From: Lentibacter sp. XHP0401
GTDB lineage: Bacteria; Pseudomonadota; Alphaproteobacteria; Rhodobacterales; Rhodobacteraceae
Length of the DNA stretch: 64,000 nt
Direction of reading: 5' to 3'
NCBI RefSeq assembly: GCF_025751535.1
Contig: NZ_JAOWLC010000008.1
Span: 124,001-188,000, forward strand
Below the pieces are notes generated by a model, which was not told where the DNA came from, made no database searches, and worked only from the letters and a program-made list of their open reading frames with translations. Below, piece by piece: positions 1 to 64,000 of this stretch. The stretch's first letter is position 1, and every line of letters starts with the position of its first letter. The position numbers and the translations under genes were made by a program.

Positions 1-3000
1 CCGACGGCACCACCGTCACGGTAGATGGCGGCACAGGTGGTGTCGACAATGACACGCTGAACCTCTCGGATTTTACATACTACACCGCGCTCAGCGAAAC
101 GCCTGACGCCGACGGCGACAGCACCTCGGGCAGCGTGACCGTGCAGGATGCCTCGGGCAACCTGATCACCTTCAACTTCACCGAAATCGAGAGCCTCATC
201 CTCCCGCCTCCCGCGCCAAACTATATTGTCGAGGGCACCGGCGGTGACGATACGATTGACGCGGCCTATGCGGGTGACCCCGAAGGCGACATGATCGACG
301 CGAACGACCATTCAGACGGCTCGAATGACGATAGCGTAACTGCCGGAGATGGCGACGACAGCGTTGTTGCAGGCGCTGGCAATGACACCGTCTGGGGCGA
401 TGGTGGCAATGACACCATCCAGGGCGGGACCGGTGACGACAGCATCATGGGGGATGGCGGAACAGGGACAGGGGCGCCCGCGACACTGGACTGGACCAAT
501 GTTCCGCTCACCAATGGCGATGGCGTGGCCACAGTCTCTGACGGCACGGATACTGTCGGTGTGACCGTCACTGGCAGCGGCTTGATCAACACGGGCTATG
601 GCGTCGATGAGTATTACCGGCCGACGAACGTCCAGATCACCGAGGCCAACTCGACTTTGATCGAGTTTGACGGGGCCGTTGAAAATGTGAGCTTCGAGCT
701 TTTTGATGTCGATTCCAACGGCACGACGTTTGACGACCAGTTCACCATCATCGCGCTGGACGCGGATGGCAACGAGGTGCCGGTCACCTTCACAGGCGTG
801 ACCCATCACACGGTTACAGGAAACACAATCGAAGGCGAAGCCGATCTTGATAGCGGCCATACCGGTACTCAAGATGCGGTGACTGTGAACATTCCGTTTG
901 AAGTCGTCAGCATCGAGATCATCTATGAACCCGGTTCCGATGTGGGTAACACGGGCCTCGCGGGCATTGGTGATCTGAACTTTGAGATTGTTCCATCAGG
1001 CGATGACTCTCTCGACGGCGGCGCGGGCAACGACACAATCAACGGGATGACCGGCGATGATGTGGTTGTCGGGGGCACGGGGGATGACAGCCTTGATGGC
1101 GGTGCAGGTCAAGACACTCTCTATGGCGGCGACGACCAGGACAGCATTCATGGCGGCCTTGGAAATGATGTCATTTCGGGCGACGCAGGTGACGACACAG
1201 CCCGCGGCGGGATCGGCAACGACACGATTGACGGCGGCGATGGCAACGATTCTATGTACGGCAACGAGGGTGACGACAGCATTACCGGTGATGCTGGCAA
1301 CGACTCCATCTATGGTGAGTTCGGCAACGATTATGTTGCTGGTGGTGATGGTGATGACCACATCGAAGGTAACGAAGGTGACGACACGCTTGTAGGCGGC
1401 GCTGGTGATGACTGGGTGCGCGGTAGCTACGGCAACGACGAGCTGCACGGCGGTGAAGGGGATGATTTCCTTTGGGGCGGTTATGGCGATGACACCCTCA
1501 TTTTTGCTGACAACTTCGGCAATGACACTGTCGAGGGTGAAGAAGCCTTTGAGACAGACGGCGACACGATTGATCTGAGCGGCGTCACGTCTGATCTGAC
1601 GATTGATCTGACCTCGGCCAACCCCGAGAACGGAACCTTCACCAACGGCACAGGCACTGTGAACTTTGTCGAGATCGAGAATATCATTCTCGGTGGCGGT
1701 GCGGATACGCTTGTGCTTGGCACAGGGTCAGGCCAGGACCGTGTGGAAGGGTTCAGCATCCCGACAGAGAGCGGCGGTGTTTATACAGGCGTTGATCTTC
1801 TGGATGTGAGCACTTTGGTTGATACCAACGGTGCACCTGTCAACACCGATGATGTGACCCTCAGCACGGATGCGAACGGCGATGCTGTTCTGACCTTCCC
1901 GAGCGGTGAAAGCCTCACGCTTGTTGGCGTGACGGAAGCAAGCATTACTGATCCCGATGTGCTGGAAGCCATGGGTATTCCGCAGCCGAACTATATTGTT
2001 GAGGGCACGGCCGGCGGTGATCTGATCGACGGGGGCTATATCGCTGATCCTGAGGGGGATGTGATTGACGGGCTCGATAACGCTGCCGGCACGAATGATG
2101 ACAGCGTTGTTGCGGGCGCGGGTGATGATACCGTGTTCAGCTACGCAGGCAATGACACCATCGACGGTGGCGCAGGCAATGACAGCCTTGATGGTGGTGA
2201 CGGTGACGACACACTTGCCGGAGACACCGGTAACGATACGTTGCAAGGCTGGTTTGGCGATGACGCTCTCGAGGGCGGTGCGGGCGATGATAGCCTCATT
2301 GGCTGGACGGGTGATGACACGATTGCTGGCGGCACGGGTGCTGACAGTATCGAAGGCGGTGATGATCAGGACCTGATCATCCTAGAAGACGGCTTCGGTA
2401 ACGACACGATCGACGGTGGCGACGGCGGTGTGACCGATTATGACACGCTCGACATGAGCGCGGTGACAACGGACACAACAGTTGATCTGACCAGTGCCAA
2501 CCCGGAAAACGGCAGCGTGACTTCGGGCGGTGATACAGCGACATTCATCGACATTGAAAATATCGTTCTGGGTGCGGGAACTGACACAGTTGTTCTTGCC
2601 GATGGCTCGGGCAGCGACACGGTGGACGGCTTTGAAGCACCGACAGATCTGGGCGGCGGCAACTTCACCGGCAATGACCAGCTTGACGTGAGCGGCATGA
2701 CCGACGCCGACGGCAACCCTGTGAATGTGCTCGACGTGACAGTAACCGACACCAACGGTGACGGCACGGGCGATGCGATCCTGAGCTTCCCCAACGGCGA
2801 GAGCATCACTTTGACGGGTGTGCTGCCCAGTGAAGTCGACAGCTATGGCGCGCTTGAAGCCCTCGGTATCCCCGGGACTGACGAGATTGTCAGCGGCACG
2901 GCAGCGGGTGATTTGATCGACGGCTCTTATACCGGCGATCCGGATGGCGACATGGTGGACGCGGGCGACAACCTTGCCCAGAACAATGATGATTCCATCG

Positions 3001-4019
3001 AAGCGGGCGCTGGTGATGACACCGTATTGGCCGGCGCTGGTAACGACTCGGTCATTGGTGACGCAGGAAACGACAGCCTCGCAGGCGGCGGCGGTGACGA
3101 TCTTATCTCCGGTGGCACAGGCAATGACACGCTTGACGGCGGCGCAGGGGCAGACAGCCTTCTGGGCGGCGCGGGCGATGACATGCTCACCGTCGGTGAA
3201 AACGATACGGCCGAAGGCGGCGATGGTGACGACCACTTTACCATCGACCCGACAGGTGAAACCGGCACAGGAAGCATCAGCATTATTGGCGGAGAAGGCG
3301 ACGAAACGCTGGGTGACACGCTCGATTTCGAGGGCCAGATCCACTGGGGTGACATCACCTATACCAACACCGACCCCGGTGTGGGCGGTGGGCTGACGGG
3401 CTTCGCGACACTTGGTGACGGAACGGTTGTGAACTTCACCGAGATCGAAAACATCATCATCTGCTTCACGGAGGGCACGCGGATTGCGACACCACGCGGC
3501 GCGCGCGATGTGGCGGCGCTTGAGATCGGTGATCTGGTAGTGACGCGCGACCATGGTTTGCAGCCTATTCGCTGGATCGGAAAACGCACCGTGCCTGCAC
3601 GCGGCTCGCTTGCGCCAATTCGTTTTGAGGCGAATGTCATTGGCAACGAGCGTGCGCTCTATGTTTCGCCGCAGCACCGGATGCTGATGCAGGGGCCGGA
3701 AGCGTCACTGCTCTTTGGTGAAAGTGAAGTGTTGGTGAGTGCCAAGCATCTTGTAAACGGTTCGACTGTGACCGAGGCACAGGGCGGTGATGTTACCTAT
3801 GTGCACATCATGTTCGACGAGCATGAAATTATCTATGCCGAAGGGGCAGCAAGCGAGAGCTTCTTCCCCGGAGGAACGGGCTTGAACGCTGTGGAGGAAG
3901 AAGCGCGCGAAGAACTCTTCTCGCTTTTTCCTGAGCTACGCAGCCATGACGGCGCTTATGGTGACACTGCGCGCCTTTGCCTGAAAGCCCACGAGAGCCG
4001 CCTGCTCCGGCTCGGTTGA
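1..4019 (+). CDS. RTX calcium-binding repeat protein with C-terminal Hint domain (5' truncated)
   Basis: The reading frame is already open at base 3, so the gene starts upstream of the window; about 1338 residues are visible. Most of it is glycine/aspartate nonapeptide repeats of the GGxGxDxxx type (for example around 1010-1500, 2090-2400 and 2990-3230), which form calcium-loaded beta-rolls in secreted proteins. The C-terminal ~185 residues, starting at the Cys codon at 3462 (CFTEGTRIATPRG), match the Hint (hedgehog/intein) fold, with a later SPQHRM motif. Such Hint tails occur on Roseobacter RTX proteins and may self-process; that is inference here. Type I secretion is expected for the family, although no exporter gene is visible. 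Residues encoded near 480-980 form a non-RTX, beta-rich insert. Three long modules beginning NYIVEGT, NYIVEGT and DEIVSGT are internally duplicated. Confidence 0.9.
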   Translation, partial: DGTTVTVDGGTGGVDNDTLNLSDFTYYTALSETPDADGDSTSGSVTVQDASGNLITFNFTEIESLILPPPAPNYIVEGTGGDDTIDAAYAGDPEGDMIDANDHSDGSNDDSVTAGDGDDSVVAGAGNDTVWGDGGNDTIQGGTGDDSIMGDGGTGTGAPATLDWTNVPLTNGDGVATVSDGTDTVGVTVTGSGLINTGYGVDEYYRPTNVQITEANSTLIEFDGAVENVSFELFDVDSNGTTFDDQFTIIALDADGNEVPVTFTGVTHHTVTGNTIEGEADLDSGHTGTQDAVTVNIPFEVVSIEIIYEPGSDVGNTGLAGIGDLNFEIVPSGDDSLDGGAGNDTINGMTGDDVVVGGTGDDSLDGGAGQDTLYGGDDQDSIHGGLGNDVISGDAGDDTARGGIGNDTIDGGDGNDSMYGNEGDDSITGDAGNDSIYGEFGNDYVAGGDGDDHIEGNEGDDTLVGGAGDDWVRGSYGNDELHGGEGDDFLWGGYGDDTLIFADNFGNDTVEGEEAFETDGDTIDLSGVTSDLTIDLTSANPENGTFTNGTGTVNFVEIENIILGGGADTLVLGTGSGQDRVEGFSIPTESGGVYTGVDLLDVSTLVDTNGAPVNTDDVTLSTDANGDAVLTFPSGESLTLVGVTEASITDPDVLEAMGIPQPNYIVEGTAGGDLIDGGYIADPEGDVIDGLDNAAGTNDDSVVAGAGDDTVFSYAGNDTIDGGAGNDSLDGGDGDDTLAGDTGNDTLQGWFGDDALEGGAGDDSLIGWTGDDTIAGGTGADSIEGGDDQDLIILEDGFGNDTIDGGDGGVTDYDTLDMSAVTTDTTVDLTSANPENGSVTSGGDTATFIDIENIVLGAGTDTVVLADGSGSDTVDGFEAPTDLGGGNFTGNDQLDVSGMTDADGNPVNVLDVTVTDTNGDGTGDAILSFPNGESITLTGVLPSEVDSYGALEALGIPGTDEIVSGTAAGDLIDGSYTGDPDGDMVDAGDNLAQNNDDSIEAGAGDDTVLAGAGNDSVIGDAGNDSLAGGGGDDLISGGTGNDTLDGGAGADSLLGGAGDDMLTVGENDTAEGGDGDDHFTIDPTGETGTGSISIIGGEGDETLGDTLDFEGQIHWGDITYTNTDPGVGGGLTGFATLGDGTVVNFTEIENIIICFTEGTRIATPRGARDVAALEIGDLVVTRDHGLQPIRWIGKRTVPARGSLAPIRFEANVIGNERALYVSPQHRMLMQGPEASLLFGESEVLVSAKHLVNGSTVTEAQGGDVTYVHIMFDEHEIIYAEGAASESFFPGGTGLNAVEEEAREELFSLFPELRSHDGAYGDTARLCLKAHESRLLRLG

Positions 4020-4044
4020 TCTGACTGCCAAAGCAGATCAGCAA

Positions 4045-4076
4045 AAAGGCCGCCCTTTGTATCCGGGGCGGCCTTT
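4045..4076 (+). terminator. Rho-independent terminator after the RTX gene
   Basis: A perfect 11-bp inverted repeat, AAAGGCCGCCC at 4045-4055 and its complement at 4066-4076, lies 25 bases after the RTX stop codon. The A-rich left arm and T-rich right side mean it could also terminate transcription on the minus strand, where the symporter gene ends at 4100. Confidence 0.8.
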
Positions 4077-4099
4077 CCATTTTTCATAGGAGCAAAGGC

Positions 4100-5653
4100 T
4101 TACTTGAAGCGCTTGATCTCGCCTGATCTGAGGCGTGACACGTAGCTGTTAAGCTCGCGTTTCACGATTGGCATCAGGAAGTAGAGGCCCAGAATATTGA
4201 CCACGGCCATGGCGAAGATTGCTGCATCGGAGAAGTCGATGACAGGGCCGAGGCTGGCCGATGCGCCGATGACGATGAAGATGCAGAAGATGGCCTTGAA
4301 GGTCATTTCTTTGCCTTTGCCCTCACCGAAGAGGTAGGTCCAGGCTTTGAGGCCGTAGTAGGACCAGCTGATCATGGTTGAGAAAGCAAAGAGAACCACC
4401 GCGAGTGCCAGCACATATTTGAAGCCGCCGAACGCCGAGGAGAAGGCTGCCGATGTGAGGGCCACACCTTTGTTGTCACCAACTGTCTGGATTGTGCCCG
4501 CGCCTTCATCCAGCAGGTAGAGGCCTGTGTTCGGATCGGAGACGAGCTGGCCCGAGATGATGATTACGAGAGCGGTCATGGTACAGATTACCACTGTGTC
4601 GATGAACGGCTCGAGCAATGAAACGTAACCTTCGGTGATCGGCTCTTTGGTTTTAACCGCGGAGTGGGCGATGGCTGCAGAACCAACACCCGCTTCGTTG
4701 GAGAAAGCGGCCCGTTTGAAGCCCTGAATGAGAGCGCCGACAAAGCCACCGGCAACACCGAGGCCTGTGAAGGCGCCTTCAAAGATCTGGCCGAAAGCCC
4801 AGCCAATTTTGTCATAGTTGATGGCAATGATAACCAGCGCTGTGACCACGTAAAGAACGCCCATGAAGGGGACGATTTTCTCTGTGACCTTGGCGATGGA
4901 CTGCAAGCCTCCCAAAATCACCAGACCGACGATAACAGCGAAGATTACGCCTGTGATGACACCCGGAAAATCGCCGACGACATTGGCTATCTGGGCATGG
5001 GCCTGATTGGCCTGGAACATATTGCCGCCACCAAGTGCGCCGAGGATACAGAAGATAGAGAACATCACAGCGAGGAACTTGCCGCCCGGCAGGCCGCGCT
5101 CGGCGAAGCCTTTGGTGAGGTAATACATCGGGCCGCCCGAAACGGTGCCATCGGCATATTCGTTGCGATACTTCACGCCCAAGGTACATTCAGTGAACTT
5201 TGAGGCCATGCCGAGCAGGCCTGCGAAGATCATCCAGAAGGTTGCCCCCGGCCCGCCGATGCCGACAGCTACGGCCACACCGGCGATGTTGCCGAGGCCG
5301 ACCGTGCCGGACAGCGCTGTTGCGAGTGCCTGAAAGTGGCTGACTTCGCCTGCATCGTCAGGATCGGAATAATCACCCTTTACCAGCGAGATGGAGTGAC
5401 GGAAGGCCGTGAACTGCACGAAGCCGAAGTAGATTGTGAAGACTGTCGCGGCGACGACAAGCCACATGACGATCCATGGAAAAGAGGTGCCCGGGAGCGG
5501 GCTGAAGATGAGGTTGACGAACCAGCCTGTTGAGCTGGCAAAAATGTCATTGACCTTCTGGTCAAAGCTTTGGGCCGTGGCGGCGGCGGGCAAGAGTGTC
5601 AGCGCTGCGCCGGAGGCGGCAACAGAGGCCGCAAAATTTGTTCGCATTTTCAT
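4100..5653 (-). CDS. Sodium:alanine symporter family (AGCS) amino-acid carrier
   Basis: 517 residues, the usual length for the AGCS family, which imports alanine or glycine with Na+ across the inner membrane. The protein has an N-terminal segment ending LPAAATAQ that resembles a cleavable signal, then many hydrophobic segments and the family signature region ALSGTVGLGNIAGVAVA, followed by GGPMYYL and the conserved AAFSNEAGVGSAAIAHS. An ATG seven codons upstream (5674) overlaps the stop of the universal stress gene, but the ATG at 5653 has a Shine-Dalgarno-like AGGGA at proper distance and is preferred. It sits 20 bases downstream of the stress-protein gene and is probably co-transcribed with it. 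The substrate is not certain. Confidence 0.88.
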   Translation of the reverse strand: MKMRTNFAASVAASGAALTLLPAAATAQSFDQKVNDIFASSTGWFVNLIFSPLPGTSFPWIVMWLVVAATVFTIYFGFVQFTAFRHSISLVKGDYSDPDDAGEVSHFQALATALSGTVGLGNIAGVAVAVGIGGPGATFWMIFAGLLGMASKFTECTLGVKYRNEYADGTVSGGPMYYLTKGFAERGLPGGKFLAVMFSIFCILGALGGGNMFQANQAHAQIANVVGDFPGVITGVIFAVIVGLVILGGLQSIAKVTEKIVPFMGVLYVVTALVIIAINYDKIGWAFGQIFEGAFTGLGVAGGFVGALIQGFKRAAFSNEAGVGSAAIAHSAVKTKEPITEGYVSLLEPFIDTVVICTMTALVIIISGQLVSDPNTGLYLLDEGAGTIQTVGDNKGVALTSAAFSSAFGGFKYVLALAVVLFAFSTMISWSYYGLKAWTYLFGEGKGKEMTFKAIFCIFIVIGASASLGPVIDFSDAAIFAMAVVNILGLYFLMPIVKRELNSYVSRLRSGEIKRFK

Positions 5654-5673
5654 TTTACTGTCCCTTGTTTTCA

Positions 5674-6108
5674 TTATGGCACGATGACGACGGGCACAGG
5701 CGCGGCCTGAGCCAGTGTGCCTGCAACCGATCCGAAAATGCGGGTGGACAGGCCCGAGTGACCTGTGCGCCCGATAACGACCATCTCGGCGTTTTCTGCT
5801 TTGGCGATGTCGATGAGCACCTCGGCGATGTTACCGTATTTGAGCGCAGTGGTGACGGTGAGGCCGCTGTCGGAGAGCTTTTTCACGACGGGAGTGAGCA
5901 CCGCTTCCTCGGCGCGTTTGAGCTCTTCCTTGCGACGTTTGCTGCGCTCTTCGATCTCTTGCGGGGTAAGAAACGAGTACGGCGACCATTCCAGAACATG
6001 CGCTATTATGATCGCATTACTTCCTGCTTTGGCTTGTTTCACAGCGAATGCCAGAGCCTTGTCTGAGTCACTGCTTCCATCGTAACCGACGACTATTTTT
6101 TGGGACAT
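5674..6108 (-). CDS. Universal stress protein, UspA family, single domain
   Basis: 144 residues. The N-terminus KIVVGYDGSSDSDKALAFA and the C-terminal GRTGHSGLSTRIFGSVAGTLAQ contain the G-2x-G-9x-G-(S/T) ATP-binding pattern of ATP-binding Usp proteins. The ATG at 6108 is preceded by GGAGGG; a longer reading to 6147 has no such site. The gene is first of a likely two-gene unit with the AGCS symporter. The 160 bases upstream are unusually AT-rich (6150-6265) and probably hold the promoter; no FNR-type box is seen there, unlike the second usp gene at 58.5 kb. Confidence 0.88.
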   Translation of the reverse strand: MSQKIVVGYDGSSDSDKALAFAVKQAKAGSNAIIIAHVLEWSPYSFLTPQEIEERSKRRKEELKRAEEAVLTPVVKKLSDSGLTVTTALKYGNIAEVLIDIAKAENAEMVVIGRTGHSGLSTRIFGSVAGTLAQAAPVPVVIVP

Positions 6109-6270
6109 TGTGCCCTCCCTGTTTTGTGTTTGTCCTGTCGCGGACACACTCAGGGTAACTTTTTGGTGTGCGAAAACTTCTGAATTTTTAAGTAAAGCGC
6201 AGTATTTTTCGAAAATCTGAAAGTTTTGTGAAGAAAAAATAAACGAATTGTGGCGCGAGAATATGCGCGT

Positions 6271-6867
6271 TCACATTTCTTTTCGGGCGTTGAGGGCGGC
6301 GGTGATTGTGCCGTCGTCAAGGTAATCAAGCTCGCCGCCGATGGGCACGCCTTGGGCCAGTGATGTGAGTTTTACGCGGCCCTGAAGCTGGTCGGCGATG
6401 TAATGCGCTGTGGTCTGGCCATCAATCGTTGCGCCGACAGCAAGGATCACTTCGGTGATGTTTTCGCTTTCAAGGCGGGTGACGAGCTGCGGGATGCGCA
6501 GGTCCTCGGGACCGATGCTATCAAGTGCCGAAAGAGTGCCGCCGAGAACATGGTAGCGGCCCTTGAAGACGCCCGAGCGCTCCATGGCCCAGAGGTCGGC
6601 CACATCCTCGACCACACAAATTTCGCCTGTTGCGCGTTTGTTGGAGGTGCAGATATCGCAGATGTCGGTTGTGCCGATATTACCGCAGCGCAGACATTCG
6701 CGCGCGGTGACGGCAACGGTGTGCATAAGATCGGCCAGAGGCGTGAGCAGGAGCGCGCGCTTGCGGATGAGGTGCAGCACGGCGCGGCGCGCAGAGCGCG
6801 GGCCAAGGCCCGGTAGCTTCGCCATCAGCTCGATGAGCGCGTCGATATCGCGGGTGGAGTTGCTCAT
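6271..6867 (-). CDS. recR: Recombination protein RecR
   Basis: 198 residues, full length. RecR works with RecO (and RecF) to load RecA on gapped DNA. Visible domains are an N-terminal helix-hairpin-helix with [12 protein letters not shown], a four-cysteine zinc finger ([16 protein letters not shown], residues ~57-72), a Toprim domain containing ICVVED, and a C-terminal region with [16 protein letters not shown]. It is the last gene of the minus-strand series dnaX, NUDIX, ybaB, recR. A hairpin repeat (6895-6944) separates it from ybaB, so it may need its own promoter or depend on read-through. Confidence 0.97.
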
Positions 6868-6894
6868 GCGGGGCTTTCTGTGGCCGGGGCAGAG

Positions 6895-6944
6895 GCGGGG
6901 GGCCAGCCCCCCGCACCCCCCGGGATATTTGCAGCAAGAAAAAA
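6895..6944 (-). repeat. Intergenic hairpin repeat, copy A
   Basis: Read on the minus strand it starts immediately after the ybaB stop with a T-tract and TCTTGCTGCAAATATCCCGG, then a G-rich run and a perfect 8-bp hairpin, GCGGGGGG/CCCCCCGC with a CCAG loop (6895-6914). The same TTCTTGCTnnAAATATCCC head followed by a strong GC hairpin recurs at 30369-30474, 38253-38334 and 58415-58496. This copy lacks the second GGTCGGATTT hairpin found in the other three. Confidence 0.75.
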
Positions 6945-6953
6945 GGGTGACGT

Positions 6954-7298
6954 TTAGAAAGGCAGCTTCATGTCTTTGGGCAGGCCGAGGCTTTCGGTGA
7001 TACGGGCCATTTCGGATTGGGCTTTTTCACTGGCTTTGGCTTGAGCATCTTTGATGGCGGCGAGGATCAGATCTTCGACGACTTCTTTTTCATCAGGGTT
7101 GAAGATCGACGGGTCGATATCGAGGCCTTTGAGCTCGCCCTTGGCAGAGCAGGTGGCCTTGACGAGACCCGCGCCGCTTTCGCCTGAGACCATGAGATTG
7201 TGTAGCTCTTCTTGCAACTCTTCCATCTGTTTTTGCATCGCTTGCGCTTTTTTCATCATGCCCGCCATATCGCCGAGCTGGCCAAGTCCTTTAAGCAT
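6954..7298 (-). CDS. YbaB/EbfC family nucleoid-associated protein
   Basis: 114 residues. The family forms small dimeric DNA-binding proteins, and its gene is very often next to dnaX and recR, as here. The N-terminus [32 protein letters not shown] is the typical amphipathic helix, followed by the conserved G-V-K-type beta region and a helical end. The ATG at 7298 is chosen because it follows GAAGGAGACAGCA; the upstream in-frame ATG at 7319 has no good site. Probably in one operon with the genes before it. Confidence 0.93.
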
Positions 7299-7358
7299 TG
7301 CTGTCTCCTTCAGGGTCATTGTTGTCTTTAGATAGGCGGCATTGAGCTGCGGGGCAAG

Positions 7359-7832
7359 CTACCAGCCGAATTCGGAATACTGCGTGCCTGCGGCGACATG
7401 CCCGAGGGCGGAGCGGATGTAGGGGATTGTGGTGTCGGGGAGCGCCGTCTGCGGATGCCATGTGAGGGCGGCGCATTTGTCAGGCTCCATATTCTGTGGT
7501 TCGGTTATCCGCGCGTTTGTGGTGAAGAACAGTGAAACGCGCTCGGTATCGGAATTGCGATGCATGATGTGGGCGAGGTGTAGCTCTTCAGGCCCAAGTG
7601 TTAGGCCTGCTTCTTCCTGCGCTTCGCGCGCCATGGCTTCGCGAAAGGTTTCGCCTGCATCGACATGGCCTGCGACGAGGCCCCAATGGTTGTCCATATA
7701 GCCGGTGTTCTGGCGCAGGAGCATGAGCACCTGATCCTCGCGCATGAGCACGAGGTGGGCTTCGACAAAAAACCTGTCACGTGTTTCGTTCACTTTAAGG
7801 CCTTTTCCTGGGGCTTTTTTGGGGGGGCGCAA
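7359..7832 (-). CDS. NUDIX hydrolase
   Basis: Up to 157 residues. A complete Nudix box is visible at residues ~56-78 (GHVDAGETFREAMAREAQEE followed by AGL), matching G-x5-E-x7-R-E-U-x-E-E-x-G-U with all the metal-binding glutamates. The family cleaves nucleoside diphosphates linked to another moiety; the substrate cannot be read here. The longest frame starts at a TTG (7832) 13 bases after the dnaX stop codon. A GTG 13 codons further in (7793) is an alternative, and neither has a convincing ribosome-binding site, so translational coupling to dnaX is likely and the start is uncertain. Confidence 0.85.
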   Translation of the reverse strand: MRPPKKAPGKGLKVNETRDRFFVEAHLVLMREDQVLMLLRQNTGYMDNHWGLVAGHVDAGETFREAMAREAQEEAGLTLGPEELHLAHIMHRNSDTERVSLFFTTNARITEPQNMEPDKCAALTWHPQTALPDTTIPYIRSALGHVAAGTQYSEFGW

Positions 7833-7847
7833 CGGCGTGTGTTGCTC

Positions 7848-9611
7848 TCAGTCTTCCTCGAAGGGGTCCCACTCGTCTTCTACTTCCGGAAGTGCCTCGA
7901 CCTGCGCGGCGGCGGCGATATCATCTTCGGTGCGGATGCTCACGATTTTGGCCGTTGGGAAGGCGGCGAACACGGCGGAGACGAGCGGATGTGCGAGGGC
8001 CTCGGCTTCTTGGGCGCGTTTGCCTGCGGTGCGGCGCTCTTCAATGGTTTCTGCGCCGTCTTCATTTACCAACGTGATGGCCCAGCGGTTGCCTGTCCAG
8101 CCTTGGAGGCGTTGGCCGAGGCGGTTGGCCAGATCGGACGGCGCCTTGGGGCTTGGCTCGAATGTAATACGGCCCGGCTGATAGGAGACGAGGCGCACGC
8201 CGGCCTCGACATCCATGAGGAGTTTGCCATCGCGGTTGGCGCGGATCAGCTCGACCACATATTCAAAGGTGGGATAGCGCGAGAGCGCCTCGGCAGGGTC
8301 TTGCGCAAGTGCGGTGACACCACCAGCGGAGCCTGTGCCGCCCGAGCTTGCACGGGCCACGGCTTGCGCGCCAGCGCTTGTGCCGCCACCTGAACCACCG
8401 CCGCCTGAGGGCGGGCCGCCAGGAGGCGGGGTCGCATCGGCGAGCTTTTTCACCAGCTCGTCGGGTGTGGGCAGGTCGGCGACATGGGTCATGCGGATGA
8501 TCGCCATTTCGGCGGCCATCATGGTGTTGGGCGCGTGCGCAACTTCCTCAAGTGATTTGAGCAACATTTGCCACATGCGTGCGAGAACGCGCAGGCTGAG
8601 GCCTTCAGCGTAGCCTTGGCCACGGGCGCGCTCGTCGGGGCCAATCGTTGGGTCATTCGCGGCATCTGGCGTAATTTTGACCACGCTGACCCAGTGCGTA
8701 AGCTCGGCCAGATCGCGCAGAACGGCCATCGGATCGGCTCCGTCGGCATATTGCGCGGAAAGCTCGGTGAGCGCGCCTGCGGCATCACCCTTCATGACCA
8801 TCTCGAACAGGTCCATGACGCGGCCGCGGTCGGCGAGGCCGAGCATGGCGCGGACCTGGTCGGCGGTTGTTTCACCTGCGCCGTGAGAGATGGCCTGATC
8901 TAGCAGCGAGGTGGCATCACGGGCGGAGCCTTCGGCGGCACGGGTGATGAGTGCGAGGGCGTCATCGGCTATCTCGGCTTGCTCTGAGTCGGCAATGCGA
9001 CGGAGCATGCCGATCATGTCTTCGGGCTCGATGCGGCGCAGATCGAAGCGCTGGCAGCGCGACAGCACAGTCACGGGGACTTTGCGGATTTCGGTTGTCG
9101 CGAAGATGAATTTCACATGGGCGGGCGGCTCTTCTAGCGTCTTGAGGAGTGCGTTGAAGGCCGAGGTGGACAGCATGTGCACCTCATCGATGATGTAGAT
9201 CTTGTAGCGCGCAGAGGCGGCGCGATAGGCGACGGAGTCGATGATTTCGCGGATGTCATTGACGCCGGTGCGAGAGGCGGCGTCCATTTCCATTACGTCG
9301 ACGTGGCGGCCTTCCATGATGGCCACGCAATGCTCGCAGACACCGCAAGGCTCGGTTGTGGGCGTGCCTGTTCCATCGGGGCCAATGCAGTTCATGCCTT
9401 TTGCGATGATGCGGGCTGTTGTTGTTTTGCCCGTGCCGCGGATGCCTGTCATGATGAAGGCCTGCGCGATGCGATCGGCCGCAAATGCGTTTTTGAGGGT
9501 GCGCACCATGGCTTCCTGGCCGACGAGATCGACAAAAGTCTCGGGGCGGTATTTGCGCGCGAGAACCTGATAGCCTGTTTTTTGATCGCCGGTGGATGGA
9601 GTATCGCTCAT
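7848..9611 (-). CDS. dnaX: DNA polymerase III subunits gamma/tau
   Basis: 587 residues; the clamp-loader ATPase of the replicative polymerase. Order of features: Walker A GIRGTGKTTTARI near residue 56, a four-Cys zinc module (NC...PCGVCEHC) at ~75-95, Walker B IIDEVHMLS near 140, the SRC arginine-finger sequon (TVLSRCQRFDLRR), then lid and collar domains. A Gly/Pro/Ala-rich linker at ~395-440 precedes a tau-like C-terminal domain that ends in acidic EVEDEWDPFEED. It heads the minus-strand unit. No signal-recognition RNA gene was recognised in the 216 bases upstream. Confidence 0.96.
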   Translation of the reverse strand: MSDTPSTGDQKTGYQVLARKYRPETFVDLVGQEAMVRTLKNAFAADRIAQAFIMTGIRGTGKTTTARIIAKGMNCIGPDGTGTPTTEPCGVCEHCVAIMEGRHVDVMEMDAASRTGVNDIREIIDSVAYRAASARYKIYIIDEVHMLSTSAFNALLKTLEEPPAHVKFIFATTEIRKVPVTVLSRCQRFDLRRIEPEDMIGMLRRIADSEQAEIADDALALITRAAEGSARDATSLLDQAISHGAGETTADQVRAMLGLADRGRVMDLFEMVMKGDAAGALTELSAQYADGADPMAVLRDLAELTHWVSVVKITPDAANDPTIGPDERARGQGYAEGLSLRVLARMWQMLLKSLEEVAHAPNTMMAAEMAIIRMTHVADLPTPDELVKKLADATPPPGGPPSGGGGSGGGTSAGAQAVARASSGGTGSAGGVTALAQDPAEALSRYPTFEYVVELIRANRDGKLLMDVEAGVRLVSYQPGRITFEPSPKAPSDLANRLGQRLQGWTGNRWAITLVNEDGAETIEERRTAGKRAQEAEALAHPLVSAVFAAFPTAKIVSIRTEDDIAAAAQVEALPEVEDEWDPFEED

Positions 9612-9827
9612 TGTGTGCCTTGTCAGATTCGAAGCTCGCCCAAGGTAGCTGTCCCTTGGAGGGAGGTCTAGCGCTTGCGGGCTAAATCAGCCAGATGGCT
9701 GCGCCTGTTGCGACGATTGCTGTGCCGTTTCAGCTTGATTGGTTTGCAATTTACCCGAAGCGAAAGCTTGGCAGGCGTGAACAAATACGCCAATCTGTGT
9801 TCAGCTTTAGGGGCTGGAGGACAAGAG

Positions 9828-10670
9828 ATGCGACTGAGAGGCCAGCGGGGGAGCCGCAATGTGGAAGACAGGCGGCGCAGTGGTGGCGTGGGCAAGGGCG
9901 CCGGCATTGGCGGTGTCGGATTGCTTGTTGTGTTGGCGATCGGTTATTTTGCAGGGATAGATGTAACGCCGCTTTTGCAAGACCAGGGCGGATACAGCCA
10001 GAGCGGTGAGGCGCGGGAGCTGACTCCGCAAGAACAGCAGGCGGGCGAATTTGCCTCGCGGGTTCTGGCGACAACCGAAGATGTTTGGGGCGAGATTTTC
10101 CCCGAGTTGACAGGCCGCGCTTACGAGCCGCCCGTGATGGTGCTTTATGCAGGTGTTACAAGGAGCCCTTGCGGGGACGCGAGCGGCGCGACAGGGCCGT
10201 TTTATTGCCCTGCGGATAAGAAGGCCTATCTCGACACCGAGTTTTTCGTGACGATGAGCCAGCAGCTTGGCGCCAAGGGCGACTTTGCTGCGGCCTATGT
10301 GATTGCGCATGAGGTGGCGCATCATGTGCAGAATGAACTCGGGATTTTGCCGCAGGTGAACCAGCGCCGCCAAGCTGTCGGCCAGACAGAGGCCAACGAG
10401 CTGACAGTCCGGCTTGAGCTACAGGCGGATTGCCTGAGCGGCGTTTGGGCGCGAGCCGTTGAGGGAGCGCTTGAACCGGGTGATCTTGAAGAAGCGCTGA
10501 ATGCAGCCAAGCAGATTGGCGATGACACGCTCCAGCGTCGTGCGGGGCGCGTGCCGCAACCGCATACTTTTACGCATGGAACGAGCGCGCAGCGCCAACG
10601 CTGGTTTGCGCTGGGTTTTGAATCGGGTGATGCAAACCAGTGCGACACTTTTGGCGCAGCAAGGTTGTAA
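9828..10670 (+). CDS. Neutral zinc metallopeptidase, YpfJ family
   Basis: 280 residues. After a short basic, glycine-rich head there is one membrane segment (~residues 27-45, GIGGVGLLVVLAIGYFAG), then a periplasmic domain holding AYVIAHEVAHHVQNELG with the HExxH zinc motif. This order and length fit the putative neutral zinc metallopeptidase family; no substrate is established for it. The ATG at 9828 is chosen for the GGAGGACAAGAG just before it; the frame stays open upstream to 9675 but that part is arginine-rich and looks non-coding. It is followed one base later by a phosphatase gene, so the two are probably co-transcribed. Confidence 0.88.
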   Translation: MRLRGQRGSRNVEDRRRSGGVGKGAGIGGVGLLVVLAIGYFAGIDVTPLLQDQGGYSQSGEARELTPQEQQAGEFASRVLATTEDVWGEIFPELTGRAYEPPVMVLYAGVTRSPCGDASGATGPFYCPADKKAYLDTEFFVTMSQQLGAKGDFAAAYVIAHEVAHHVQNELGILPQVNQRRQAVGQTEANELTVRLELQADCLSGVWARAVEGALEPGDLEEALNAAKQIGDDTLQRRAGRVPQPHTFTHGTSAQRQRWFALGFESGDANQCDTFGAARL

Positions 10671-10671
10671 C

Positions 10672-11166
10672 ATGAGTGGGCTGGAACTTGCGGCTTTGAC
10701 TGTGGCAAAGGGCACATTGGCGCTGGCTTCGCTTCCGGGGAGGGGAGGCGATCTGAAGGGGGATCTGGCGCAGTTTGGCGAGTTTAAGCCAAGTCTTGTG
10801 TTGACCATGGTCACCGAGGCAGAGCTGCATCATGTGGGCGCTCTGCATTTTGGCACGGACATTCAGGCGCTCGGTAGCCGTTGGGCGCATTTACCTGTGG
10901 ATGACTATGGCACGCCGACGCCCGAGACGATTGCGAAATGGCCGGAAGCAAGCCAGCGCGCGCGTGCGGCCCTTGCGGGGGGCGGACGGGTGATTGTCCA
11001 TTGCAAAGGTGGCTGCGGGCGCTCGGGAATGGCAGCGCTGAGGCTGATGATCGAGGCGGGCGAAGCGCCCGATGCGGCCCTCAAGCGATTACGCGCTGTG
11101 CGGCCCTGTGCTGTGGAGACGGCGCAGCAGTTGAGCTGGGCAACAGAGCACTCTGGCAACCGTTGA
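10672..11166 (+). CDS. Protein-tyrosine/dual-specificity phosphatase
   Basis: 164 residues. The signature VIVHCKGGCGRSGMAALR (residues ~104-121) contains the HC-x5-R-S P-loop of cysteine-dependent phosphatases; an upstream WAHLPVDDYGTPTPE supplies the general-acid aspartate region typical of the CDKN3-like dual-specificity group. No signal peptide is visible, so it should act in the cytoplasm. The ATG at 10672 is one base after the metallopeptidase stop and has AAGG upstream. The target is unknown. Confidence 0.87.
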   Translation: MSGLELAALTVAKGTLALASLPGRGGDLKGDLAQFGEFKPSLVLTMVTEAELHHVGALHFGTDIQALGSRWAHLPVDDYGTPTPETIAKWPEASQRARAALAGGGRVIVHCKGGCGRSGMAALRLMIEAGEAPDAALKRLRAVRPCAVETAQQLSWATEHSGNR

Positions 11167-11294
11167 TTCGGCAGCGTGGCCTGCAAGGCCGGCTTGATAC
11201 TTCAAAAGTTAATTATCTATTTTTTCCAAGGCCTTTACCATTTTTTTGCCTCAAATCTGCTAAATTGGAACCAGTTGCCTAAATTTGCGGCGCT

Positions 11295-11315
11295 TTGGTA
11301 AGTTTATGTTACCAA
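11295..11315. promoter_or_regulatory. Inverted-repeat operator upstream of the TRAP genes
   Basis: Arms TTGGTAA (11295-11301) and TTACCAA (11309-11315) are perfect complements around a 7-base spacer, inside an AT-rich region (11200-11430) that must hold the TRAP promoter. The identical arms with identical spacing recur before glcD at 17991-18011. Read as TTGGT-N11-ACCAA it fits the T-N11-A dyad of LysR-type regulators; the FadR/GntR type would have a 3-base spacer between TGGT and ACCA. The regulator is not identified. Confidence 0.75.
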
Positions 11316-11432
11316 TCTGCGGAAATTTTCGTTGTATTCTACATCGACATGCTTAGTAATTACCTACGGAGGGGGACCGGCAAAGATCGGGACTGTTCAA
11401 AAATATAACCATATCGAACGTGGAGGATGAAT

Positions 11433-12518
11433 ATGGATCGTCGTAAATTTCTGAAAGGCGCTGCTATTGGCGCAGGTGCAACGGCTCTGGCCGCACCGGC
11501 TCTTGCTCAAGGAGGCAAGCAGCTGACAATCGTATCAACATGGCCACGGGACTTCCCGGGCCTTGGTATGTCGGCCCAGCGTCTCGCAGCCCGTATCGCC
11601 GAAATCGGAGACGGTGCGTTTAACGTTGAGTATTTTGCCGCGGGTGAACGCGTCGGTGCGTTTGACGCATTTGACGAAGTGTCATCTGGCAACAGCCAAG
11701 CCTACATCGGCCCGGATTACTACTGGACAGGCAAGCACCCGGCTTTCGCCTATTTCACGGCGGTTCCTTTCGGAATGAACGTGGCTGAGCGCAACGCATG
11801 GATCGCCTTTGGTGGTGGCCAGGAGCTTTGGGACGAGCTGTCAGCCGAATATGGCGTCAAAGCATTCCAGTGTGGTCCAACAGGCACGCAAGCGGGCGGT
11901 TGGTTCAACAAAGAGATGGAAAGCGCCGACGATTTCAAAGGCCTCAAAATGCGTATGCCAGGCATGGGTGCGCAGGTTCTGACCAAGCTGGGGGCATCGA
12001 CTGTATCGCTTCCTGGCAGCCAGATTTATGAAAACCTCGTGTCAGGTTCTATCGAAGCGACCGAGTGGGTTGGTCCTTACAACGACTACTTCATGAAGTT
12101 CTACGAAGCAGCCAAGTATTACTATACTGGCGGTATGCACGAGCCGAGCGCAAGCATTGCCTTTGGCATGAATAAAGCATGGTTCGACGGTCTTACAGAC
12201 CATGAAAAGCTTCTCATTGAAGTTGCCTGTGCCGAAGAGCACGGCGTTGCACACCAAGAAGCAATCGCGAAGAACGGCGAATACCTTTCCAAACTCGTGA
12301 ATGAGCACGGCGTAGAAGTGCGTTCGTTCAGCGACGACATCTGGGATGCCTTCGGTGAAGCATCAGCAGAAGTGTTCGAAGAGACACGCAACCACTCGGC
12401 AATGGCTGCGAAGATTGACGACAGCTTCCAAGCGGCGCTGCGCAGCTACGGCACATATCTTGCGAACTTTGACGGAGCTTTCGTCAACCAGCGCAACCGT
12501 GTGTTGGGTCTGGTCTAA
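11433..12518 (+). CDS. TRAP transporter periplasmic solute-binding protein (DctP type)
   Basis: 361 residues. It begins with a twin-arginine signal (MDRRKFLKGAAIGAGATALAAPALAQ), so folded export by Tat is expected. The mature part is a DctP-like binding protein; the region around residue 205-235 (GSIEATEWVGPYNDYFMKF) and GGMHEPSASIAFGMNKAWF resemble the TakP/lactate-binding group, whose ligands are 2-oxo- or 2-hydroxy-monocarboxylates. That ligand class is inference from family resemblance and from the shared operator with glcDEF. The ATG at 11433 is preferred because GGAGG lies seven bases upstream; the ATG at 11427 directly abuts it. A terminator hairpin separates it from dctQ. Confidence 0.92.
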   Translation: MDRRKFLKGAAIGAGATALAAPALAQGGKQLTIVSTWPRDFPGLGMSAQRLAARIAEIGDGAFNVEYFAAGERVGAFDAFDEVSSGNSQAYIGPDYYWTGKHPAFAYFTAVPFGMNVAERNAWIAFGGGQELWDELSAEYGVKAFQCGPTGTQAGGWFNKEMESADDFKGLKMRMPGMGAQVLTKLGASTVSLPGSQIYENLVSGSIEATEWVGPYNDYFMKFYEAAKYYYTGGMHEPSASIAFGMNKAWFDGLTDHEKLLIEVACAEEHGVAHQEAIAKNGEYLSKLVNEHGVEVRSFSDDIWDAFGEASAEVFEETRNHSAMAAKIDDSFQAALRSYGTYLANFDGAFVNQRNRVLGLV

Positions 12519-12534
12519 GCGGCAGGAACAAGAC

Positions 12535-12564
12535 GAGCGGGGCCTTCTGGGCCCCGCTCTTTTT
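12535..12564 (+). terminator. Intercistronic terminator/attenuator between dctP and dctQ
   Basis: GAGCGGGGCC (12535-12544) pairs perfectly with GGCCCCGCTC (12550-12559) and is followed by TTTTT. Because dctQ and dctM lie downstream on the same strand, this probably reduces read-through, so that binding protein is made in excess over permease. Confidence 0.8.
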
Positions 12565-12649
12565 GAACGAACAACAACTATAGCGGCACAAGATGCCTCG
12601 GGCCACGCGCTCTTGAGGCCTAAGCCGTTTAGGGGAGGCAACCAAGCGC

Positions 12650-13642
12650 ATGTCCTACACTGCTGATCTATCGCGCACGGGGGGAGCCCCTGCGCTCCTG
12701 CCACGCGCTTTTGCATGGGGGATGCTCGGCTTTCTGGCTGCTTTCCTCATTATTAATGTTCTCAACCTCGGATGGGGTATTCCCAATTTGGCGGATGCGT
12801 TTGCGGGGCGAGCGGGCGGCCTGATTTGGGTGCCGCTTCTCATCGGCTTGCTCGGCATTGGCGGAGGTATCGGCTTTGCGCTGAGCACGCCTCACAACGC
12901 CCTGCGATGGGATGCGATGAAAATCCACGGATTCAACACTTATCTGATACGCGCTTGCTTCTGGAGTGTTGTCCTGATCGGCTTTGTTGATGCTTTCATA
13001 GCGATGTCGCGGGTTGAAGGCTTTCTCAACGGCGTAGTGAGTGCCGAACTGATGGGCAGTTTGGGGCGCTCGCGGTTTATCGGGCCGATGGTGCATGCAC
13101 CGCTTATCGTTTTGGGGGCGTTGATTGCATTTTGGCATCGTGGCCTTGGTTTTCACTGGCTGGCGCTTTTGATCGTTGGAGCTGAGCTTGCGATCGTGAT
13201 TTCGCGTTTTGTTTTCTCTTACGAGCAAGCGCTGATGGGCGACCTTGTGCGCTACTGGTATGCAGCGCTGTTTCTTTTCGCGAGCGCCTACACGCTGTTT
13301 GACGACGGGCATGTGCGCGTTGATGTGTTTTATGCGGGCTTCGGAAAAACCAAGAAGGGCTTTGTGAACGCATGGGGCTCGATCTTGTTGGGGATGGCGA
13401 CGGCCTGGGTGATCATCTGGATCGGCCTTGGCAGCAAAACCTCGATCATCAACTCGCCTGTGATGAACCTCGAGATCACACAGTCCGGCCCCACGGGGCT
13501 TTATGTAAAATACCAGATGGCGGCCTTTCTCGGGGTTTTCGCTATCACCATGCTCATTCAGTTTGTGAGCTATTTTCTTGAATCGGTGGCTGACAAGCGC
13601 GACGAGCCGGGACACCGCACCGTCACACCAACCGGCCACTGA
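12650..13642 (+). CDS. TRAP transporter small permease (DctQ), enlarged
   Basis: 330 residues, about twice the usual ~160-200 of DctQ. The C-terminal half holds the expected four membrane segments (near 165-187, 202-220, 243-262, 290-312) with the conserved HVRVDVFYA after the second. The N-terminal half adds roughly four more hydrophobic segments (near 19-41, 56-78, 97-118, 142-160) that are not part of a standard DctQ. The protein partners DctM in the inner membrane, using the ion gradient to import the solute delivered by the binding protein. It is 12 bases before dctM. Confidence 0.88.
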   Translation: MSYTADLSRTGGAPALLPRAFAWGMLGFLAAFLIINVLNLGWGIPNLADAFAGRAGGLIWVPLLIGLLGIGGGIGFALSTPHNALRWDAMKIHGFNTYLIRACFWSVVLIGFVDAFIAMSRVEGFLNGVVSAELMGSLGRSRFIGPMVHAPLIVLGALIAFWHRGLGFHWLALLIVGAELAIVISRFVFSYEQALMGDLVRYWYAALFLFASAYTLFDDGHVRVDVFYAGFGKTKKGFVNAWGSILLGMATAWVIIWIGLGSKTSIINSPVMNLEITQSGPTGLYVKYQMAAFLGVFAITMLIQFVSYFLESVADKRDEPGHRTVTPTGH

Positions 13643-13654
13643 GGAGCACCCATA

Positions 13655-16321
13655 ATGGAACTATTTTTTCTAGCTGTTCTGGTACTGAGCATGGCGACGG
13701 CTTTGGGCTCGGGCTATCCAGTGGCTTTTGCGCTTCCAGGAGCTGCAATTATTACCATCCTACTTGCGGGCCTTTCAGGCCTTGTTTTTGCCGGCGATGC
13801 CAGCGCCTATTTTCACTCGGGTGATCCGCAGCAATGGCTCTCGGCGGGGGTGACCAACCTCAGGGGGGTTTTCTGGGAAGTCGAGCGAGATACGCTGATT
13901 GCGATTCCGCTGTTTATTTTCATGGGGATCATGCTTCAGCGTTCAAAGATCGCGGAAGATTTGCTTGTGACGATGGCGCAGCTTTTCGGCCCTGTGCCGG
14001 GCGGCCTCGGGATTTCGGTTGTGTTTGTGGGCGCGCTTCTGGCGGCGACCACGGGTATTGTTGGCGCGACTGTTGTGGCCATGGGCCTTATCAGCTTGCC
14101 CGCGATGCTGCGCAACAATTACTCGCCTTCGCTTGCCACAGGCACGATTGCGGCTTCGGGCACTTTGGGGCAGATCATTCCGCCTTCGATTGTTTTGATC
14201 ATTCTGGCAGACCAGCTTGCGAGCGCAACAGACCAAGCCAGCACAACACGTAAGGCGCTGCACAAAGCCTCGACAGGCGAGCTTTCCATGCCATCGAGTT
14301 TTGATGTGTCGTCCACTTCGGCGGGCGAAATGTTTCTGGGGGCGCTTGTGCCCGGCATTCTGCTTGTGTTGATCTACATGGCCTACATTCTGATTTACGC
14401 GTTTTTCAAGCCTTCCGCCGCACCTGCGGTGAAAGTCGAGGGCAAGTTTGACCGCGCCTTCTGGGGCTCGGTTGCGCTGACGCTTATTCCGCCGCTGACG
14501 CTTATCTTTCTTGTGCTTGGCTCGATCATCACGGGGGTTGCCACGGTGAATCAGGCGGGCGCGATTGGCGCTGCCGGTGCGATGGTTATGGCGGGTTACA
14601 GGCTTTATGAAGGGCCGAACAAAAAGCTGACTTATGTGCCGGCTATTATTGGTCTGGTTGCACTTGTCGGTCTGGCATTTCTCATCAAGAACTTTGAAAT
14701 GAACCTGAAGTCGGTCGATACGGCGCAAGACCAGATGGGTATTTCGCTTGGTATGATCGCTTCGGGGATGCTGATTGTTTCGGTCGTCTGGAGTGGCTGG
14801 CGGGTGTTCCGCACGCATGGCACGCTTGATGGTGTGATGATGGAAACTGCAAAGACAACATCGCTTGTCTTTATCATCCTTCTGGGCGCAGCCATGCTGA
14901 CATCGGCTTTCCGTGCCTTTGGTGGTGAAGAGCTTGTGCGAGAGTTTCTTAACTCGCTTCCAGGTGGTTTCTGGACGCAATTCCTGATCGTAATGCTGGT
15001 AATCTTTATTCTCGGTTTCTTCCTTGATTTCATCGAGATTGCCGTGGTTGTTGTGCCGATCGTTGCGCCTATTCTTCTGGCGGATCCGAGTGCTAATATT
15101 ACGGCAGTCTGGCTGGGCGTTATGATCGGGCTGAACATTCAGACCAGCTTCCTGACCCCGCCGTTCGGCTTTGCGCTGTTCTATTTACGGGGGGTCGCGC
15201 CTGCCACAGTGAAAACGATGCAGATGTATAAGGGCGTTGTGGCCTTTATCAGCTTGCAGCTTCTTGCGCTTGGTGTTGTCGGGTTTTACCCGCCGCTGGT
15301 GAATTATCTGCCAAACCGCGCAGCCTTTCTTTCGGAAACGGCTCCGCCTCCGCGGAACCCGAGGCTGCAATACTGCATGGAAGAGTTTGTTGGCCGTGAT
15401 TTGACGGACGGAACAGCCGGATTCGAGCAGGCGATTGCACGGATGCAGGGCGTTGATCTGTCCGGTTTGCCCGATCGTATGGCAAAAGATCTGGCAGAAG
15501 GCTTTGCGGCAGGTCCGGAAGCGATTGCCAGCTTGAAAGAGGCTTTTGCGATGGAAGATGCGGTTGAGGAAGCGGCTGTTATTTATCGCCCCAAGCAGAT
15601 TTTGGTGCGCAGGATCGAGAAAGAGATCCGAAAGCTTGAAGAGGAAGCGGCGGATATCACGACGATTGCAAACCGTATGAGAGACGAGGAACAGGCCCCA
15701 CGCCGTGCGCGCATGGAGGCACGTCGCGATGCGATGTTGGCCGAGGCCGAGCAGTTGAAAGGGGAAATCCCCGAGACATGGGAGCCGGTGCACGACGAGT
15801 TTGCGAAGCTGACAACAGCCGAGCAAAAGGCGCGCACGAGCTATCAGCGCAATGCAGACAAGTCTTGGGAAGCCGCTGCCGAAGCATTGGCAACTCTGGA
15901 AGACAACGAGGCTTTTGCCGCGCTCGAAGGTGAGTTGCGTGATTTGCGCGGCTTCATCGAAACGGTTTCCGAGACGGACCCTGCGGGTGAAGACACAGTG
16001 AAAGCGCTTGAGGATAAGTTCGGTGAAGTTGAGGGCGCAGGTGATGTGAAGTCGGCGCTTGGCAAGGCGCGCCGTGATTTGCGTGTGGGCAAGTTCAACC
16101 GCGAGACGGCTTTGGAAGACTATAACGATGCGGTTGCGGAGTTTGAGGCGCAGAAGGTGTGGCGTGCAAATGCTGAGGGGCTCAAGCCGGAGCTTCAAGC
16201 TTACCTCGATGGTATTCGCGGCACTTTGGGGCTGCGCAGCCAGCCCCGACTGGACCGTGAAGCGGCGCTTTTCATGGCGTCGTGTAGCTCGACGCACCGC
16301 GATATCTCGCTGAACTTCTGA
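13655..16321 (+). CDS. TRAP transporter large permease (DctM) with long C-terminal tail
   Basis: 888 residues against about 430 for a plain DctM. Residues 1 to ~560 form the multispanning permease, including FIFMGIMLQRSKIAEDLL, IIPPSIVLIILADQ and LTPPFGFALFYLRGV; an insert at ~190-225 (STTRKALHKASTGELSMPSS) interrupts the first half. From ~570 on, the protein becomes soluble and charged, rich in Glu, Lys, Arg and Ala, with heptad-like helices (RRIEKEIRKLEEEAADI, YNDAVAEFEAQKVW), so a cytoplasmic coiled-coil-like domain of ~310 residues is likely. There is no internal stop or frameshift, and the composition resembles the rest of the gene. It ends before a clear terminator. Confidence 0.9.
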   Translation: MELFFLAVLVLSMATALGSGYPVAFALPGAAIITILLAGLSGLVFAGDASAYFHSGDPQQWLSAGVTNLRGVFWEVERDTLIAIPLFIFMGIMLQRSKIAEDLLVTMAQLFGPVPGGLGISVVFVGALLAATTGIVGATVVAMGLISLPAMLRNNYSPSLATGTIAASGTLGQIIPPSIVLIILADQLASATDQASTTRKALHKASTGELSMPSSFDVSSTSAGEMFLGALVPGILLVLIYMAYILIYAFFKPSAAPAVKVEGKFDRAFWGSVALTLIPPLTLIFLVLGSIITGVATVNQAGAIGAAGAMVMAGYRLYEGPNKKLTYVPAIIGLVALVGLAFLIKNFEMNLKSVDTAQDQMGISLGMIASGMLIVSVVWSGWRVFRTHGTLDGVMMETAKTTSLVFIILLGAAMLTSAFRAFGGEELVREFLNSLPGGFWTQFLIVMLVIFILGFFLDFIEIAVVVVPIVAPILLADPSANITAVWLGVMIGLNIQTSFLTPPFGFALFYLRGVAPATVKTMQMYKGVVAFISLQLLALGVVGFYPPLVNYLPNRAAFLSETAPPPRNPRLQYCMEEFVGRDLTDGTAGFEQAIARMQGVDLSGLPDRMAKDLAEGFAAGPEAIASLKEAFAMEDAVEEAAVIYRPKQILVRRIEKEIRKLEEEAADITTIANRMRDEEQAPRRARMEARRDAMLAEAEQLKGEIPETWEPVHDEFAKLTTAEQKARTSYQRNADKSWEAAAEALATLEDNEAFAALEGELRDLRGFIETVSETDPAGEDTVKALEDKFGEVEGAGDVKSALGKARRDLRVGKFNRETALEDYNDAVAEFEAQKVWRANAEGLKPELQAYLDGIRGTLGLRSQPRLDREAALFMASCSSTHRDISLNF

Positions 16322-16339
16322 TCTGCAGGAAAACAAACA

Positions 16340-16375
16340 AACCGCCGCCCCGGAGACGAGGCGGCGGTTTTCTTT
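16340..16375 (+). terminator. Rho-independent terminator after dctM
   Basis: AACCGCCGCC (16340-16349) pairs with GGCGGCGGTT (16360-16369), followed by a TTTTCTTTT run. It closes the TRAP unit and separates it from the CoA-enzyme gene. Confidence 0.85.
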
Positions 16376-16418
16376 TGCGCGGGTTGCGCTAGGATTGGCC
16401 AAGCAGAAGGAGACAGCC

Positions 16419-17510
16419 ATGGGCGCGTTGAGTGGTGTGCGAATTGTTGAAGTTGAGGGGCTTGGCCCTGCGCCTTTTGCGGGGATGCTGCTGGCCGATA
16501 TGGGAGCTGATGTGATTGTGGTGCACCGAAAGGGAGGCACGCCTGCCCCCGGGATGCCCCAGCGATCGGTGCTGGACCGTGGCAAGCGCTCGATTGAGCT
16601 TAACCTGAAGGATGAGGGCGACAAGGCAGTATTCTTAAAGCTTGTTGGGCGGGTTGATGCGCTGATCGAAGGGTTTCGCCCCGGTGTGATGGAGCGGCTG
16701 GGGCTTGGGCCTGAAGCCTGCCATGCGGTGAACCCTAAGCTGGTATTTGGCCGTATGACCGGCTGGGGGCAGAGCGGGCCGCTGGCCCATGCGGCGGGGC
16801 ATGATCTGAACTACATCGCGATGTCGGGCGCACTCTGGTACGCAGGTGCGCCCGAGGCTGCGCCGCTGACGCCTGCAACGCTTGTGGGGGATATCGGCGG
16901 TGGCGCGATGTATCTGGTGAGCGGTGTGCTTGCGGGAATTTTGCAGGCAAGGGCCTCGGGGCAAGGCACGGTTGTTGACGCAGCAATTTATGACGGTTCT
17001 GCGCATATGATGAACCTTGTTATGGCGCTGCGCCAGAGTGGGGGGATGCCTGAGGCGCGCGGACAAGGGCTGCTTGACGGGCCGCATTGGAGCCGCACGT
17101 ATGAGTGCGCCTGCGGCGGCTACCTGTCGGTGCAGAGCCTTGAGCCACAGTTTTATGCCGAGTTTTTGCGCCTGTTAAAGCTTGAAGGCGACGAGGACTT
17201 CCAGCGCCAGTATGACAAAGCGCTTTGGCCTGAGTTGACCGGGCGCTTGGCCGCAATATTCAAGACCAGGAGCCGTGATGACTGGGCGGCGCTTTTCCTT
17301 GGAACGGATGCCTGTGCGGCACCTGTGCTTTCGCCGGATGAGGCCGCGCGCCACGAGATGAACGGGGCGCGCAGCACTTGGGCCAAAGTCAACGGTGTGC
17401 TGCAAGCCGCCCCTGCGCCACGTTTTGAGGGGCAGGGCGGTTGGGAGCCGGTTGAGCCGCCGGCGCGTGGGGCTGATACAGCGGCGATACTGAAAGAGCT
17501 GGAAGACTGA
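16419..17510 (+). CDS. CaiB/BaiF family CoA enzyme, alpha-methylacyl-CoA racemase-like
   Basis: 363 residues. The start LSGVRIVEVEGLGPAPFAGMLLADMGADVI and the later AAGHDLNYIAMSGALW are typical of family III CoA enzymes; the GHDLNY stretch carries the His expected as catalytic base in alpha-methylacyl-CoA racemases, and VGDIGGGAMYLVSGVLAGILQ the matching Asp. It should therefore invert the 2-methyl centre of branched acyl-CoA esters, though a CoA-transferase role cannot be excluded from sequence alone. The ATG at 16419 follows AAGGAGACAGCC and replaces a longer reading from 16395. It stands alone between the TRAP terminator and a convergent small gene. Confidence 0.85.
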   Translation: MGALSGVRIVEVEGLGPAPFAGMLLADMGADVIVVHRKGGTPAPGMPQRSVLDRGKRSIELNLKDEGDKAVFLKLVGRVDALIEGFRPGVMERLGLGPEACHAVNPKLVFGRMTGWGQSGPLAHAAGHDLNYIAMSGALWYAGAPEAAPLTPATLVGDIGGGAMYLVSGVLAGILQARASGQGTVVDAAIYDGSAHMMNLVMALRQSGGMPEARGQGLLDGPHWSRTYECACGGYLSVQSLEPQFYAEFLRLLKLEGDEDFQRQYDKALWPELTGRLAAIFKTRSRDDWAALFLGTDACAAPVLSPDEAARHEMNGARSTWAKVNGVLQAAPAPRFEGQGGWEPVEPPARGADTAAILKELED

Positions 17511-17526
17511 GGAGGGTCAAAACGGC

Positions 17527-17886
17527 TTAGTAGGGGAGACTCACTTCGAAAGCCTTTTCACTCCAGCCGTTTTCGGAGCAGCGGGCGCGCACCCAGATTT
17601 TGGTCATCCCGTCGGGCAGCATCACGTTGCGCAAAGAGCGGGTGAAGGGCTGTTCCTCGACATGCGGGTGCATCAGTTCGCGATAGGCAATCTGGTTGCC
17701 TGCTGCGTCGATAAGCTCCCAACCATCGGCGTAATGCTCCCAGCCTGTGTCTGGGTGCTGGAGGGTCACATCAAAGCGCCAGCCCATGCCCGCGCGGGAG
17801 GCTTCGACCTTGGTGATGATCGGAGCATCGGCGTGAGCGCCTGAGGTTACTATAAGCGCGGCGAGGAGAGTTAAGGTTTTGAACAT
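17527..17886 (-). CDS. Small secreted protein of unknown function
   Basis: 119 residues, not assigned to a family. The first ~19 residues (MFKTLTLLAALIVTSGAHA) form a clean Sec signal peptide with an AHA-D cleavage site. The mature part reads as a single beta-rich domain (KVEASRAGMGWRFDVTLQH, WEHYADGWELIDAAGN) with one cysteine. The ATG at 17886 is chosen for the signal peptide; the frame runs on upstream to 18105 but that part overlaps the glcD promoter and is not protein-like. It is divergent from glcD and convergent with the racemase gene. Confidence 0.7.
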   Translation of the reverse strand: MFKTLTLLAALIVTSGAHADAPIITKVEASRAGMGWRFDVTLQHPDTGWEHYADGWELIDAAGNQIAYRELMHPHVEEQPFTRSLRNVMLPDGMTKIWVRARCSENGWSEKAFEVSLPY

Positions 17887-17990
17887 GAGACTGAAGTAAC
17901 ACTGAGGAGGACGAAGTTCACGACACATTTTTGTGTGAATGCACGAGGAAATGCCGCAGGATTGAAGGAATCGATTGAGTTTGAGGTGAA

Positions 17991-18011
17991 TTGGTAATAA
18001 TAACTTACCAA
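17991..18011. promoter_or_regulatory. Inverted-repeat operator upstream of glcDEF
   Basis: TTGGTAA (17991-17997) and TTACCAA (18005-18011) around a 7-base spacer, ending 14 bases before the glcD start codon and overlapping the space before its ribosome-binding site. Both arms are identical to those at 11295-11315. The position fits a repressor site or an autoregulated LysR-type target. Confidence 0.75.
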
Positions 18012-18025
18012 TTAAGGAGAAGCCC

Positions 18026-19465
18026 ATGCAAATGCCCGTACCAAACCCTGTAACGCTTGCGAAAAAGGCCAAGTTGACCGAGCGGTTGCGGGCTGTTCTG
18101 GGCAAAGACGGAGTGATATCGGAAGAGATTGCGCTGAAAGCTTACGAGTGTGACGCGCTTACCGCATATCGCTGTCCGCCGATGCTTGCGCTACTGCCGC
18201 GGACCACCAAAGAGGTCGCGGCGGCGCTTAGGATTTGTCACGAGATGGATGTGCCTGTCGTGCCGCGTGGCTCGGGGACATCTCTGGCGGGCGGAGCGAT
18301 GCCCACAGCCGACAGCGTGATTTTGGGTGTGAGCCGTATGAGCGAGGTGCTTGAAACCGATTATGCAGACCGCATTATCCGTGTGCAAACGGGGCGGACC
18401 AACCTGTCTGTCACGGGTGCTATTGAGGGGGAGGGTTTTTTCTATGCGCCGGACCCGTCGAGCCAGCTTGCCTGCGCGATTGCGGGCAACATCGCGATGA
18501 ACTCGGGCGGGGCGCATTGCCTCAAATATGGCGTGACGACCAATAATCTCATGGGCGTGACCATGGTGATGATGGACGGCGAGATTGTCGAAATCGGCGG
18601 TGCGCATCTGGATTCGGGCGGGCTGGACCTGCTTGGCCTGATCTGCGGCAGCGAGGGGCAACTCGGTGTGGTGACAGAGGCGACATTGCGTATCCTTCAC
18701 AAGCCCGAAGGAGCGCGGCCGGTGCTCATCGGATTTGACAGTAACGAGGTGGCTGGCGCTTGTGTGTCCGATATTATCCGCGCGGGGATTTTGCCTGTGG
18801 CAATCGAGTTTATGGACCGTATGCTAATCGGCGTTTGCGATGACTATTCCGGCGCGGGCTATCCTGACTGTGAGGCGCTTCTGATTGTGGAAGTGGAAGG
18901 CAGCGAGGCCGAGATTGAACATCAGCTCGGGCTTATTCACGAGATTGCCAAAGGGCATAATCCTGTGGAATTTCGCAAGGCGACGAGTGCCGAAGAAGCC
19001 GGGCGCATCTGGGCCGGTCGCAAGGCGGCTTTCTCGGCGATTGGCAAGGTGAGCGATTATATGTGCCTTGATGGCACGATTCCTGTGAGCCAGCTCCCTT
19101 TTGTTTTGAAGCGGATTGGTGAGTTGAGTCAGACATATGGGCTTGCTGTGGGCAACGTCTTTCATGCGGGTGACGGGAACATGCACCCGCTGATTTTATA
19201 TGATGCGAATAAGCCCGGGGACTTGGAAATCTGCGAAGCATTTGGCGCGGAAGTGCTGAAGCTCTGTGTCGAAGTGGGCGGATGCCTGACGGGTGAACAC
19301 GGAGTCGGCATAGAAAAACGCGACCTGATGCTTGACCAGTTTGCGCCTGAAGATTTGGACATGCAGATGGCCGTTAAAGATGTGTTTGATCCAAAGTGGC
19401 TTTTGAACCCTGCCAAAGTCTTCCCGCTTGCCTCATCCGAGGCGCGGCGGATTGCGGCGGAGTAG
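18026..19465 (+). CDS. glcD: Glycolate oxidase subunit GlcD (FAD-linked)
   Basis: 479 residues. GlcD is the FAD subunit of the GlcDEF complex, which oxidises glycolate (and often D-lactate) to glyoxylate at the membrane. The PCMH-type FAD domain is seen in VVPRGSGTSLAGGAMPTADSVIL and CAIAGNIAMNSGGAHCLKYG; the C-terminal half has HAGDGNMHPLILYD and the signature TGEHGVGIEKRDLM. The ATG at 18026 follows AAGGAGAAGCCC. It is first of glcD, glcE, a small membrane gene and glcF, and is preceded by the inverted-repeat operator. Confidence 0.95.
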   Translation: MQMPVPNPVTLAKKAKLTERLRAVLGKDGVISEEIALKAYECDALTAYRCPPMLALLPRTTKEVAAALRICHEMDVPVVPRGSGTSLAGGAMPTADSVILGVSRMSEVLETDYADRIIRVQTGRTNLSVTGAIEGEGFFYAPDPSSQLACAIAGNIAMNSGGAHCLKYGVTTNNLMGVTMVMMDGEIVEIGGAHLDSGGLDLLGLICGSEGQLGVVTEATLRILHKPEGARPVLIGFDSNEVAGACVSDIIRAGILPVAIEFMDRMLIGVCDDYSGAGYPDCEALLIVEVEGSEAEIEHQLGLIHEIAKGHNPVEFRKATSAEEAGRIWAGRKAAFSAIGKVSDYMCLDGTIPVSQLPFVLKRIGELSQTYGLAVGNVFHAGDGNMHPLILYDANKPGDLEICEAFGAEVLKLCVEVGGCLTGEHGVGIEKRDLMLDQFAPEDLDMQMAVKDVFDPKWLLNPAKVFPLASSEARRIAAE

Positions 19466-19470
19466 GGCGC

Positions 19471-20589
19471 ATGGAATTTCATCCAAAGAGTGAGGCCGAG
19501 CTGGCCGAAGTTGTGGCTGGCTTGCAAGCGCCTGTCAGGGTGCAGAGCGGCGGCACGCGGGCTGTTGGGAGTGTGGTGGCGAACGATGTGCTGCATCTCG
19601 GCGGCATTGCTGGCGTGGTGGATTATGAACCCGGCGCGCTGACGCTTGTGGCGAAGGCTGGCACGCCTTTGGTCGAGATCGAGGCGATGCTGGCGGCGGA
19701 AAAGCAGCGGCTGTCTTTTGAGCCGATGGACCATCGTGTGCTTTTGGGCACGAAGGGCGAACCGACGATTGGCGGTGTTGTGGCGGCGAATGTAAGTGGG
19801 CCACGGCGGATTTCTGTGGGCGCCTGCCGCGACTTTGCGCTTGGCGTGCGGTTTGTTGACGGGATGGGCCGTGTGGTGAAAAACGGCGGCCGAGTGATGA
19901 AGAACGTGACGGGCTATGACCTTGTCAAACTCATGGCCGGAAGCCGGGGCACGTTGGGCGCGATGAGCGAAGTGAGCCTGAAGGTGATGCCTGTGCCGGA
20001 AGTTGAAACGACTTTGGTTTTGCATGTGACTGATGCGGCGCAAGCTGTTGAGGCCATGTCGGCGGCCCTAGGCTCACCCTATGAGGTAACCGGGGCGGCG
20101 CAAAGTGGTGCGGTATACTTGCGCCTTGAGGGTTTTGCGCCCTCGGTTGCCTACCGCTTGGAGGAGCTGGAAAACCTGCTGGGTCGCTTTGGCGAGATGG
20201 AACGGCTGGTGGCGGCGGCCTCTGCAAAGGTTTGGACCGATATCCGTGATGTGCGCGCGTTTGCCGAGCAGGATTTTGTGACCCGCGTGTCGCTGCGCCC
20301 TTCGGATATGTCTGCGTTTCTAGCAGCGGCTCAGGCGGAACACAGCTTTGATGCGATGCTTGATTGGGGCGGGGGGTTGGCATGGCTTGCGACGGATAAG
20401 GAGAGCCTTGGCGGTTTTGCCCAAAGTTTTTGCGCCGCGAATGGCGGGCATGCGACTCGTGTGAAAGGCGCGTTTGAGGCCTGTGCCTTTCAGCCAGAAG
20501 CAGCGGGTGTTGCAAGGTTGAGCTATGGGCTGCGGCAGCGGTTTGACCCGAAGGGGTTGTTTAACCCGGAGCTCATGGCGCGCGGATGA
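19471..20589 (+). CDS. glcE: Glycolate oxidase subunit GlcE
   Basis: 372 residues, a second FAD-binding subunit of glycolate oxidase, shorter than GlcD. The FAD-binding portion reads VQSGGTRAVGSV, then GEPTIGGVVAANVSGPRRISVGACRDF and the hallmark GRVMKNVTGYDLVKLMAGSRGTLG; the C-terminus ends LRQRFDPKGLFNPELM, as in the family. It starts 5 bases after glcD and its last four bases overlap the next gene (ATGA), so coupling is tight. Confidence 0.94.
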   Translation: MEFHPKSEAELAEVVAGLQAPVRVQSGGTRAVGSVVANDVLHLGGIAGVVDYEPGALTLVAKAGTPLVEIEAMLAAEKQRLSFEPMDHRVLLGTKGEPTIGGVVAANVSGPRRISVGACRDFALGVRFVDGMGRVVKNGGRVMKNVTGYDLVKLMAGSRGTLGAMSEVSLKVMPVPEVETTLVLHVTDAAQAVEAMSAALGSPYEVTGAAQSGAVYLRLEGFAPSVAYRLEELENLLGRFGEMERLVAAASAKVWTDIRDVRAFAEQDFVTRVSLRPSDMSAFLAAAQAEHSFDAMLDWGGGLAWLATDKESLGGFAQSFCAANGGHATRVKGAFEACAFQPEAAGVARLSYGLRQRFDPKGLFNPELMARG

Positions 20590-20921
20590 ATTATGGCGGG
20601 GCATATGTAATAGTCTTTCTGGGCGGGCCGCTCTTGATGCTGTTACTCACGCGGCGCGAGGCAACGCAGATGGCGTTTCTTTTGGGCGCTGGCATTGTAA
20701 CCGCGCTGATCGCGGCCGCCTTGTTTTCAAATGCCGCACCCGGGCTTGAAACACTGGGGATGCTTTGGCTTGCCTGGGTTGGCACGGTTGCGCTTTGTGT
20801 GCGTGCGGTGATGCGGCGGATTGAGACAAAGAGGGGCTTAGCCCTGACAAAAGCGATAGGTGCTATGGCCTGCGTGATCCCCTGGATCGGGCTGGCGGCA
20901 GCAGAATGGATGGTTGGCTGA
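20586..20921 (+). CDS. Small three-helix membrane protein inside the glc operon
   Basis: 111 residues, not recognised. Hydrophobic segments are at ~5-20 (GAYVIVFLGGPLLMLLL), ~28-48 (MAFLLGAGIVTALIAAALF), ~55-70 and ~88-108, so three or four membrane spans are likely, with a basic loop (RAVMRRIETKRG). Its start codon overlaps the glcE stop and its stop overlaps the glcF start (TGATG), so it is translated as part of the operon. Its place between two oxidase subunits suggests membrane anchoring or electron transfer for GlcDEF; this is inference. Confidence 0.72.
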   Translation: MNYGGAYVIVFLGGPLLMLLLTRREATQMAFLLGAGIVTALIAAALFSNAAPGLETLGMLWLAWVGTVALCVRAVMRRIETKRGLALTKAIGAMACVIPWIGLAAAEWMVG

Positions 20922-22222
20922 TGCAGACGAACTTTACCCCCGAGCAACTCAAGGACGCAGGCACGGCCCGTGCGAACGAGATTTTGCGCAACTGTGTGCA
21001 TTGCGGTTTTTGCACAGCGACTTGCCCGACCTATCAGATTTTGGGTGACGAGCTCGATAGCCCGCGCGGGCGGATCTACCAGATCAAAGACATGATTGAG
21101 AACGAGCGTGTGCCTGACAAAAAGACGGTGATGCACATTGACCGCTGTTTGAGCTGCCTTGCGTGCATGACGACCTGTCCTAGCGGTGTGCACTACATGC
21201 ATCTTGTCGACCATGCGCGCGAGTATATCGAGAACCATTATAAGCGCCCGTTGACGGACCGGGCCTTGCGTTGGATTCTGGCGCAGATTTTGCCTTACCC
21301 CATGCGCTTTCGGGTTGCTCTTCTCGGCGCGAAAATCGCCAAGCCGTTCAAGGCGCTTGTGCCGGATGCGCGGCTTCGGGCGATGCTTGAGATGGCGCCG
21401 AAGGTTATCCCCCCTGTGAGCCGCAATGATGACCCGCAGGTTTTTGTACCTGCGGGCGAAAAGAAGTTGCGCGTTGCGCTCATGACCGGCTGTGCGCAGA
21501 AGGCGCTTAACACCGATATCAACGACGCAACCATCCGCCTGCTGCGCCGCTTTGGCTGTGAAGTTGTGATTGCCGAGGGGGCGGGCTGCTGCGGAGCGTT
21601 GACGCACCATATGGGCAAGGCCCGCGAGAGCCATGCGACGGCGGAGAAGAACATTAACGCATGGATGGCCGAGGCAAAGGTGGGTGGGCTCGACAGCATC
21701 GTCATCAACACCTCGGGGTGCGGCACAACTGTGAAGGACTATGGCCATATGTTCCGCGAAAGCGGTAAGGCAGCCGAGGCGGCGCACGTCGCCGATCTGG
21801 CGCAGGATGTGAGTGAGCTATTGATGCAGCTTGATCTGCCGGAAGGCGCGGCCAAGGGCATTCGTGTGGCTTATCATGCGGCTTGTAGCTTGCAACATGG
21901 CCAGCAGATCAAGACCTTCCCGAAGGACTTGCTGAAGCGCGTCGGGTTTGAGGTTGTCGAGCCAGCAGACAGCCATCTCTGCTGTGGATCGGCAGGAACA
22001 TATAACTTGATGCAGCCCGAGATATCCAAGGAGCTGAAGCGCCGTAAGGTAGATACACTGGAGGCTAAAGCGCCCGATGTGATAGCGGCGGGCAACATTG
22101 GCTGCATGATGCAGATCGGCGGGGCGACGGGCGTACCCGTGTTGCATACTGTCGAGCTACTCGACTGGGCAACAGGCGGGCCAAAGCCACGCGCCTTGCA
22201 AAACTGGTCGCCTGTGCCCTAA
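20921..22222 (+). CDS. glcF: Glycolate oxidase iron-sulfur subunit GlcF
   Basis: 433 residues. Two 4Fe-4S ferredoxin clusters are visible near the start, CVHCGFCTATCP (~residues 28-39) and CLSCLACMTTCP (~82-93), followed by two CCG-type cysteine-rich modules (GAGCCGALTHHMG and DSHLCCGSAGTYNLMQP) that typify the heterodisulfide-reductase-like electron carriers. GlcF passes electrons from the flavin subunits to the quinone pool. The ATG at 20921 shares bases with the stop of the preceding gene; an in-frame ATG at 20906 lies inside that gene and is less likely. Confidence 0.95.
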   Translation: MQTNFTPEQLKDAGTARANEILRNCVHCGFCTATCPTYQILGDELDSPRGRIYQIKDMIENERVPDKKTVMHIDRCLSCLACMTTCPSGVHYMHLVDHAREYIENHYKRPLTDRALRWILAQILPYPMRFRVALLGAKIAKPFKALVPDARLRAMLEMAPKVIPPVSRNDDPQVFVPAGEKKLRVALMTGCAQKALNTDINDATIRLLRRFGCEVVIAEGAGCCGALTHHMGKARESHATAEKNINAWMAEAKVGGLDSIVINTSGCGTTVKDYGHMFRESGKAAEAAHVADLAQDVSELLMQLDLPEGAAKGIRVAYHAACSLQHGQQIKTFPKDLLKRVGFEVVEPADSHLCCGSAGTYNLMQPEISKELKRRKVDTLEAKAPDVIAAGNIGCMMQIGGATGVPVLHTVELLDWATGGPKPRALQNWSPVP

Positions 22223-22281
22223 TTTTGACACAAGTTTTCGCTAGTTCGGGTGACCTGACCTGAACAAGGGCTTCCAACTCT

Positions 22282-23097
22282 ATGCTGCGTGCTATTTTTC
22301 TTGCTGCTTTGGCGGCGCTGGTGGCCTCTCCTGCCTCGGCGGATGCCACGGGCCTCAAACGGCTCGATACGGGCGATGACAGCCGCGGGTGGGAAGCTGT
22401 CGGGCGGCTCAATATTGATGGCAAGGGCTTTTGCACGGGCGCATTGATTGCGCCTAACCTTGTGCTGACAGCGGCGCATTGTCTTTACAGCTCAAGCACC
22501 AAGCAGCGGATCGACCATGCGCAGATCGAGTTTCTGGCAGGCTGGCGCAATGGCCGCGCCTCGGCTTATCGTATGGTGCGTCGCGCGGTTGTGCACCCCG
22601 ATTACGATTTTTCAAGCAATGTTACGGCCGACCGCGTGCGCAATGATGTGGCGCTTTTGGAGCTGCATCACCCCATTCGCAATACAACCATCATTCCTTT
22701 TGCAACCGATGCGCGCCCTGCCAAGGGTGATGAAATCGGTGTGGTTTCCTATGCGCTTGATCGCGCCGAAGCACCGAGTTTGCAGGAGGTTTGCGGTGTT
22801 CTGGCGCGGCAACAAGGCGTGCTTGTGACTTCGTGCAATGTTGATTTCGGCTCGTCAGGCGCACCAATTTTCAGCTTCCGCAATGGCACACCGAGGATTG
22901 TCTCTGTGGTGTCGGCAAAGGCCGAAGTGGAGGGGCTGCCAGTGTCGCTTGGCACGCAGCTTGAGACACCTTTGGCGCTGCTCCGTGCCGAGCTTGCTGC
23001 TGGTGGCGGCGTCTTTCAACACGAGGGGCCAAACGTGAACCGCATCACTGTTGGCCAGATTCGTCGTGACACGGGCGCAAAATTTATCAAGAACTGA
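22282..23097 (+). CDS. Secreted trypsin-like serine protease (S1 family)
   Basis: 271 residues. A Sec signal peptide (MLRAIFLAALAALVASPASA) precedes a chymotrypsin-fold domain with all three catalytic regions: LTAAHC (His, ~residue 60), NDVALLEL (Asp, ~118) and NVDFGSSGAPIF (Ser, ~193). The oxyanion sequence is GSSGAP, where trypsins usually have GDSGGP; the serine is kept. Cysteines flank the His loop and the Ser loop. It follows glcF by about 60 bases, with a TTGACA-like sequence in the gap, so it probably has its own promoter. Confidence 0.88.
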   Translation: MLRAIFLAALAALVASPASADATGLKRLDTGDDSRGWEAVGRLNIDGKGFCTGALIAPNLVLTAAHCLYSSSTKQRIDHAQIEFLAGWRNGRASAYRMVRRAVVHPDYDFSSNVTADRVRNDVALLELHHPIRNTTIIPFATDARPAKGDEIGVVSYALDRAEAPSLQEVCGVLARQQGVLVTSCNVDFGSSGAPIFSFRNGTPRIVSVVSAKAEVEGLPVSLGTQLETPLALLRAELAAGGGVFQHEGPNVNRITVGQIRRDTGAKFIKN

Positions 23098-23113
23098 GCA
23101 CTGCTCCGCCCCT

Positions 23114-23142
23114 CTTGAAACTCTGAAAAACCGTTCCCATTT
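23114..23142 (+). promoter_or_regulatory. Heat-shock (RpoH/sigma-32 type) promoter for hsp20
   Basis: CTTGAAA at 23114-23120 and CCCATTT at 23136-23142 match the sigma-32 -35 and -10 elements, with CTTG and CCCAT separated by 18 bases. A start site near 23149 would leave an untranslated leader of about 90 bases before hsp20. Confidence 0.7.
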
Positions 23143-23149
23143 TACTTAT

Positions 23150-23236
23150 GCAAAGTGCCAATGGTGGGCTTTGCGCTAAACGGCCTGTCCAGATCGGAAG
23201 GCTTGAAACTTTGGTATCGCTCAATGGAGGATGACC
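23150..23236 (+). promoter_or_regulatory. Structured hsp20 5' leader, ROSE-like RNA thermometer candidate
   Basis: Three hairpins can be drawn by hand. Hairpin I is GCAAAG (23150-23155) with CTTTGC (23169-23174). Hairpin II is GCCT and TCC (23183-23190) with GGA and AGGC (23196-23202), with one bulged G. Hairpin III is GGTATCGCTC (23213-23222) pairing with GAGGATGACC (23227-23236) around an AATG loop; it buries the Shine-Dalgarno GGAGGA and bulges G23219 opposite it. The TCGCT/AGGA pairing with an extruded G matches the ROSE family core U(U/C)GCU-AGGA, known from small heat-shock genes of rhizobia. Confidence 0.6.
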
Positions 23237-23237
23237 C

Positions 23238-23705
23238 ATGCGTAACTTTGATTTGACCCCGCTTTACCGCGCCACTGTCGGATTTGACCAGATCGCCGAC
23301 ATGATGGACCGCGCAATGGCAAAAGATGTCGGACAGACGACATACCCGCCCTATAACATCGAAAAGACAGCCGATGACGGCTACCGTATTTCTATTGCGG
23401 TGGCAGGGTTTGCGGATTCTGACCTGTCTGTAGAAGTGAAAGAGAACGCACTTGTTGTGTCGGCCAGCAAAGCCGAAGACGAGGGCGAGCGCACATTCCT
23501 GCACCGCGGGATTGCCACACGCGCTTTTGAGCGCCGCTTCCAGCTTGCGCAGCATGTGCGCGTGACAGGTGCAAGCCATGCTGACGGAATGCTGCACATT
23601 GATCTCGTACAGGAAGTGCCCGAGGCGCTCAAGCCACGGCGCATCGAGATTGCGTCGGCGCCGGCCAGTGAGGCCGATGTGGTGGATGCAAAAGCTGTAA
23701 ACTGA
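23238..23705 (+). CDS. Small heat-shock protein, Hsp20/alpha-crystallin family
   Basis: 155 residues. The N-terminus MRNFDLTPLYRATVGFDQIADMMDR is that of IbpA-like proteins. The alpha-crystallin domain spans ~35-130 (YPPYNIEKTADDGYRISIAVAGF, then ERTFLHRGIATRAFERRFQLAQHV), and the tail contains the variant I-x-I region KPRRIEIASAP. It acts as an ATP-independent holdase for unfolding proteins. The leader carries a heat-shock promoter and a thermometer-like hairpin over the ribosome-binding site, suggesting control at two levels. Confidence 0.94.
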   Translation: MRNFDLTPLYRATVGFDQIADMMDRAMAKDVGQTTYPPYNIEKTADDGYRISIAVAGFADSDLSVEVKENALVVSASKAEDEGERTFLHRGIATRAFERRFQLAQHVRVTGASHADGMLHIDLVQEVPEALKPRRIEIASAPASEADVVDAKAVN

Positions 23706-23720
23706 TTGATCTGAATAGAG

Positions 23721-23754
23721 AAAGGGCGCCAGTTGGAAAGCTGGCGCCCTTTTT
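23721..23754. terminator. Bidirectional terminator between hsp20 and gabD
   Basis: GGGCGCCAG (23724-23732) and CTGGCGCCC (23741-23749) form a perfect 9-bp stem, with AAA on the left and TTTTT on the right. It lies between two convergent genes and can serve both. Confidence 0.85.
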
Positions 23755-23761
23755 GTGCGGT

Positions 23762-25234
23762 TTAGACCGACATGCAGATGTATTTCATTTCGAGGTAATC
23801 CTCGATTCCGTGGTGGCTGCCTTCGCGACCCAGACCAGATTGTTTGACACCGCCGAAGGGCGCAACTTCTGTCGAGATGATGCCCGTGTTGACGCCGACA
23901 ATACCGTATTCAAGCGCCTCGGCGACTTTATAAACGCGGCTCAGGTCTTTGGCGTAGAAGTAGCTGGCCAGCCCGAAAATCGTGTCGTTGGCCATGGCGA
24001 TCACTTCGTCTTCATCTTCAAATTTGAACAGCGGCGCCATCGGGCCGAAGGTTTCGTCTTGGGCAACTTGCATGTCCTGGGTCACGCCCGTGACGATTGT
24101 GGGCTGGAAGAATGTGCCGCCCAAGTTGTGCTGTGAGCCGCCAAAAGCGACTTTGCCGCCTTTGGAAAGTGCATCTTCGATATGTTCGCGGACTTTCTCG
24201 ACGGCTTCGGAGTTGATCAGCGGGCCAAAGCTTGTGCCCTCTTCAAGGCCGTCACCAACCTTCATTTCCTTGAGTTTGGCGGTGAGCTTTTCGGCGAAAG
24301 CGTCATAGACGCCCGCTTGCACATAAATCCGGTTGGCGCACACACATGTCTGGCCGTTGTTGCGGAATTTGCAAAGGATCGCACCTTCGACGGCGGCGTC
24401 GAGATCGGCATCATCAAACACGATAAAGGGTGCGTTGCCGCCCAGTTCCATGGAGCATTTCATCACTTGGTCAGCGGCCTGGCGCAAAAGGATGCGGCCT
24501 ACTTCGGTTGAGCCTGTGAAGGTGAGTTTGCGCACGGCAGGGTTTTCGCAGAATTCCTTGCCGATATCCGAGCTGCGCGAGCTTGTTACGATGTTGAACA
24601 CGCCGGCAGGAATGCCCGCGCGCTCGGCGAGAACGCCCATGGCGGTGGCGGACAGCGGCGTTTCGGCGGCGGGGCGCCCAACGAAGGCGCAGCCAGCGGC
24701 GAGGGCAGGTGCTGCCTTGCGTGTGATCATCGCGTTGGGGAAGTTCCACGGCGTGATCGAGGCTGCAACGCCGATCGGCTGTTTGATGACGGTGATGCGT
24801 TTGTCGCGCTGGTGACCCGGAATTGTCTCGCCGTAGATGCGCTTGGCTTCTTCTGCGAAGAATTCGATGAACGACGCGCCATAGCCGATCTCGCCTTTGG
24901 CTTCGGCTAGAGGTTTGCCCATTTCGGCGGTGAGGATTGTTGCGAGATCATCGGTGTGCTCGACCATCAGATCGAACCAGCGGCGCAAAACATTTGCACG
25001 CTCTTTGCCTGTCCATTTGGCCCAGTCTTTTTGCGCCTTCTCGGCCGCGGAGATGGCCTCGGCCACTTGGCTGCGCGACAGGTCAGCCACCTGCGCGATC
25101 ACATCGCCACGGGCGGGGTTGGTTACATCAAATGTGCCCTCACCATCGACCCACTGGCCGTTCACGTAAGCCTTTTGGGCCAGAAGCGAAGGGTCGTTGA
25201 GAAGAGATTTGAGGTTTGTGATTGTGTCAAGCAT
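23762..25234 (-). CDS. gabD: Succinate-semialdehyde dehydrogenase
   Basis: 490 residues, the standard aldehyde-dehydrogenase length. Features in order: cofactor/active-site region ITPWNFPNAMITRKAAPALAAGC, FTGSTEVGRILLRQAAD, the catalytic glutamate in MELGGNAPFIVFDDADLD, and the catalytic cysteine in NGQTCVCANRIYV, where a second Cys follows as in GabD. The C-terminal NTGIISTEVAPFGGVKQSGLGREGS is characteristic of succinate-semialdehyde dehydrogenases. It should oxidise succinic semialdehyde to succinate in GABA catabolism; NAD or NADP preference is not clear. The ATG at 25234 follows GGGAGG; the frame is open to 25273. Confidence 0.92.
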   Translation of the reverse strand: MLDTITNLKSLLNDPSLLAQKAYVNGQWVDGEGTFDVTNPARGDVIAQVADLSRSQVAEAISAAEKAQKDWAKWTGKERANVLRRWFDLMVEHTDDLATILTAEMGKPLAEAKGEIGYGASFIEFFAEEAKRIYGETIPGHQRDKRITVIKQPIGVAASITPWNFPNAMITRKAAPALAAGCAFVGRPAAETPLSATAMGVLAERAGIPAGVFNIVTSSRSSDIGKEFCENPAVRKLTFTGSTEVGRILLRQAADQVMKCSMELGGNAPFIVFDDADLDAAVEGAILCKFRNNGQTCVCANRIYVQAGVYDAFAEKLTAKLKEMKVGDGLEEGTSFGPLINSEAVEKVREHIEDALSKGGKVAFGGSQHNLGGTFFQPTIVTGVTQDMQVAQDETFGPMAPLFKFEDEDEVIAMANDTIFGLASYFYAKDLSRVYKVAEALEYGIVGVNTGIISTEVAPFGGVKQSGLGREGSHHGIEDYLEMKYICMSV

Positions 25235-25319
25235 GGCGGCCTCCCGAGAATATATCTCGCCAAGGGAAACCATTTGCGCTTAGATTTGTCCAGATGATTT
25301 GATCAAATTGGAGCAAGCT

Positions 25320-26111
25320 ATGGAGCTGGACGACGCCTACGCCAACGCGGCCTACATACCAGAAGGCGAGAGCTATCCGCCGCGATGGGAGGCCGCTGCG
25401 GCGGCTTTCCGGGCCGGTGCGAAGGCAGCAGAGCTTGATCTGGGCTATGGGCCAGCGGCGCGTCAGAGGCTGGATATTTTCAGGCCTGAAGGCACGCCCA
25501 AAGGCCTCATGATTTTTGTGCACGGCGGCTTCTGGCGGATGCTGGATAAAAGCTATTGGTCGCATCTGGCGTCGGGAGCTTTGGCCAAGGGCTGGGCTGT
25601 GGTGATGCCGAGTTACACGCTTTGCCCCGAAACGTCGATTACGGGGATCACCCGTGAAGTGGCCGCTGCAGTGAGCCTAGCCGCGGGTGCTGTCGAGGGG
25701 CCAATCGTGATGGCGGGGCATTCGGCGGGCGGGCATTTGGTGGCGCGGATGATGGCGCGGGGGATGCTGCCTGTGGCTGTGGCGTCGCGACTTCGGCATG
25801 TGATGCCGATTTCGCCCCTGTCGGATTTGCGCCCTCTCATGCGCACGTCGATGAACGCTGATTTCAAGCTGGATGAAGCCGAGGCCGTGGCGGAAAGCCC
25901 TATCTTTATGACGGATCGTGTGGACTGTGCTGTGACGGTTTGTGTCGGGTCCGCTGAACGGCCTGCGTTTCTCGATCAGGCGCGCTGGCTCAGTGAGGCC
26001 TGGGGTTGCCCTCTCCACGTTGAGGAGGGCAGGCACCATTTTGATGTGTTGGAGCCGTTAGAGAGCAAGGACAGCGACTTGCTCGGCACCCTGCTTAATA
26101 GCGCCCCATAA
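25320..26111 (+). CDS. Alpha/beta-hydrolase, kynurenine formamidase-like esterase
   Basis: 263 residues. The oxyanion motif HGGFW (~residue 69) and the nucleophile elbow GHSAGGH (~138) are those of the esterase/lipase group that includes bacterial arylformamidases. A late His in EEGRHHFDVLEPL and an Asp before it complete a plausible triad. Without other tryptophan-catabolism genes nearby the substrate stays open. The ATG at 25320 has GGAG upstream. It is divergent from gabD, with 85 bases between the starts, and its end overlaps the convergent gene by 17 bases. Confidence 0.8.
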   Translation: MELDDAYANAAYIPEGESYPPRWEAAAAAFRAGAKAAELDLGYGPAARQRLDIFRPEGTPKGLMIFVHGGFWRMLDKSYWSHLASGALAKGWAVVMPSYTLCPETSITGITREVAAAVSLAAGAVEGPIVMAGHSAGGHLVARMMARGMLPVAVASRLRHVMPISPLSDLRPLMRTSMNADFKLDEAEAVAESPIFMTDRVDCAVTVCVGSAERPAFLDQARWLSEAWGCPLHVEEGRHHFDVLEPLESKDSDLLGTLLNSAP

Positions 26112-27966
26112 CCGCCCCGAACATGAGCGGCATTATGGCGGCGATGCTCGGGTAGCGGAAGGTCACGCCGTTGACCAAGAGTTCCATCTTCGTCACGTCA
26201 GGGCGCTTGATATCCCACTCATAGGTATCATCTCCCGCCTTGCGCCCAAGGTTGCGCATGACCATCATTCCGGCACGGACCGCAGACATTTCGTCGGGGG
26301 ACATCGTGCCGCGTTCGGGCATTGCTTCAAAGTAGTTTATGAGCTTGCTGAAGCCCGAAAAGCGCACTGTGGCCTCGCCCTCATATGGCAAGAGATTGAA
26401 CAGCTCGGTGGGGTAGAATTTGAAGTTGCCATTGTGTGACAGGCGGAAGAGCGCGGTTTCGTAGACATCTTCGCCCGATGTCACCTCGAAAACCGTGGCG
26501 CTGGCATAAAGCACCAGTGGCATGATCAGTTCGACAGGCTCGCTCAGGTCTTGGATCGAGACATCCTCAAGCATGGTTTTGAGAAAGCCTTCATTAATTT
26601 CGCTTACGCTACCCGACTGGTTGAACGTGATCGGGAACCAAGCCTCAACATCGCGCAGGGTGTCTTCAGGGAAGGTCTCTTGAGGAAGGAACGTTCCGCC
26701 GTCGAGTGCAGCGCTCAGCAGGATTTTGCCTTGATTGCGGTTGAAACCGGCGAGGGCAAGCTGCATGTCCCAACGATCATAAGCGACATCGAAATATGGC
26801 TTCAGCTCTGACGGTTGTGAGGAATCGCTTGGGTAAAAGCGCTTCAGCGTTTCGGCGTTTAGCGCTTTACCATTGGTGACAATCTCGACTTTGCCGAATT
26901 TGGCCAGCCCGTCCAGAAGCTCGCTCGCCATAACCGGGCGGCCCGAGCCAGCCGCTTTAAGGCGTTTGTAAGCGTTGAACATAGCGGCCACGGGCAACTC
27001 GGCCGCGCGGAAGCTGAGCAGCGCCTCGCCAACGGAATATTGCCCGTCCATGGCGGTGTCTTTCTGGCGCACTCCACCGAGCTTCAGGGTGATGTCGGCG
27101 GCCTCCCAGTTACGCGGGGCAACACCGTTTAGCGACGCGCTGATCGCCATTGTATCGGCGCGCAGATAGCTTGGGTCGTTTGTGGCTGTTCCTTCGATGT
27201 TTAGCCCGTCTGCCTCAAGCTCGAGTGAAACGGTTTCATATGTATTGCCCAAAAGGCTGGCGGCAAGCGCCTGAATACTTGCGCCGCTATCGCGCATGGT
27301 GCTGCGAATGGCGACCTCACGGACGACTGAGTAAAGATCGACGGGTTCATCACCATTGGCCAGCAGTCGCGCCTCGACACGCGCGAGGCTCACATCATCG
27401 GGGGTGAGTCCGCGCATGGAAACCTCTTTGGCGCTGATTGCAAAGCGGCTCTCCGTGTTGGATGCATCGGGTGCTTTGGTGACATCAAATGAAAGTTCAC
27501 CCAGGGAAAAGGCACCAGTTGGCGTATTGGCGGGCGCTACGCGCAACCCGTCGATCACCCATTTCAGATCAGAATACGAGCGATTTTGGGCTGACCATGT
27601 GCCTTCAAGCGACATGGCTGAATGAGTGATTGTGGCCATTCCGGGGAAATCAAGCGTGGTGGGAAACACCATATCGCTGATGCGATAGGTCTGTTCATCA
27701 AGCGCAACCAGCGTCATCGAGACATCACCTATCGGAAAAAAACCCATCAGGGACGCGCCTTTGAGTGTGGCGCGAAAGCCTTCGGCTTGCTCGGTGATTT
27801 CAACATCCTGTGCCAGCATCGGCCCGACAATGGTGATTGGGAGGGGCGTGGACAGGGCCGAAAGCACATCGCTTTTGACTTTATCGAGGGATTGCGCCGA
27901 AACAGCGCTGACAAGCGCCACTATCATGGCGCAGGTGACGCCCGTTCGCTTCAAAAAACTCTGCAT
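26095..27966 (-). CDS. Large exported protein of unknown function
   Basis: 623 residues, no family recognised. A signal peptide is clear (MQSFLKRTGVTCAMIVALVSAVSAQ), so it is exported. The body reads as alternating short beta-strands and acidic loops with few cysteines, including repeated phrases of the type VSLELEADGLNIEGTA and ISASLNGVAP, which recall AsmA-like or DUF945-like periplasmic proteins; this is only a resemblance. The C-terminus ends in a hydrophobic stretch, YPSIAAIMPLMFGAVMGRY. It lies 47 bases after the P1 peptidase gene on the same strand. Confidence 0.75.
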   Translation of the reverse strand: MQSFLKRTGVTCAMIVALVSAVSAQSLDKVKSDVLSALSTPLPITIVGPMLAQDVEITEQAEGFRATLKGASLMGFFPIGDVSMTLVALDEQTYRISDMVFPTTLDFPGMATITHSAMSLEGTWSAQNRSYSDLKWVIDGLRVAPANTPTGAFSLGELSFDVTKAPDASNTESRFAISAKEVSMRGLTPDDVSLARVEARLLANGDEPVDLYSVVREVAIRSTMRDSGASIQALAASLLGNTYETVSLELEADGLNIEGTATNDPSYLRADTMAISASLNGVAPRNWEAADITLKLGGVRQKDTAMDGQYSVGEALLSFRAAELPVAAMFNAYKRLKAAGSGRPVMASELLDGLAKFGKVEIVTNGKALNAETLKRFYPSDSSQPSELKPYFDVAYDRWDMQLALAGFNRNQGKILLSAALDGGTFLPQETFPEDTLRDVEAWFPITFNQSGSVSEINEGFLKTMLEDVSIQDLSEPVELIMPLVLYASATVFEVTSGEDVYETALFRLSHNGNFKFYPTELFNLLPYEGEATVRFSGFSKLINYFEAMPERGTMSPDEMSAVRAGMMVMRNLGRKAGDDTYEWDIKRPDVTKMELLVNGVTFRYPSIAAIMPLMFGAVMGRY

Positions 27967-28013
27967 TCTGTCTACTCTCTTGTTCAAAATTGACTGGCCT
28001 CGATCACTTCTTT

Positions 28014-29003
28014 CTAATGGGTGTTCTGCCAGACGGGCAAGGGATCGCCCTCCATCGGGGTTGCGGCATAGACCGCGCGAGCAATGGCGCGGGCCATGAC
28101 TGTGGCGGCGGCGTGACCCAGATAAAGCGTGTCGGCAAGGGGGTTTTCAAGCGGCTTTGCGCCTGTGGCTGCGGCGAAGATCAGGTCTCCGTCCATCGGT
28201 GTGTGCGAGGGCACGAGCGCGCGGGCGTAGCCGTCATGGGCTGCTGTGGCGAGACGGGTGCATTGGGCCTGTGTAAGGGTGGCATCTGTCGCGACGATGC
28301 CGACGGTTGTGTTGGCGTGGGAGGCGAGCTTGGTGGGGGGCATGTGCGGCTCGGGAAACGCGGTGGGCAGGCCGAGACCGCCGAACTCGTGATTAAGCTC
28401 GAAAGGCGCGGCCCAGAAATGCTTGCCCTCGCCCACTGTGGCCGAGCCGAGCGCGTTCACAGCCACGAGCGCGCCGATTGTGTGACCCGAGGGAAGGATA
28501 ACAGAGGCCGAGCCGAGGCCGCCCATGAGCGTGGCCGTTGTGGCCCCTGTGCCAGCGCCTGTGCGGCCAAGCTCGAATGACACGGCGGCATTGGCGAGGG
28601 CTTCGTGGCCAAGGCGTTTGTAGGGGTTTTCTTCCCAGTTCTTGTTGCCTCCATTGATGAGGTCAAAGAGGATCGCGGAAGGGACAATGGGCACGGTTTG
28701 ATCACCGACAGCAAAGCCGCGGCCCTGTGCACGCAGGGCATCGGCTACGCCAGAGGCTGCATCAAGCCCGAAAGCCGAGCCCCCCGACAGTACGAGTGCA
28801 TCGACCTGCTCAACGGTCTTGTCGGCGGCGAGCAGATCGGTTTCGCGGGTTCCCGGCGCGCCGCCCATGACGTGCACTCCTGCAGTGAAGGGTGCATCGG
28901 CCAGCAAAACAGTGCAGCCTGTTTTGATATGCAGATCAGAGGCATTGCCCACGCGCAGGCCTGCGACATCGGTGATGAGGTTGAGCGGGCCGGCTTTTGG
29001 CAT
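28014..29003 (-). CDS. P1 family (S58, DmpA/NylC-like) self-processing aminopeptidase/amidase
   Basis: 329 residues. The N-terminal part has VRVGNASD-type phrasing (AGLRVGNASDLHIKTGCTVLLA), LSGGSAFGLDAASGV and GATTATLMGGLGSASV, all typical of the family. SHANTTVGIVATDATL (~residues 228-243) fits the autoprocessing site of NylC-type members, in which cleavage before a Thr creates the N-terminal nucleophile. Members hydrolyse N-terminal peptide bonds or amide oligomers; the substrate is unknown. It is divergent from creatinase, with about 150 bases between. Confidence 0.85.
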   Translation of the reverse strand: MPKAGPLNLITDVAGLRVGNASDLHIKTGCTVLLADAPFTAGVHVMGGAPGTRETDLLAADKTVEQVDALVLSGGSAFGLDAASGVADALRAQGRGFAVGDQTVPIVPSAILFDLINGGNKNWEENPYKRLGHEALANAAVSFELGRTGAGTGATTATLMGGLGSASVILPSGHTIGALVAVNALGSATVGEGKHFWAAPFELNHEFGGLGLPTAFPEPHMPPTKLASHANTTVGIVATDATLTQAQCTRLATAAHDGYARALVPSHTPMDGDLIFAAATGAKPLENPLADTLYLGHAAATVMARAIARAVYAATPMEGDPLPVWQNTH

Positions 29004-29155
29004 GGGGCGTCTCCTTGGGTGTTTCGATTTATCTTGCCAGATTGTGCGGAATCAGCAATGTGAAACCACGCGAGGGCGGTGGCGCCGCCTGACGACACGC
29101 GCATTATCATCCAGTCCTGAACGCCGGGACCTTTCTTGTGCAAAGGAGGGTCATT

Positions 29156-30364
29156 ATGACTGCACGCCCAGAAATGTACCGTTTTCACAACGGTGAAAAA
29201 GCGCCGCTGCAATTTGCGGTGAGCGAATATGAAGCGCGGATTGCGAAGCTTCGCAAGATCATGGCAGACATGGGAGTTGAGGCGATTGTCTTCACGTCCA
29301 TGCACAATGTTTCTTACTATTCGGGGTTCACCTACTGTTCGTTTGGCCGCCCTTATGGGCTTGTTGTTACGGCGGATGAGTGTGTGACGATTTCGGCGGG
29401 AATTGACGCAGGCCAGCCTTGGCGACGCTCGTTTTGTGACAACATTACCTATACCGACTGGCAGCGTGACAACTACTGGCGCGCGGTTCTCTCCGTGTCG
29501 GGTGCGGGCCGCGTTGTCGGCTATGAGGGTGACCACATCAGCATGGTGCAGATGGCCAAGCTCGGGGATTTTCTCACGCCCTCCAAGACTGTCGACATTG
29601 CGGGCGCGACCATGGTGCAGCGGATGCACAAGTCGGCTGACGAGCTTGTCATGATCCGCGCGGGCGCGGCGGTTGCCGATGTGGGCGGCTATGCCATTCG
29701 AGATGCCGTGAAGGAAGGTGCGCGCGAGATTGATGTGGCGATGGCCGGACGGGACGCGATGGAACTTGAGATTGCCAAACGCTTCCCTGACGCGGAGTAT
29801 CGTGACAGCTGGGTCTGGTTCCAGTCGGGCATCAACACCGATGGCGCGCACAACCCTGTGACGGCCCGCAGGCTTGAACGGGGAGATATTCTGAGTCTCA
29901 ATACTTTCCCCATGATTTCAGGTTATTACACCGCTTTGGAGCGCACCATGTTTGTGGGCGAAGTGGATGCGGCGAGCCTGAAAATCTGGGAGGCCAATGT
30001 GGCGGCCCACGAGCTCGGAATTTCGCTTTTGAAGCCCGGGGCGCGCTGTTCGGAGGTGACTCACGAGATCAACGCGTTCTTTGAAGAGCGTCAACTTTTG
30101 CAGCACCGCACCTTTGGGTACGGTCATTCTTTCGGGGTTTTGAGCCACTATTATGGCCGCGAGGCGGGGCTGGAACTTCGGGAAGATATCGACACGGTGC
30201 TGGAGCCGGGAATGGTGATTTCCATGGAGCCGATGCTGACGGTTGCCGAGGGCGAAGCCGGCGCTGGCGGGTATCGGGAGCATGATATTCTGATCATTAC
30301 CGAAGACGGCAACGAGAACATCACGGGCTATCCTTACGGGCCTGACTTTAACGTGGTTGGATAG
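29156..30364 (+). CDS. Creatinase (creatine amidinohydrolase), M24-fold
   Basis: 402 residues, the length of known creatinases. The sequence follows that family closely rather than general Xaa-Pro peptidases: FTSMHNVSYYSGF, CSFGRPYGLVVT, IDAGQPWRR, ITYTDWQRDNYW, WFQSGINTDGAHNPVT with the catalytic His near residue 230, ILSLNTFPMISGYYTALERT and a nearly invariant C-terminal block FGYGHSFGVLSHYYGREAGL. The five metal ligands of M24 peptidases are not conserved, as expected of creatinase. It should split creatine into sarcosine and urea. The ATG at 29156 follows AAGGAGGGTCATT. No creatininase, sarcosine oxidase or urease gene is visible within the window. Confidence 0.9.
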   Translation: MTARPEMYRFHNGEKAPLQFAVSEYEARIAKLRKIMADMGVEAIVFTSMHNVSYYSGFTYCSFGRPYGLVVTADECVTISAGIDAGQPWRRSFCDNITYTDWQRDNYWRAVLSVSGAGRVVGYEGDHISMVQMAKLGDFLTPSKTVDIAGATMVQRMHKSADELVMIRAGAAVADVGGYAIRDAVKEGAREIDVAMAGRDAMELEIAKRFPDAEYRDSWVWFQSGINTDGAHNPVTARRLERGDILSLNTFPMISGYYTALERTMFVGEVDAASLKIWEANVAAHELGISLLKPGARCSEVTHEINAFFEERQLLQHRTFGYGHSFGVLSHYYGREAGLELREDIDTVLEPGMVISMEPMLTVAEGEAGAGGYREHDILIITEDGNENITGYPYGPDFNVVG

Positions 30365-30368
30365 GTTT

Positions 30369-30474
30369 TCGGATTTGCTTTGCAAATCCGACCGTCCGGG
30401 GGAGCGCTGCTCCCCCGCTTCATAAGCCTTGCGGCTTATGAAGCCCCCCTCGGGATATTTTTAGCAAGAAAAAA
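30369..30474 (-). repeat. Intergenic hairpin repeat, copy B (three hairpins)
   Basis: On the minus strand the order is the T-tract with TCTTGCTAAAAATATCCCG, a G-run, hairpin GCTTCATAAGCC/GGCTTATGAAGC (30417-30443), hairpin GGGGGAGC/GCTCCCCC (30398-30416) and hairpin TCGGATTTGC/GCAAATCCGA (30369-30391). The first and last parts match copies C and D. It begins 5 bases after the creatinase stop codon, inside a 265-base gap between convergent genes. Confidence 0.75.
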
Positions 30475-30526
30475 CGGATTTTCGGGCTGCGTTCGGATTG
30501 GTTAAGGCCCACAAAACGGGCTGCTT

Positions 30527-30605
30527 TCAGGGGGTGAAAAACGTGCACATTGCGTGCACACCCCGTGCACCGCCAAAACGGGAACATGTTAACGGAAATT
30601 AACAT
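30527..30605. repeat. Composite element with three GTGCAC palindromes at 11-bp period, copy 1
   Basis: GTGCAC occurs at 30543, 30554 and 30565, exactly 11 bases apart, preceded by GTGAAA at 30534 and followed by a TTAA inverted repeat (ATGTTAA 30586-30592 and TTAACAT 30599-30605). The same order and spacing recur at 40279-40382. This copy is between the convergent creatinase and cupin genes, so it is not an ordinary promoter element. Confidence 0.7.
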
Positions 30606-30629
30606 AATGCAGCGTGCGCTGGTCAGAAG

Positions 30630-30968
30630 TCAGAGGCGGATGACGTAATCCTTGCGGGTGGTTTCGAGCACCTCCCATGTGCCGGAAAAGCCCGGGCGGA
30701 GGATGTAGCTGTCGCCGGCTGTAAGGCGGGTTGAATGCCCGTCTGCATCGGTGATGACGGAAACGCCTTCAAGGATGCGGAAGTATTCCCATTCATCGTA
30801 AGAGACATGCCATTTGCCGACGGTGGATTGCCAGATGCCTGCAAAGAGTCCGTCTTTTTCCTCAAGGTTCCAAGTTGTGAAGACAGGATCACCTGTGATG
30901 AGCTTGGCGGGATCGGGACGCTCGGTTTCGGGCTCTACATCGGGGGAGACTTTGATGAGGTTTGGCAT
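30630..30968 (-). CDS. Small cupin-domain protein (DUF861/EutQ-like)
   Basis: 112 residues making a single cupin barrel: WHVSYDEWEYFRILEGVSVI, then LTAGDSYILRPGFSGTWEVLE, which fits the (S)-ureidoglycine/EutQ-like cupin_3 group. The histidine/glutamate positions of the first cupin motif are partly kept (W-H...E-W-E). No enzymatic role can be assigned. It is convergent with creatinase across a repeat-filled gap, and divergent from mbfA. Confidence 0.8.
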   Translation of the reverse strand: MPNLIKVSPDVEPETERPDPAKLITGDPVFTTWNLEEKDGLFAGIWQSTVGKWHVSYDEWEYFRILEGVSVITDADGHSTRLTAGDSYILRPGFSGTWEVLETTRKDYVIRL

Positions 30969-31061
30969 GATGTGTCCTTTGGATATTTCGACAGGTTAGC
31001 CCCAGCTGTCTGGGGACAGCAAGGAATTTCACTTGAAGCACGGTGCAAGGTAAGGCATAAA

Positions 31062-31076
31062 TTAGAATAATTCTAA
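31062..31076. promoter_or_regulatory. Iron-control element (Irr box) upstream of mbfA
   Basis: TTAGAATAATTCTAA is a perfect 15-base palindrome 13 bases before the mbfA start codon. It matches the ICE motif bound by Irr in alphaproteobacteria. Overlap with the region where the promoter must lie suggests repression under low iron, as known for mbfA in other species. Confidence 0.82.
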
Positions 31077-31089
31077 ACTGGAGTTTGTG

Positions 31090-32064
31090 ATGCGATTTCT
31101 CCCGCAACGCCGCAGATTTGCGGATTTGAACGAACAGGAAATTCTGGCGCTGGCGATATCTTCGGAAGAAGATGATGCGCGCATTTACCGTAGCTACGGG
31201 GAGCAGCTACGCGACGAGTTTCCCGATACGGCGAAGATATTCGAGGGTATGGCCGAGGAAGAAGACGGCCACAGGCAGGCGCTGATTGAGTTGCACCGCA
31301 AGCGCTTCGGGGATGTCATTCCGCTTTTGCGGCGAGAGCATGTGGCCGGCTATTATACGCGCAAGCCTGTCTGGCTGATCGAGAACCTCGGGATTGAACG
31401 AATCCGCGAGGAAGCGGAAGGCATGGAGCGTGATGCGGAACGGTTTTATCTGAATGCGGCCAAACGCACGCAGGATGCAGACACGCGCATGCTGCTCGGT
31501 GATCTGGCGGCGGCGGAAGCGGGCCACCAGAAGCGCGCGGGCGAGCTGGCAGAAGAGCACCTCGACGAAAACGCGCTGCAAAGTGAAGAGGCGCAATCAA
31601 GGCGGCAGTTTTTGCTGACATGGGTGCAGCCCGGCCTCGCGGGGCTGATGGACGGTTCGGTGAGCACGCTTGCGCCGATTTTTGCCACGGCTTTTGCCAC
31701 GCAGAATACATGGACGACCTTTCTGGTTGGTCTTGCGGCGAGTGTGGGCGCGGGGATCTCCATGGGCTTTACCGAGGCGGCCTCGGATGATGGTGAGCTT
31801 TCGGGGCGTGGCAGCCCTTGGAAGCGCGGGTTTGCCAGCGGGATCATGACAACGCTGGGTGGCTTGGGCCATGCGATGCCCTATCTTATCACCGATTTCT
31901 GGACGGCAACGTCCCTTGCCATCATCGTTGTCTTTATCGAGCTTTGGGCGATTGTCTGGATACAGAACCGCTTTATGGACACGCCGTTCTTTCGGGCGAC
32001 CTTTCAGGTTGTGTTGGGGGGCGCGCTTGTTTTTGCAGCGGGTGTGATCATCGGCGGCGGCTAG
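31090..32064 (+). CDS. mbfA: Membrane-bound ferritin MbfA (ferritin-like plus VIT1/CCC1 domain)
   Basis: 324 residues. The N-terminal ~165 residues are a ferritin-like diiron domain (EEDDARIYRSYGEQL, AEEEDGHRQALIELH, EAEGMERDAERFY and AAAEAGHQKRAGEL supply the Glu and His ligands). The C-terminal half is a VIT1/CCC1-type transporter with VQPGLAGLMDGSVSTLAPIFA and several membrane spans. MbfA exports iron and protects against iron and peroxide stress. The ATG at 31090 sits seven bases after GGAG, with a GTG one codon earlier. Its stop overlaps the convergent pyruvyl transferase stop. The Irr palindrome upstream supports the identification. Confidence 0.93.
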   Translation: MRFLPQRRRFADLNEQEILALAISSEEDDARIYRSYGEQLRDEFPDTAKIFEGMAEEEDGHRQALIELHRKRFGDVIPLLRREHVAGYYTRKPVWLIENLGIERIREEAEGMERDAERFYLNAAKRTQDADTRMLLGDLAAAEAGHQKRAGELAEEHLDENALQSEEAQSRRQFLLTWVQPGLAGLMDGSVSTLAPIFATAFATQNTWTTFLVGLAASVGAGISMGFTEAASDDGELSGRGSPWKRGFASGIMTTLGGLGHAMPYLITDFWTATSLAIIVVFIELWAIVWIQNRFMDTPFFRATFQVVLGGALVFAAGVIIGGG

Positions 32065-32807
32065 GACAGGTTCATCACATCGTCGTAAAAGGCGCGGCTG
32101 AGGGCGCGGGCTTTTTCCAGTGCCCCTTCTGCGCGTTGCGCTTTGCCGATGTGTTTTTGCCAGTTGTGAGGCTTGGCCAGTGTGGGCGGATCGGGGAAGA
32201 AGCGCATCTTTTGGGAGAAGGGGATGCAGATCACCCGCCGGCCCAGAAGCAGCGCCCAGTATGTGCCGTGATAGGAGTTTGTCAGCACCGTTTCGCCCGA
32301 AGCGATGAAATGGATCGCGTCTTTGAGCGAGACATTGGTGTTGTTCATTTCGGGGGTGCCGGCTAGGCGGGGGATGTCGTCGGAGTATTTGGCATGGGCG
32401 AACATGACGAGTTCGTGGCTTGGCGCGGGGGCTGACTCAAAATGCGCTGACATAGCCGAGGCGCACGGGACATAGCGTGCGCCGAGGCTTTCAAGCCCCG
32501 CACAGCGCGTGCCGATGAGCGCGCAGCTTTCGCGCATTTCGGTATATTCGGGCGAGCGCACAGCCTGCGGGCCGATACCGACACCCCAGATGACAGAGTG
32601 TTTGGCGCGGTGACCGCCGCGGCGCTGCGTGCGGACGCAGGACTTCCAGATCTGTCCGCCGCCCATGATCAGGCGGTGGGTGGGTGGAACAGGAGAGCCG
32701 AAATCGGCCACCGCGGCCTTACCGAAATCAAAATAGTCGTGCGGCGAGCAGGAGAGATCACCGACATTGTCTGTGTTTCGATGATGAAGCAGGAAGGCGT
32801 CGAGCAT
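32061..32807 (-). CDS. Polysaccharide pyruvyl transferase family protein
   Basis: 248 residues from the ATG at 32807. Family motifs are visible: RNTDNVGDLSCSPHDYF near the start, RLIMGGGQIWK, SVIWGVGIGPQ and the C-terminal ETVLTNSYHGTYWALLLGRRV. The family attaches pyruvate ketals to surface sugars or acts in related envelope reactions. The frame is open upstream to 33023, but that stretch covers an intergenic inverted repeat and is not protein-like, so the shorter start is chosen although its ribosome-binding site is weak. It stands alone, without neighbouring polysaccharide genes. Confidence 0.8.
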   Translation of the reverse strand: MLDAFLLHHRNTDNVGDLSCSPHDYFDFGKAAVADFGSPVPPTHRLIMGGGQIWKSCVRTQRRGGHRAKHSVIWGVGIGPQAVRSPEYTEMRESCALIGTRCAGLESLGARYVPCASAMSAHFESAPAPSHELVMFAHAKYSDDIPRLAGTPEMNNTNVSLKDAIHFIASGETVLTNSYHGTYWALLLGRRVICIPFSQKMRFFPDPPTLAKPHNWQKHIGKAQRAEGALEKARALSRAFYDDVMNLS

Positions 32808-32856
32808 ATCGGGGCTTTCGCGGGTGCAATTGTGATTGATGTTCTCCCAATCTGAA

Positions 32857-32975
32857 CCTAAAGCGTTCCTACTTAAACCTGAAACAGGGTTATGTGGAAA
32901 CGCGGCACAACAGATCAATGTTGTGGGCGCTTCGAGAAAAACTGGTGATTTAAGTTTGTCTCGAAACGCTTTAGG
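32857..32975. repeat. Imperfect long inverted repeat between divergent genes
   Basis: CCTAAAGCGTT (32857-32867) is a perfect complement of AACGCTTTAGG (32965-32975). Further in, ACTTAAACCTG on the left approximately pairs with the GTGATTTAAGT on the right. The structure fills the gap between the pyruvyl transferase and AEC carrier genes and ends 7 bases before the carrier's start codon. Confidence 0.65.
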
Positions 32976-32982
32976 AAAAGAC

Positions 32983-33915
32983 ATGGTCGAGATTTTTCTG
33001 AAAACACTGCCGTTTTTTGCCATTATCGGGCTGGGCTACGGCGCAGGTAAGACACGCTTTTTTACCGAAGAAGCCACAGCCTATATCACCAAATTCGTGT
33101 TCTATTTCGCGCTTTCGGCGATGCTGTTCCGCTTTGCGGCCAACCTGAGCTTTGCCGAGTTGATCGACTGGCGCTTTATTGCGGCCTACCTATGGGGCAC
33201 GGCCTTTGTTTACGGGGTTGCGACGGGTATTTCGTTTTATCTTGGGCGCAGCGTTGAGGAGGCCGCCGTTGAGGCGCAATGTGCCGCGATCGGCAATGTG
33301 GGTTTTCTCGGGCTTCCCATGCTCGCGCTTCTGATGGGTGAAGATGCGGTTAAGTCGATCATGCTGTTGCTGGCGATTGATCTCATCGTCTTTGGCTCGC
33401 TGATTGTGATTTTGGTCACGGGCGCGCGGGACGGGCGGATGAGCATAGGGATATTGAAAACGGTCGGGCTTGGCTTGCTGAAAAACCCTATGATTGTGTC
33501 GATCGTGCTGGGGCTTCTCTGGTCGGCCAGCCGTGTGCCGCTGCCGACACCTGTGAACGAGTTTGTCAGCATTCTGGGCGCGGCTGCCACGCCCGGCGCC
33601 TTGTTTGCCATTGGCGCTTCTCTGGCCTCAAAGTCTGCCGAGCGCTTTATTGTCCCGAGCTGGCTGAGCTTTTGCAAGCTGGTGTTGCACCCTCTCTTTG
33701 TGGCGTTTGCGGCAATCTTTCTGTTCGAGGTTGATCCGTATCCTGCGGCTGTGATGATTGCCGCGGCCTCGCTGCCCGTGGCGGGGAATGTTTATATTCT
33801 TGCGCAGCATTATGGCGTTGCGCCGCATAGGGTATCTGCCGCGATTCTGATTTCGACCGGAGCCAGTATTGTGACGGTTTCCGCCGTGATCGCTTGGGTT
33901 ACCAAGATGTATTGA
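32983..33915 (+). CDS. AEC (auxin efflux carrier) family transporter
   Basis: 310 residues with about ten hydrophobic segments and the two-halves layout of the AEC family: an N-terminal FFAIIGLGYGAGKTRFF, a mid-protein IGNVGFLGLPMLALLMG, and a C-terminal MIAAASLPVAGNVYILAQHYG. Bacterial members move carboxylic acids such as malate or malonate; the substrate here is unknown. The ATG at 32983 follows AGGAAAAGAC; the frame extends upstream through the inverted repeat, which is not coding. Confidence 0.86.
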   Translation: MVEIFLKTLPFFAIIGLGYGAGKTRFFTEEATAYITKFVFYFALSAMLFRFAANLSFAELIDWRFIAAYLWGTAFVYGVATGISFYLGRSVEEAAVEAQCAAIGNVGFLGLPMLALLMGEDAVKSIMLLLAIDLIVFGSLIVILVTGARDGRMSIGILKTVGLGLLKNPMIVSIVLGLLWSASRVPLPTPVNEFVSILGAAATPGALFAIGASLASKSAERFIVPSWLSFCKLVLHPLFVAFAAIFLFEVDPYPAAVMIAAASLPVAGNVYILAQHYGVAPHRVSAAILISTGASIVTVSAVIAWVTKMY

Positions 33916-34024
33916 GCGGCCCTGAGGTCTCAATTAAGCGAAGATTGACGGTTTGGGGATATGCCCCGCGCGTGTGCCTTGTTATGGCTGTGCGTGAATT
34001 TGAGTATCAGCGGAGGCATGGCCT

Positions 34025-34855
34025 ATGGAAAAGATTGCGGAAAACAGATGTTTTGGCGGAGTGCAGGGGGTCTATTCCCACGCTTCCAAGGCCACGGGCG
34101 GCGATATGACATTCGGGCTTTTTATGCCGGAAGAGGCACGCGACGGACCAGTGCCTGTGCTGTGGTATCTTTCAGGGCTGACTTGCACACATGAGAACGC
34201 CATGGTGAAGGCGGGGGCGCAGGGCTGGGCCGCCGAGCAGGGCATTGCGCTTGTCTTTCCCGACACCTCCCCACGTGGTGAGGTTGTGGCCGATGACGAA
34301 GCCTACGACCTTGGCCAAGGGGCCGGATTTTATGTGAACGCGACGCAAGACCCCTGGAAGCCGCATTTCCAGATGTGGGATTATGTGGCCGAGGAGCTTC
34401 CTGCGCTGGTCACAAGCGAGTTTGCCATTGATCCTGATCGTCAGGCCATCACGGGGCACTCCATGGGCGGACATGGCGCGCTTACGCTCGCTATGGGGCG
34501 CAAGGGGCAGTATCGTTCTGTTTCGGCCTTCTCCCCGATCTGTCATCCGACAGCGAGCGAGTGGGGCAGAAAGCAGCTTAAGGCCTATCTTGGCACGGAC
34601 GAGGCCGCATGGGCGCGCCACGATGCGGCGTTTATGATGCGCGAGACGGGTTTTGGCGGACCTGTTTTGGTGGATACAGGCACGAGTGACCAGTTTATCG
34701 ACCTGCTCAAGCCCGAGGCGCTGGCCGAGGCTGTAAATGCACGCCGTCAGGAGGCAACACTCAGGCTTCAGAAGGGCTATGACCACTCCTATTTCTTCGT
34801 CTCGACGTTCATGGAAGACCACATCGCCTTTCATGCCGAAGCTCTCTACGCATAA
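34025..34855 (+). CDS. fghA: S-formylglutathione hydrolase
   Basis: 276 residues, the normal length. The esterase-D fold is clear: VPVLWYLSGLTCTHENAMVKAGAQ near the start, GAGFYVNATQDPW, the nucleophile motif ITGHSMGGHGAL (Ser near 147), and KGYDHSYFFVSTFMEDHIAFH with the catalytic His. It hydrolyses S-formylglutathione to formate and glutathione, the second step of glutathione-dependent formaldehyde oxidation. The partner alcohol dehydrogenase is not nearby. It is followed 9 bases later by sthA. Confidence 0.94.
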   Translation: MEKIAENRCFGGVQGVYSHASKATGGDMTFGLFMPEEARDGPVPVLWYLSGLTCTHENAMVKAGAQGWAAEQGIALVFPDTSPRGEVVADDEAYDLGQGAGFYVNATQDPWKPHFQMWDYVAEELPALVTSEFAIDPDRQAITGHSMGGHGALTLAMGRKGQYRSVSAFSPICHPTASEWGRKQLKAYLGTDEAAWARHDAAFMMRETGFGGPVLVDTGTSDQFIDLLKPEALAEAVNARRQEATLRLQKGYDHSYFFVSTFMEDHIAFHAEALYA

Positions 34856-34864
34856 GGACTTTTC

Positions 34865-36283
34865 ATGGCGCATTATGACCTGATCATCATCGGCTCCGGC
34901 CCTGCGGGGCGGGCGGCGGCCATTCAGGCGGGCAAGCTCAAGCGCCGCGTTCTCGTTGTGGACCGCAAGGACCGTTTGGGCGGCGTTTCTGTGCACACCG
35001 GCACGATCCCCTCGAAGACTTTGCGCGAAACGGTGCTGAACCTTTCGGGCTGGCGCGAGCGCAGCTTTTATGGCCGTTCTTACCGTGTGAAAGACGATAT
35101 CGACGCGGGCGACCTTAAGGCGCGCCTGCATATGACGCTGGATCACGAGGTGGATGTGCTGGAGCATCAGTTCAACCGCAACCATGTGGATACGCTTTTG
35201 GGCATGGCGAAGTTTGTCGGGCCAAACGAGATCGAGGTGGCCACCGAGGCGGGTGACACCTCGCGCATGACGGGTGACAAATTTCTGATCGCGACGGGCA
35301 CAAAGACCTACCGCCCCGATTATGTGCCGTTCAATGGCCGCACGATTGTGGACAGTGACGAGTTCCTCGAGATGGCCGAGATTCCCCGCTCGCTTGTTGT
35401 TGTCGGGGCCGGGGTGATCGGGGTTGAGTATGCCACGATGTTCTCAGCGCTTGATGTCACGGTCACGCTCATTGAGCCGCGCGACAGCTTCCTTGATTTC
35501 ATCGACACGGCGCTCATTCAGGATTTCACTCACCAGATCAAGGAAAACGGCGTGGACCTGCGCCTTGGTTCGGCTATTTCCAAGATCGAGGATGCGGAAA
35601 CCCATGTGGAAGTGAGCCTTGAGAACGGCCGCCATGTGCGCGCCGATATGCTGCTGTTTGCGGCGGGGCGTATGGGTGCAACAGAGAAGCTGGGGCTTGA
35701 GGCTGTTGGCCTGGAAACAGACCACCGCGGGCGGCTTGAAGTGGACCGCAAGGGCTATCAGACCAAAGTGAAGCATATCTATGCAGCGGGTGATGTGATC
35801 GGGCACCCTTCGCTGGCGTCGACCTCTTTGCAGCAGGGACGTGTGGCAGCCTGCCATGCGCTTGAAACGCCGACTTTGCCTGAGAGTCCGTGGTTTCCTT
35901 ACGGGATATATTCTGTCCCCGAGATCAGCACCTGCGGCATGTCGGAAGAAGAGATGCAGGAGCGCGAGATTCCTTACGAGATCGGCGTTGCGCGCTTTCG
36001 CGAGACATCGCGGGGGCATATCATGGGGCTGGAGCACGGTATGCTGAAAATGCTGGTGAGCCTCAAGACGCGGCGTGTTCTTGGGGTGCAGATTGTGGGC
36101 GAGGGGGCGACCGAGCTCATTCACATCGCGCAGGCGGTTCTCAATCTGAAAGGGACTGTGGATTACTTCGTGAAGAACACGTTTAACTACCCGACTTTGG
36201 CGGAGGCCTACAAAATAGCAGGGCTTGATGCGTTCAACCGGATGCCCATTCCCGAAGAGTTCAAGGTGAAGAAGAAAACGTGA
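34865..36283 (+). CDS. sthA: Soluble pyridine nucleotide transhydrogenase (Si-specific)
   Basis: 472 residues. The FAD-binding [16 protein letters not shown] is followed by [16 protein letters not shown], where related lipoamide dehydrogenases have the redox-active C-x4-C pair; its loss marks the transhydrogenase. A second nucleotide-binding motif is [12 protein letters not shown], and the dimerisation domain ends in [22 protein letters not shown]. It exchanges reducing equivalents between NADPH and NAD+ in the cytoplasm. Its stop overlaps the GTG start of the next gene. Confidence 0.92.
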
Positions 36284-36723
36284 TTTATGTTGATGCCGAT
36301 GCCTGCCCTGTGAAGGCAGAAGTGGAGCGCGTGGCGACGCGCCACAAGGTCATGGCTGTGATGGTGAGCAATGGCGGGCTGCGCCCCTCGGCCAACCCCT
36401 ATGTGAGCCACGAGATTGTCCCGGACGGGCCTGACATTGCCGATATGTGGATTGCCGAGCGTGCGGGCAAAGGCGATGTGGTGATCACCTCCGACATTCC
36501 CTTGGCGGCGAAATGTGTGGAGGCGGGGGCGCAGGTGCTTAAGCATAATGGCGAGGCTCTTACAGCGGCGAATATCGGCAATGTGCTGGCCACCCGCGAC
36601 CTTATGTATGATTTGCGCGCGGCGGACCCGTTTCGGCAGGGCGGAGGCAAGGCGTTTTCCAAAACCGACCGCTCGCGCTTTCTTGAGGCATTGGAACGCG
36701 AGTTGCGAAAGGCTGCAAAATGA
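36280..36723 (+). CDS. YaiI/YqxD family protein (DUF188)
   Basis: 147 residues starting with GTG within the sthA stop (GTGA). The family signature [19 protein letters not shown] is at the N-terminus and [20 protein letters not shown] and [21 protein letters not shown] follow; the fold is PIN-like with acidic residues. Its function is not established. The gene is coupled at both ends (ATGA overlap with the next). Confidence 0.9.
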
Positions 36724-37340
36724 GTGTTGAGGCTGTGATTTTTGACATCGGCAATGTGCTGATCGAATGGAAGCCCGAGCGCTATTATACCAAGCGCCTG
36801 GGCCAAGCGCGGCAAGAAGCCTTTTTTGCCGGTTATGATTTGCACGGGTTGATGAATGATATCGACGCAGGCGCGCCCTTTGGCGAGAGCATTGCGGAGG
36901 CGGCCGGGAAGCACCCCGAGTTTGCCGAAGAACTGCTGATCTTGCGTGATGAATGGCTGTTGATTGCCAGCACTGTGATGCACCGCTCTGTGCGGCTGTT
37001 GCGGGCCTTGAAGGCGGCGGGTGTGCCTGTTTTTGCGCTGTCAAACTTCGGCTCCGAGAACTTCCGCTGGAGTGCTGAGGCTCATCCCTTTTTGCAGGAG
37101 TTCGACCGCGCTTACATCTCGGGGGATATGAACATGCGCAAGCCCTTCGCCGACATTTACGCCGCCGTCGAAGCCGATTGCGGGATAGCCCCGGAGCGGC
37201 TTTTGTTTGGCGATGACCGCGATGACAACCTTGCCACGGCGCGCGCGCGCGGCTGGCAGACCCATCGCGTTGACAGTGAGGAAAGCTGGGCGCAAGCTCT
37301 GGTGTCACACGGATTGCTAAGCGAGGAGGCTGCGAGATGA
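36720..37340 (+). CDS. HAD-superfamily hydrolase (subfamily IA)
   Basis: 206 residues. Motif I is [12 protein letters not shown] (Asp nucleophile; the usual second Asp is replaced by Asn, as in many haloacid-dehalogenase-like members), motif II FALSNFG, the conserved Lys in MRKPFADIY and motif [22 protein letters not shown]. It is probably a phosphatase of small metabolites or a dehalogenase; the substrate is unknown. It overlaps both neighbours by four bases. Confidence 0.87.
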
Positions 37341-38251
37341 GCATTGAGATGGTCCCGTTTCACGAGGGAGAGAAGCTGCTTGATTGGGTCGGGCTCACGC
37401 AGGCTTTCGAGGCGGGGCACAAGCTGCCCAAGGCGGAGATCGGCGATACCTTTCTCTACCGCGGCAAAGACACGCTTTTGAGCCGCGCGGCCTGGATTGA
37501 CGGCATGGGGATTGCCGTGAAATCGGCGACGATTTTTCCGAATAATCCGCAAGCTGGCAAGCCTGTCGTGGGTGGTGGGGTGAGCCTTTACTCAGATGCC
37601 GATGGCAGCCTTGAAGCAATTGTTGATTTTCACCTTGTGACAAAGTGGAAGACAGCGGGAGACTCGCTGCTTGGTGCGCTGAAACTTGCGCGCAAGGACA
37701 GCCGCAAGATTCTGATCATCGGAGCCGGCACGGTCGGGCGCTCTCTGCGGCAGGCTTATGGCGCGGGCTTCCCCGAAGCGGAGTTTACCGTCTGGAATCG
37801 CACGCGCGCCAATGCCGAGAAGATGGCGGCGGAGTATCCCGGCATGAAGGTGGCTGATAGCCTTGAAGCTGCTGTGAAAGAGGCGGATATCATCACATCA
37901 GCCACAATGGTGACCGAGCCAAACCTTATGGGCGCATGGCTTCAGGACGGGCAACACGTTGATTTGATTGGCGCTTACCGCCCCGATATGCGCGAGGCCA
38001 ATGACGAAGCGCTGACACGATCAAGCATTTTTGTGGACAGCTTCAACACCACAGTTGGCCACATTGGCGAGATCGAAATTCCGTTGCAAACGGGGGTGAT
38101 CAGCCGCGAGGATATCCTTGCAGACTACTATAGCGCCGAGAAAATGCAGCGGACATCAGACAGCGAAATCACCCTGTTCAAGAACGGTGGCGGTGCTCAT
38201 CTAGATCTTATGACAAGCCGCTATATCCTCGAGGCTTGGCGCCGACGCTAG
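37337..38251 (+). CDS. Ornithine cyclodeaminase/mu-crystallin family protein
   Basis: 304 residues. The NAD-binding Rossmann motif IIGAGTVGRSLRQAY lies near residue 130, and SATMVTEPNLMGAWLQDGQHVDLIGAYRPDMREAND matches the family. Members include ornithine cyclodeaminase and imine reductases; the residues that decide between them cannot be judged by eye. It ends the run sthA, DUF188, HAD, OCD, all linked by four-base overlaps. A hairpin repeat starts directly after its stop. Confidence 0.86.
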   Translation: MSIEMVPFHEGEKLLDWVGLTQAFEAGHKLPKAEIGDTFLYRGKDTLLSRAAWIDGMGIAVKSATIFPNNPQAGKPVVGGGVSLYSDADGSLEAIVDFHLVTKWKTAGDSLLGALKLARKDSRKILIIGAGTVGRSLRQAYGAGFPEAEFTVWNRTRANAEKMAAEYPGMKVADSLEAAVKEADIITSATMVTEPNLMGAWLQDGQHVDLIGAYRPDMREANDEALTRSSIFVDSFNTTVGHIGEIEIPLQTGVISREDILADYYSAEKMQRTSDSEITLFKNGGGAHLDLMTSRYILEAWRRR

Positions 38252-38252
38252 G

Positions 38253-38334
38253 TCTTTCTTATTGCTCTAAGTATCCTGGGGGTCTGGGGGCAAAGCCCCC
38301 AGCCGGTCGAATTTAGCGAAGCGAAATTCGAAGC
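38253..38334 (+). repeat. Intergenic hairpin repeat, copy C
   Basis: Starts with TCTTTCTTATTGCTCTAAG and TATCCTGGGG, followed by hairpin CTGGGGGC/GCCCCCAG (38284-38302) and hairpin TCGAATTTAGC/GCGAAATTCGA (38307-38331). It exactly fills the gap between two convergent genes. The order and both hairpins are shared with copy D. Confidence 0.78.
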
Positions 38335-38335
38335 C

Positions 38336-38971
38336 TCAGCTGCCGGACTTCCTGAGTCTGCGTGCCTTTTCATAGGCTGCTTTTGATTTGGCCGCCGAGC
38401 GGTATTGGCCAGCATCGGCGCGCATGTGAAGCCCGCCGAGCATGCTGCACCCCCAGTATGCGTTGGCATCGCAAGACGCTTTATAGGTGCGGTATTGGCA
38501 GGGTATGCTGCGCGACTTTGCGGGCGGCTCTTTGATCCATGTGCCGTTCTTTGATGTGGCGGCTGCGTTTGTGCAGCCGTTTGCATTGCCCTGCTGGCAG
38601 GAGGCCAGAAACAGCGTGTAGGTGAAGTCGGAATAGTTGGCGCGGCGGCTGTTGTCGGTGCGTGATTTCTCGAAGGCATGAGCAAGCCCGAAGCAAGCGT
38701 TTCCATCCCCTGAAATACAGGCTTTATAGCACTTGTCGGGGTTCTTTCCGCATTCTGTCATGCCGTTTGCATAGCGGCCCTTGCGGGGGAAAACATCGGC
38801 GGGGCATGTGGCCAGTGCCTTCGCATGCACGGGAGAATTGAGCACATTGCGGATCGCCGCCCGATACTGGTAGGGCGCTTTTGCGATGGCATCAGTCACC
38901 GGATCGGCCTCTGCCGGACCAATGCTGCTGAGTGAAAGCGTAAGCGCAAGACTGAGAAAAAATCTAAGCAT
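38336..38971 (-). CDS. Exported cysteine-rich protein, Sel1-like repeats
   Basis: 211 residues. A signal peptide (MLRFFLSLALTLSLSSIGPAEA) is followed by regularly spaced cysteines in the phrases CYKACISGDGNACFGLAHAFE, FLASCQQGNANGCTNAA and CDANAYWGCSMLGGLH. The repeated C-x7/8-G-x-x-x-C-x-x-L/A pattern resembles the disulfide-bonded Sel1/Hcp repeats of secreted Hcp proteins. It probably folds as a periplasmic scaffold; a partner is unknown. It sits 9 bases downstream of the MFS carrier gene on the same strand. Confidence 0.75.
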   Translation of the reverse strand: MLRFFLSLALTLSLSSIGPAEADPVTDAIAKAPYQYRAAIRNVLNSPVHAKALATCPADVFPRKGRYANGMTECGKNPDKCYKACISGDGNACFGLAHAFEKSRTDNSRRANYSDFTYTLFLASCQQGNANGCTNAAATSKNGTWIKEPPAKSRSIPCQYRTYKASCDANAYWGCSMLGGLHMRADAGQYRSAAKSKAAYEKARRLRKSGS

Positions 38972-38980
38972 AATAATCTC

Positions 38981-40216
38981 TTAAGCAGGTGCGGTCAGTG
39001 GCTTTTCACGCACGGGCAAATGAACAATGGCGGAGAACAGCCCTACGCCAACGCCGAACCACCAGACCGCTGTATAGCTTCCGTAAATATCATACATCCG
39101 CCCGCCGAGCCAGACGCCGAGGAAGCTGCCGAGCTGGTGGGAAAAGAAGACGATGCCATAGAGCGTGCCCATGTAGCGCAGCCCGTAGATATGGGCGATG
39201 AGGCCCGAGGTAAGCGGCACGGTGGCAAGCCAGAGAGAGCCCATGAGAACCGAGAACAGCAGGACGGTCCCGGGGGTCATCGGGGTGAGGATAAAACCCG
39301 CAGCAACGAAGGTACGCGCGAGGTAGATCGAGGCCAGCAGATATTTCTTGGAGTAGCGCTTGCCGAGGTAGCCTGCGGTGAGTGTTCCGCCGATGTTTGC
39401 AAGGCCGATGAGGGAGATGGCGATGGCTCCCAAAGCCGAGGTTGAGGTGACGCCGATGTTGGAGAGCAGGGAGCCGGACACGATGGGGCTGCACATCTCG
39501 GTTACAAAGGCGGGGAAGTGCGCCGTGACGAAGGCAAGTTGATAGCCGCAGGAGAAAAACCCTAAGAAAATCAAAGTGAAAGACGGGTCGCGCGCGGCGC
39601 GTTTGAGGATAGTTCCCATACTTTCTTCAAGCTCTTGCTTGGTGGCCGCCACGGGCGCGCGCATGAAGGGCAAAAGCAGGATGAGCGCCAGCACGGAGGC
39701 GGCGAAGACGAGGAAGACATCCTGCCATGACATGAAGCCCAAAAGATACTCGGCAACAGGCGCGCCGAGGATCTGGCCGCCGCTGGCCGCTGCCGTGACA
39801 ATGGCCAGTGACATGGAGCGGTTTTCATCCGAGCTTGCCCGCCCGACGACCGCGAGAATAACGCCGAAGCCTGTGCCCGCTACGCCGAATCCGACAAGGA
39901 TTTCATAGAGTTGGTGCTCCAGTGGGCTGACAGCGAAAGACGAGAGGACAAGCCCCGCCGCATAGATGAGTGCGCCGATGATGACGGCCTTTCTATCGCC
40001 TATTTTCTCCGCAATAGCGCCGAAAAACGGCTGGCCGATACCCCATGCGAGATTCTGTATAGCGACGGCCAGAGAGAACTCGGCGCGGGGCCAGTTGAAC
40101 TCTGTGGCGATGGGAATCTGGAAGACCCCGAAGCTTGCCCGAATGGCAAAGGACACAAGGATAATCAGGCAACCCGTGAGCAACACGGGGGTGAAAAGAG
40201 AGGCTTGTTTTTGCAT
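38981..40216 (-). CDS. Major facilitator superfamily transporter
   Basis: 411 residues with about 12 hydrophobic segments. Typical MFS signs are GQPFFGAIAEKIGDRKAVIIGAL (the motif A region after helix 2) and GYLGKRYSKKYLLA in the second half. The general look is that of the oxalate/monocarboxylate-type group, but no substrate can be read. The ATG at 40216 follows AGGAG; the longer frame to 40267 runs into the composite repeat region. Confidence 0.87.
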   Translation of the reverse strand: MQKQASLFTPVLLTGCLIILVSFAIRASFGVFQIPIATEFNWPRAEFSLAVAIQNLAWGIGQPFFGAIAEKIGDRKAVIIGALIYAAGLVLSSFAVSPLEHQLYEILVGFGVAGTGFGVILAVVGRASSDENRSMSLAIVTAAASGGQILGAPVAEYLLGFMSWQDVFLVFAASVLALILLLPFMRAPVAATKQELEESMGTILKRAARDPSFTLIFLGFFSCGYQLAFVTAHFPAFVTEMCSPIVSGSLLSNIGVTSTSALGAIAISLIGLANIGGTLTAGYLGKRYSKKYLLASIYLARTFVAAGFILTPMTPGTVLLFSVLMGSLWLATVPLTSGLIAHIYGLRYMGTLYGIVFFSHQLGSFLGVWLGGRMYDIYGSYTAVWWFGVGVGLFSAIVHLPVREKPLTAPA

Positions 40217-40278
40217 GGGTGACTCCTGCTCGCAGGATAGATTGGCGGGGCATCGCGAGAAGGTCAATTATTCATTTG

Positions 40279-40382
40279 TTAACCTTGATTAAGAACCGCG
40301 ATTTGCGCTGCTTCCAGGGGGGTGAAACCCGTGCACAACCCGTGCACCCTGCGTGCACCGCCTGTTTGTTAATTTTCGTTAA
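40279..40382. repeat. Composite element with three GTGCAC palindromes at 11-bp period, copy 2
   Basis: GTGCAC occurs at 40331, 40342 and 40353, again 11 bases apart, with GTGAAA nine bases before the first (40322) as in copy 1. It is flanked by two TTAA-N6-TTAA pairs (40279-40292 and 40369-40382). The stretch GCTGCTTCCAGGGG before it and CACCGCC after it also match copy 1. This copy lies between the divergent MFS and zapE genes. Confidence 0.7.
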
Positions 40383-40485
40383 GGGAATTCGGTAAACGCG
40401 GCGTTCGGTGGGGGCGGTTATGGCGGGTTTGCCACGCCCTGCGGGGGATTGCGCCTTGGGGGGGAATGGCTTTAGGAAGTGTCCC

Positions 40486-41547
40486 ATGACGCGCGATATA
40501 CTCAAAGCTTATGCGGCCCGTGTGGCTGATGGAACACTGCGGGCGGATGCGGCTCAGGAGGCAGTCTTGCCCGAGCTTGAGCGCATTCGACGCGAGCTGG
40601 CGGAGCCTGTGAAGAGCGGCTGGTTTGCCAAGAAGCCCGCGCCGATCAAAGGGCTTTATATGTGGGGCGGTGTCGGGCGCGGGAAGTCGATGTTGATGGA
40701 CCTGTTTGTCGAGTGTCTCGATGTGCCTGTGCGGCGGGTGCATTTTCATGCGTTCATGCAGGAAATCCACAAGGGTATGCATGAGGCGCGGCAGGACAAT
40801 GTGGCCGATGCGCTTGCGCCCGTGGCGGCGAAGGTGATCAAGGAGGTGCGCTGCCTTGCGTTTGACGAGATGCAGATCACCGATATTACCGATGCGATGA
40901 TTGTCGGGCGCTTGTTTGAGGCGCTGTTCGAGGCGGGTGTTGTTGTGGTGACCACATCCAACCGTGTGCCGGATGATCTTTATAAGAACGGGCTGAACCG
41001 CCAGCTTTTTGTGCCGTTTATCGAGCTGATCACAGAGCGGCTCGTGGTGCATGAGCTGGTGAGTGCGACGGATTACCGCCAAGACAGGCTTGCGGGGGAA
41101 GAAACGTATTTTGCCCCTGCGAATGAGGCCTCGCGCGCGGCGATTGCTGCGATCTGGGCGGATATGGGCGGGGCGGATGCCAAGCCTTTGCGCCTGAGCG
41201 TGAACAAGCGCGAGGTTGTTTTGCCTGCCTTCCAGAACGGGGTCGGGCGAGCGCGGTTTCATGACCTCTGCGGCAAGATGCTCGGGCCTGCGGATTATCT
41301 TGCCATTGCCGAGGCGGTGCGGGTTTTGATTTTGGAAGATATCCCGCGCCTGTCGCGCAACAACTTTAACGAAGCCAAGCGCTTTGTGACGCTGGTTGAT
41401 GCTTTGTATGAGGCCAAGGTGCGCTTGATTGCCAGCGCGGCGGCGGAGCCCGAGATGCTGTATGTTGAAGGTGAGGGAACCTTCGAGTTCGAGCGCACGG
41501 CGAGCCGCTTGCGCGAGATGCAGGCGGACGGCTGGGGCGAGGACTAG
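40486..41547 (+). CDS. zapE: Cell division protein ZapE (AFG1-like ATPase)
   Basis: 353 residues. Walker A is GLYMWGGVGRGKSMLMDLF (~residue 61), Walker B LAFDEMQITDITDAMI (~126), and the family-specific phrases VHFHAFMQEIHKGMHE and VTTSNRVPDDLYKNGLNRQLFVPFIELI are present. ZapE is a Z-ring-associated ATPase in E. coli, while the mitochondrial relative AFG1 is linked to protein quality control. The ATG at 40486 has AGGAAG upstream; the longer frame from 40408 covers the repeat-flanked promoter region. Confidence 0.93.
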   Translation: MTRDILKAYAARVADGTLRADAAQEAVLPELERIRRELAEPVKSGWFAKKPAPIKGLYMWGGVGRGKSMLMDLFVECLDVPVRRVHFHAFMQEIHKGMHEARQDNVADALAPVAAKVIKEVRCLAFDEMQITDITDAMIVGRLFEALFEAGVVVVTTSNRVPDDLYKNGLNRQLFVPFIELITERLVVHELVSATDYRQDRLAGEETYFAPANEASRAAIAAIWADMGGADAKPLRLSVNKREVVLPAFQNGVGRARFHDLCGKMLGPADYLAIAEAVRVLILEDIPRLSRNNFNEAKRFVTLVDALYEAKVRLIASAAAEPEMLYVEGEGTFEFERTASRLREMQADGWGED

Positions 41548-41558
41548 GCGTTAGAAAA

Positions 41559-41584
41559 GAAAAGGGGGCCGTTGGTTCGGCCCC
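41559..41584 (-). terminator. Terminator for the LysM gene unit
   Basis: On the minus strand GGGGCC (41579-41584) pairs with GGCCCC (41565-41570), followed by CTTTTCTTTTC. It lies 35 bases after the LysM gene stop, between convergent genes. Confidence 0.65.
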
Positions 41585-41618
41585 TCAATTCCCCCTGCCC
41601 GAAACTGGTGTGTTTGCC

Positions 41619-42419
41619 TTATCCTGATGTGATCTCTGGGATGCTCAGCCGCTGGCCCGCGCGGACGCGGTCGGGGCTGGACAGAACCTGACGGTTTGCG
41701 TCGTAGATGGAACGGTAAAAGAGTGCATCGCCGTAGAAGCGGTGCGCGATGGCACCGAGGCTGTCGCCGGGTTGCACGGTGTAGAAATTGTATTTCCTGG
41801 TTTCGCCCGCCCGCTGGACCACGCGCACTTCGACGCCTTTTGCGTTTGTGTCGGTGACATGGCCGGTCGTGGCGGGGCTGGATTTGGAGACAAGATCGGC
41901 AAGCAGGGTGTGTGTATCAACGCGGCCCTGATTGGTGCGCAGGGCCTCCGGCACGTCGATCCGGCCTGTGGAGGCGGCCTCGTTGACGAGTGCGTCGATG
42001 TAGGCATCGGACTGGCCCTGCCGGAGCGCCTGAACGACGAGTTGCTCCATAGAGCGGGGCGCATCTGACACGGAGGCATTGCCCGAGAGGCTGGCGAGCA
42101 CACCCGAGGTGAGGCTGCGCAGGGGATCATCGCTTGCGGCGGCGGGTGGCGGCGCATTGCTTGCGAGGCTTGCGAGCACTGTTGCGGACAGCGGGTCGGT
42201 TGGCTCTGCCTCGGTGAGGCCGAGAAGGCTTGTGTCGCCGCGGGCGACTGTATTTTCATCATTGCTATCGGGCAGGCTTGCGGACATGTCCGGCTGCGGC
42301 GCAGGTTTTGGCGCAGAGGGTTGCAGCAGGATCAGCGCAAGGGTGACTGTGAAAAAGGCCGCGCCGATACCCGTCATGCGAACAAGATTGGGGTTGAGGG
42401 TGGCGAGGTCGAATTTCAT
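41619..42419 (-). CDS. Membrane-anchored LysM-domain protein
   Basis: 266 residues. An N-terminal segment (~15-33, GIGAAFFTVTLALILLQPS) is a membrane anchor or uncleaved signal. A low-complexity Ala/Pro/Ser region follows, and the C-terminal ~55 residues form a LysM domain (YTVQPGDSLGAIAHRFYGD ... YDANRQVLSSPDRVRAGQRLSIP), which binds peptidoglycan. The N-terminal half is paralogous to the protein encoded at 43247-43663. Its ATG overlaps the stop of the rhodanese-like gene (ATGA). A frame extension to 42599 lies inside that gene and is rejected. Confidence 0.85.
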   Translation of the reverse strand: MKFDLATLNPNLVRMTGIGAAFFTVTLALILLQPSAPKPAPQPDMSASLPDSNDENTVARGDTSLLGLTEAEPTDPLSATVLASLASNAPPPAAASDDPLRSLTSGVLASLSGNASVSDAPRSMEQLVVQALRQGQSDAYIDALVNEAASTGRIDVPEALRTNQGRVDTHTLLADLVSKSSPATTGHVTDTNAKGVEVRVVQRAGETRKYNFYTVQPGDSLGAIAHRFYGDALFYRSIYDANRQVLSSPDRVRAGQRLSIPEITSG

Positions 42420-43048
42420 GAGGTGGGTTGCTTTACGGTGAGGCCGAGAAGCATCCAGACTTGCATGCCGCCGCGGTAATATTTGATTTTTTCGGCTGGG
42501 TAGCCTGCGCTGCGCAGGGAGCGGATGGCGCGGGGAGCCTGATCGGACCACGGGCCGTTGCTGAAGAGCAGAAGGTCTTTCGCCACTGAAAAATCCCATG
42601 CGCCGCCGCTTTGCCGGGCGCCGAGGGCCTTGAGGATTTCATCGCGGAAGGGGTTTGTTTCATCGAGCGTGGCGAAGGGGACGTTGACCGCGCCGGGAAT
42701 TGTTCCTTTGACGAACCATTCGGGCATACGGCTGTCAAGCAGCAGGCTTGTGCCTGCTGCAACAGCGTTTTCCAGATAGGCGACCACTTCAAGCTCGCCG
42801 ACTGTTTCGACGCCTGCGGAAACAGTCATCGGAGTGATGCAGAACGGTGGACAGGCGCGGGAGGTTTTTGTGAACTCGCCTGTGAGCTGGTGATCTGGGT
42901 CTTGAATGCGCTCGATCCGGAGTTCTTCACCATTGCCGAGAGTGATCGATTTTGACGCGATTTCAGGTGTGATACGCGCATCTTGTGCGACTGTGGCGAC
43001 CGGTGCGCAGAGCAAACCAGCGGCAATAAGGCCAAAATGGCGTTTCAT
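42416..43048 (-). CDS. Exported rhodanese-like protein without the catalytic cysteine
   Basis: 210 residues with a signal peptide (MKRHFGLIAAGLLCAPVATVAQ). The C-terminal ~110 residues are a rhodanese fold (LLLDSRMPEWFVKGTIPGAVNVPF ... IKYYRGGMQVW). In related proteins the active loop reads F-C-N-G-x-W-C; here it is LFSNGPWSDQAP, so both cysteines are replaced by serines and sulfur transfer is unlikely. A conserved ACPPFCITPM motif near residue 65-74 keeps a cysteine pair. It is probably a periplasmic binding or sensing protein, co-transcribed with the LysM gene. Confidence 0.82.
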   Translation of the reverse strand: MKRHFGLIAAGLLCAPVATVAQDARITPEIASKSITLGNGEELRIERIQDPDHQLTGEFTKTSRACPPFCITPMTVSAGVETVGELEVVAYLENAVAAGTSLLLDSRMPEWFVKGTIPGAVNVPFATLDETNPFRDEILKALGARQSGGAWDFSVAKDLLLFSNGPWSDQAPRAIRSLRSAGYPAEKIKYYRGGMQVWMLLGLTVKQPTS

Positions 43049-43120
43049 AACTATCCCCCGAGATCCTTGCGCGCCTTATATGGCTTGGGCGCGCTTAGAC
43101 TGCTGACACAATATATAGGC

Positions 43121-43169
43121 GAATCGGAGCGAATCGGTCAATAAGCTGTGATTCGTTTTTCTGCGATTC
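43121..43169. promoter_or_regulatory. Cluster of four GANTC (CcrM) methylation sites
   Basis: GAATC at 43121 and 43131 and GATTC at 43150 and 43165 give four GANTC sites in 49 bases, upstream of the rhodanese/LysM genes. The first two are part of a direct repeat, GCGAATCGGA. An ATATATA stretch at 43111-43117 next to it could belong to the promoter. The sites suggest methylation-sensitive, cell-cycle-linked expression; this is inference. Confidence 0.5.
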
Positions 43170-43246
43170 ACGGGGGGCATTGGGCTAAGCCTTTGGAAGT
43201 GAGTCGCATTTTTTTGGCGCGGGGCGGGAAAGCGGGGCGGAAAGCC

Positions 43247-43663
43247 TTAATATAAAGCCGCTTCGGCCCGCAGTCTGGCTGTATAGGGGTCATTTTCCAA
43301 GCTTGTCGCCGCAACAGAACGCTGCACCAGATGATAGAGCAGGCTGCCTTCGGCGCCTTCAAGGGTATTGCGGCCTGTGGCGCGATCAAGGTTGCCAAGG
43401 GTGGCAAATGTAAGTGTTTGCAGATCGTTCGAGGGAGCGGCGGCAACGGGCGCGGCAAAGGCGGGGGCCTGAGCGCTTTCGGCGAGAGCCCGGGCGACGA
43501 GAGCATCAATCGGGGCGCTTTCCACTGTGTCGAGCAGGTTTACTGTGTCGCGGGTTGTGACATCGGGGCTGCGCGTTTGCGGCTCGTCCAGTGAGGGCTG
43601 AAGCAGCACCAAGGCGAGTGTGACTGTGAGAAAGGCGGCGAGAACTGTGTAAATACGAACCAT
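43247..43663 (-). CDS. Short membrane-anchored protein, paralogue of the LysM protein's N-terminal half
   Basis: 138 residues, no recognised domain. The N-terminal segment VLAAFLTVTLALVLLQPS closely matches GAAFFTVTLALILLQPS of the LysM protein two genes downstream, and both continue with an acidic T-rich stretch and an Ala/Pro/Ser-rich region with similar phrases (LASLASNAPPPAAA vs ALAESAQAPAFAAP). No LysM domain follows. The ATG at 43663 is preferred over an upstream start at 43678. It lies about 200 bases upstream of the rhodanese gene on the same strand, across the GANTC cluster. Confidence 0.72.
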   Translation of the reverse strand: MVRIYTVLAAFLTVTLALVLLQPSLDEPQTRSPDVTTRDTVNLLDTVESAPIDALVARALAESAQAPAFAAPVAAAPSNDLQTLTFATLGNLDRATGRNTLEGAEGSLLYHLVQRSVAATSLENDPYTARLRAEAALY

Positions 43664-43774
43664 TGTGAAACCTGACACCCGTTTGGGCTTCAGCTATCAG
43701 CCCCGCGGGCGGCGGGTCAATATACTGCGGAGCAAAAGGGGTAGAATTGCACTTGGAAACAGGATGTTAGAGGC

Positions 43775-45046
43775 TCATTCGTGTTCGCGCAGGATGTAGC
43801 CTGCGAGATAGAGCGAGCCGCAGATGAGGATGCGTGCGTTTGGCTCGCTGGCCGTGATCCTGTTCAGCGCGGCTATGACGCTTTCGGCGGCTTCGGCCTG
43901 TATGCCTGCGTCTGTCGCGGCTTGGGCCGTGACTTCGGCGGGCAGCGTGCTGGCTTCTCCCGGGATTGAAACGGCGTGCAGCGCATTGATATGCGGCACA
44001 ACGGGGGCGAGGTAGCCCGCGATGTCTTTGGTATTGAGCATACCGCAGATCATATAGGTGGGGCGCTTGGGCAGGCGGGTGAGCGTTTCGGCCAGGGTTG
44101 CACCGCAGGCGGCATTGTGGCCGCCATCGAGCCAGAGCTCGGCATCTGGCGCGGCATTGAGCAGCGGGCCACGGGCGAGTTTTTGCATCCGTGCGGGCCA
44201 TTTGGCTTGGGTGACAGCGGCTTCATAAGAGGCTTCGGGCAGGCCGAGGTGACGCAGGGCCGCAAGGGCTGCGCCTGCGTTCTGGAACTGGTGTGCGCCC
44301 ATAAGCGCGGGCGGGGGCAGGTCAAGCAGGCCTGTTTCATCTTGGTAAACGAGGCGGCCGCGCTCCTCGGAAACGTGCCAGTGCTGGCCTTGTGCGAGAA
44401 GCGGCGCGCCAAGCTTTGCGGCGCGGGCCTCGATCACTTCGGCGGCGTCTTCGGTCTGGGCTGACATGACGAGCGGCACGCCGCGTTTGATGATGCCTGC
44501 TTTTTCCCCCGCGATTTCGGCGACAGTTTCGCCAAGGAATTGCGGGTGATCATAGGACACAGGTGTGATGATGGTGAGTGCGGGGCGTGCGACAACATTG
44601 GTGGCGTCGAGCCGCCCGCCAAGGCCGACTTCAAGCAGGGTATAATCGGCAGGGGTGCGCGACATGGCGAGGATGCCCGCGCAGGTCGTGATTTCGAAAT
44701 AGGTGATCGGCGCGCCTTTGTTGGCGGCGAGGCATTCATCGAGCACCTCGGTGAGGTGGGGCTCGGATATCAACTCGCCCGCAAGGCGGATACGCTCGTG
44801 AAAGCGGGCAAGATGCGGCGAGGTATAGGCGTGTGCGGTGAGGCCTGCGCCCTCGATGCCTGCGCGCAGCATGGCTTGCGTGCTGCCTTTTCCGTTGGTC
44901 CCTGCGATGTGGATCACGGGGGGGAGGCTGTCTTGCGGGTTGCCCAAAGCGTCGAGCAGCTTCCACATACGGTCAAGCGTCAGGTCGATGATCTTGGGGT
45001 GAAGCGCCATCATCCTTTCAAGGATGATATCTGATCCACCGCTCAT
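43775..45046 (-). CDS. folC: Bifunctional folylpolyglutamate/dihydrofolate synthase
   Basis: 423 residues. The ATP-binding motif HIAGTNGKGSTQAML (~residue 46), the lid phrase SPHLARFHERIRLAG, and the Mur-ligase-like TLLEVGLGGRLDATNVV and ITPVSYDHPQFLG are all present; the C-terminal domain begins near LDGGHNAACGATL. It adds glutamate to dihydropteroate and to folates. Its ATG overlaps the accD stop by four bases, an arrangement found in many proteobacteria. Confidence 0.95.
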   Translation of the reverse strand: MSGGSDIILERMMALHPKIIDLTLDRMWKLLDALGNPQDSLPPVIHIAGTNGKGSTQAMLRAGIEGAGLTAHAYTSPHLARFHERIRLAGELISEPHLTEVLDECLAANKGAPITYFEITTCAGILAMSRTPADYTLLEVGLGGRLDATNVVARPALTIITPVSYDHPQFLGETVAEIAGEKAGIIKRGVPLVMSAQTEDAAEVIEARAAKLGAPLLAQGQHWHVSEERGRLVYQDETGLLDLPPPALMGAHQFQNAGAALAALRHLGLPEASYEAAVTQAKWPARMQKLARGPLLNAAPDAELWLDGGHNAACGATLAETLTRLPKRPTYMICGMLNTKDIAGYLAPVVPHINALHAVSIPGEASTLPAEVTAQAATDAGIQAEAAESVIAALNRITASEPNARILICGSLYLAGYILREHE

Positions 45047-45981
45047 TTTTTGGCGTCTGCTTTTTGGGCAGGGGCCTCGGGTTTTTCGGGCTCCAGCGCC
45101 TCGGGCGCGGGCAAATCCCCAGCGACGGGCGGCGGCATGGCCATGAGCATTCGGATGATTTTGACCAGCTCCTCGCGCATTTCGGTGCGCGGTGTCACGC
45201 GGTCGAGCATACCGTGATCAAGCAGATATTCGGCGCGCTGGAAGCCTTCGGGGAGTTGCTCGCCGATGGTTTGCTGGATAACGCGGGGGCCGGCGAAGCA
45301 GATGAGTGCGTTTGGCTCGGCGATCTGGACATCGCCCAGCATGGCGTAGGATGCGGTGACGCCGCCAGTTGTCGGATGGGTGAGCACGACGATATAGGGC
45401 AGGTTCGCTTCTTTGAGCATTTGCACGGCGACTGTGGTGCGCGGCATTTGCATGAGCGAGAGAATCCCCTCTTGCATCCGCGCGCCGCCGGCGGCGGAGA
45501 AGAGCACGAGCGGGCGCTTGAGCTTTACCGCACGTTCGGCGGCAGCGATGATTGCGTTGCCGACATACATGCCCATGGAGCCGCCCATGAATGAAAAGTC
45601 CTGCGCCGCGGCGACGATGGGCGTGCGGCCCATTTCGCCTTCGGCCACAAGCATGGCCTCTTTTTCGCCCGTGGCTTTCTGGGCTGCTTTCATGCGGTCG
45701 GGGTATTTTTTCTGATCGCGGAATTTGAGCGGATCTTCGATGGGCTGCGGGACGCTGACCTCGGTGAAGATGCCGCCGTCAAAGAGCGCTGTGAAGCGGT
45801 CACGCGGGGAAATGGCCATGTGGTGGCCACAGGAGGTGCAAACGTTGAGATTGTTGGCGAGTTCGCGGTGAAACAGCATCGTGCCGCATGCGTCGCATTT
45901 GCTCCAGAGGTTCTCGGGCGTGTCGCGGCGCGAGAAGATCGAGTTGATGCGCGGGCGGACGTAGTTTGTGATCCAGTTCAT
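45043..45981 (-). CDS. accD: Acetyl-CoA carboxylase carboxyltransferase subunit beta
   Basis: 312 residues. A four-cysteine zinc ribbon (CDACGTMLFHRELANNLNVC followed by TSCGHHM, residues ~29-55) precedes the crotonase-fold carboxyltransferase domain with FSAAGGARMQEGILSLMQM and THPTTGGVTASYAMLGDV. With AccA it transfers the carboxyl group from biotin to acetyl-CoA, the committed step of fatty-acid synthesis. The last ~25 residues are a Pro/Glu/Ala/Lys-rich tail. Coupled to folC. Confidence 0.96.
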   Translation of the reverse strand: MNWITNYVRPRINSIFSRRDTPENLWSKCDACGTMLFHRELANNLNVCTSCGHHMAISPRDRFTALFDGGIFTEVSVPQPIEDPLKFRDQKKYPDRMKAAQKATGEKEAMLVAEGEMGRTPIVAAAQDFSFMGGSMGMYVGNAIIAAAERAVKLKRPLVLFSAAGGARMQEGILSLMQMPRTTVAVQMLKEANLPYIVVLTHPTTGGVTASYAMLGDVQIAEPNALICFAGPRVIQQTIGEQLPEGFQRAEYLLDHGMLDRVTPRTEMREELVKIIRMLMAMPPPVAGDLPAPEALEPEKPEAPAQKADAKK

Positions 45982-46044
45982 AAGAGAGCCTTTGCCGTTT
46001 CGCTTGTCTGAGTGTCAGATAATCAGGACGGGCGGGAAATGCAA

Positions 46045-46953
46045 TCAGCGCTTGAGGCCGATGCGGGCTGTGAGCCACATGACAAGCAGGATGCCAAGTT
46101 CGAGCGCAAGGGGCCAGCTGAAGAGTGAGGGTTCGCCCGTATCAAAGGCGGCCCCCATTGTTTCGGGGGCAAAGAGAAAGAGCGCAAAGCCCGACGAGGG
46201 GCCATCGGTCTCGCCATAGAGCAGGAAGGCGAAGGCGTTGTTGGCCAGATGTAGGGCGAGGGCGGGGCCAAGTGTGCCGGAGCGGGCCGTGAGATCGGAG
46301 GCGCAGAGGCCGAAGAAAAACGCCCAGATCACATATTGTGCGCTGGCCGTGCCGCCTGCACCGGTATCCCAATGGGCAAGGCCGAAGGCGAGGTTTGTGA
46401 GGATGAGCCAGCTTGCGGGGTGTTTGAACACGGTGGCGAGCTGCTGCTGCAGGTAGCCGCGATAGAGCAGCTCTTCGGCTCCGATCTGCACGAAAATGGC
46501 CAGCAGAGCGGGCGGCAGGAGCATGAGCCAGACCGGCAGGCTGCGCGTGCTGTCGAGGGCTTCGCTGCTCCACCACGGGGGGACCAGCTCGAGCGCGAGC
46601 AAGAGCAGCATGAGCGGCACGAAAACGGCGAGAAATTGCCGCCATGTCAGCCCGAGCGGGCCGATAAGCGTGAGCGGGGAGCGATGGTGCAGGAACCGTG
46701 TGACCAGCATGACCGGTGCGGCGAGGATGATGAAGGACAGGAGTTGTGCTGCAAGGCCGAGCGGGGTTGCGCCCGTGTAAAAGGCATCGGCCCAGGCGGG
46801 GGGCACGGCCTGAAAGGCCTCGTCGAGCAGATCGTAGCCGAGCATATAGCCAAACTCGATGATGCCGAAGCCGAAGGCCGCCAGCATGAGACCGCTGCGC
46901 TTGAAAGCCGGCGAGATGAAAGCGCGGTGTGCCGTATAGGGAGAATGCTGCAT
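46045..46953 (-). CDS. CPBP-family intramembrane metalloprotease (first of a tandem pair)
   Basis: 302 residues, about eight hydrophobic segments. The three CPBP/Abi motifs are visible: GAEELLYRGYLQQQL (EExxxR), LAFGLAHW (FxxxH) and LALHLANNAFAF (HxxxN). These residues bind the metal in this protease family, which includes CAAX-processing enzymes and bacteriocin self-immunity proteins. It begins 3 bases after the stop of the related gene upstream and is surely co-transcribed with it. No peptide or bacteriocin gene is visible nearby. Confidence 0.86.
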   Translation of the reverse strand: MQHSPYTAHRAFISPAFKRSGLMLAAFGFGIIEFGYMLGYDLLDEAFQAVPPAWADAFYTGATPLGLAAQLLSFIILAAPVMLVTRFLHHRSPLTLIGPLGLTWRQFLAVFVPLMLLLLALELVPPWWSSEALDSTRSLPVWLMLLPPALLAIFVQIGAEELLYRGYLQQQLATVFKHPASWLILTNLAFGLAHWDTGAGGTASAQYVIWAFFFGLCASDLTARSGTLGPALALHLANNAFAFLLYGETDGPSSGFALFLFAPETMGAAFDTGEPSLFSWPLALELGILLVMWLTARIGLKR

Positions 46954-46956
46954 TGC

Positions 46957-47844
46957 CTAGCGCCTCATGGAGAGCCGTGCGGCGAGCCATGCGCAGAGCA
47001 GGATCATGATATCATAAGGCAGCCAGACCGGCAGCAAGGCCGGATCGGACAGCTCGAACGGGTAGGTATAGAGCGCGAGGCCATGGAGCCTGTCGCCCGG
47101 TGCAACATAAAGAATTGAGTCCAAGTTGAAAAAAAGGTGCAAGGCGATGGCGGCGGCCAGCGTCCCTGAGCGGGCGGTCAGATCGGCGGCGACAAGGCCG
47201 AAGAGCGCAGCACTGAAGGCAAGTGCCCAAGCGTTCTGGCCTGCGGAGGCTGGGTCATAATGGAGCGCGCCAAAGACGAGTGAGGGAAGCACCAGCCAGA
47301 TCAGCGGGCTCTTGAACCGTGCGGCAAGCTGGCTCTGGATATAGCCCCGGAAGAGAAGCTCCTCGGAGGTGACCTGCACCAGAAGCAGAGGCAGCGAGAG
47401 CGGCAGAAGCGCCAGCCAGCGCAGATAATCAATGTTGTGGAACGGCTTGAGTATTTTGGGCTCGGGGAGGAACCACAAGATAGCCGCAAGCCCGCCAAGC
47501 GCCGTTGCGACACGCAGAAACTGCATGGTGAAGGGGCGGCCATAGCCAAAGAGCGTGGCGAGAGTGCGCCCGTGGAGAACATTGGTCACGAAGGCCAGCG
47601 CAATGATGATGAATCCGAAGGAGGCCAGAACGGCGAGCATGCCACGGCTGCTGGAGCCATTGTCTATCTCGGAGACGAGCGCGGGCCAGTCCTGGGGTGT
47701 GACCAGCTCTGCGATCAGGGTGAAGTAGGTATACCCGAGTGCGAGATAGCAGACCGCAACAAGCACCAGCCCCAAGGCAAAGCGCCAAAGCTCGCCGCTT
47801 TTGCGGGCGTGAGCGGTGAGATATTCCTGAGCCTGATAACGCAT
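46957..47844 (-). CDS. CPBP-family intramembrane metalloprotease (second of a tandem pair)
   Basis: 295 residues. Motifs are TSEELLFRGYIQSQL, LVFGALHYDP and AIALHLFFNLDSIL, the same order as in the neighbour, with a similar arrangement of membrane segments and the shared phrase DLTARSGTLAAAIALHL. The pair is therefore a local duplication that has since diverged. It is upstream in the unit, so it should be transcribed first. The substrate is unknown. Confidence 0.85.
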   Translation of the reverse strand: MRYQAQEYLTAHARKSGELWRFALGLVLVAVCYLALGYTYFTLIAELVTPQDWPALVSEIDNGSSSRGMLAVLASFGFIIIALAFVTNVLHGRTLATLFGYGRPFTMQFLRVATALGGLAAILWFLPEPKILKPFHNIDYLRWLALLPLSLPLLLVQVTSEELLFRGYIQSQLAARFKSPLIWLVLPSLVFGALHYDPASAGQNAWALAFSAALFGLVAADLTARSGTLAAAIALHLFFNLDSILYVAPGDRLHGLALYTYPFELSDPALLPVWLPYDIMILLCAWLAARLSMRR

Positions 47845-47981
47845 TTGTGAGGCTTTACCCGCAAACAGGCGTTGCGCATAGCCTTACCCTGCAGGCGCGG
47901 CTGTTTTTTGCGCAAATGTGGCGATCGGGCGTGAGCAGCGTTTTTGCACAAACTGTCAGGGGGGGCTTTGCGTAGGGCTTC

Positions 47982-48788
47982 TTACGGGCGCGCCAGTGAT
48001 TTGGCGAGGGCGGGCCAATCGCGCAGGAAAGCTTCGCGTGTGAGGTTTCCGGGGGAGCCTGTTGTGCGCTGGCTTGCTTGGGTGAGTTTGACGAAAACCA
48101 GCGTTCTGTTGCCCTTGGTGGCCCATCCGACATACCAGCCCCAACCGCGGGCATACTCAAAGCTGCGGTCGGCGCGGCGGGGGTAGGCGGCGCCTGTTTT
48201 GCCGTGGATTGTCCAGCCCGCGACTTGCTCCCGCGCGACGATGTTGCGGGTGAGCTTCATCGCCTGCGAAGTAACGGGCAGGGCATCGAGAGCCAGCGCA
48301 CGCAGGAAGGCGGCTTGCTCGTGCGGCGAGATTTTGAGCGACGAGGCGATCCATGCACGCTCTAGCCCGTTGTTATAACCGGTATCGCCCGAGAAATCGG
48401 CGTTACCATAGCCGAAGGCCTGTGCGTAGCGGGTGAGGGTTTTGGCCCCCATTCGGGCGGTGATGCGCTGGGAATACCAGAGCACCGAGAAGCGCATCCA
48501 GCTTGCGGGGCCGGTATCGCGCGTCCAGTTGGCTCCGCCCCAGTCGGGATCACCTGTCCGGAAGGCCATGACGGGGGTGCTCGCGTCTTTCAGGAGGCCT
48601 GCATCATAGGCCATGACCGCGAGCGGGATCTTGAAGGTGGAGGCGGGTGTCACCCGCGAGGTGCAATCGCCCTCTTCAAGCAGTATTTCATCTGAGGCGG
48701 CATCCAGCAGGAGGGTGCAGACGTTTTTTGCCTGCCCCTGTGAGGCTGTTGTGAGGGTGAGGGCGAAAGCGAGTATGAAGGCGCGCAA
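47982..48788 (-). CDS. Class D (OXA-type) beta-lactamase
   Basis: 268 residues from a TTG start at 48788, 13 bases after the pheA stop with AGGCAGG between. A signal peptide (RAFILAFALTLTTASQGQA) comes first. All class D landmarks are present: the active-site serine in TPASTFKIPL (S-x-x-K), a YGN motif in AFGYGNADFSG, W...GSLKIS-type phrase SSLKISPHEQ, and the KTG triad in TIHGKTGAAYP. It should hydrolyse some penicillins; a role in cell-wall physiology cannot be excluded. An earlier TTG (48833) within pheA is less likely. Its composition does not look recently acquired. Confidence 0.9.
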   Translation of the reverse strand: MRAFILAFALTLTTASQGQAKNVCTLLLDAASDEILLEEGDCTSRVTPASTFKIPLAVMAYDAGLLKDASTPVMAFRTGDPDWGGANWTRDTGPASWMRFSVLWYSQRITARMGAKTLTRYAQAFGYGNADFSGDTGYNNGLERAWIASSLKISPHEQAAFLRALALDALPVTSQAMKLTRNIVAREQVAGWTIHGKTGAAYPRRADRSFEYARGWGWYVGWATKGNRTLVFVKLTQASQRTTGSPGNLTREAFLRDWPALAKSLARP

Positions 48789-48801
48789 TGGGAGGCCTGC
48801 C

Positions 48802-49632
48802 TCAGCGCTCGCGATCAGCCGGATAAACGCCAATCACCCGCACGTAGGATGTGAAATAATCCAGTTCTTCCAGCGCCAGTTTGACATTGGCATCGTCGGG
48901 ATGGCCGTCGATATCGGCATAGAACCGCGTGGCTGTGAAGGAGCCGTCGACCATGTAGCTTTCGAGCTTGGTCATGTTCACCCCGTTGGTGGCGAAACCG
49001 CCCATGGCTTTGTAGAGCGCGGCCGGGATGTTGCGGACCTCGAACACAAAGGTTGTCATCATACCGAGTTTGCCGCGGCGGGAATGATCGGCCTCGCGGC
49101 CCATGATCACAAAGCGGGTGGTGTTGTGGCCGTGATCTTCGATATCGCTGGCAAGCACGTTGAGACCGTGAATTTCGGCGGCCAGCTCGGAGGCGAGCAC
49201 GCCTTCATCCTGCGCGCCGGAGGCGGCAAGCTCGGCAGCCGCACCCGCGCTGTCGGCGGCGGAGATGCCCGAAATGTTGTGAGCTTTGAGGAATGTGGCG
49301 GACTGGGGCAACAGCACGGGATGCGCGCGCACGCTTTTGACCGCTTCAAGCGGCACACCTGCATTGGCCATGAGCGCAATACGCACCCGCACGAAGGCTT
49401 CATCGACGATGAACAGCCCGCAATCGGGGATCAGGCGGTGATTATCGGCAACGCGGCCATAGGTTGTGTTCTCGACCGGGAGCATGGCGAGATCGGCTTT
49501 GTCTGATTTCACCGCCTCTATCACGTCTTCAAAGGAGGCGCAGGGCACGGGCATAGCCTGAGGGCGGGCTGTGGTGCAGGCTTCGTGGCTATAGGCGCCA
49601 AGCTCGCCTTGAAATGCGATCCTCTGGGTCAT
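48802..49632 (-). CDS. pheA: Prephenate dehydratase
   Basis: 276 residues, the monofunctional type without a chorismate mutase domain. The catalytic half starts RIAFQGELGAYSHEA and contains AMLPVENTTYGRV; the TRF motif appears as NTTRFVIMG (~residue 165-173). The C-terminal ACT domain has NMTKLESYMVDGSFTATRFYADIDGHP, with the regulatory ESxP-type site changed to LESY. It converts prephenate to phenylpyruvate for phenylalanine synthesis and is probably inhibited by phenylalanine. It is divergent from cycM. Confidence 0.95.
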   Translation of the reverse strand: MTQRIAFQGELGAYSHEACTTARPQAMPVPCASFEDVIEAVKSDKADLAMLPVENTTYGRVADNHRLIPDCGLFIVDEAFVRVRIALMANAGVPLEAVKSVRAHPVLLPQSATFLKAHNISGISAADSAGAAAELAASGAQDEGVLASELAAEIHGLNVLASDIEDHGHNTTRFVIMGREADHSRRGKLGMMTTFVFEVRNIPAALYKAMGGFATNGVNMTKLESYMVDGSFTATRFYADIDGHPDDANVKLALEELDYFTSYVRVIGVYPADRER

Positions 49633-49754
49633 TTTTTAACCTTTTTTGTGCTTCCCCGCATGATCGGGGCATTTAGCCGCGCAAACTACACCTTGCGTAA
49701 AGGGAGTGGAAGCGGATAGATAACCGCCAAAAGCTACCAAACGGAATCTGACAC

Positions 49755-50282
49755 ATGTTTGATACGATGACATTTACAAAAACTCTCGGCGCATTCTGCG
49801 GCGCGCTGCTGCTTTTCCTTTTCGCCAAGTGGGGCGCTGACTCGCTTTACGCTGTTGGCGGCGGACATGGCGCGCATGGTGAAGAACATGTTGCCGGCTA
49901 TGTTATTGAAGTGGAAGACAGCGGCGAAGCCGAGGTTGAGGAAGAAGGCCCCGACTTTGCAACACTTATGGCGTCGGCTGATGTTGCCTCTGGCGCAAAA
50001 GTTTTCAAAAAATGCGCGGCTTGCCACAAGGTTGAAGAAGGCGCGAACGCAACAGGCCCATATCTTTACGGTGTTGTTGGCCGTCCGATTGATGCGGTTG
50101 AGGGCTTTGGCTACTCCGAAGCACTGCTTCAGGTGGGCGACACATGGACGCCCGAGGCGCTGTTTACTTTCCTTGAAAGCCCACGCAAGGCTGCGCCCGG
50201 AACAAGCATGAGCTTTGCTGGCCTGAAAAAAGAAACAGATCGTGTTGATCTGATTGCTTATCTTGACAGCCTCGACGACTGA
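49755..50282 (+). CDS. cycM: Membrane-anchored cytochrome c (CycM/c552 type)
   Basis: 175 residues. One N-terminal membrane segment (~residues 9-32, TLGAFCGALLLFLFAKWGADSLYAV) is followed by an acidic linker (EVEDSGEAEVEEEGPDF) and a class I cytochrome c domain with the haem site KKCAACHKVEEG (CxxCH) and the distal methionine in PGTSMSFAGLK. Such proteins carry electrons from the bc1 complex to the aa3-type oxidase in Paracoccus and relatives. It is followed by a terminator. Confidence 0.9.
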   Translation: MFDTMTFTKTLGAFCGALLLFLFAKWGADSLYAVGGGHGAHGEEHVAGYVIEVEDSGEAEVEEEGPDFATLMASADVASGAKVFKKCAACHKVEEGANATGPYLYGVVGRPIDAVEGFGYSEALLQVGDTWTPEALFTFLESPRKAAPGTSMSFAGLKKETDRVDLIAYLDSLDD

Positions 50283-50308
50283 TCGGGACATTCGATTTTG
50301 ACACAGAG

Positions 50309-50341
50309 CCGCCAGTGTTTCACGCACTGGCGGTTTTGTTT
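50309..50341 (+). terminator. Rho-independent terminator after cycM
   Basis: CCGCCAGTG (50309-50317) pairs with CACTGGCGG (50325-50333), followed by TTTTGTTTT. It ends the single-gene cycM transcript. Confidence 0.85.
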
Positions 50342-50467
50342 TGGGCGGGTTCCAGAAGCGCCTTGTCGCGCTGTTCACGAATTCTCAACTTGAATGTCTG
50401 AGGGCTTGGAAACTAGGGTGTGCTAATTATAAATAAGCTCGGAAGTTTTGTCGGGCAGGAGGCGATG

Positions 50468-52408
50468 ATGACCATGAAACAGGCCAGGACACAGGCTAGA
50501 ACGGCGGCGCGCGCGAAGGTTTTGCCCGATTGGCGCCCCCTCCTGCTTGTGAGTTTTGTTATTCTCGCGGCCTCGGCCTTTGCGGCGCGCGCACAAGACG
50601 AAATCATCAAGAGCCACGGCTATTCCTATTTTGGCGAGCTGAGCTACCCTGCGGATTACACGCATTTCAACTACGTGAACCCCGAGGCTCCCAAAGGCGG
50701 GGAAATTTCCATTGCGGTGGCGGGCACGTTTGATTCGATGAACCCCTACACCCGAAAGGGCCGGGCTGCGGCGCTTGCGACAGTTGGATATGAATCGCTT
50801 TTGGGCAGCGTTCTGGCGGGCTCGGGCGCTTTGCCTGCGGATGTGGACGGGGAGTATTACGGGCTGCTTGCACATACGATTGAATACCCCAAAGACAAGT
50901 CCTGGGTGACGTTCCACATGCGGCCCGAGGCGAAGTTCTCAGATGGCACGCCTGTGACGGCGCATGACATTGCGTTTAGCCACAACCTTTTGCTGGATCA
51001 GGGGCTGAAATCTTATGCCGATGCGGTGCGCAAGCGGATTCCGAAGGTTGAGGTTATCGACGACCACACCATCAAGTTCTATTTTGCCGACGGCATTTCA
51101 CGCCGCTCGCTGATTGACCAGGTGGGGTTTGTGCCTGCGTGGTCAAAGAAATGGTATGAAGAGAGCGGCGCACGGCTTGACGAGAGCCGCCTTGAGGTTT
51201 CGCCCGGCTCGGGGCCTTATGTGATCGACGCTGTCGATGTGAACCGCTCGGTGACTTACAAGCGCAACCCCGACTACTGGGGCGCGGACCTGCCAATCAA
51301 CAAGGGGCGGCACAACTTTGACACCATCCGCATCGAGTATTTTGCCGATGCTACGGCGGCTTTCGAGGCGTTCAAGGCGGGTGAAGTGACTTACCGTAGC
51401 GAGAGCGACCCGAAGCGCTGGGCCACGTCTTATGACTTTCCTGCTGTGAGCAGCGGTTATGTGAAGCTGGAAGAAATCCCCGACGGGATGCCGCCTGCGA
51501 ACACAGGGATCATCATGAACCTGAGCCGTGAGGTGCTTTCCGACAAGCGCGTGCGGGATGCTGTGGCACTTGGTTTTAACTTCGAGTGGACCAATGCTTC
51601 GCTGCTTTATGGGCTGCAAAGCCAGCAGCATTCTTTCAGCACAGGCACAAAATATGAGGCCAAAGGCGTGCCGGAAGCCGCTGAGCTTGCGCTGTTGCAG
51701 GGGCTGGCGGCGCAGCCGGATGCCGACGTTTTAAGCACCGAGCCGCGTGTGCCGCACAGCTCGCAGAAAGAGCGCCTGAACGACCGCCGCAATTTGCGCA
51801 AGGCAATGAAGCTGCTTGACGAAGCGGGCTGGGCTGTTGGCAGTGACGGCAAGCGCAGGAATGCGGGTGGCGATTTGCTTACGCTCAACTTTTTGTTCAA
51901 CTCGTCGGACACGCCGACCAACAAGGCATTGGCGGAGAACTTTGTGAGCAACCTACAGGTGATGGGGGTTGATGCGAAGTTTGAATCGGTTGACCCCTCA
52001 CAATATACGCTGCGTGAGCGCGACCATGATTATGACCTTGTGCTGGATGGCTACCCTGCCTTGTTTGGTGTGGGCACGGGGTTGCAACAGCGCTTTGGCT
52101 CGGAAGCGGCGGCACTTTTGTTTAACCCGGCCTCGCTGGCAAGCCCTGTTGTGGACGAGATCATCGAGAAGGCTCTTTTGAGCGAGACACAGGAAGAAGA
52201 AGACATGATGCTGAGCGCGCTTGACCGTGTGTTGCGCCACGAGTTTTTCCTTATCCCGACAGGCTATGTGGCCGATCACTGGGTTGCCTATTGGGACCAA
52301 TACGGACGGCCTGAAACCATCCCGCCGTTTGCTTTGGGCACACTTGATTTCTGGTGGTTTGATGCGGAGAAGGCAGCCAATCTGAAAGAGCAGGGGGCGT
52401 TGAGGTAA
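50468..52408 (+). CDS. yejA: Peptide ABC transporter substrate-binding protein (YejA type)
   Basis: About 646 residues. The N-terminus holds a long basic stretch and a signal-like segment ([19 protein letters not shown]). The body follows the extracellular solute-binding family 5: [34 protein letters not shown], then [24 protein letters not shown]. Three ATGs follow AGGAGG (50465, 50468, 50474); 50468 has the best spacing. YejA delivers peptides, including microcin C in enterobacteria, to the YejBEF importer. First gene of a four-gene operon. Confidence 0.92.
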
Positions 52409-52412
52409 CCGC

Positions 52413-53495
52413 ATGGGAGCCTATATCCTGCGGCGCTTGCTGCTGATCATCCCCACCCTTTTCGGCATTATGCTGATCAACTTTGCGCTCACCCAGTTTG
52501 TTCCGGGGGGGCCTGTTGAGCAGGCGATTGCCCGCGCGCAGGGCGAAGGCAATGTCTTTGGCAGCTTTGCGGGGCAGGACGGCTCGGAGAGCACGCTTGG
52601 TAGCGGCACGAGCGAGTATGTGGGCGCGCGGGGGTTGCCGGAGGAGTTTATCAAGGAGCTTGAGCGAGAGTTCGGCTTTGACAAGCCGCCTGTCGAGCGG
52701 TTTTTCCTGATGCTCGGCAATTACATGCGCTTTGATTTTGGCGAGAGCTATTTCCGCTCCGCGACTGTGATTGACCTGATCAAGGAGAAGCTGCCTGTTT
52801 CGATCACGCTTGGGCTTTGGTCAACTTTGATTGCTTATATGATCTCGATTCCGCTGGGCATCCGCAAGGCTGTGAAGGATGGAACACCCTTTGACACATG
52901 GACCAGCGGCGCGATTATTGCGGGCTATGCTATCCCCGGGTTCTTGTTTGCGATTTTGCTGCTGACGCTGTTTGCCGGTGGCTCTTACTGGCAGGTTTTC
53001 CCGCTGCGGGGGCTCACGGGCGACAACTTCGAGAGCCTGAGCGCTTGGGGCAAGGTGAAGGATTATGCGTGGCACATTACGCTGCCTGTGCTGGCCTCCT
53101 CCATTGCGGGGTTTGCCACGCTGACGCTTTTGACCAAGAACAGCTTTCTGGACGAGATGAAAAAGCAATATGTGATGACGGCACGGGCCAAGGGGTTGTC
53201 CGAGCGGGCCGTGCTTTATGGCCACGTCTTTCGCAACGCGATGCTGATTGTGATTGCGGGGTTTCCCGCCGTGTTTATCGGGGTTTTCTTTGGCGCCTCA
53301 CTGATCATCGAGACTATTTTCTCGCTTGATGGGCTGGGGCGGCTCGGCTTTGAGGCGGCTGTGGCGCGGGATTATCCTATCGTCTTTGGCACGCTCTTCA
53401 TTTTCGGGCTGATCAGCCTTGTTGTCGGCATCATATCGGACCTCATGTATGTGTTTGTCGATCCGCGGATTGACTTCGAGCGGAGGGAAGGCTGA
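52413..53495 (+). CDS. yejB: Peptide ABC transporter permease (YejB type)
   Basis: 360 residues. The N-terminal [26 protein letters not shown] is the hallmark of DppB/YejB permeases; a long periplasmic loop follows (~residues 35-110), then the binding-protein-dependent permease fold with the EAA-type loop [25 protein letters not shown]. About six membrane spans. Its stop overlaps the start of the next permease gene (TGATG), so the two are made together. Confidence 0.93.
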
Positions 53496-54610
53496 TGGCT
53501 TTGATGACACTCTCCCCGATCAATGCGCGGCGCTGGCGCAACTTCAAGGCCAACAGGCGCGCGTTCTGGAGCATGTGGATATTCGGCGTTTTGTTCGTGC
53601 TGAGCCTGTTTGCCGAGTTTCTGGCTTATGACAAACCCATATTGGTGAACTATCGGGGGGCATATTACACCCCGATCTGGAAGTTTTACCCCGAGACGGA
53701 ATTTGGCGGAGATTTTCAAACCGAGGCTGTTTACCGTGACCCCGAGGTGCGCTGCCTCATTGCCTCTGGCGGCCTGGATGCCTGCTTTGATGACCCCGCG
53801 GGCATTGTTGAGGAGATCGCGGCCGGCACATTTGCGGCGGAGGGCTTTCAGAAGGGCTGGGCGCTTTGGCCGCTCATTCCTTATTCATACGACACGGCTG
53901 TGGAGCGGCCCGGCGCGGCCCCGCTGCCGCCCAACGGGGAGAACTGGCTTGGCACGGACGCCACCAAGCGCGATGTGATGGCGCGGGTCATTCACGGCTT
54001 CCGACTTTCCATCCTGTTTACCTTTATTGTCACGGGGCTCGCCTCGATCATCGGGATCGCGGCGGGGGCGGTGCAGGGGTATTTTGGCGGCTGGCTTGAC
54101 CTTGTGTTCCAGCGGATCATCGAGATCTGGACCTCGACGCCTCAGCTTTATGTGATCATTATTATGTTTGCCATTCTGGGGCGAAGTTTCTGGCTGCTTG
54201 TGTTCCTCATGGTGCTGTTTGGCTGGATGTCGCTTGTGGGCGTGGTGCGCGCCGAGTTTTTGCGCGCGCGCAACCTTGAATATGTGCGCGCGGCCAAGGC
54301 GCTTGGCGTGAGCAACGGCGTGATCATGTTCCGCCATATGCTGCCCAATGCGATGGTGGCGACGCTCACCATGTTGCCGTTTATCGTGACGGGAACGATC
54401 TCTTCGCTCGCGGCGCTGGATTATCTCGGCTTTGGCCTGCCTTCGAGCGCGCCGAGCCTTGGGGAGCTGACGCTGCAAGCCAAGCAGAACCTTGAAGCGC
54501 CGTGGCTGGCCTTTACCGCGTTTTTCACCTTTGCAGTGATGCTCTCGCTGCTTGTGTTTATCTTCGAGGGTGTGCGCGATGCCTTTGACCCGAGAAAGAC
54601 TTTCCGATGA
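53495..54610 (+). CDS. yejE: Peptide ABC transporter permease (YejE type)
   Basis: 371 residues. It begins like YejE ([31 protein letters not shown]), has a periplasmic region with NGENWLGTDATKRDVMARVIHGFRLSI, and the EAA loop AKALGVSNGVIMFRHMLPNAMVA near residue 265-290. It forms the channel with YejB. A four-base overlap (ATGA) links it to the ATPase gene. Confidence 0.93.
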   Translation: MALMTLSPINARRWRNFKANRRAFWSMWIFGVLFVLSLFAEFLAYDKPILVNYRGAYYTPIWKFYPETEFGGDFQTEAVYRDPEVRCLIASGGLDACFDDPAGIVEEIAAGTFAAEGFQKGWALWPLIPYSYDTAVERPGAAPLPPNGENWLGTDATKRDVMARVIHGFRLSILFTFIVTGLASIIGIAAGAVQGYFGGWLDLVFQRIIEIWTSTPQLYVIIIMFAILGRSFWLLVFLMVLFGWMSLVGVVRAEFLRARNLEYVRAAKALGVSNGVIMFRHMLPNAMVATLTMLPFIVTGTISSLAALDYLGFGLPSSAPSLGELTLQAKQNLEAPWLAFTAFFTFAVMLSLLVFIFEGVRDAFDPRKTFR

Positions 54611-56214
54611 GCTTGCTGAACGTAAAAGGCCTCAATGTGACCTTCCGGCAGGACGGCAAGGCCAACCATGCAGTGAAGGATGTGTCCTTTAGTGTGGACC
54701 GTGGCGAGACTGTTGCGCTTGTGGGTGAGAGCGGCTCCGGTAAATCGGTGAGCGCACTTTGCACTGTGGCTTTGCTGGGCGATAGCGCCGAGGTGAGCGG
54801 CTCGGTGACCTATGACGGGCAGGAGATGATCGGGGCCAGCGACAAAGTGTTGCGCCGTGTGCGGGGCAACGACATCAGCTTCATTTTTCAGGAGCCGATG
54901 ACCTCGCTCAACCCGCTTCACACGATTGAAAAGCAGCTTGGCGAGAGCCTTGCGCTGCATCAGGGTGTGGGCCGTGCCGAGGCGCGCGAGCAGATTTTGG
55001 AGCTCTTGGAAAAGGTCGGTATCCGAAACGCGGCCGAGCGGCTGAGTGCCTATCCTCACGAGCTTTCAGGCGGCCAACGCCAGCGCGTGATGATTGCGAT
55101 GGCTTTGGCCAACAAGCCCGACATTCTGATTGCCGACGAGCCGACCACGGCGCTTGATGTGACCATTCAGGCGCAGATTCTGGAGTTGCTCAACGAGCTG
55201 AAGGCCACCGAAAACATGGGCCTGTTGTTTATCACCCATGATCTTGGCGTGGTGCAGCGCTTTGCCGACAAAGTCTGCGTGATGAAGAGCGGCGAGATTG
55301 TGGAAACCGGGCCAGCGAAAGCGCTGTTTGACGCGCCGCAGCATGACTACACCAAGAAGCTCCTGGCAGCGCGTGCTGTTGGCGTGCCTGCGCCTGTGCC
55401 CGAAGGGGCAAAAGAGATTGTCAGCACAGACAAGCTGCGCGTCTGGTTCCCGATCAAGACGGGGCTGATGAAGCGGGTCACGGGCCATGTGAAGGCGGTG
55501 AACGAGGCGAGCATCTCTGTGCGGGCGGGCGAGACACTTGGTATTGTCGGCGAAAGCGGATCAGGCAAGACCACGCTGGCGCTGGGGATCATGCGGCTCA
55601 TCGGCTCTGAGGGTGGCATCACCTATCAGGGCGAGGATGTGCGTAGCTGGAGCACCAAGAAGCTGCGCAGCCTGCGCCGCGAGATGCAGATTGTATTTCA
55701 AGACCCCTACGGCTCGCTCAGCCCACGGATGAGCTGTGCCGAGATCATTGCCGAGGGGCTGGGTGTGCATGGCAAGCCTGCAGGCAAGAGCGAGCGTGAG
55801 CTTGTTGCCGAGGTGATGGCAGAGGTCGGGCTGGACCCTGCCACGATGGACCGCTACCCCCACGAATTTTCAGGCGGGCAGCGTCAGCGGATCGCGATTG
55901 CGCGGGCGATGATTTTGCGGCCCAAGCTTGTTGTGCTTGATGAGCCGACAAGTGCCTTGGACATGACCGTGCAGGTCCAGATCGTTGATCTCTTGCGCGA
56001 ACTGCAGCGCAAATACGGGTTGGCCTATCTGTTTATCAGCCACGACCTCAACGTGGTGCGCGCAATGAGCCACAAGATGATTGTGATGAAGCAAGGCGAT
56101 ATTGTGGAAGCGGGCGCGGCGAGCGATCTGTTTGAAAATCCGCAGACGGACTACGCCAGGACGCTGCTGACAGCCGCACTCGAACTGAAGGCAGGCGGCC
56201 CCGTTCACGACTAG
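54607..56214 (+). CDS. yejF: Peptide ABC transporter ATPase with two nucleotide-binding domains (YejF type)
   Basis: 535 residues, two fused ABC domains. Domain 1 has Walker [13 protein letters not shown], signature [15 protein letters not shown] and Walker [13 protein letters not shown]; domain 2 repeats them as [27 protein letters not shown] and [12 protein letters not shown]. Both sites look intact. Each domain is followed by an oligopeptide-type C-terminal extension. It powers YejBE. The gene ends 12 bases before the convergent hemN stop, with no obvious terminator between. Confidence 0.94.
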
Positions 56215-56226
56215 CTTGCCAAGGCG

Positions 56227-57582
56227 TCAGATGGCCGAGCTGTGGCCTGCTTTGCTGAGATCATAAGCATCAAACCCGCGAGCGATAAGGCGTGTGAGCG
56301 GGCGCATATCTTCGGGAATGAAGAGACCGTCGGAATTGACCGTGAGGCCGTTATCAAAGCGCGCGTTGACCTCGGCAAGCATTGCGCCAAGTGTCGCGGC
56401 ATCAATAGCATGATCGCGCAGGATTTCATCGGATTTGATGCGGAAATCGCACATGACCATCTCGATCAGGCGCCCGCGCAGCTTGTCATCGGCAGAGAAG
56501 GCATGACCACGGGACGTGGAGAAGCGGCCTTCCTCTATTTTCTTGGCGTGCGCCGAAGTGGCAGGGGCATTTTGCGCGTAGCCCTGCGGAAAACGCGAGA
56601 TAGACGAGGCGCCAAGCCCGATGAGAGCCTCGCTTGTATCGTCGGTATAACCTTGGAAATTGCGGCGCAGTTTGCCGGCCTTGAGGGCGCGGGTGAGCCC
56701 GTCTTCGGGGCGGGCGAAATGGTCAATTCCGATTTCGGCGTAACCGTCCCAGACAAAAAGCTTGCGCGCGGCTTCAAAGAGTTCGAGGCGTTCTGCAGGT
56801 GTGGGCAGGGCATCGGAGGGGATAAGCTGCTGGCGCTTGGCCATCCACGGCACATGCGCGTAGCCATAAAGCGCCACACGGTCGGGCGAGAGCGCGAGCA
56901 GCTTTTGAACGCTTTCGGTGATGCGCTGCGGGGACTGGTGCGGCAGGCCGAAGAGAATATCGGCATTGAGGCTTTCCACCCCATGCGCGCGGATCATGTC
57001 GATCGCGTTGCGGGTGGATTCGTAGCTTTGGATGCGGCCGATGGTTTTCTGGATTTCATCGTCAAAATCCTGAACACCGATGGAGGCGCGGTTCATACCC
57101 GCGGCGGCGAGCGCATCAAGGCGTGTGCTGTCGATCTCGTTCGGGTCGATCTCGACAGAGAACTCGTAATTTGGTGCAAAGGGCGCAACGGCGGCGATCT
57201 CTTCGGCGAGTTCGCGCATCATATCGGCGTTGAGGAGTGTGGGTGTGCCACCGCCCCAGTGCAACCGCGCAAGAGTGACGCCACGGGGCAGGGTGCTTTT
57301 GAGGAGGGCCAGCTCGTGTTTGAGCACCTGAAGATAGGCGCGCACGGGCTCTTCCTTTTGCGTGCCCTGCGTGCGGCAGGCGCAAAACCAGCAGAGCCGG
57401 CGGCAAAACGGGACATGAATATAAAGCGAAATCTCGCTACCCTCGGGAATAACCGAGATCCACTTGGCGAACATGTCGCCCGTGATGGAAGGGGTGAACT
57501 GAGGTGACGTCGGGTAGCTCGTATAACGCGGCACCTTTGCGTCAAATAGCCCCAAGTCTGCGAGTTGAGTTTTTGTCATCAT
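56227..57582 (-). CDS. hemN: Oxygen-independent coproporphyrinogen III oxidase
   Basis: 451 residues from the ATG at 57582 (a second ATG follows directly). The radical-SAM cluster motif is FCRRLCWFC (C-x3-C-x2-C), with the usual YTSYPTSPQF before it, WGGGTPTLLN after it, and IGVQDFDDEIQKTIGRIQ. It decarboxylates coproporphyrinogen III without oxygen, feeding haem synthesis when oxygen is low. A longer frame to 57618 would place the start codon inside an FNR box and is rejected. A -10-like TAAATA lies 11 bases before the ATG, so the leader is very short or absent. Confidence 0.93.
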   Translation of the reverse strand: MMTKTQLADLGLFDAKVPRYTSYPTSPQFTPSITGDMFAKWISVIPEGSEISLYIHVPFCRRLCWFCACRTQGTQKEEPVRAYLQVLKHELALLKSTLPRGVTLARLHWGGGTPTLLNADMMRELAEEIAAVAPFAPNYEFSVEIDPNEIDSTRLDALAAAGMNRASIGVQDFDDEIQKTIGRIQSYESTRNAIDMIRAHGVESLNADILFGLPHQSPQRITESVQKLLALSPDRVALYGYAHVPWMAKRQQLIPSDALPTPAERLELFEAARKLFVWDGYAEIGIDHFARPEDGLTRALKAGKLRRNFQGYTDDTSEALIGLGASSISRFPQGYAQNAPATSAHAKKIEEGRFSTSRGHAFSADDKLRGRLIEMVMCDFRIKSDEILRDHAIDAATLGAMLAEVNARFDNGLTVNSDGLFIPEDMRPLTRLIARGFDAYDLSKAGHSSAI

Positions 57583-57617
57583 CCGATTAGGTTTATTTAG
57601 AGGATGTGGTATCGTCA

Positions 57618-57631
57618 TTGATACAGATCAA
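57618..57631. promoter_or_regulatory. FNR box between hemN and fnrL
   Basis: TTGATACAGATCAA is a perfect TTGAT-N4-ATCAA site. For hemN the centre is 42 bases from the start codon, fitting a class II FNR activation site with transcription starting at or just before the ATG. For fnrL the centre is only about 24 bases before its ATG, a position that fits repression or autoregulation. Confidence 0.88.
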
Positions 57632-57648
57632 ACGCGCGAAGTGACCAA

Positions 57649-58392
57649 ATGAAGAATTTTACAACCGACATGATGCGGGAGTGTGGCGATTGTCCGATTC
57701 GCCATAGGGCTGTTTGCGCGCGCTGTGAAAGCGATGAGCTCGAACGGCTTGAAGAAGTTAAGTATTACCGGACGTATGAGGCCGGCCAGACTGTTGTGTG
57801 GTCAGGTGATCGCATGGAATTTGTCGGCTCCGTTGTCAAAGGTGTCGCCTCGCTGACCCAGACAATGGAAGACGGGCGCACGCAGATGGTGGGCCTGTTG
57901 TTGCCGTCTGATTTTGTCGGCCGTCCCGGCCGTGATGCAGCGGCCTATGATGTGGTTGCGACGACCGATCTTGTGATGTGTTGTTTCCGAAAGAAACCTT
58001 TTGAAAACCTGATGCTTCAAACGCCGCACATCGCGCAGCGTCTGCTTGAAATGACATTGGATGAGCTCGACGCCGCGCGCGAGTGGATGCTGGTATTGGG
58101 GCGCAAGACCGCCCGCGAAAAAATCGCCAGCCTGCTGAGCATTATCGCGCGCCGTGATGCAACGCTCAATTTGCGTACCGGCGGTGGGCCACTGGAGTTT
58201 GATTTGCCGCTCACACGCGAGGCAATGGCCGACTACCTTGGTCTGACGCTGGAAACGGTCAGCCGTCAGATCAACGCTCTCAAACGTGATGGCGTCATCG
58301 ATTTGACAGGCAAGCGCCATGTCATTGTGCCTGATTTTGACCGTCTTGCCGAAGAAGCCGGTGATGATTCTGATGGCGGGATGCCGAGCTGA
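57649..58392 (+). CDS. fnrL: FNR-type oxygen-sensing transcription regulator FnrL
   Basis: 247 residues. Cysteines at 12, 15, 23 and 26 near the N-terminus and 111/112 in the sensor domain can supply the four ligands of an oxygen-labile 4Fe-4S cluster. The cyclic-nucleotide-binding fold follows, then the dimerisation helix and a Crp-type helix-turn-helix, LTREAMADYLGLTLETVSRQINALKR, whose E-x-x-S-R matches recognition of TTGAT. FnrL activates genes for low-oxygen respiration and haem synthesis; three matching boxes lie within 2 kb. Confidence 0.94.
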   Translation: MKNFTTDMMRECGDCPIRHRAVCARCESDELERLEEVKYYRTYEAGQTVVWSGDRMEFVGSVVKGVASLTQTMEDGRTQMVGLLLPSDFVGRPGRDAAAYDVVATTDLVMCCFRKKPFENLMLQTPHIAQRLLEMTLDELDAAREWMLVLGRKTAREKIASLLSIIARRDATLNLRTGGGPLEFDLPLTREAMADYLGLTLETVSRQINALKRDGVIDLTGKRHVIVPDFDRLAEEAGDDSDGGMPS

Positions 58393-58414
58393 CCCGCTAA
58401 AAAGCCTGATTAGC

Positions 58415-58496
58415 CTTTTTCTTGCTCTAAATATCCCAGGGGGTGCGGGGGACTGGTCCCCCGCTTGGTCGGATTTCGCGCAGCGAAATTCGAGCC
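58415..58496 (+). repeat. Intergenic hairpin repeat, copy D
   Basis: CTTTTTCTTGCTCTAAATAT and CCCAGGGGG lead into hairpin GCGGGGGAC/GTCCCCCGC (58445-58464, CT/G loop) and hairpin TCGGATTTCGC/GCGAAATTCGA (58469-58493). It fills the gap between the convergent fnrL and usp genes. The order is the same as in copy C. Confidence 0.8.
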
Positions 58497-58501
58497 CTTT
58501 C

Positions 58502-59341
58502 TCAGTGTGCCATAAAGACAGGGAGCTTGGATTGCTCCAGCATGTAGCGTGTTGCGCCACCCAGAATGGCTTCGCGGAAGCGTGAATGGCCATAGGCGCC
58601 CATCACAACCAGATCCGCAGCAAGATCATCTGCGTGCCGCAAGAGCACATCGGAAATGCGCGGCATGGTTTTTGACAATACGTCGATTTCGGCGTGCACG
58701 TTGTGGCGCGCCAGCCAGACCGAGAGAAGACCGCCGGGATCGGAGCGATTTGGCCCGTGTTTGGGGGGATCAATCACCACCACATGCACTTTCTCGGCCT
58801 GTTTGAGCAGCGGCATGGCTGCGCGCACGGCGCCAAGTGCTTCGTCGCTTTCGTTCCAGCCAATGACGATTGTTTTGGGCGCTGTTATGGGCGCGCGCTT
58901 TTCGGGCACGACAAGCACAGGGACGCGGGCTTCAAAGAGGCAAGCCTCGACCAGCGCTTCCTGTTCCGGGCCACGATCATCGCCGTAGGGGGTTGGAAGC
59001 ACGGCAATGTCGGCAAAGCGGGCGCGGGCGGCTGCGTGGCGGCCGATGTCGGGCAGTTGCGCCATGCCATGATCGCAACTCCAGCGCAGATCGGTTTTCC
59101 CGAGCTCGGCCTGCGCCATCTTTTCGAGGGTTTGCGCCTCTTCATTGGCTTTTTCGATCACTTCCTGAAGGACGAGAGCGTTTGCGCCCGCATAGTAGTA
59201 GCCCGTCTGGCTGCGGTCTACGCCGAGGCAGAGTGCATCGAGGTGGGCATCATTATTCTGGCTCAAAGCGCTCGCGTGCTCTAGAATCGGTTTTGCGAGG
59301 CTGGCTTGTGTGAGTGCTGTAAAGATCGTTTTGTAAGACAT
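58502..59341 (-). CDS. Two-domain universal stress protein in the FNR cluster
   Basis: 279 residues made of two Usp domains. The second carries a late G-2x-G-9x-G-type stretch (VVMGAYGHSRFREAILGGATRYMLEQ), so ATP binding by that domain is possible. The ATG at 59341 follows GGAGGCACGA. The gene is divergent from ccoN and preceded by an FNR-type box, so it should be induced at low oxygen together with the cbb3 oxidase; usp genes in this position are common in Rhodobacteraceae. Confidence 0.87.
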   Translation of the reverse strand: MSYKTIFTALTQASLAKPILEHASALSQNNDAHLDALCLGVDRSQTGYYYAGANALVLQEVIEKANEEAQTLEKMAQAELGKTDLRWSCDHGMAQLPDIGRHAAARARFADIAVLPTPYGDDRGPEQEALVEACLFEARVPVLVVPEKRAPITAPKTIVIGWNESDEALGAVRAAMPLLKQAEKVHVVVIDPPKHGPNRSDPGGLLSVWLARHNVHAEIDVLSKTMPRISDVLLRHADDLAADLVVMGAYGHSRFREAILGGATRYMLEQSKLPVFMAH

Positions 59342-59399
59342 TCGTGCCTCCAAGGTTGATATTTCCAGACGAAACTAAACTGGAGCTTGCGTCCGCGCA

Positions 59400-59413
59400 T
59401 TGAACCAGATCAA
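59400..59413. promoter_or_regulatory. FNR-like box for the usp gene
   Basis: TTGAACCAGATCAA differs from the perfect site by one base (TTGAA instead of TTGAT). Its centre is about 65 bases upstream of the usp start codon. A TTTAGTTT -10-like sequence lies at the distance expected for a class II promoter on the minus strand. Confidence 0.72.
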
Positions 59414-59431
59414 AAAGTTTGAGATGGGTTC

Positions 59432-59445
59432 TTGATGCAGATCAA
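59432..59445. promoter_or_regulatory. FNR box for ccoNOQP
   Basis: TTGATGCAGATCAA is a perfect TTGAT-N4-ATCAA site centred about 100 bases upstream of ccoN. A transcription start near 59480 would place it at -41.5. It is 32 bases (centre to centre) from the usp box, so both divergent genes can be served separately. Confidence 0.85.
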
Positions 59446-59537
59446 AGCAAGAATCCGCCGTGCGGAACAAAAGCATGATAGTAAAATCCCTCTGATGCGC
59501 GAAGGAATCGTGCGCGGGGAAGACGAAGGGACGAAAC

Positions 59538-61142
59538 ATGGGTAATTATATAAAGCTGGTTGTGCTCGGGGTCATCGCGCTTTTTGCGTTGATCGCGACC
59601 AACTATGCGCGTGACCTGGCTTATATGGTCAACGCGTTGACGGTAGCGCTTGTGGCAGGTGGACTTTTCATCTGGACACTGCGCAATACGGGCGAGCCGA
59701 CATCGAATGTCGATCTTTCCGGTGAATATATGGACGGCGTCGTGCGCGCCGGCGTGATTGCTACGGCGCTTTGGGGCGTTGTGGGCTTTCTTGTCGGGGT
59801 TGTGATTGCGTTCCAGTTGGCCTTTCCGGCGCTCAACTTTGATTGGGCGCAAGGCTATGCCAACTTCGGGCGCCTGCGGCCGCTGCACACCAGCGCGGTT
59901 ATTTTTGCATTCGGCGGTAACGCTCTCATCGCGACATCGTTCTATGTTGTGCAACGCACAAGTGCGGCACGCCTTTGGGGCGGCAACCTTTCGTGGTTTG
60001 TTTTCGGCGGGTATCAGCTTTTCATCGTTTTGGCCGCGACAGGCTATCTGCTCGGCGCGACCCAATCGAAAGAATATGCGGAGCCTGAATGGTATGTAGA
60101 CTGGTGGCTGACAATCATTTGGGTGGCTTACCTCGCTGTTTTCGTCGGCACGCTGGTGAAGCGTAAAGAACCACACATCTATGTTGCCAACTGGTTCTAC
60201 CTTTCGTTTATCATCACGGTTGCGATGCTTCACATCGTCAACAACCTGAGTATTCCGGTCTCTGTTTTCGGCAGCAAGTCGGTTCAGTTGTTCTCGGGTG
60301 TGCAGGATGCGATGACGCAGTGGTGGTATGGTCACAACGCCGTGGGCTTTTTCCTTACTGCGGGCTTCCTCGGCATGATGTATTACTTCATTCCGAAGCA
60401 GGCTGAACGCCCTGTTTTCTCATACAAGCTGTCGATCATCCACTTCTGGGCGTTGATCTTCCTTTATATCTGGGCTGGTCCTCACCACCTTCACTACACG
60501 GCTTTGCCTGACTGGGCCTCTACGCTGGGTATGGTGTTCTCGATCGTGCTCTGGATGCCGTCATGGGGCGGTATGATCAACGGTCTGATGACGCTTTCGG
60601 GCGCATGGGACAAGCTGCGCACCGATCCGATCATCCGTATGATGGTTATTTCGGTGGGCTTTTACGGCATGTCCACATTCGAAGGTCCGATGATGTCGAT
60701 CCGTGCTGTGAACTCGCTTTCACACTACACCGACTGGACAATCGGTCACGTGCACTCGGGTGCTTTGGGCTGGAACGGCATGATCACTTTTGGCGCGCTT
60801 TACTTCCTGGTGCCGAAGCTGTGGAACCGTGAGCGCCTCTATAGCCTGCGTCTTGTAAGCTGGCACTTCTGGCTCGCCACCATCGGCATCATCCTTTACG
60901 CGGCATCCATGTGGGTGACGGGTATTATGGAAGGCCTTATGTGGCGTGAAGTTGATGCAAACGGTTTCCTTGTGAACTCGTTCGCCGACACTGTCAGTGC
61001 CAAGTTTCCGATGTATGTGGTGCGTGGACTGGGTGGGGTTATGTTCCTCTCCGGTGCGATCATCATGTGCTACAACCTCTACATGACTGTTAGACGTTCG
61101 CCGGCTGTTGAAGCCACGAACGGCACAGTTCCAGCAGAATAA
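59538..61142 (+). CDS. ccoN: cbb3-type cytochrome c oxidase subunit I
   Basis: 534 residues with about 12-14 membrane segments. Haem and copper ligands are visible: the His in [16 protein letters not shown] (low-spin haem), [16 protein letters not shown] (Cu_B), [13 protein letters not shown] (Cu_B His pair) and [19 protein letters not shown] (high- and low-spin haem). cbb3 oxidases reduce oxygen with very high affinity. The first gene of ccoNOQP, under an FNR box; the ribosome-binding site is GAAGGGACGAAAC. Confidence 0.97.
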
Positions 61143-61155
61143 GGAGGGCTAGAGA

Positions 61156-61884
61156 ATGGCTATTCTTGATAAACATGGCGCCATCGAGCGTAACGTTACG
61201 CTCCTTGCGATCTTCGCTTTCCTTGTTGTCAGTATTGGTGGCATGGTGCAGATCGCACCGCTCTTCTGGCTCGAAAACACGATTGAGGATGTGGAGGGCA
61301 TGCGCCCCTACACCCCTCTCGAGCTGGCAGGCCGGGATATCTATGTGCGGGAGGGCTGCTATGTCTGCCACTCGCAGATGATCCGCCCGATGCGCGACGA
61401 AGTGGAGCGCTATGGCCACTATTCACTGGCAGCGGAGTCGCAGTATGACCACCCGTTCCAGTGGGGCTCGAAGCGGACAGGGCCAGACCTTGCCCGAGTC
61501 GGCGGCCGCTACTCGGATGACTGGCACGTTGACCACCTGCGCGATCCGCAGTCTGTTGTGCCTGAATCGGTTATGCCCAAATACGGCTTCCTCGAAAACA
61601 AGATGGTCGAGGGCGAGTATATGGGTGATCTTCTGAAGACACATGCCTTTGTGGGTGTGCCTTATAGCGAAGAGATGATTGCCGAGGCGCAAGCAGACTT
61701 CCTCGCACAAGCTGATCCTGACAGCGACTATGACGGCTTGATGGAACGCTATGGTGAAAACGTCAATGTACGTAACTTTGACGGGCAGCCCGGTATTTCG
61801 GAAGCGGATGCGTTGATTGCTTATCTTCAAATGCTTGGCACGCTGGTCGACTTCTCGACCTTCACTGCCGATGCAAGTCGTTAG
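61156..61884 (+). CDS. ccoO: cbb3-type cytochrome c oxidase subunit II (mono-haem)
   Basis: 242 residues. One N-terminal membrane anchor (~residues 12-33, [21 protein letters not shown]) and a haem-c site [12 protein letters not shown], with the typical [34 protein letters not shown]. It receives electrons from CcoP and passes them to CcoN. It starts 13 bases after ccoN with an AGGAGGG site. Confidence 0.97.
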
Positions 61885-61893
61885 GGGGGCGAT

Positions 61894-62094
61894 ATGGAAA
61901 CTTACTCTCTCTTGCGGGAATTTGCGGATAGCTGGATGCTTCTGACCTTGTTTGTCTTCTTTGTGGGCATGTTCCTTTGGGTCATGTTCCGTCCGGGAGC
62001 CAACAAGACTTACCGCGATGTCGCAAACATCCCGTTCCGGCACGAAGACAAGCCTGCGCCAGCCAAACGTTCTGGCGGCGAAAAGGAGGCCTAA
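61894..62094 (+). CDS. ccoQ: cbb3-type cytochrome oxidase small subunit CcoQ
   Basis: 66 residues with one membrane segment (~13-34, SWMLLTLFVFFVGMFLWVMF) and a polar C-terminus (YRDVANIPFRHEDKPAPA), as usual for CcoQ (FixQ). It stabilises the oxidase complex against oxygen damage in related organisms. It lies between ccoO and ccoP with gaps of 9 and 3 bases. Confidence 0.93.
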   Translation: METYSLLREFADSWMLLTLFVFFVGMFLWVMFRPGANKTYRDVANIPFRHEDKPAPAKRSGGEKEA

Positions 62095-62097
62095 GAC

Positions 62098-62973
62098 ATG
62101 GCGAAGAAACCAACACAAAAACAAGATCCTTCTACCACCGGCCACAGCTGGGACGGTATCGAGGAGTTTAACAACCCGCTTCCACGCTGGTGGCTCTGGG
62201 TGCTCTACGCCTGTATCGTTTGGGCGATCTGGTATTCCATCGCGTATCCGGCCTGGCCCGGGATCAAGAGCGCAACGGCCGGTTACCTTGGCTTCTCGAC
62301 ACGTGCACAAGTTGCGGAAGAGATTGCAACGGCTGAAGCCAAGAATGCTGCGATCAACGAAAAGCTGGCTTCGGTCGAGCTGGCCTCGATTGCAACAGAC
62401 CCCGAGCTTGAGCAGTATGCCAAGTCAGCGGGCGCTGCTGTGTTCAAGACATGGTGTGCCCAGTGTCACCAAACCAACGGTGCGGGCGCCAAAGGTTACC
62501 CGAACCTGCAGGACGATGACTGGCTTTGGGGCGGAACGATGGAAGACATCCATCTGACTCTTCTGCACGGTATCCGCAGCGAAACCGACGAAGATTCACG
62601 CTACTCCGAGATGCCGGCCTTTGGCCGTGACGAGCTGCTTGAAGAAGAGCAGATTTCGCAAGTGGTAAACTATGTGATGTCTTTGACACCCAATGTGAAC
62701 CCGCCTCAGGATGCTTCTATGGTGGAAGCTGGAGCCGTTGTCTTTGAAGAGAACTGCGCCGCTTGCCACATGGAAGACGGCACAGGTGACCGCTTCCAAG
62801 GAGCGCCCAACCTCGCGGATGCCATCTGGCTCTATGGCGGCGACTATGCCTCCATCAGCGAGACAGTTCACAACTCGCGCTTCGGCGTGATGCCTGACTG
62901 GAACGAACGCTTGTCAGAGGCGCAAATCCGCGCCGTTGCAACTTACGTTCACCAGCTTGGTGGTGGTGAGTAA
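62098..62973 (+). CDS. ccoP: cbb3-type cytochrome c oxidase subunit III (di-haem)
   Basis: 291 residues. The N-terminal [20 protein letters not shown] and membrane segment (~33-52) are typical, followed by two cytochrome c domains with CAQCH (~residue 122) and CAACH (~220) and methionine ligands in SEMPAFG and FGVMPDW. It accepts electrons from soluble cytochrome c. It is the last structural gene; ccoGHIS, which usually follow for assembly, are not found here. Confidence 0.97.
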
Positions 62974-63005
62974 CAAGAGATCCGGAGGCGCTCGCGCCTC
63001 TGGTT

Positions 63006-63058
63006 GAGACACCGGAGCTTCCGTCCTGTTCGCGCGTTTCCTGGAGGTCCGGTGTCTC
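63006..63058 (+). promoter_or_regulatory. Long inverted repeat downstream of ccoP
   Basis: GAGACACCGGA (63006-63016) and TCCGGTGTCTC (63048-63058) are perfect 11-bp complements separated by 31 bases, and a second hairpin GAGGCGC/GCGCCTC lies just before (around 62985-63000). The structure is followed by a normal terminator, so it may protect the 3' end of the cco mRNA or belong to a small RNA; there is no direct support for either. Confidence 0.55.
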
Positions 63059-63066
63059 TTTTCATA

Positions 63067-63095
63067 AAAAGCCGGGGGATTTTCCCCCGGCTTTT
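63067..63095 (+). terminator. Rho-independent terminator of the ccoNOQP operon
   Basis: GCCGGGGG (63071-63078) pairs with CCCCCGGC (63084-63091), with AAAA before and TTTTTT after. It could also serve the small minus-strand frame downstream. Confidence 0.88.
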
Positions 63096-63201
63096 TTGTG
63101 TCTAGCGGTGATCTGTCGGGCCAGCCCAGCGGCCACGGCGCCAGGGCCAGCGTCGTGTGTCTTGCCGGTGTATAAGGTGACGCGGCCGATCGAAAATCGG
63201 A

Positions 63202-63318
63202 TCAATCACGGGCTTTTTCCTTTTGCGGGTCTTTTTCAGTCCACTGGTCAGGGGCGTTCCATTTCTGGTCAGGCTGCCGAGCGGCATTCATGAAAGATTT
63301 GGCGAGTATTCCGAGCAT
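63202..63318 (-). CDS. Possible 38-residue ORF between ccoP and the LysR gene
   Basis: MLGILAKSFMNAARQPDQKW... is preceded by AGGAGAAACATC, a good ribosome-binding site, and stops at 63202. It is not recognised. A second minus-strand frame (63102-63287, ending RWPWRRGRWAGPTDHR) overlaps it and continues past its stop, so a single longer gene split by a frameshift is possible. The region 62990-63415 holds otherwise only the terminators and the LysR promoter. Confidence 0.4.
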   Translation of the reverse strand: MLGILAKSFMNAARQPDQKWNAPDQWTEKDPQKEKARD

Positions 63319-63375
63319 GATGTTTCTCCTGATTGCGCGTTGATGCCTATGTTTATCGACTAAACGCCGCGTTTC

Positions 63376-63397
63376 TGCTAATCAGGAATAATTGGCA
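63376..63397. promoter_or_regulatory. Inverted repeat before the LysR gene, possible autoregulatory site
   Basis: TGCTAAT (63376-63382) and ATTGGCA (63391-63397) are complementary with one mismatch, in the AT-rich stretch 18 bases before the LysR start codon. LysR regulators often bind such dyads at their own promoters; no other target is visible. Confidence 0.4.
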
Positions 63398-63415
63398 TAT
63401 GTAAGGAAAACTAAC

Positions 63416-64000
63416 ATGACGGCTTGGCAGAACATGCCGCCACTTACGGCCCTGAGGGCTTTTGCGGCTTTGGCCGAGGCGGGCAGTGCGCAAGCGGCAG
63501 GCGCGCTTTTGAATGTGAGCCACGCCGCTGTAAGCCAGCAAATCAAGGCGCTTGAGGCGCATATGGGGCTTGCTCTGGTGGTGCGGGGCGGACGACGGCT
63601 GGAGCTGACGGAGGAGGGTGCACGGCTGGCCGGCGCGCTTGAGCTGGGTTTTGGTGCAATAGAGCAAGTGGTGGGGGAGCTAACAGGACGTGACGCCAGG
63701 CGCGCGCTTCAGATCAGCACCACGCCGAGCTTTGCTGCGAACTGGCTTTTGCCGCGTTTGCCTTCGTTTCGTGCCAACCATAAGAACATCGAATTGATGA
63801 TGAACGCCTCCCCCGCTCTTGCATCGCTTGAGGCGGGCGGCATCGATCTTGCGATTCGTCACGGTGAAGGAGACTGGCAGGGCGTGGATGCGGAACTTAT
63901 TCTGCCAACAGACATTGTTGTGGTCGCAGCCCCATCGCTTGTGCAGGGGGGCAAAACAACCGATCCGACAGATTTGTCGACCTTTCACTGGCTTTTGGAG
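63416..64000 (+). CDS. LysR-family transcriptional regulator, 3' truncated by the window
   Basis: 195 codons are visible before the window ends; the gene continues beyond it. The N-terminal helix-turn-helix reads PPLTALRAFAALAEAGSAQA and LNVSHAAVSQQIKALEAHMG, as in GcvA-like LysR proteins, followed by LELTEEGARLAGAL and the start of the effector domain (LQISTTPSFAANWLLPRLPSF, GIDLAIRHGEGDW). GcvA-like members often control amino-acid or beta-lactamase genes; the target here is unknown. The ATG at 63416 follows AAGGAAAACTAAC. Confidence 0.9.
   Translation, partial: MTAWQNMPPLTALRAFAALAEAGSAQAAGALLNVSHAAVSQQIKALEAHMGLALVVRGGRRLELTEEGARLAGALELGFGAIEQVVGELTGRDARRALQISTTPSFAANWLLPRLPSFRANHKNIELMMNASPALASLEAGGIDLAIRHGEGDWQGVDAELILPTDIVVVAAPSLVQGGKTTDPTDLSTFHWLLE

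Follow-up and report, generated by a model that had tools for sequence, protein, structure and literature searches.

One GntR/FadR-type regulator probably controls a TRAP importer and the glycolate oxidase genes of Lentibacter through a shared dyad

The dyad TTGGTAA-N7-TTACCAA occurs upstream of both the TRAP transporter unit and glcDEF in a 64,000-nucleotide stretch of Lentibacter sp. XHP0401 (hereafter the window), and both copies very probably serve as operators for a single regulator of the GntR/FadR type (FCD) from the PdhR/LldR/GlcC group, which would be autoregulated and would repress its targets until an acid binds. The importer and the oxidase would share this control sequence as members of one regulon, probably a small and widely conserved gene set that is switched by a single GntR-type repressor whose gene lies outside the window. 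What was computed here comprises the sites and how well they are conserved, their targets, how regulator and motif co-occur, and the geometry of the promoters; that the regulator binds, whether it represses and what induces it are inferred from these results. The features concerned are as follows.

11295-11315, no strand assigned: operator dyad TTGGTAA-GTTTATG-TTACCAA upstream of dctP (exact pattern match)
11427-12518, plus strand: dctP, TakP-like TRAP solute-binding protein with a Tat-type signal
12650-13642, plus strand: dctQ, presumed small TRAP membrane subunit, judged by position and length
13655-16321, plus strand: dctM, large TRAP permease of 888 aa with a long C-terminal extension past the DctM domain
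17975-17980, plus strand: candidate -35 element TTGAGT of the glcD promoter, its TTG 16 bp before the dyad
17991-18011, no strand assigned: operator dyad TTGGTAA-TAATAAC-TTACCAA upstream of glcD (exact pattern match)
17998-18003: candidate -10 element TAATAA of the glcD promoter, in the spacer of the glcD dyad
18026-19465, plus strand: glcD, FAD subunit of glycolate / D-lactate oxidase
19471-20589, plus strand: glcE
20586-20921, plus strand: small hydrophobic ORF between glcE and glcF, without a family match
20921-22222, plus strand: glcF, Fe-S subunit, scoring above the NCBIfam cut-off
C26:32436-33200, outside the window: gntR, GntR/FadR-type (FCD) regulator gene, beside atpF

As reported in the first-pass annotation, the two dyads are exact, with identical arms and an identical 7-nt gap around the spacers GTTTATG and TAATAAC. 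No third copy had been seen; this is correct for the window, even at three mismatches, but not for the genome, which holds two further exact copies. The statistics of the window alone are weak, as at least two matches were obtained in 18 of 100 window shuffles at the three-mismatch threshold, whereas the genome-wide count is decisive. In the whole 3.7 Mb genome the pattern was found four times exactly, never with one mismatch and four times with two mismatches, and the number of exact copies expected from base composition is approximately 0.004. The third exact dyad (C25:72454-72474) lies 44 nt before the pyruvate carboxylase gene (pyc) and the fourth (C26:32397-32417) 18 nt before the start of gntR. 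All four exact copies are located at related metabolic genes or at the regulator. The two-mismatch matches (L005-L008) lie inside or beside unrelated genes and were dismissed, and the one-mismatch matches outside the family, also beside unrelated genes, behave like AT-rich background. When any gap from 0 to 20 was permitted, exact arms were found 23 times in seven Lentibacter genomes, in every case with gap 7, and the reversed control pattern gave no exact-arm match in the same genomes and gap range. Well-scoring sites contain TGGT...ACCA, a TKGT/ACMA-type palindrome.

The first-pass annotation found no regulator gene adjacent to either unit, which holds within the window, but the probable regulator gene, gntR, lies outside it. 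Its product matches the Pfam models GntR (75.9 bits, cut-off 27) and FCD (85.3 bits, cut-off 24.3), and its recognition helix, VSRPSLREAI, is identical to that of E. coli PdhR; the PdhR/LldR/GlcC group uses TGGT/ACCA half-sites (PMC4494728, PMC10272880). The dyad precedes the gene's own start codon in 43 of 48 gntR orthologues, at a distance of 11-30 nt in all but one, and has the form tGGTCATA-nnnn-TgACCAA across them. In a first sample of 35 genus and family genomes, the regulator was present in 29, and the motif (at most one mismatch) in 28 of these versus none of the six without it. The second sample comprised 120 family genomes, some of them shared with the first, and here the motif, counted on the searched strand, was found in 85 of 91 genomes with the regulator versus 6 of 29 without (Fisher p = 5.8e-14, indicative only because the genomes are related). 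The same conserved site at both units and its co-occurrence with a GntR-type regulator support the earlier proposal that one regulator serves dctP and glcD.

In each of the six exceptions that have the regulator, a weaker dyad stands before glcD, matching 12 of 14 arm positions in G010 and 10-12 of 12 core positions in G076, G080, G094, G107 and G118, and eight regulator-negative genomes checked at the same place reach 6-7 of 12 core positions, except for the fragmented G140. Among the regulator-negative genomes with a motif match, three matched the reversed control too, as AT-rich background does, and G127 has a single match that is not placed beside any known target. In G140 the sites at glcD and glcB look genuine, and no regulator was detected in its assembly of 590 contigs. 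In another of these regulator-negative genomes, GTGGTAA-N7-TTACCAA precedes a GntR paralogue that is 36% identical to the regulator (G151, L185:2349-2369), which suggests that the wide-spaced site may be common to several related regulators.

In Lentibacter species, the site precedes dctP, glcD, pyc, lldD and gntR, and in other genera it is found before glcD (almost always), lldD, glcB (malate synthase G), lutA, other TRAP receptor genes and, once, pyc. Among orthologues the arms are conserved while the spacers vary. The L-lactate dehydrogenase gene lldD is present in the window's own genome with no recognisable dyad before it, and the site before lldD is kept in 5 of 6 genus relatives. At the genome's own lldD promoter (L164:1434-1454) the -35 element is kept and the operator seems decayed (TTCGTAAGCATTTACAACAAT). 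No dyad was found before glcB in this genome or in Lentibacter. Across Lentibacter and in G009, pyc is directly preceded by a gene (L009:5073-6224) for an FMN-dependent 2-hydroxy acid dehydrogenase that is only 31% identical to true LldD. The predicted target set would serve to take up, oxidize and assimilate lactate and glycolate. The presence of the same site before pyc, lldD, glcB and lutA agrees with the original suggestion that the TakP-like importer is linked to glycolate, lactate or a related 2-hydroxy/2-oxo acid.

Six dctP genes of the genus were compared, including the present one, and the arms of the upstream dyad are kept in all, one with a single arm change, around a varying spacer. 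DctP is nearest to TakP (2hzk) of Rhodobacter sphaeroides, in which six residues hold pyruvate and its cation (PMC1839085), and all six (Tyr100, Gln156, Arg177, Glu214, Trp215 and Glu240) are identical in the alignment to 2hzk (Tyr99, Gln155, Arg176, Glu213, Trp214 and Glu239 of DctP); a 2-oxo or 2-hydroxy monocarboxylate is the predicted substrate. No lactate permease of the LctP family was found in the genus Lentibacter. The dctQ product gave no match to the NCBIfam models. The permease encoded at 13655-16321 continues for approximately 330 residues past the DctM domain, in a charged, helix-like region without a Pfam match that is kept in the genus relatives. Between the TRAP and glc units lies a CoA-transferase family III gene (16419-17510), which has no operator dyad before it and keeps its position in several Lentibacter genomes.

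The sign of regulation was considered from the promoter geometry. A TTG is located exactly 16 bp before the dyad in 20 of 26 glcD orthologues and at 23 of 39 gntR sites, and 19 bp before it in 14 of 16 lldD promoters; with a 17-bp spacing, these fixed distances place the -10 hexamer in the spacer or the left arm of the dyad. The spacers of the glcD and gntR dyads are conserved as TA(t), which this position of the hexamer would explain, and the lldD spacer is not conserved. The dyad lies 14-18 nt before the start codons of glcD and gntR. A protein bound over the -10 element of glcD, gntR and lldD would exclude RNA polymerase, implying that the regulator acts as a repressor. E. coli LldR and GlcC can also activate, which counts against a firm assignment. 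At dctP, 111 nt separate the start codon from the dyad, which is followed by conserved GAAATTTTCGTTGTATTC; repression there is less clear because of that distance.

The distance from TGGT to ACCA is 11 nt in these sites, whereas a GT-to-AC distance of 2-3 nt, typical but not universal, is stated for most FadR-subfamily sites (PMC4494728) and is not seen in these dyads; the regulator must therefore sit on the DNA differently. The same 11-nt distance occurs in the glcD-regulator region of P. kondratievae, where the related dyad GTGGTAT-N7-AGACCAC sits in the interval from glcD to the neighboring regulator, in a lut-type locus of P. denitrificans, at S. meliloti glcD and in the lutA region of G023. 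In addition, the spacer length between the palindromic half-sites of GlcC motifs differs between alpha- and beta/gammaproteobacteria (Leyn et al. 2016, PMC5343134). By that survey's account, the alphaproteobacterial GlcC regulons of RegPrecise (PMC5343134) resemble the present system in having a GntR/FadR regulator of glycolate genes and a spacer unlike that of beta/gammaproteobacteria. They may include the atpF-linked orthologue group. Judging from membership in the PdhR/LldR/GlcC group, the 11-nt distance elsewhere and the surveyed spacer difference, the type of system is already known.

Within that group the regulator passes none of the curated NCBIfam cut-offs (PdhR, 193 of 330 bits; LldR, 170 of 311; GlcC, 148 of 301). 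Outside its own orthologue group the closest relatives are encoded by glcDEF in Sinorhizobium meliloti (45% identity) and by TRAP-lldD-dld in Marivivens (41%). E. coli LldR and PdhR are likewise GntR/FadR proteins with TGGT/ACCA half-sites and cross-regulate lldPRD and glcDEFGBA (PMC10272880, PMC3265435), but they share 33-39% identity with the present regulator and no orthology, and the LldR box, AAnTGGTCnGACCAnTT, has close half-sites; E. coli GlcC is 33% identical. GlcR of Paracoccus denitrificans is also a GntR/FadR repressor of glcDEF in Rhodobacterales; it differs in being encoded beside glcDEF, in its 42% identity and in having only glcDEF described as target (PMC11323563). The deep branches of the regulator tree are weakly supported, so the tree was used only for separation from GlcR and coherence of the orthologue group. 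Identity with Paracoccus GlcR was ruled out by the separate branch and by the location beside atpF rather than glcDEF. Identity with AkgR, a GntR-type protein of Rhodobacter sphaeroides (Imam et al. 2015), is unlikely, since its gene number would place it approximately 55 genes away from the atp operon. Literature searches turned up no direct account of a lactate TRAP regulon in roseobacters.

Two alternatives to a GntR-type operator were weighed. The weak statistics of the window alone would allow both dyads to be chance matches or a dispersed repeat, but this idea is practically refuted by the genome-wide excess of exact sites, by their location at related genes conserved across genera and by the uniform gap of 7. 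The first-pass annotation favored a LysR-type binder, which would activate both units from the T-N11-A dyad. That form is present, and a 7-nt spacing fits LysR boxes; a lysR gene is typically encoded near its target, usually divergently, but none was found beside any site examined, the dyad occupies a repressor position over the -10 element just before glcD and gntR, and it is the GntR/FadR-type gene that carries the operator and co-occurs with the motif. A LysR-type regulator is therefore highly improbable, and the dyad matches T-N11-A only by coincidence.

With a GntR/FadR-type repressor as the preferred reading, the inducer is most likely lactate, and less likely glycolate or pyruvate. Lactate gives the best fit because pyc, lldD and GlcDEF, acting on D-lactate, are targets, and glcD and glcB suggest glycolate as a second substrate. 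It is unlikely that glycolate is instead the inducer and the cargo of the importer, as in a GlcC/GlcR-like regulon: no other target is kept as widely as glcD, several genera have glcB among the targets and the related Paracoccus GlcR responds to glycolate (PMC11323563), but pyc and lldD suit lactate or pyruvate, glcB has no site in Lentibacter, GlcDEF oxidizes D-lactate at a similar rate too (PMC10272880) and GlcR forms a separate branch. Sensing of pyruvate, as by PdhR, in an overflow or anaplerosis switch is quite unlikely. It would agree with PdhR as the best model match despite the low score, with pyc as a target and with the regulation of glcDEFGBA by E. coli PdhR (PMC3265435), whereas no pyruvate dehydrogenase target was found among the sites, and the FCD pocket has, by alignment reading, the D-H-H-H of LldR/GlcC types that is partly missing in E. 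coli PdhR.

According to the favored GntR-type model, the regulator would, without inducer, occupy the dyad and block the promoter, over the -10 element at glcD, gntR and lldD and adjoining the presumed promoter at dctP. Binding of a 2-hydroxy (or 2-oxo) monocarboxylate to the FCD domain would release it from the dyad, and import by TRAP DctPQM, oxidation by GlcDEF (with LldD in relatives) and the step into central metabolism through pyruvate carboxylase (with malate synthase G in relatives) would then rise together, while the regulator would also control its own gene.

Among the important routes by which carbon passes from algae to marine Roseobacter-group bacteria are glycolate and lactate. 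With the regulator and its full target set named, the switch is testable with one deletion, and the TRAP importer, a member of a family otherwise hard to assign, gains a strong substrate hypothesis. The dyads also raise the structural question of how a FadR-type dimer would read half-sites 11 nt apart. More tentatively, this atpF-linked and so far unnamed FadR-type repressor may possibly be a protein whose dimer reads, in a DNA-binding geometry unlike that of the rest of its family, half-sites separated by approximately 8 bp more than in classical FadR-family operators, and may thereby act as the lactate/glycolate master switch of most Rhodobacteraceae, coupling import, oxidation and anaplerosis.
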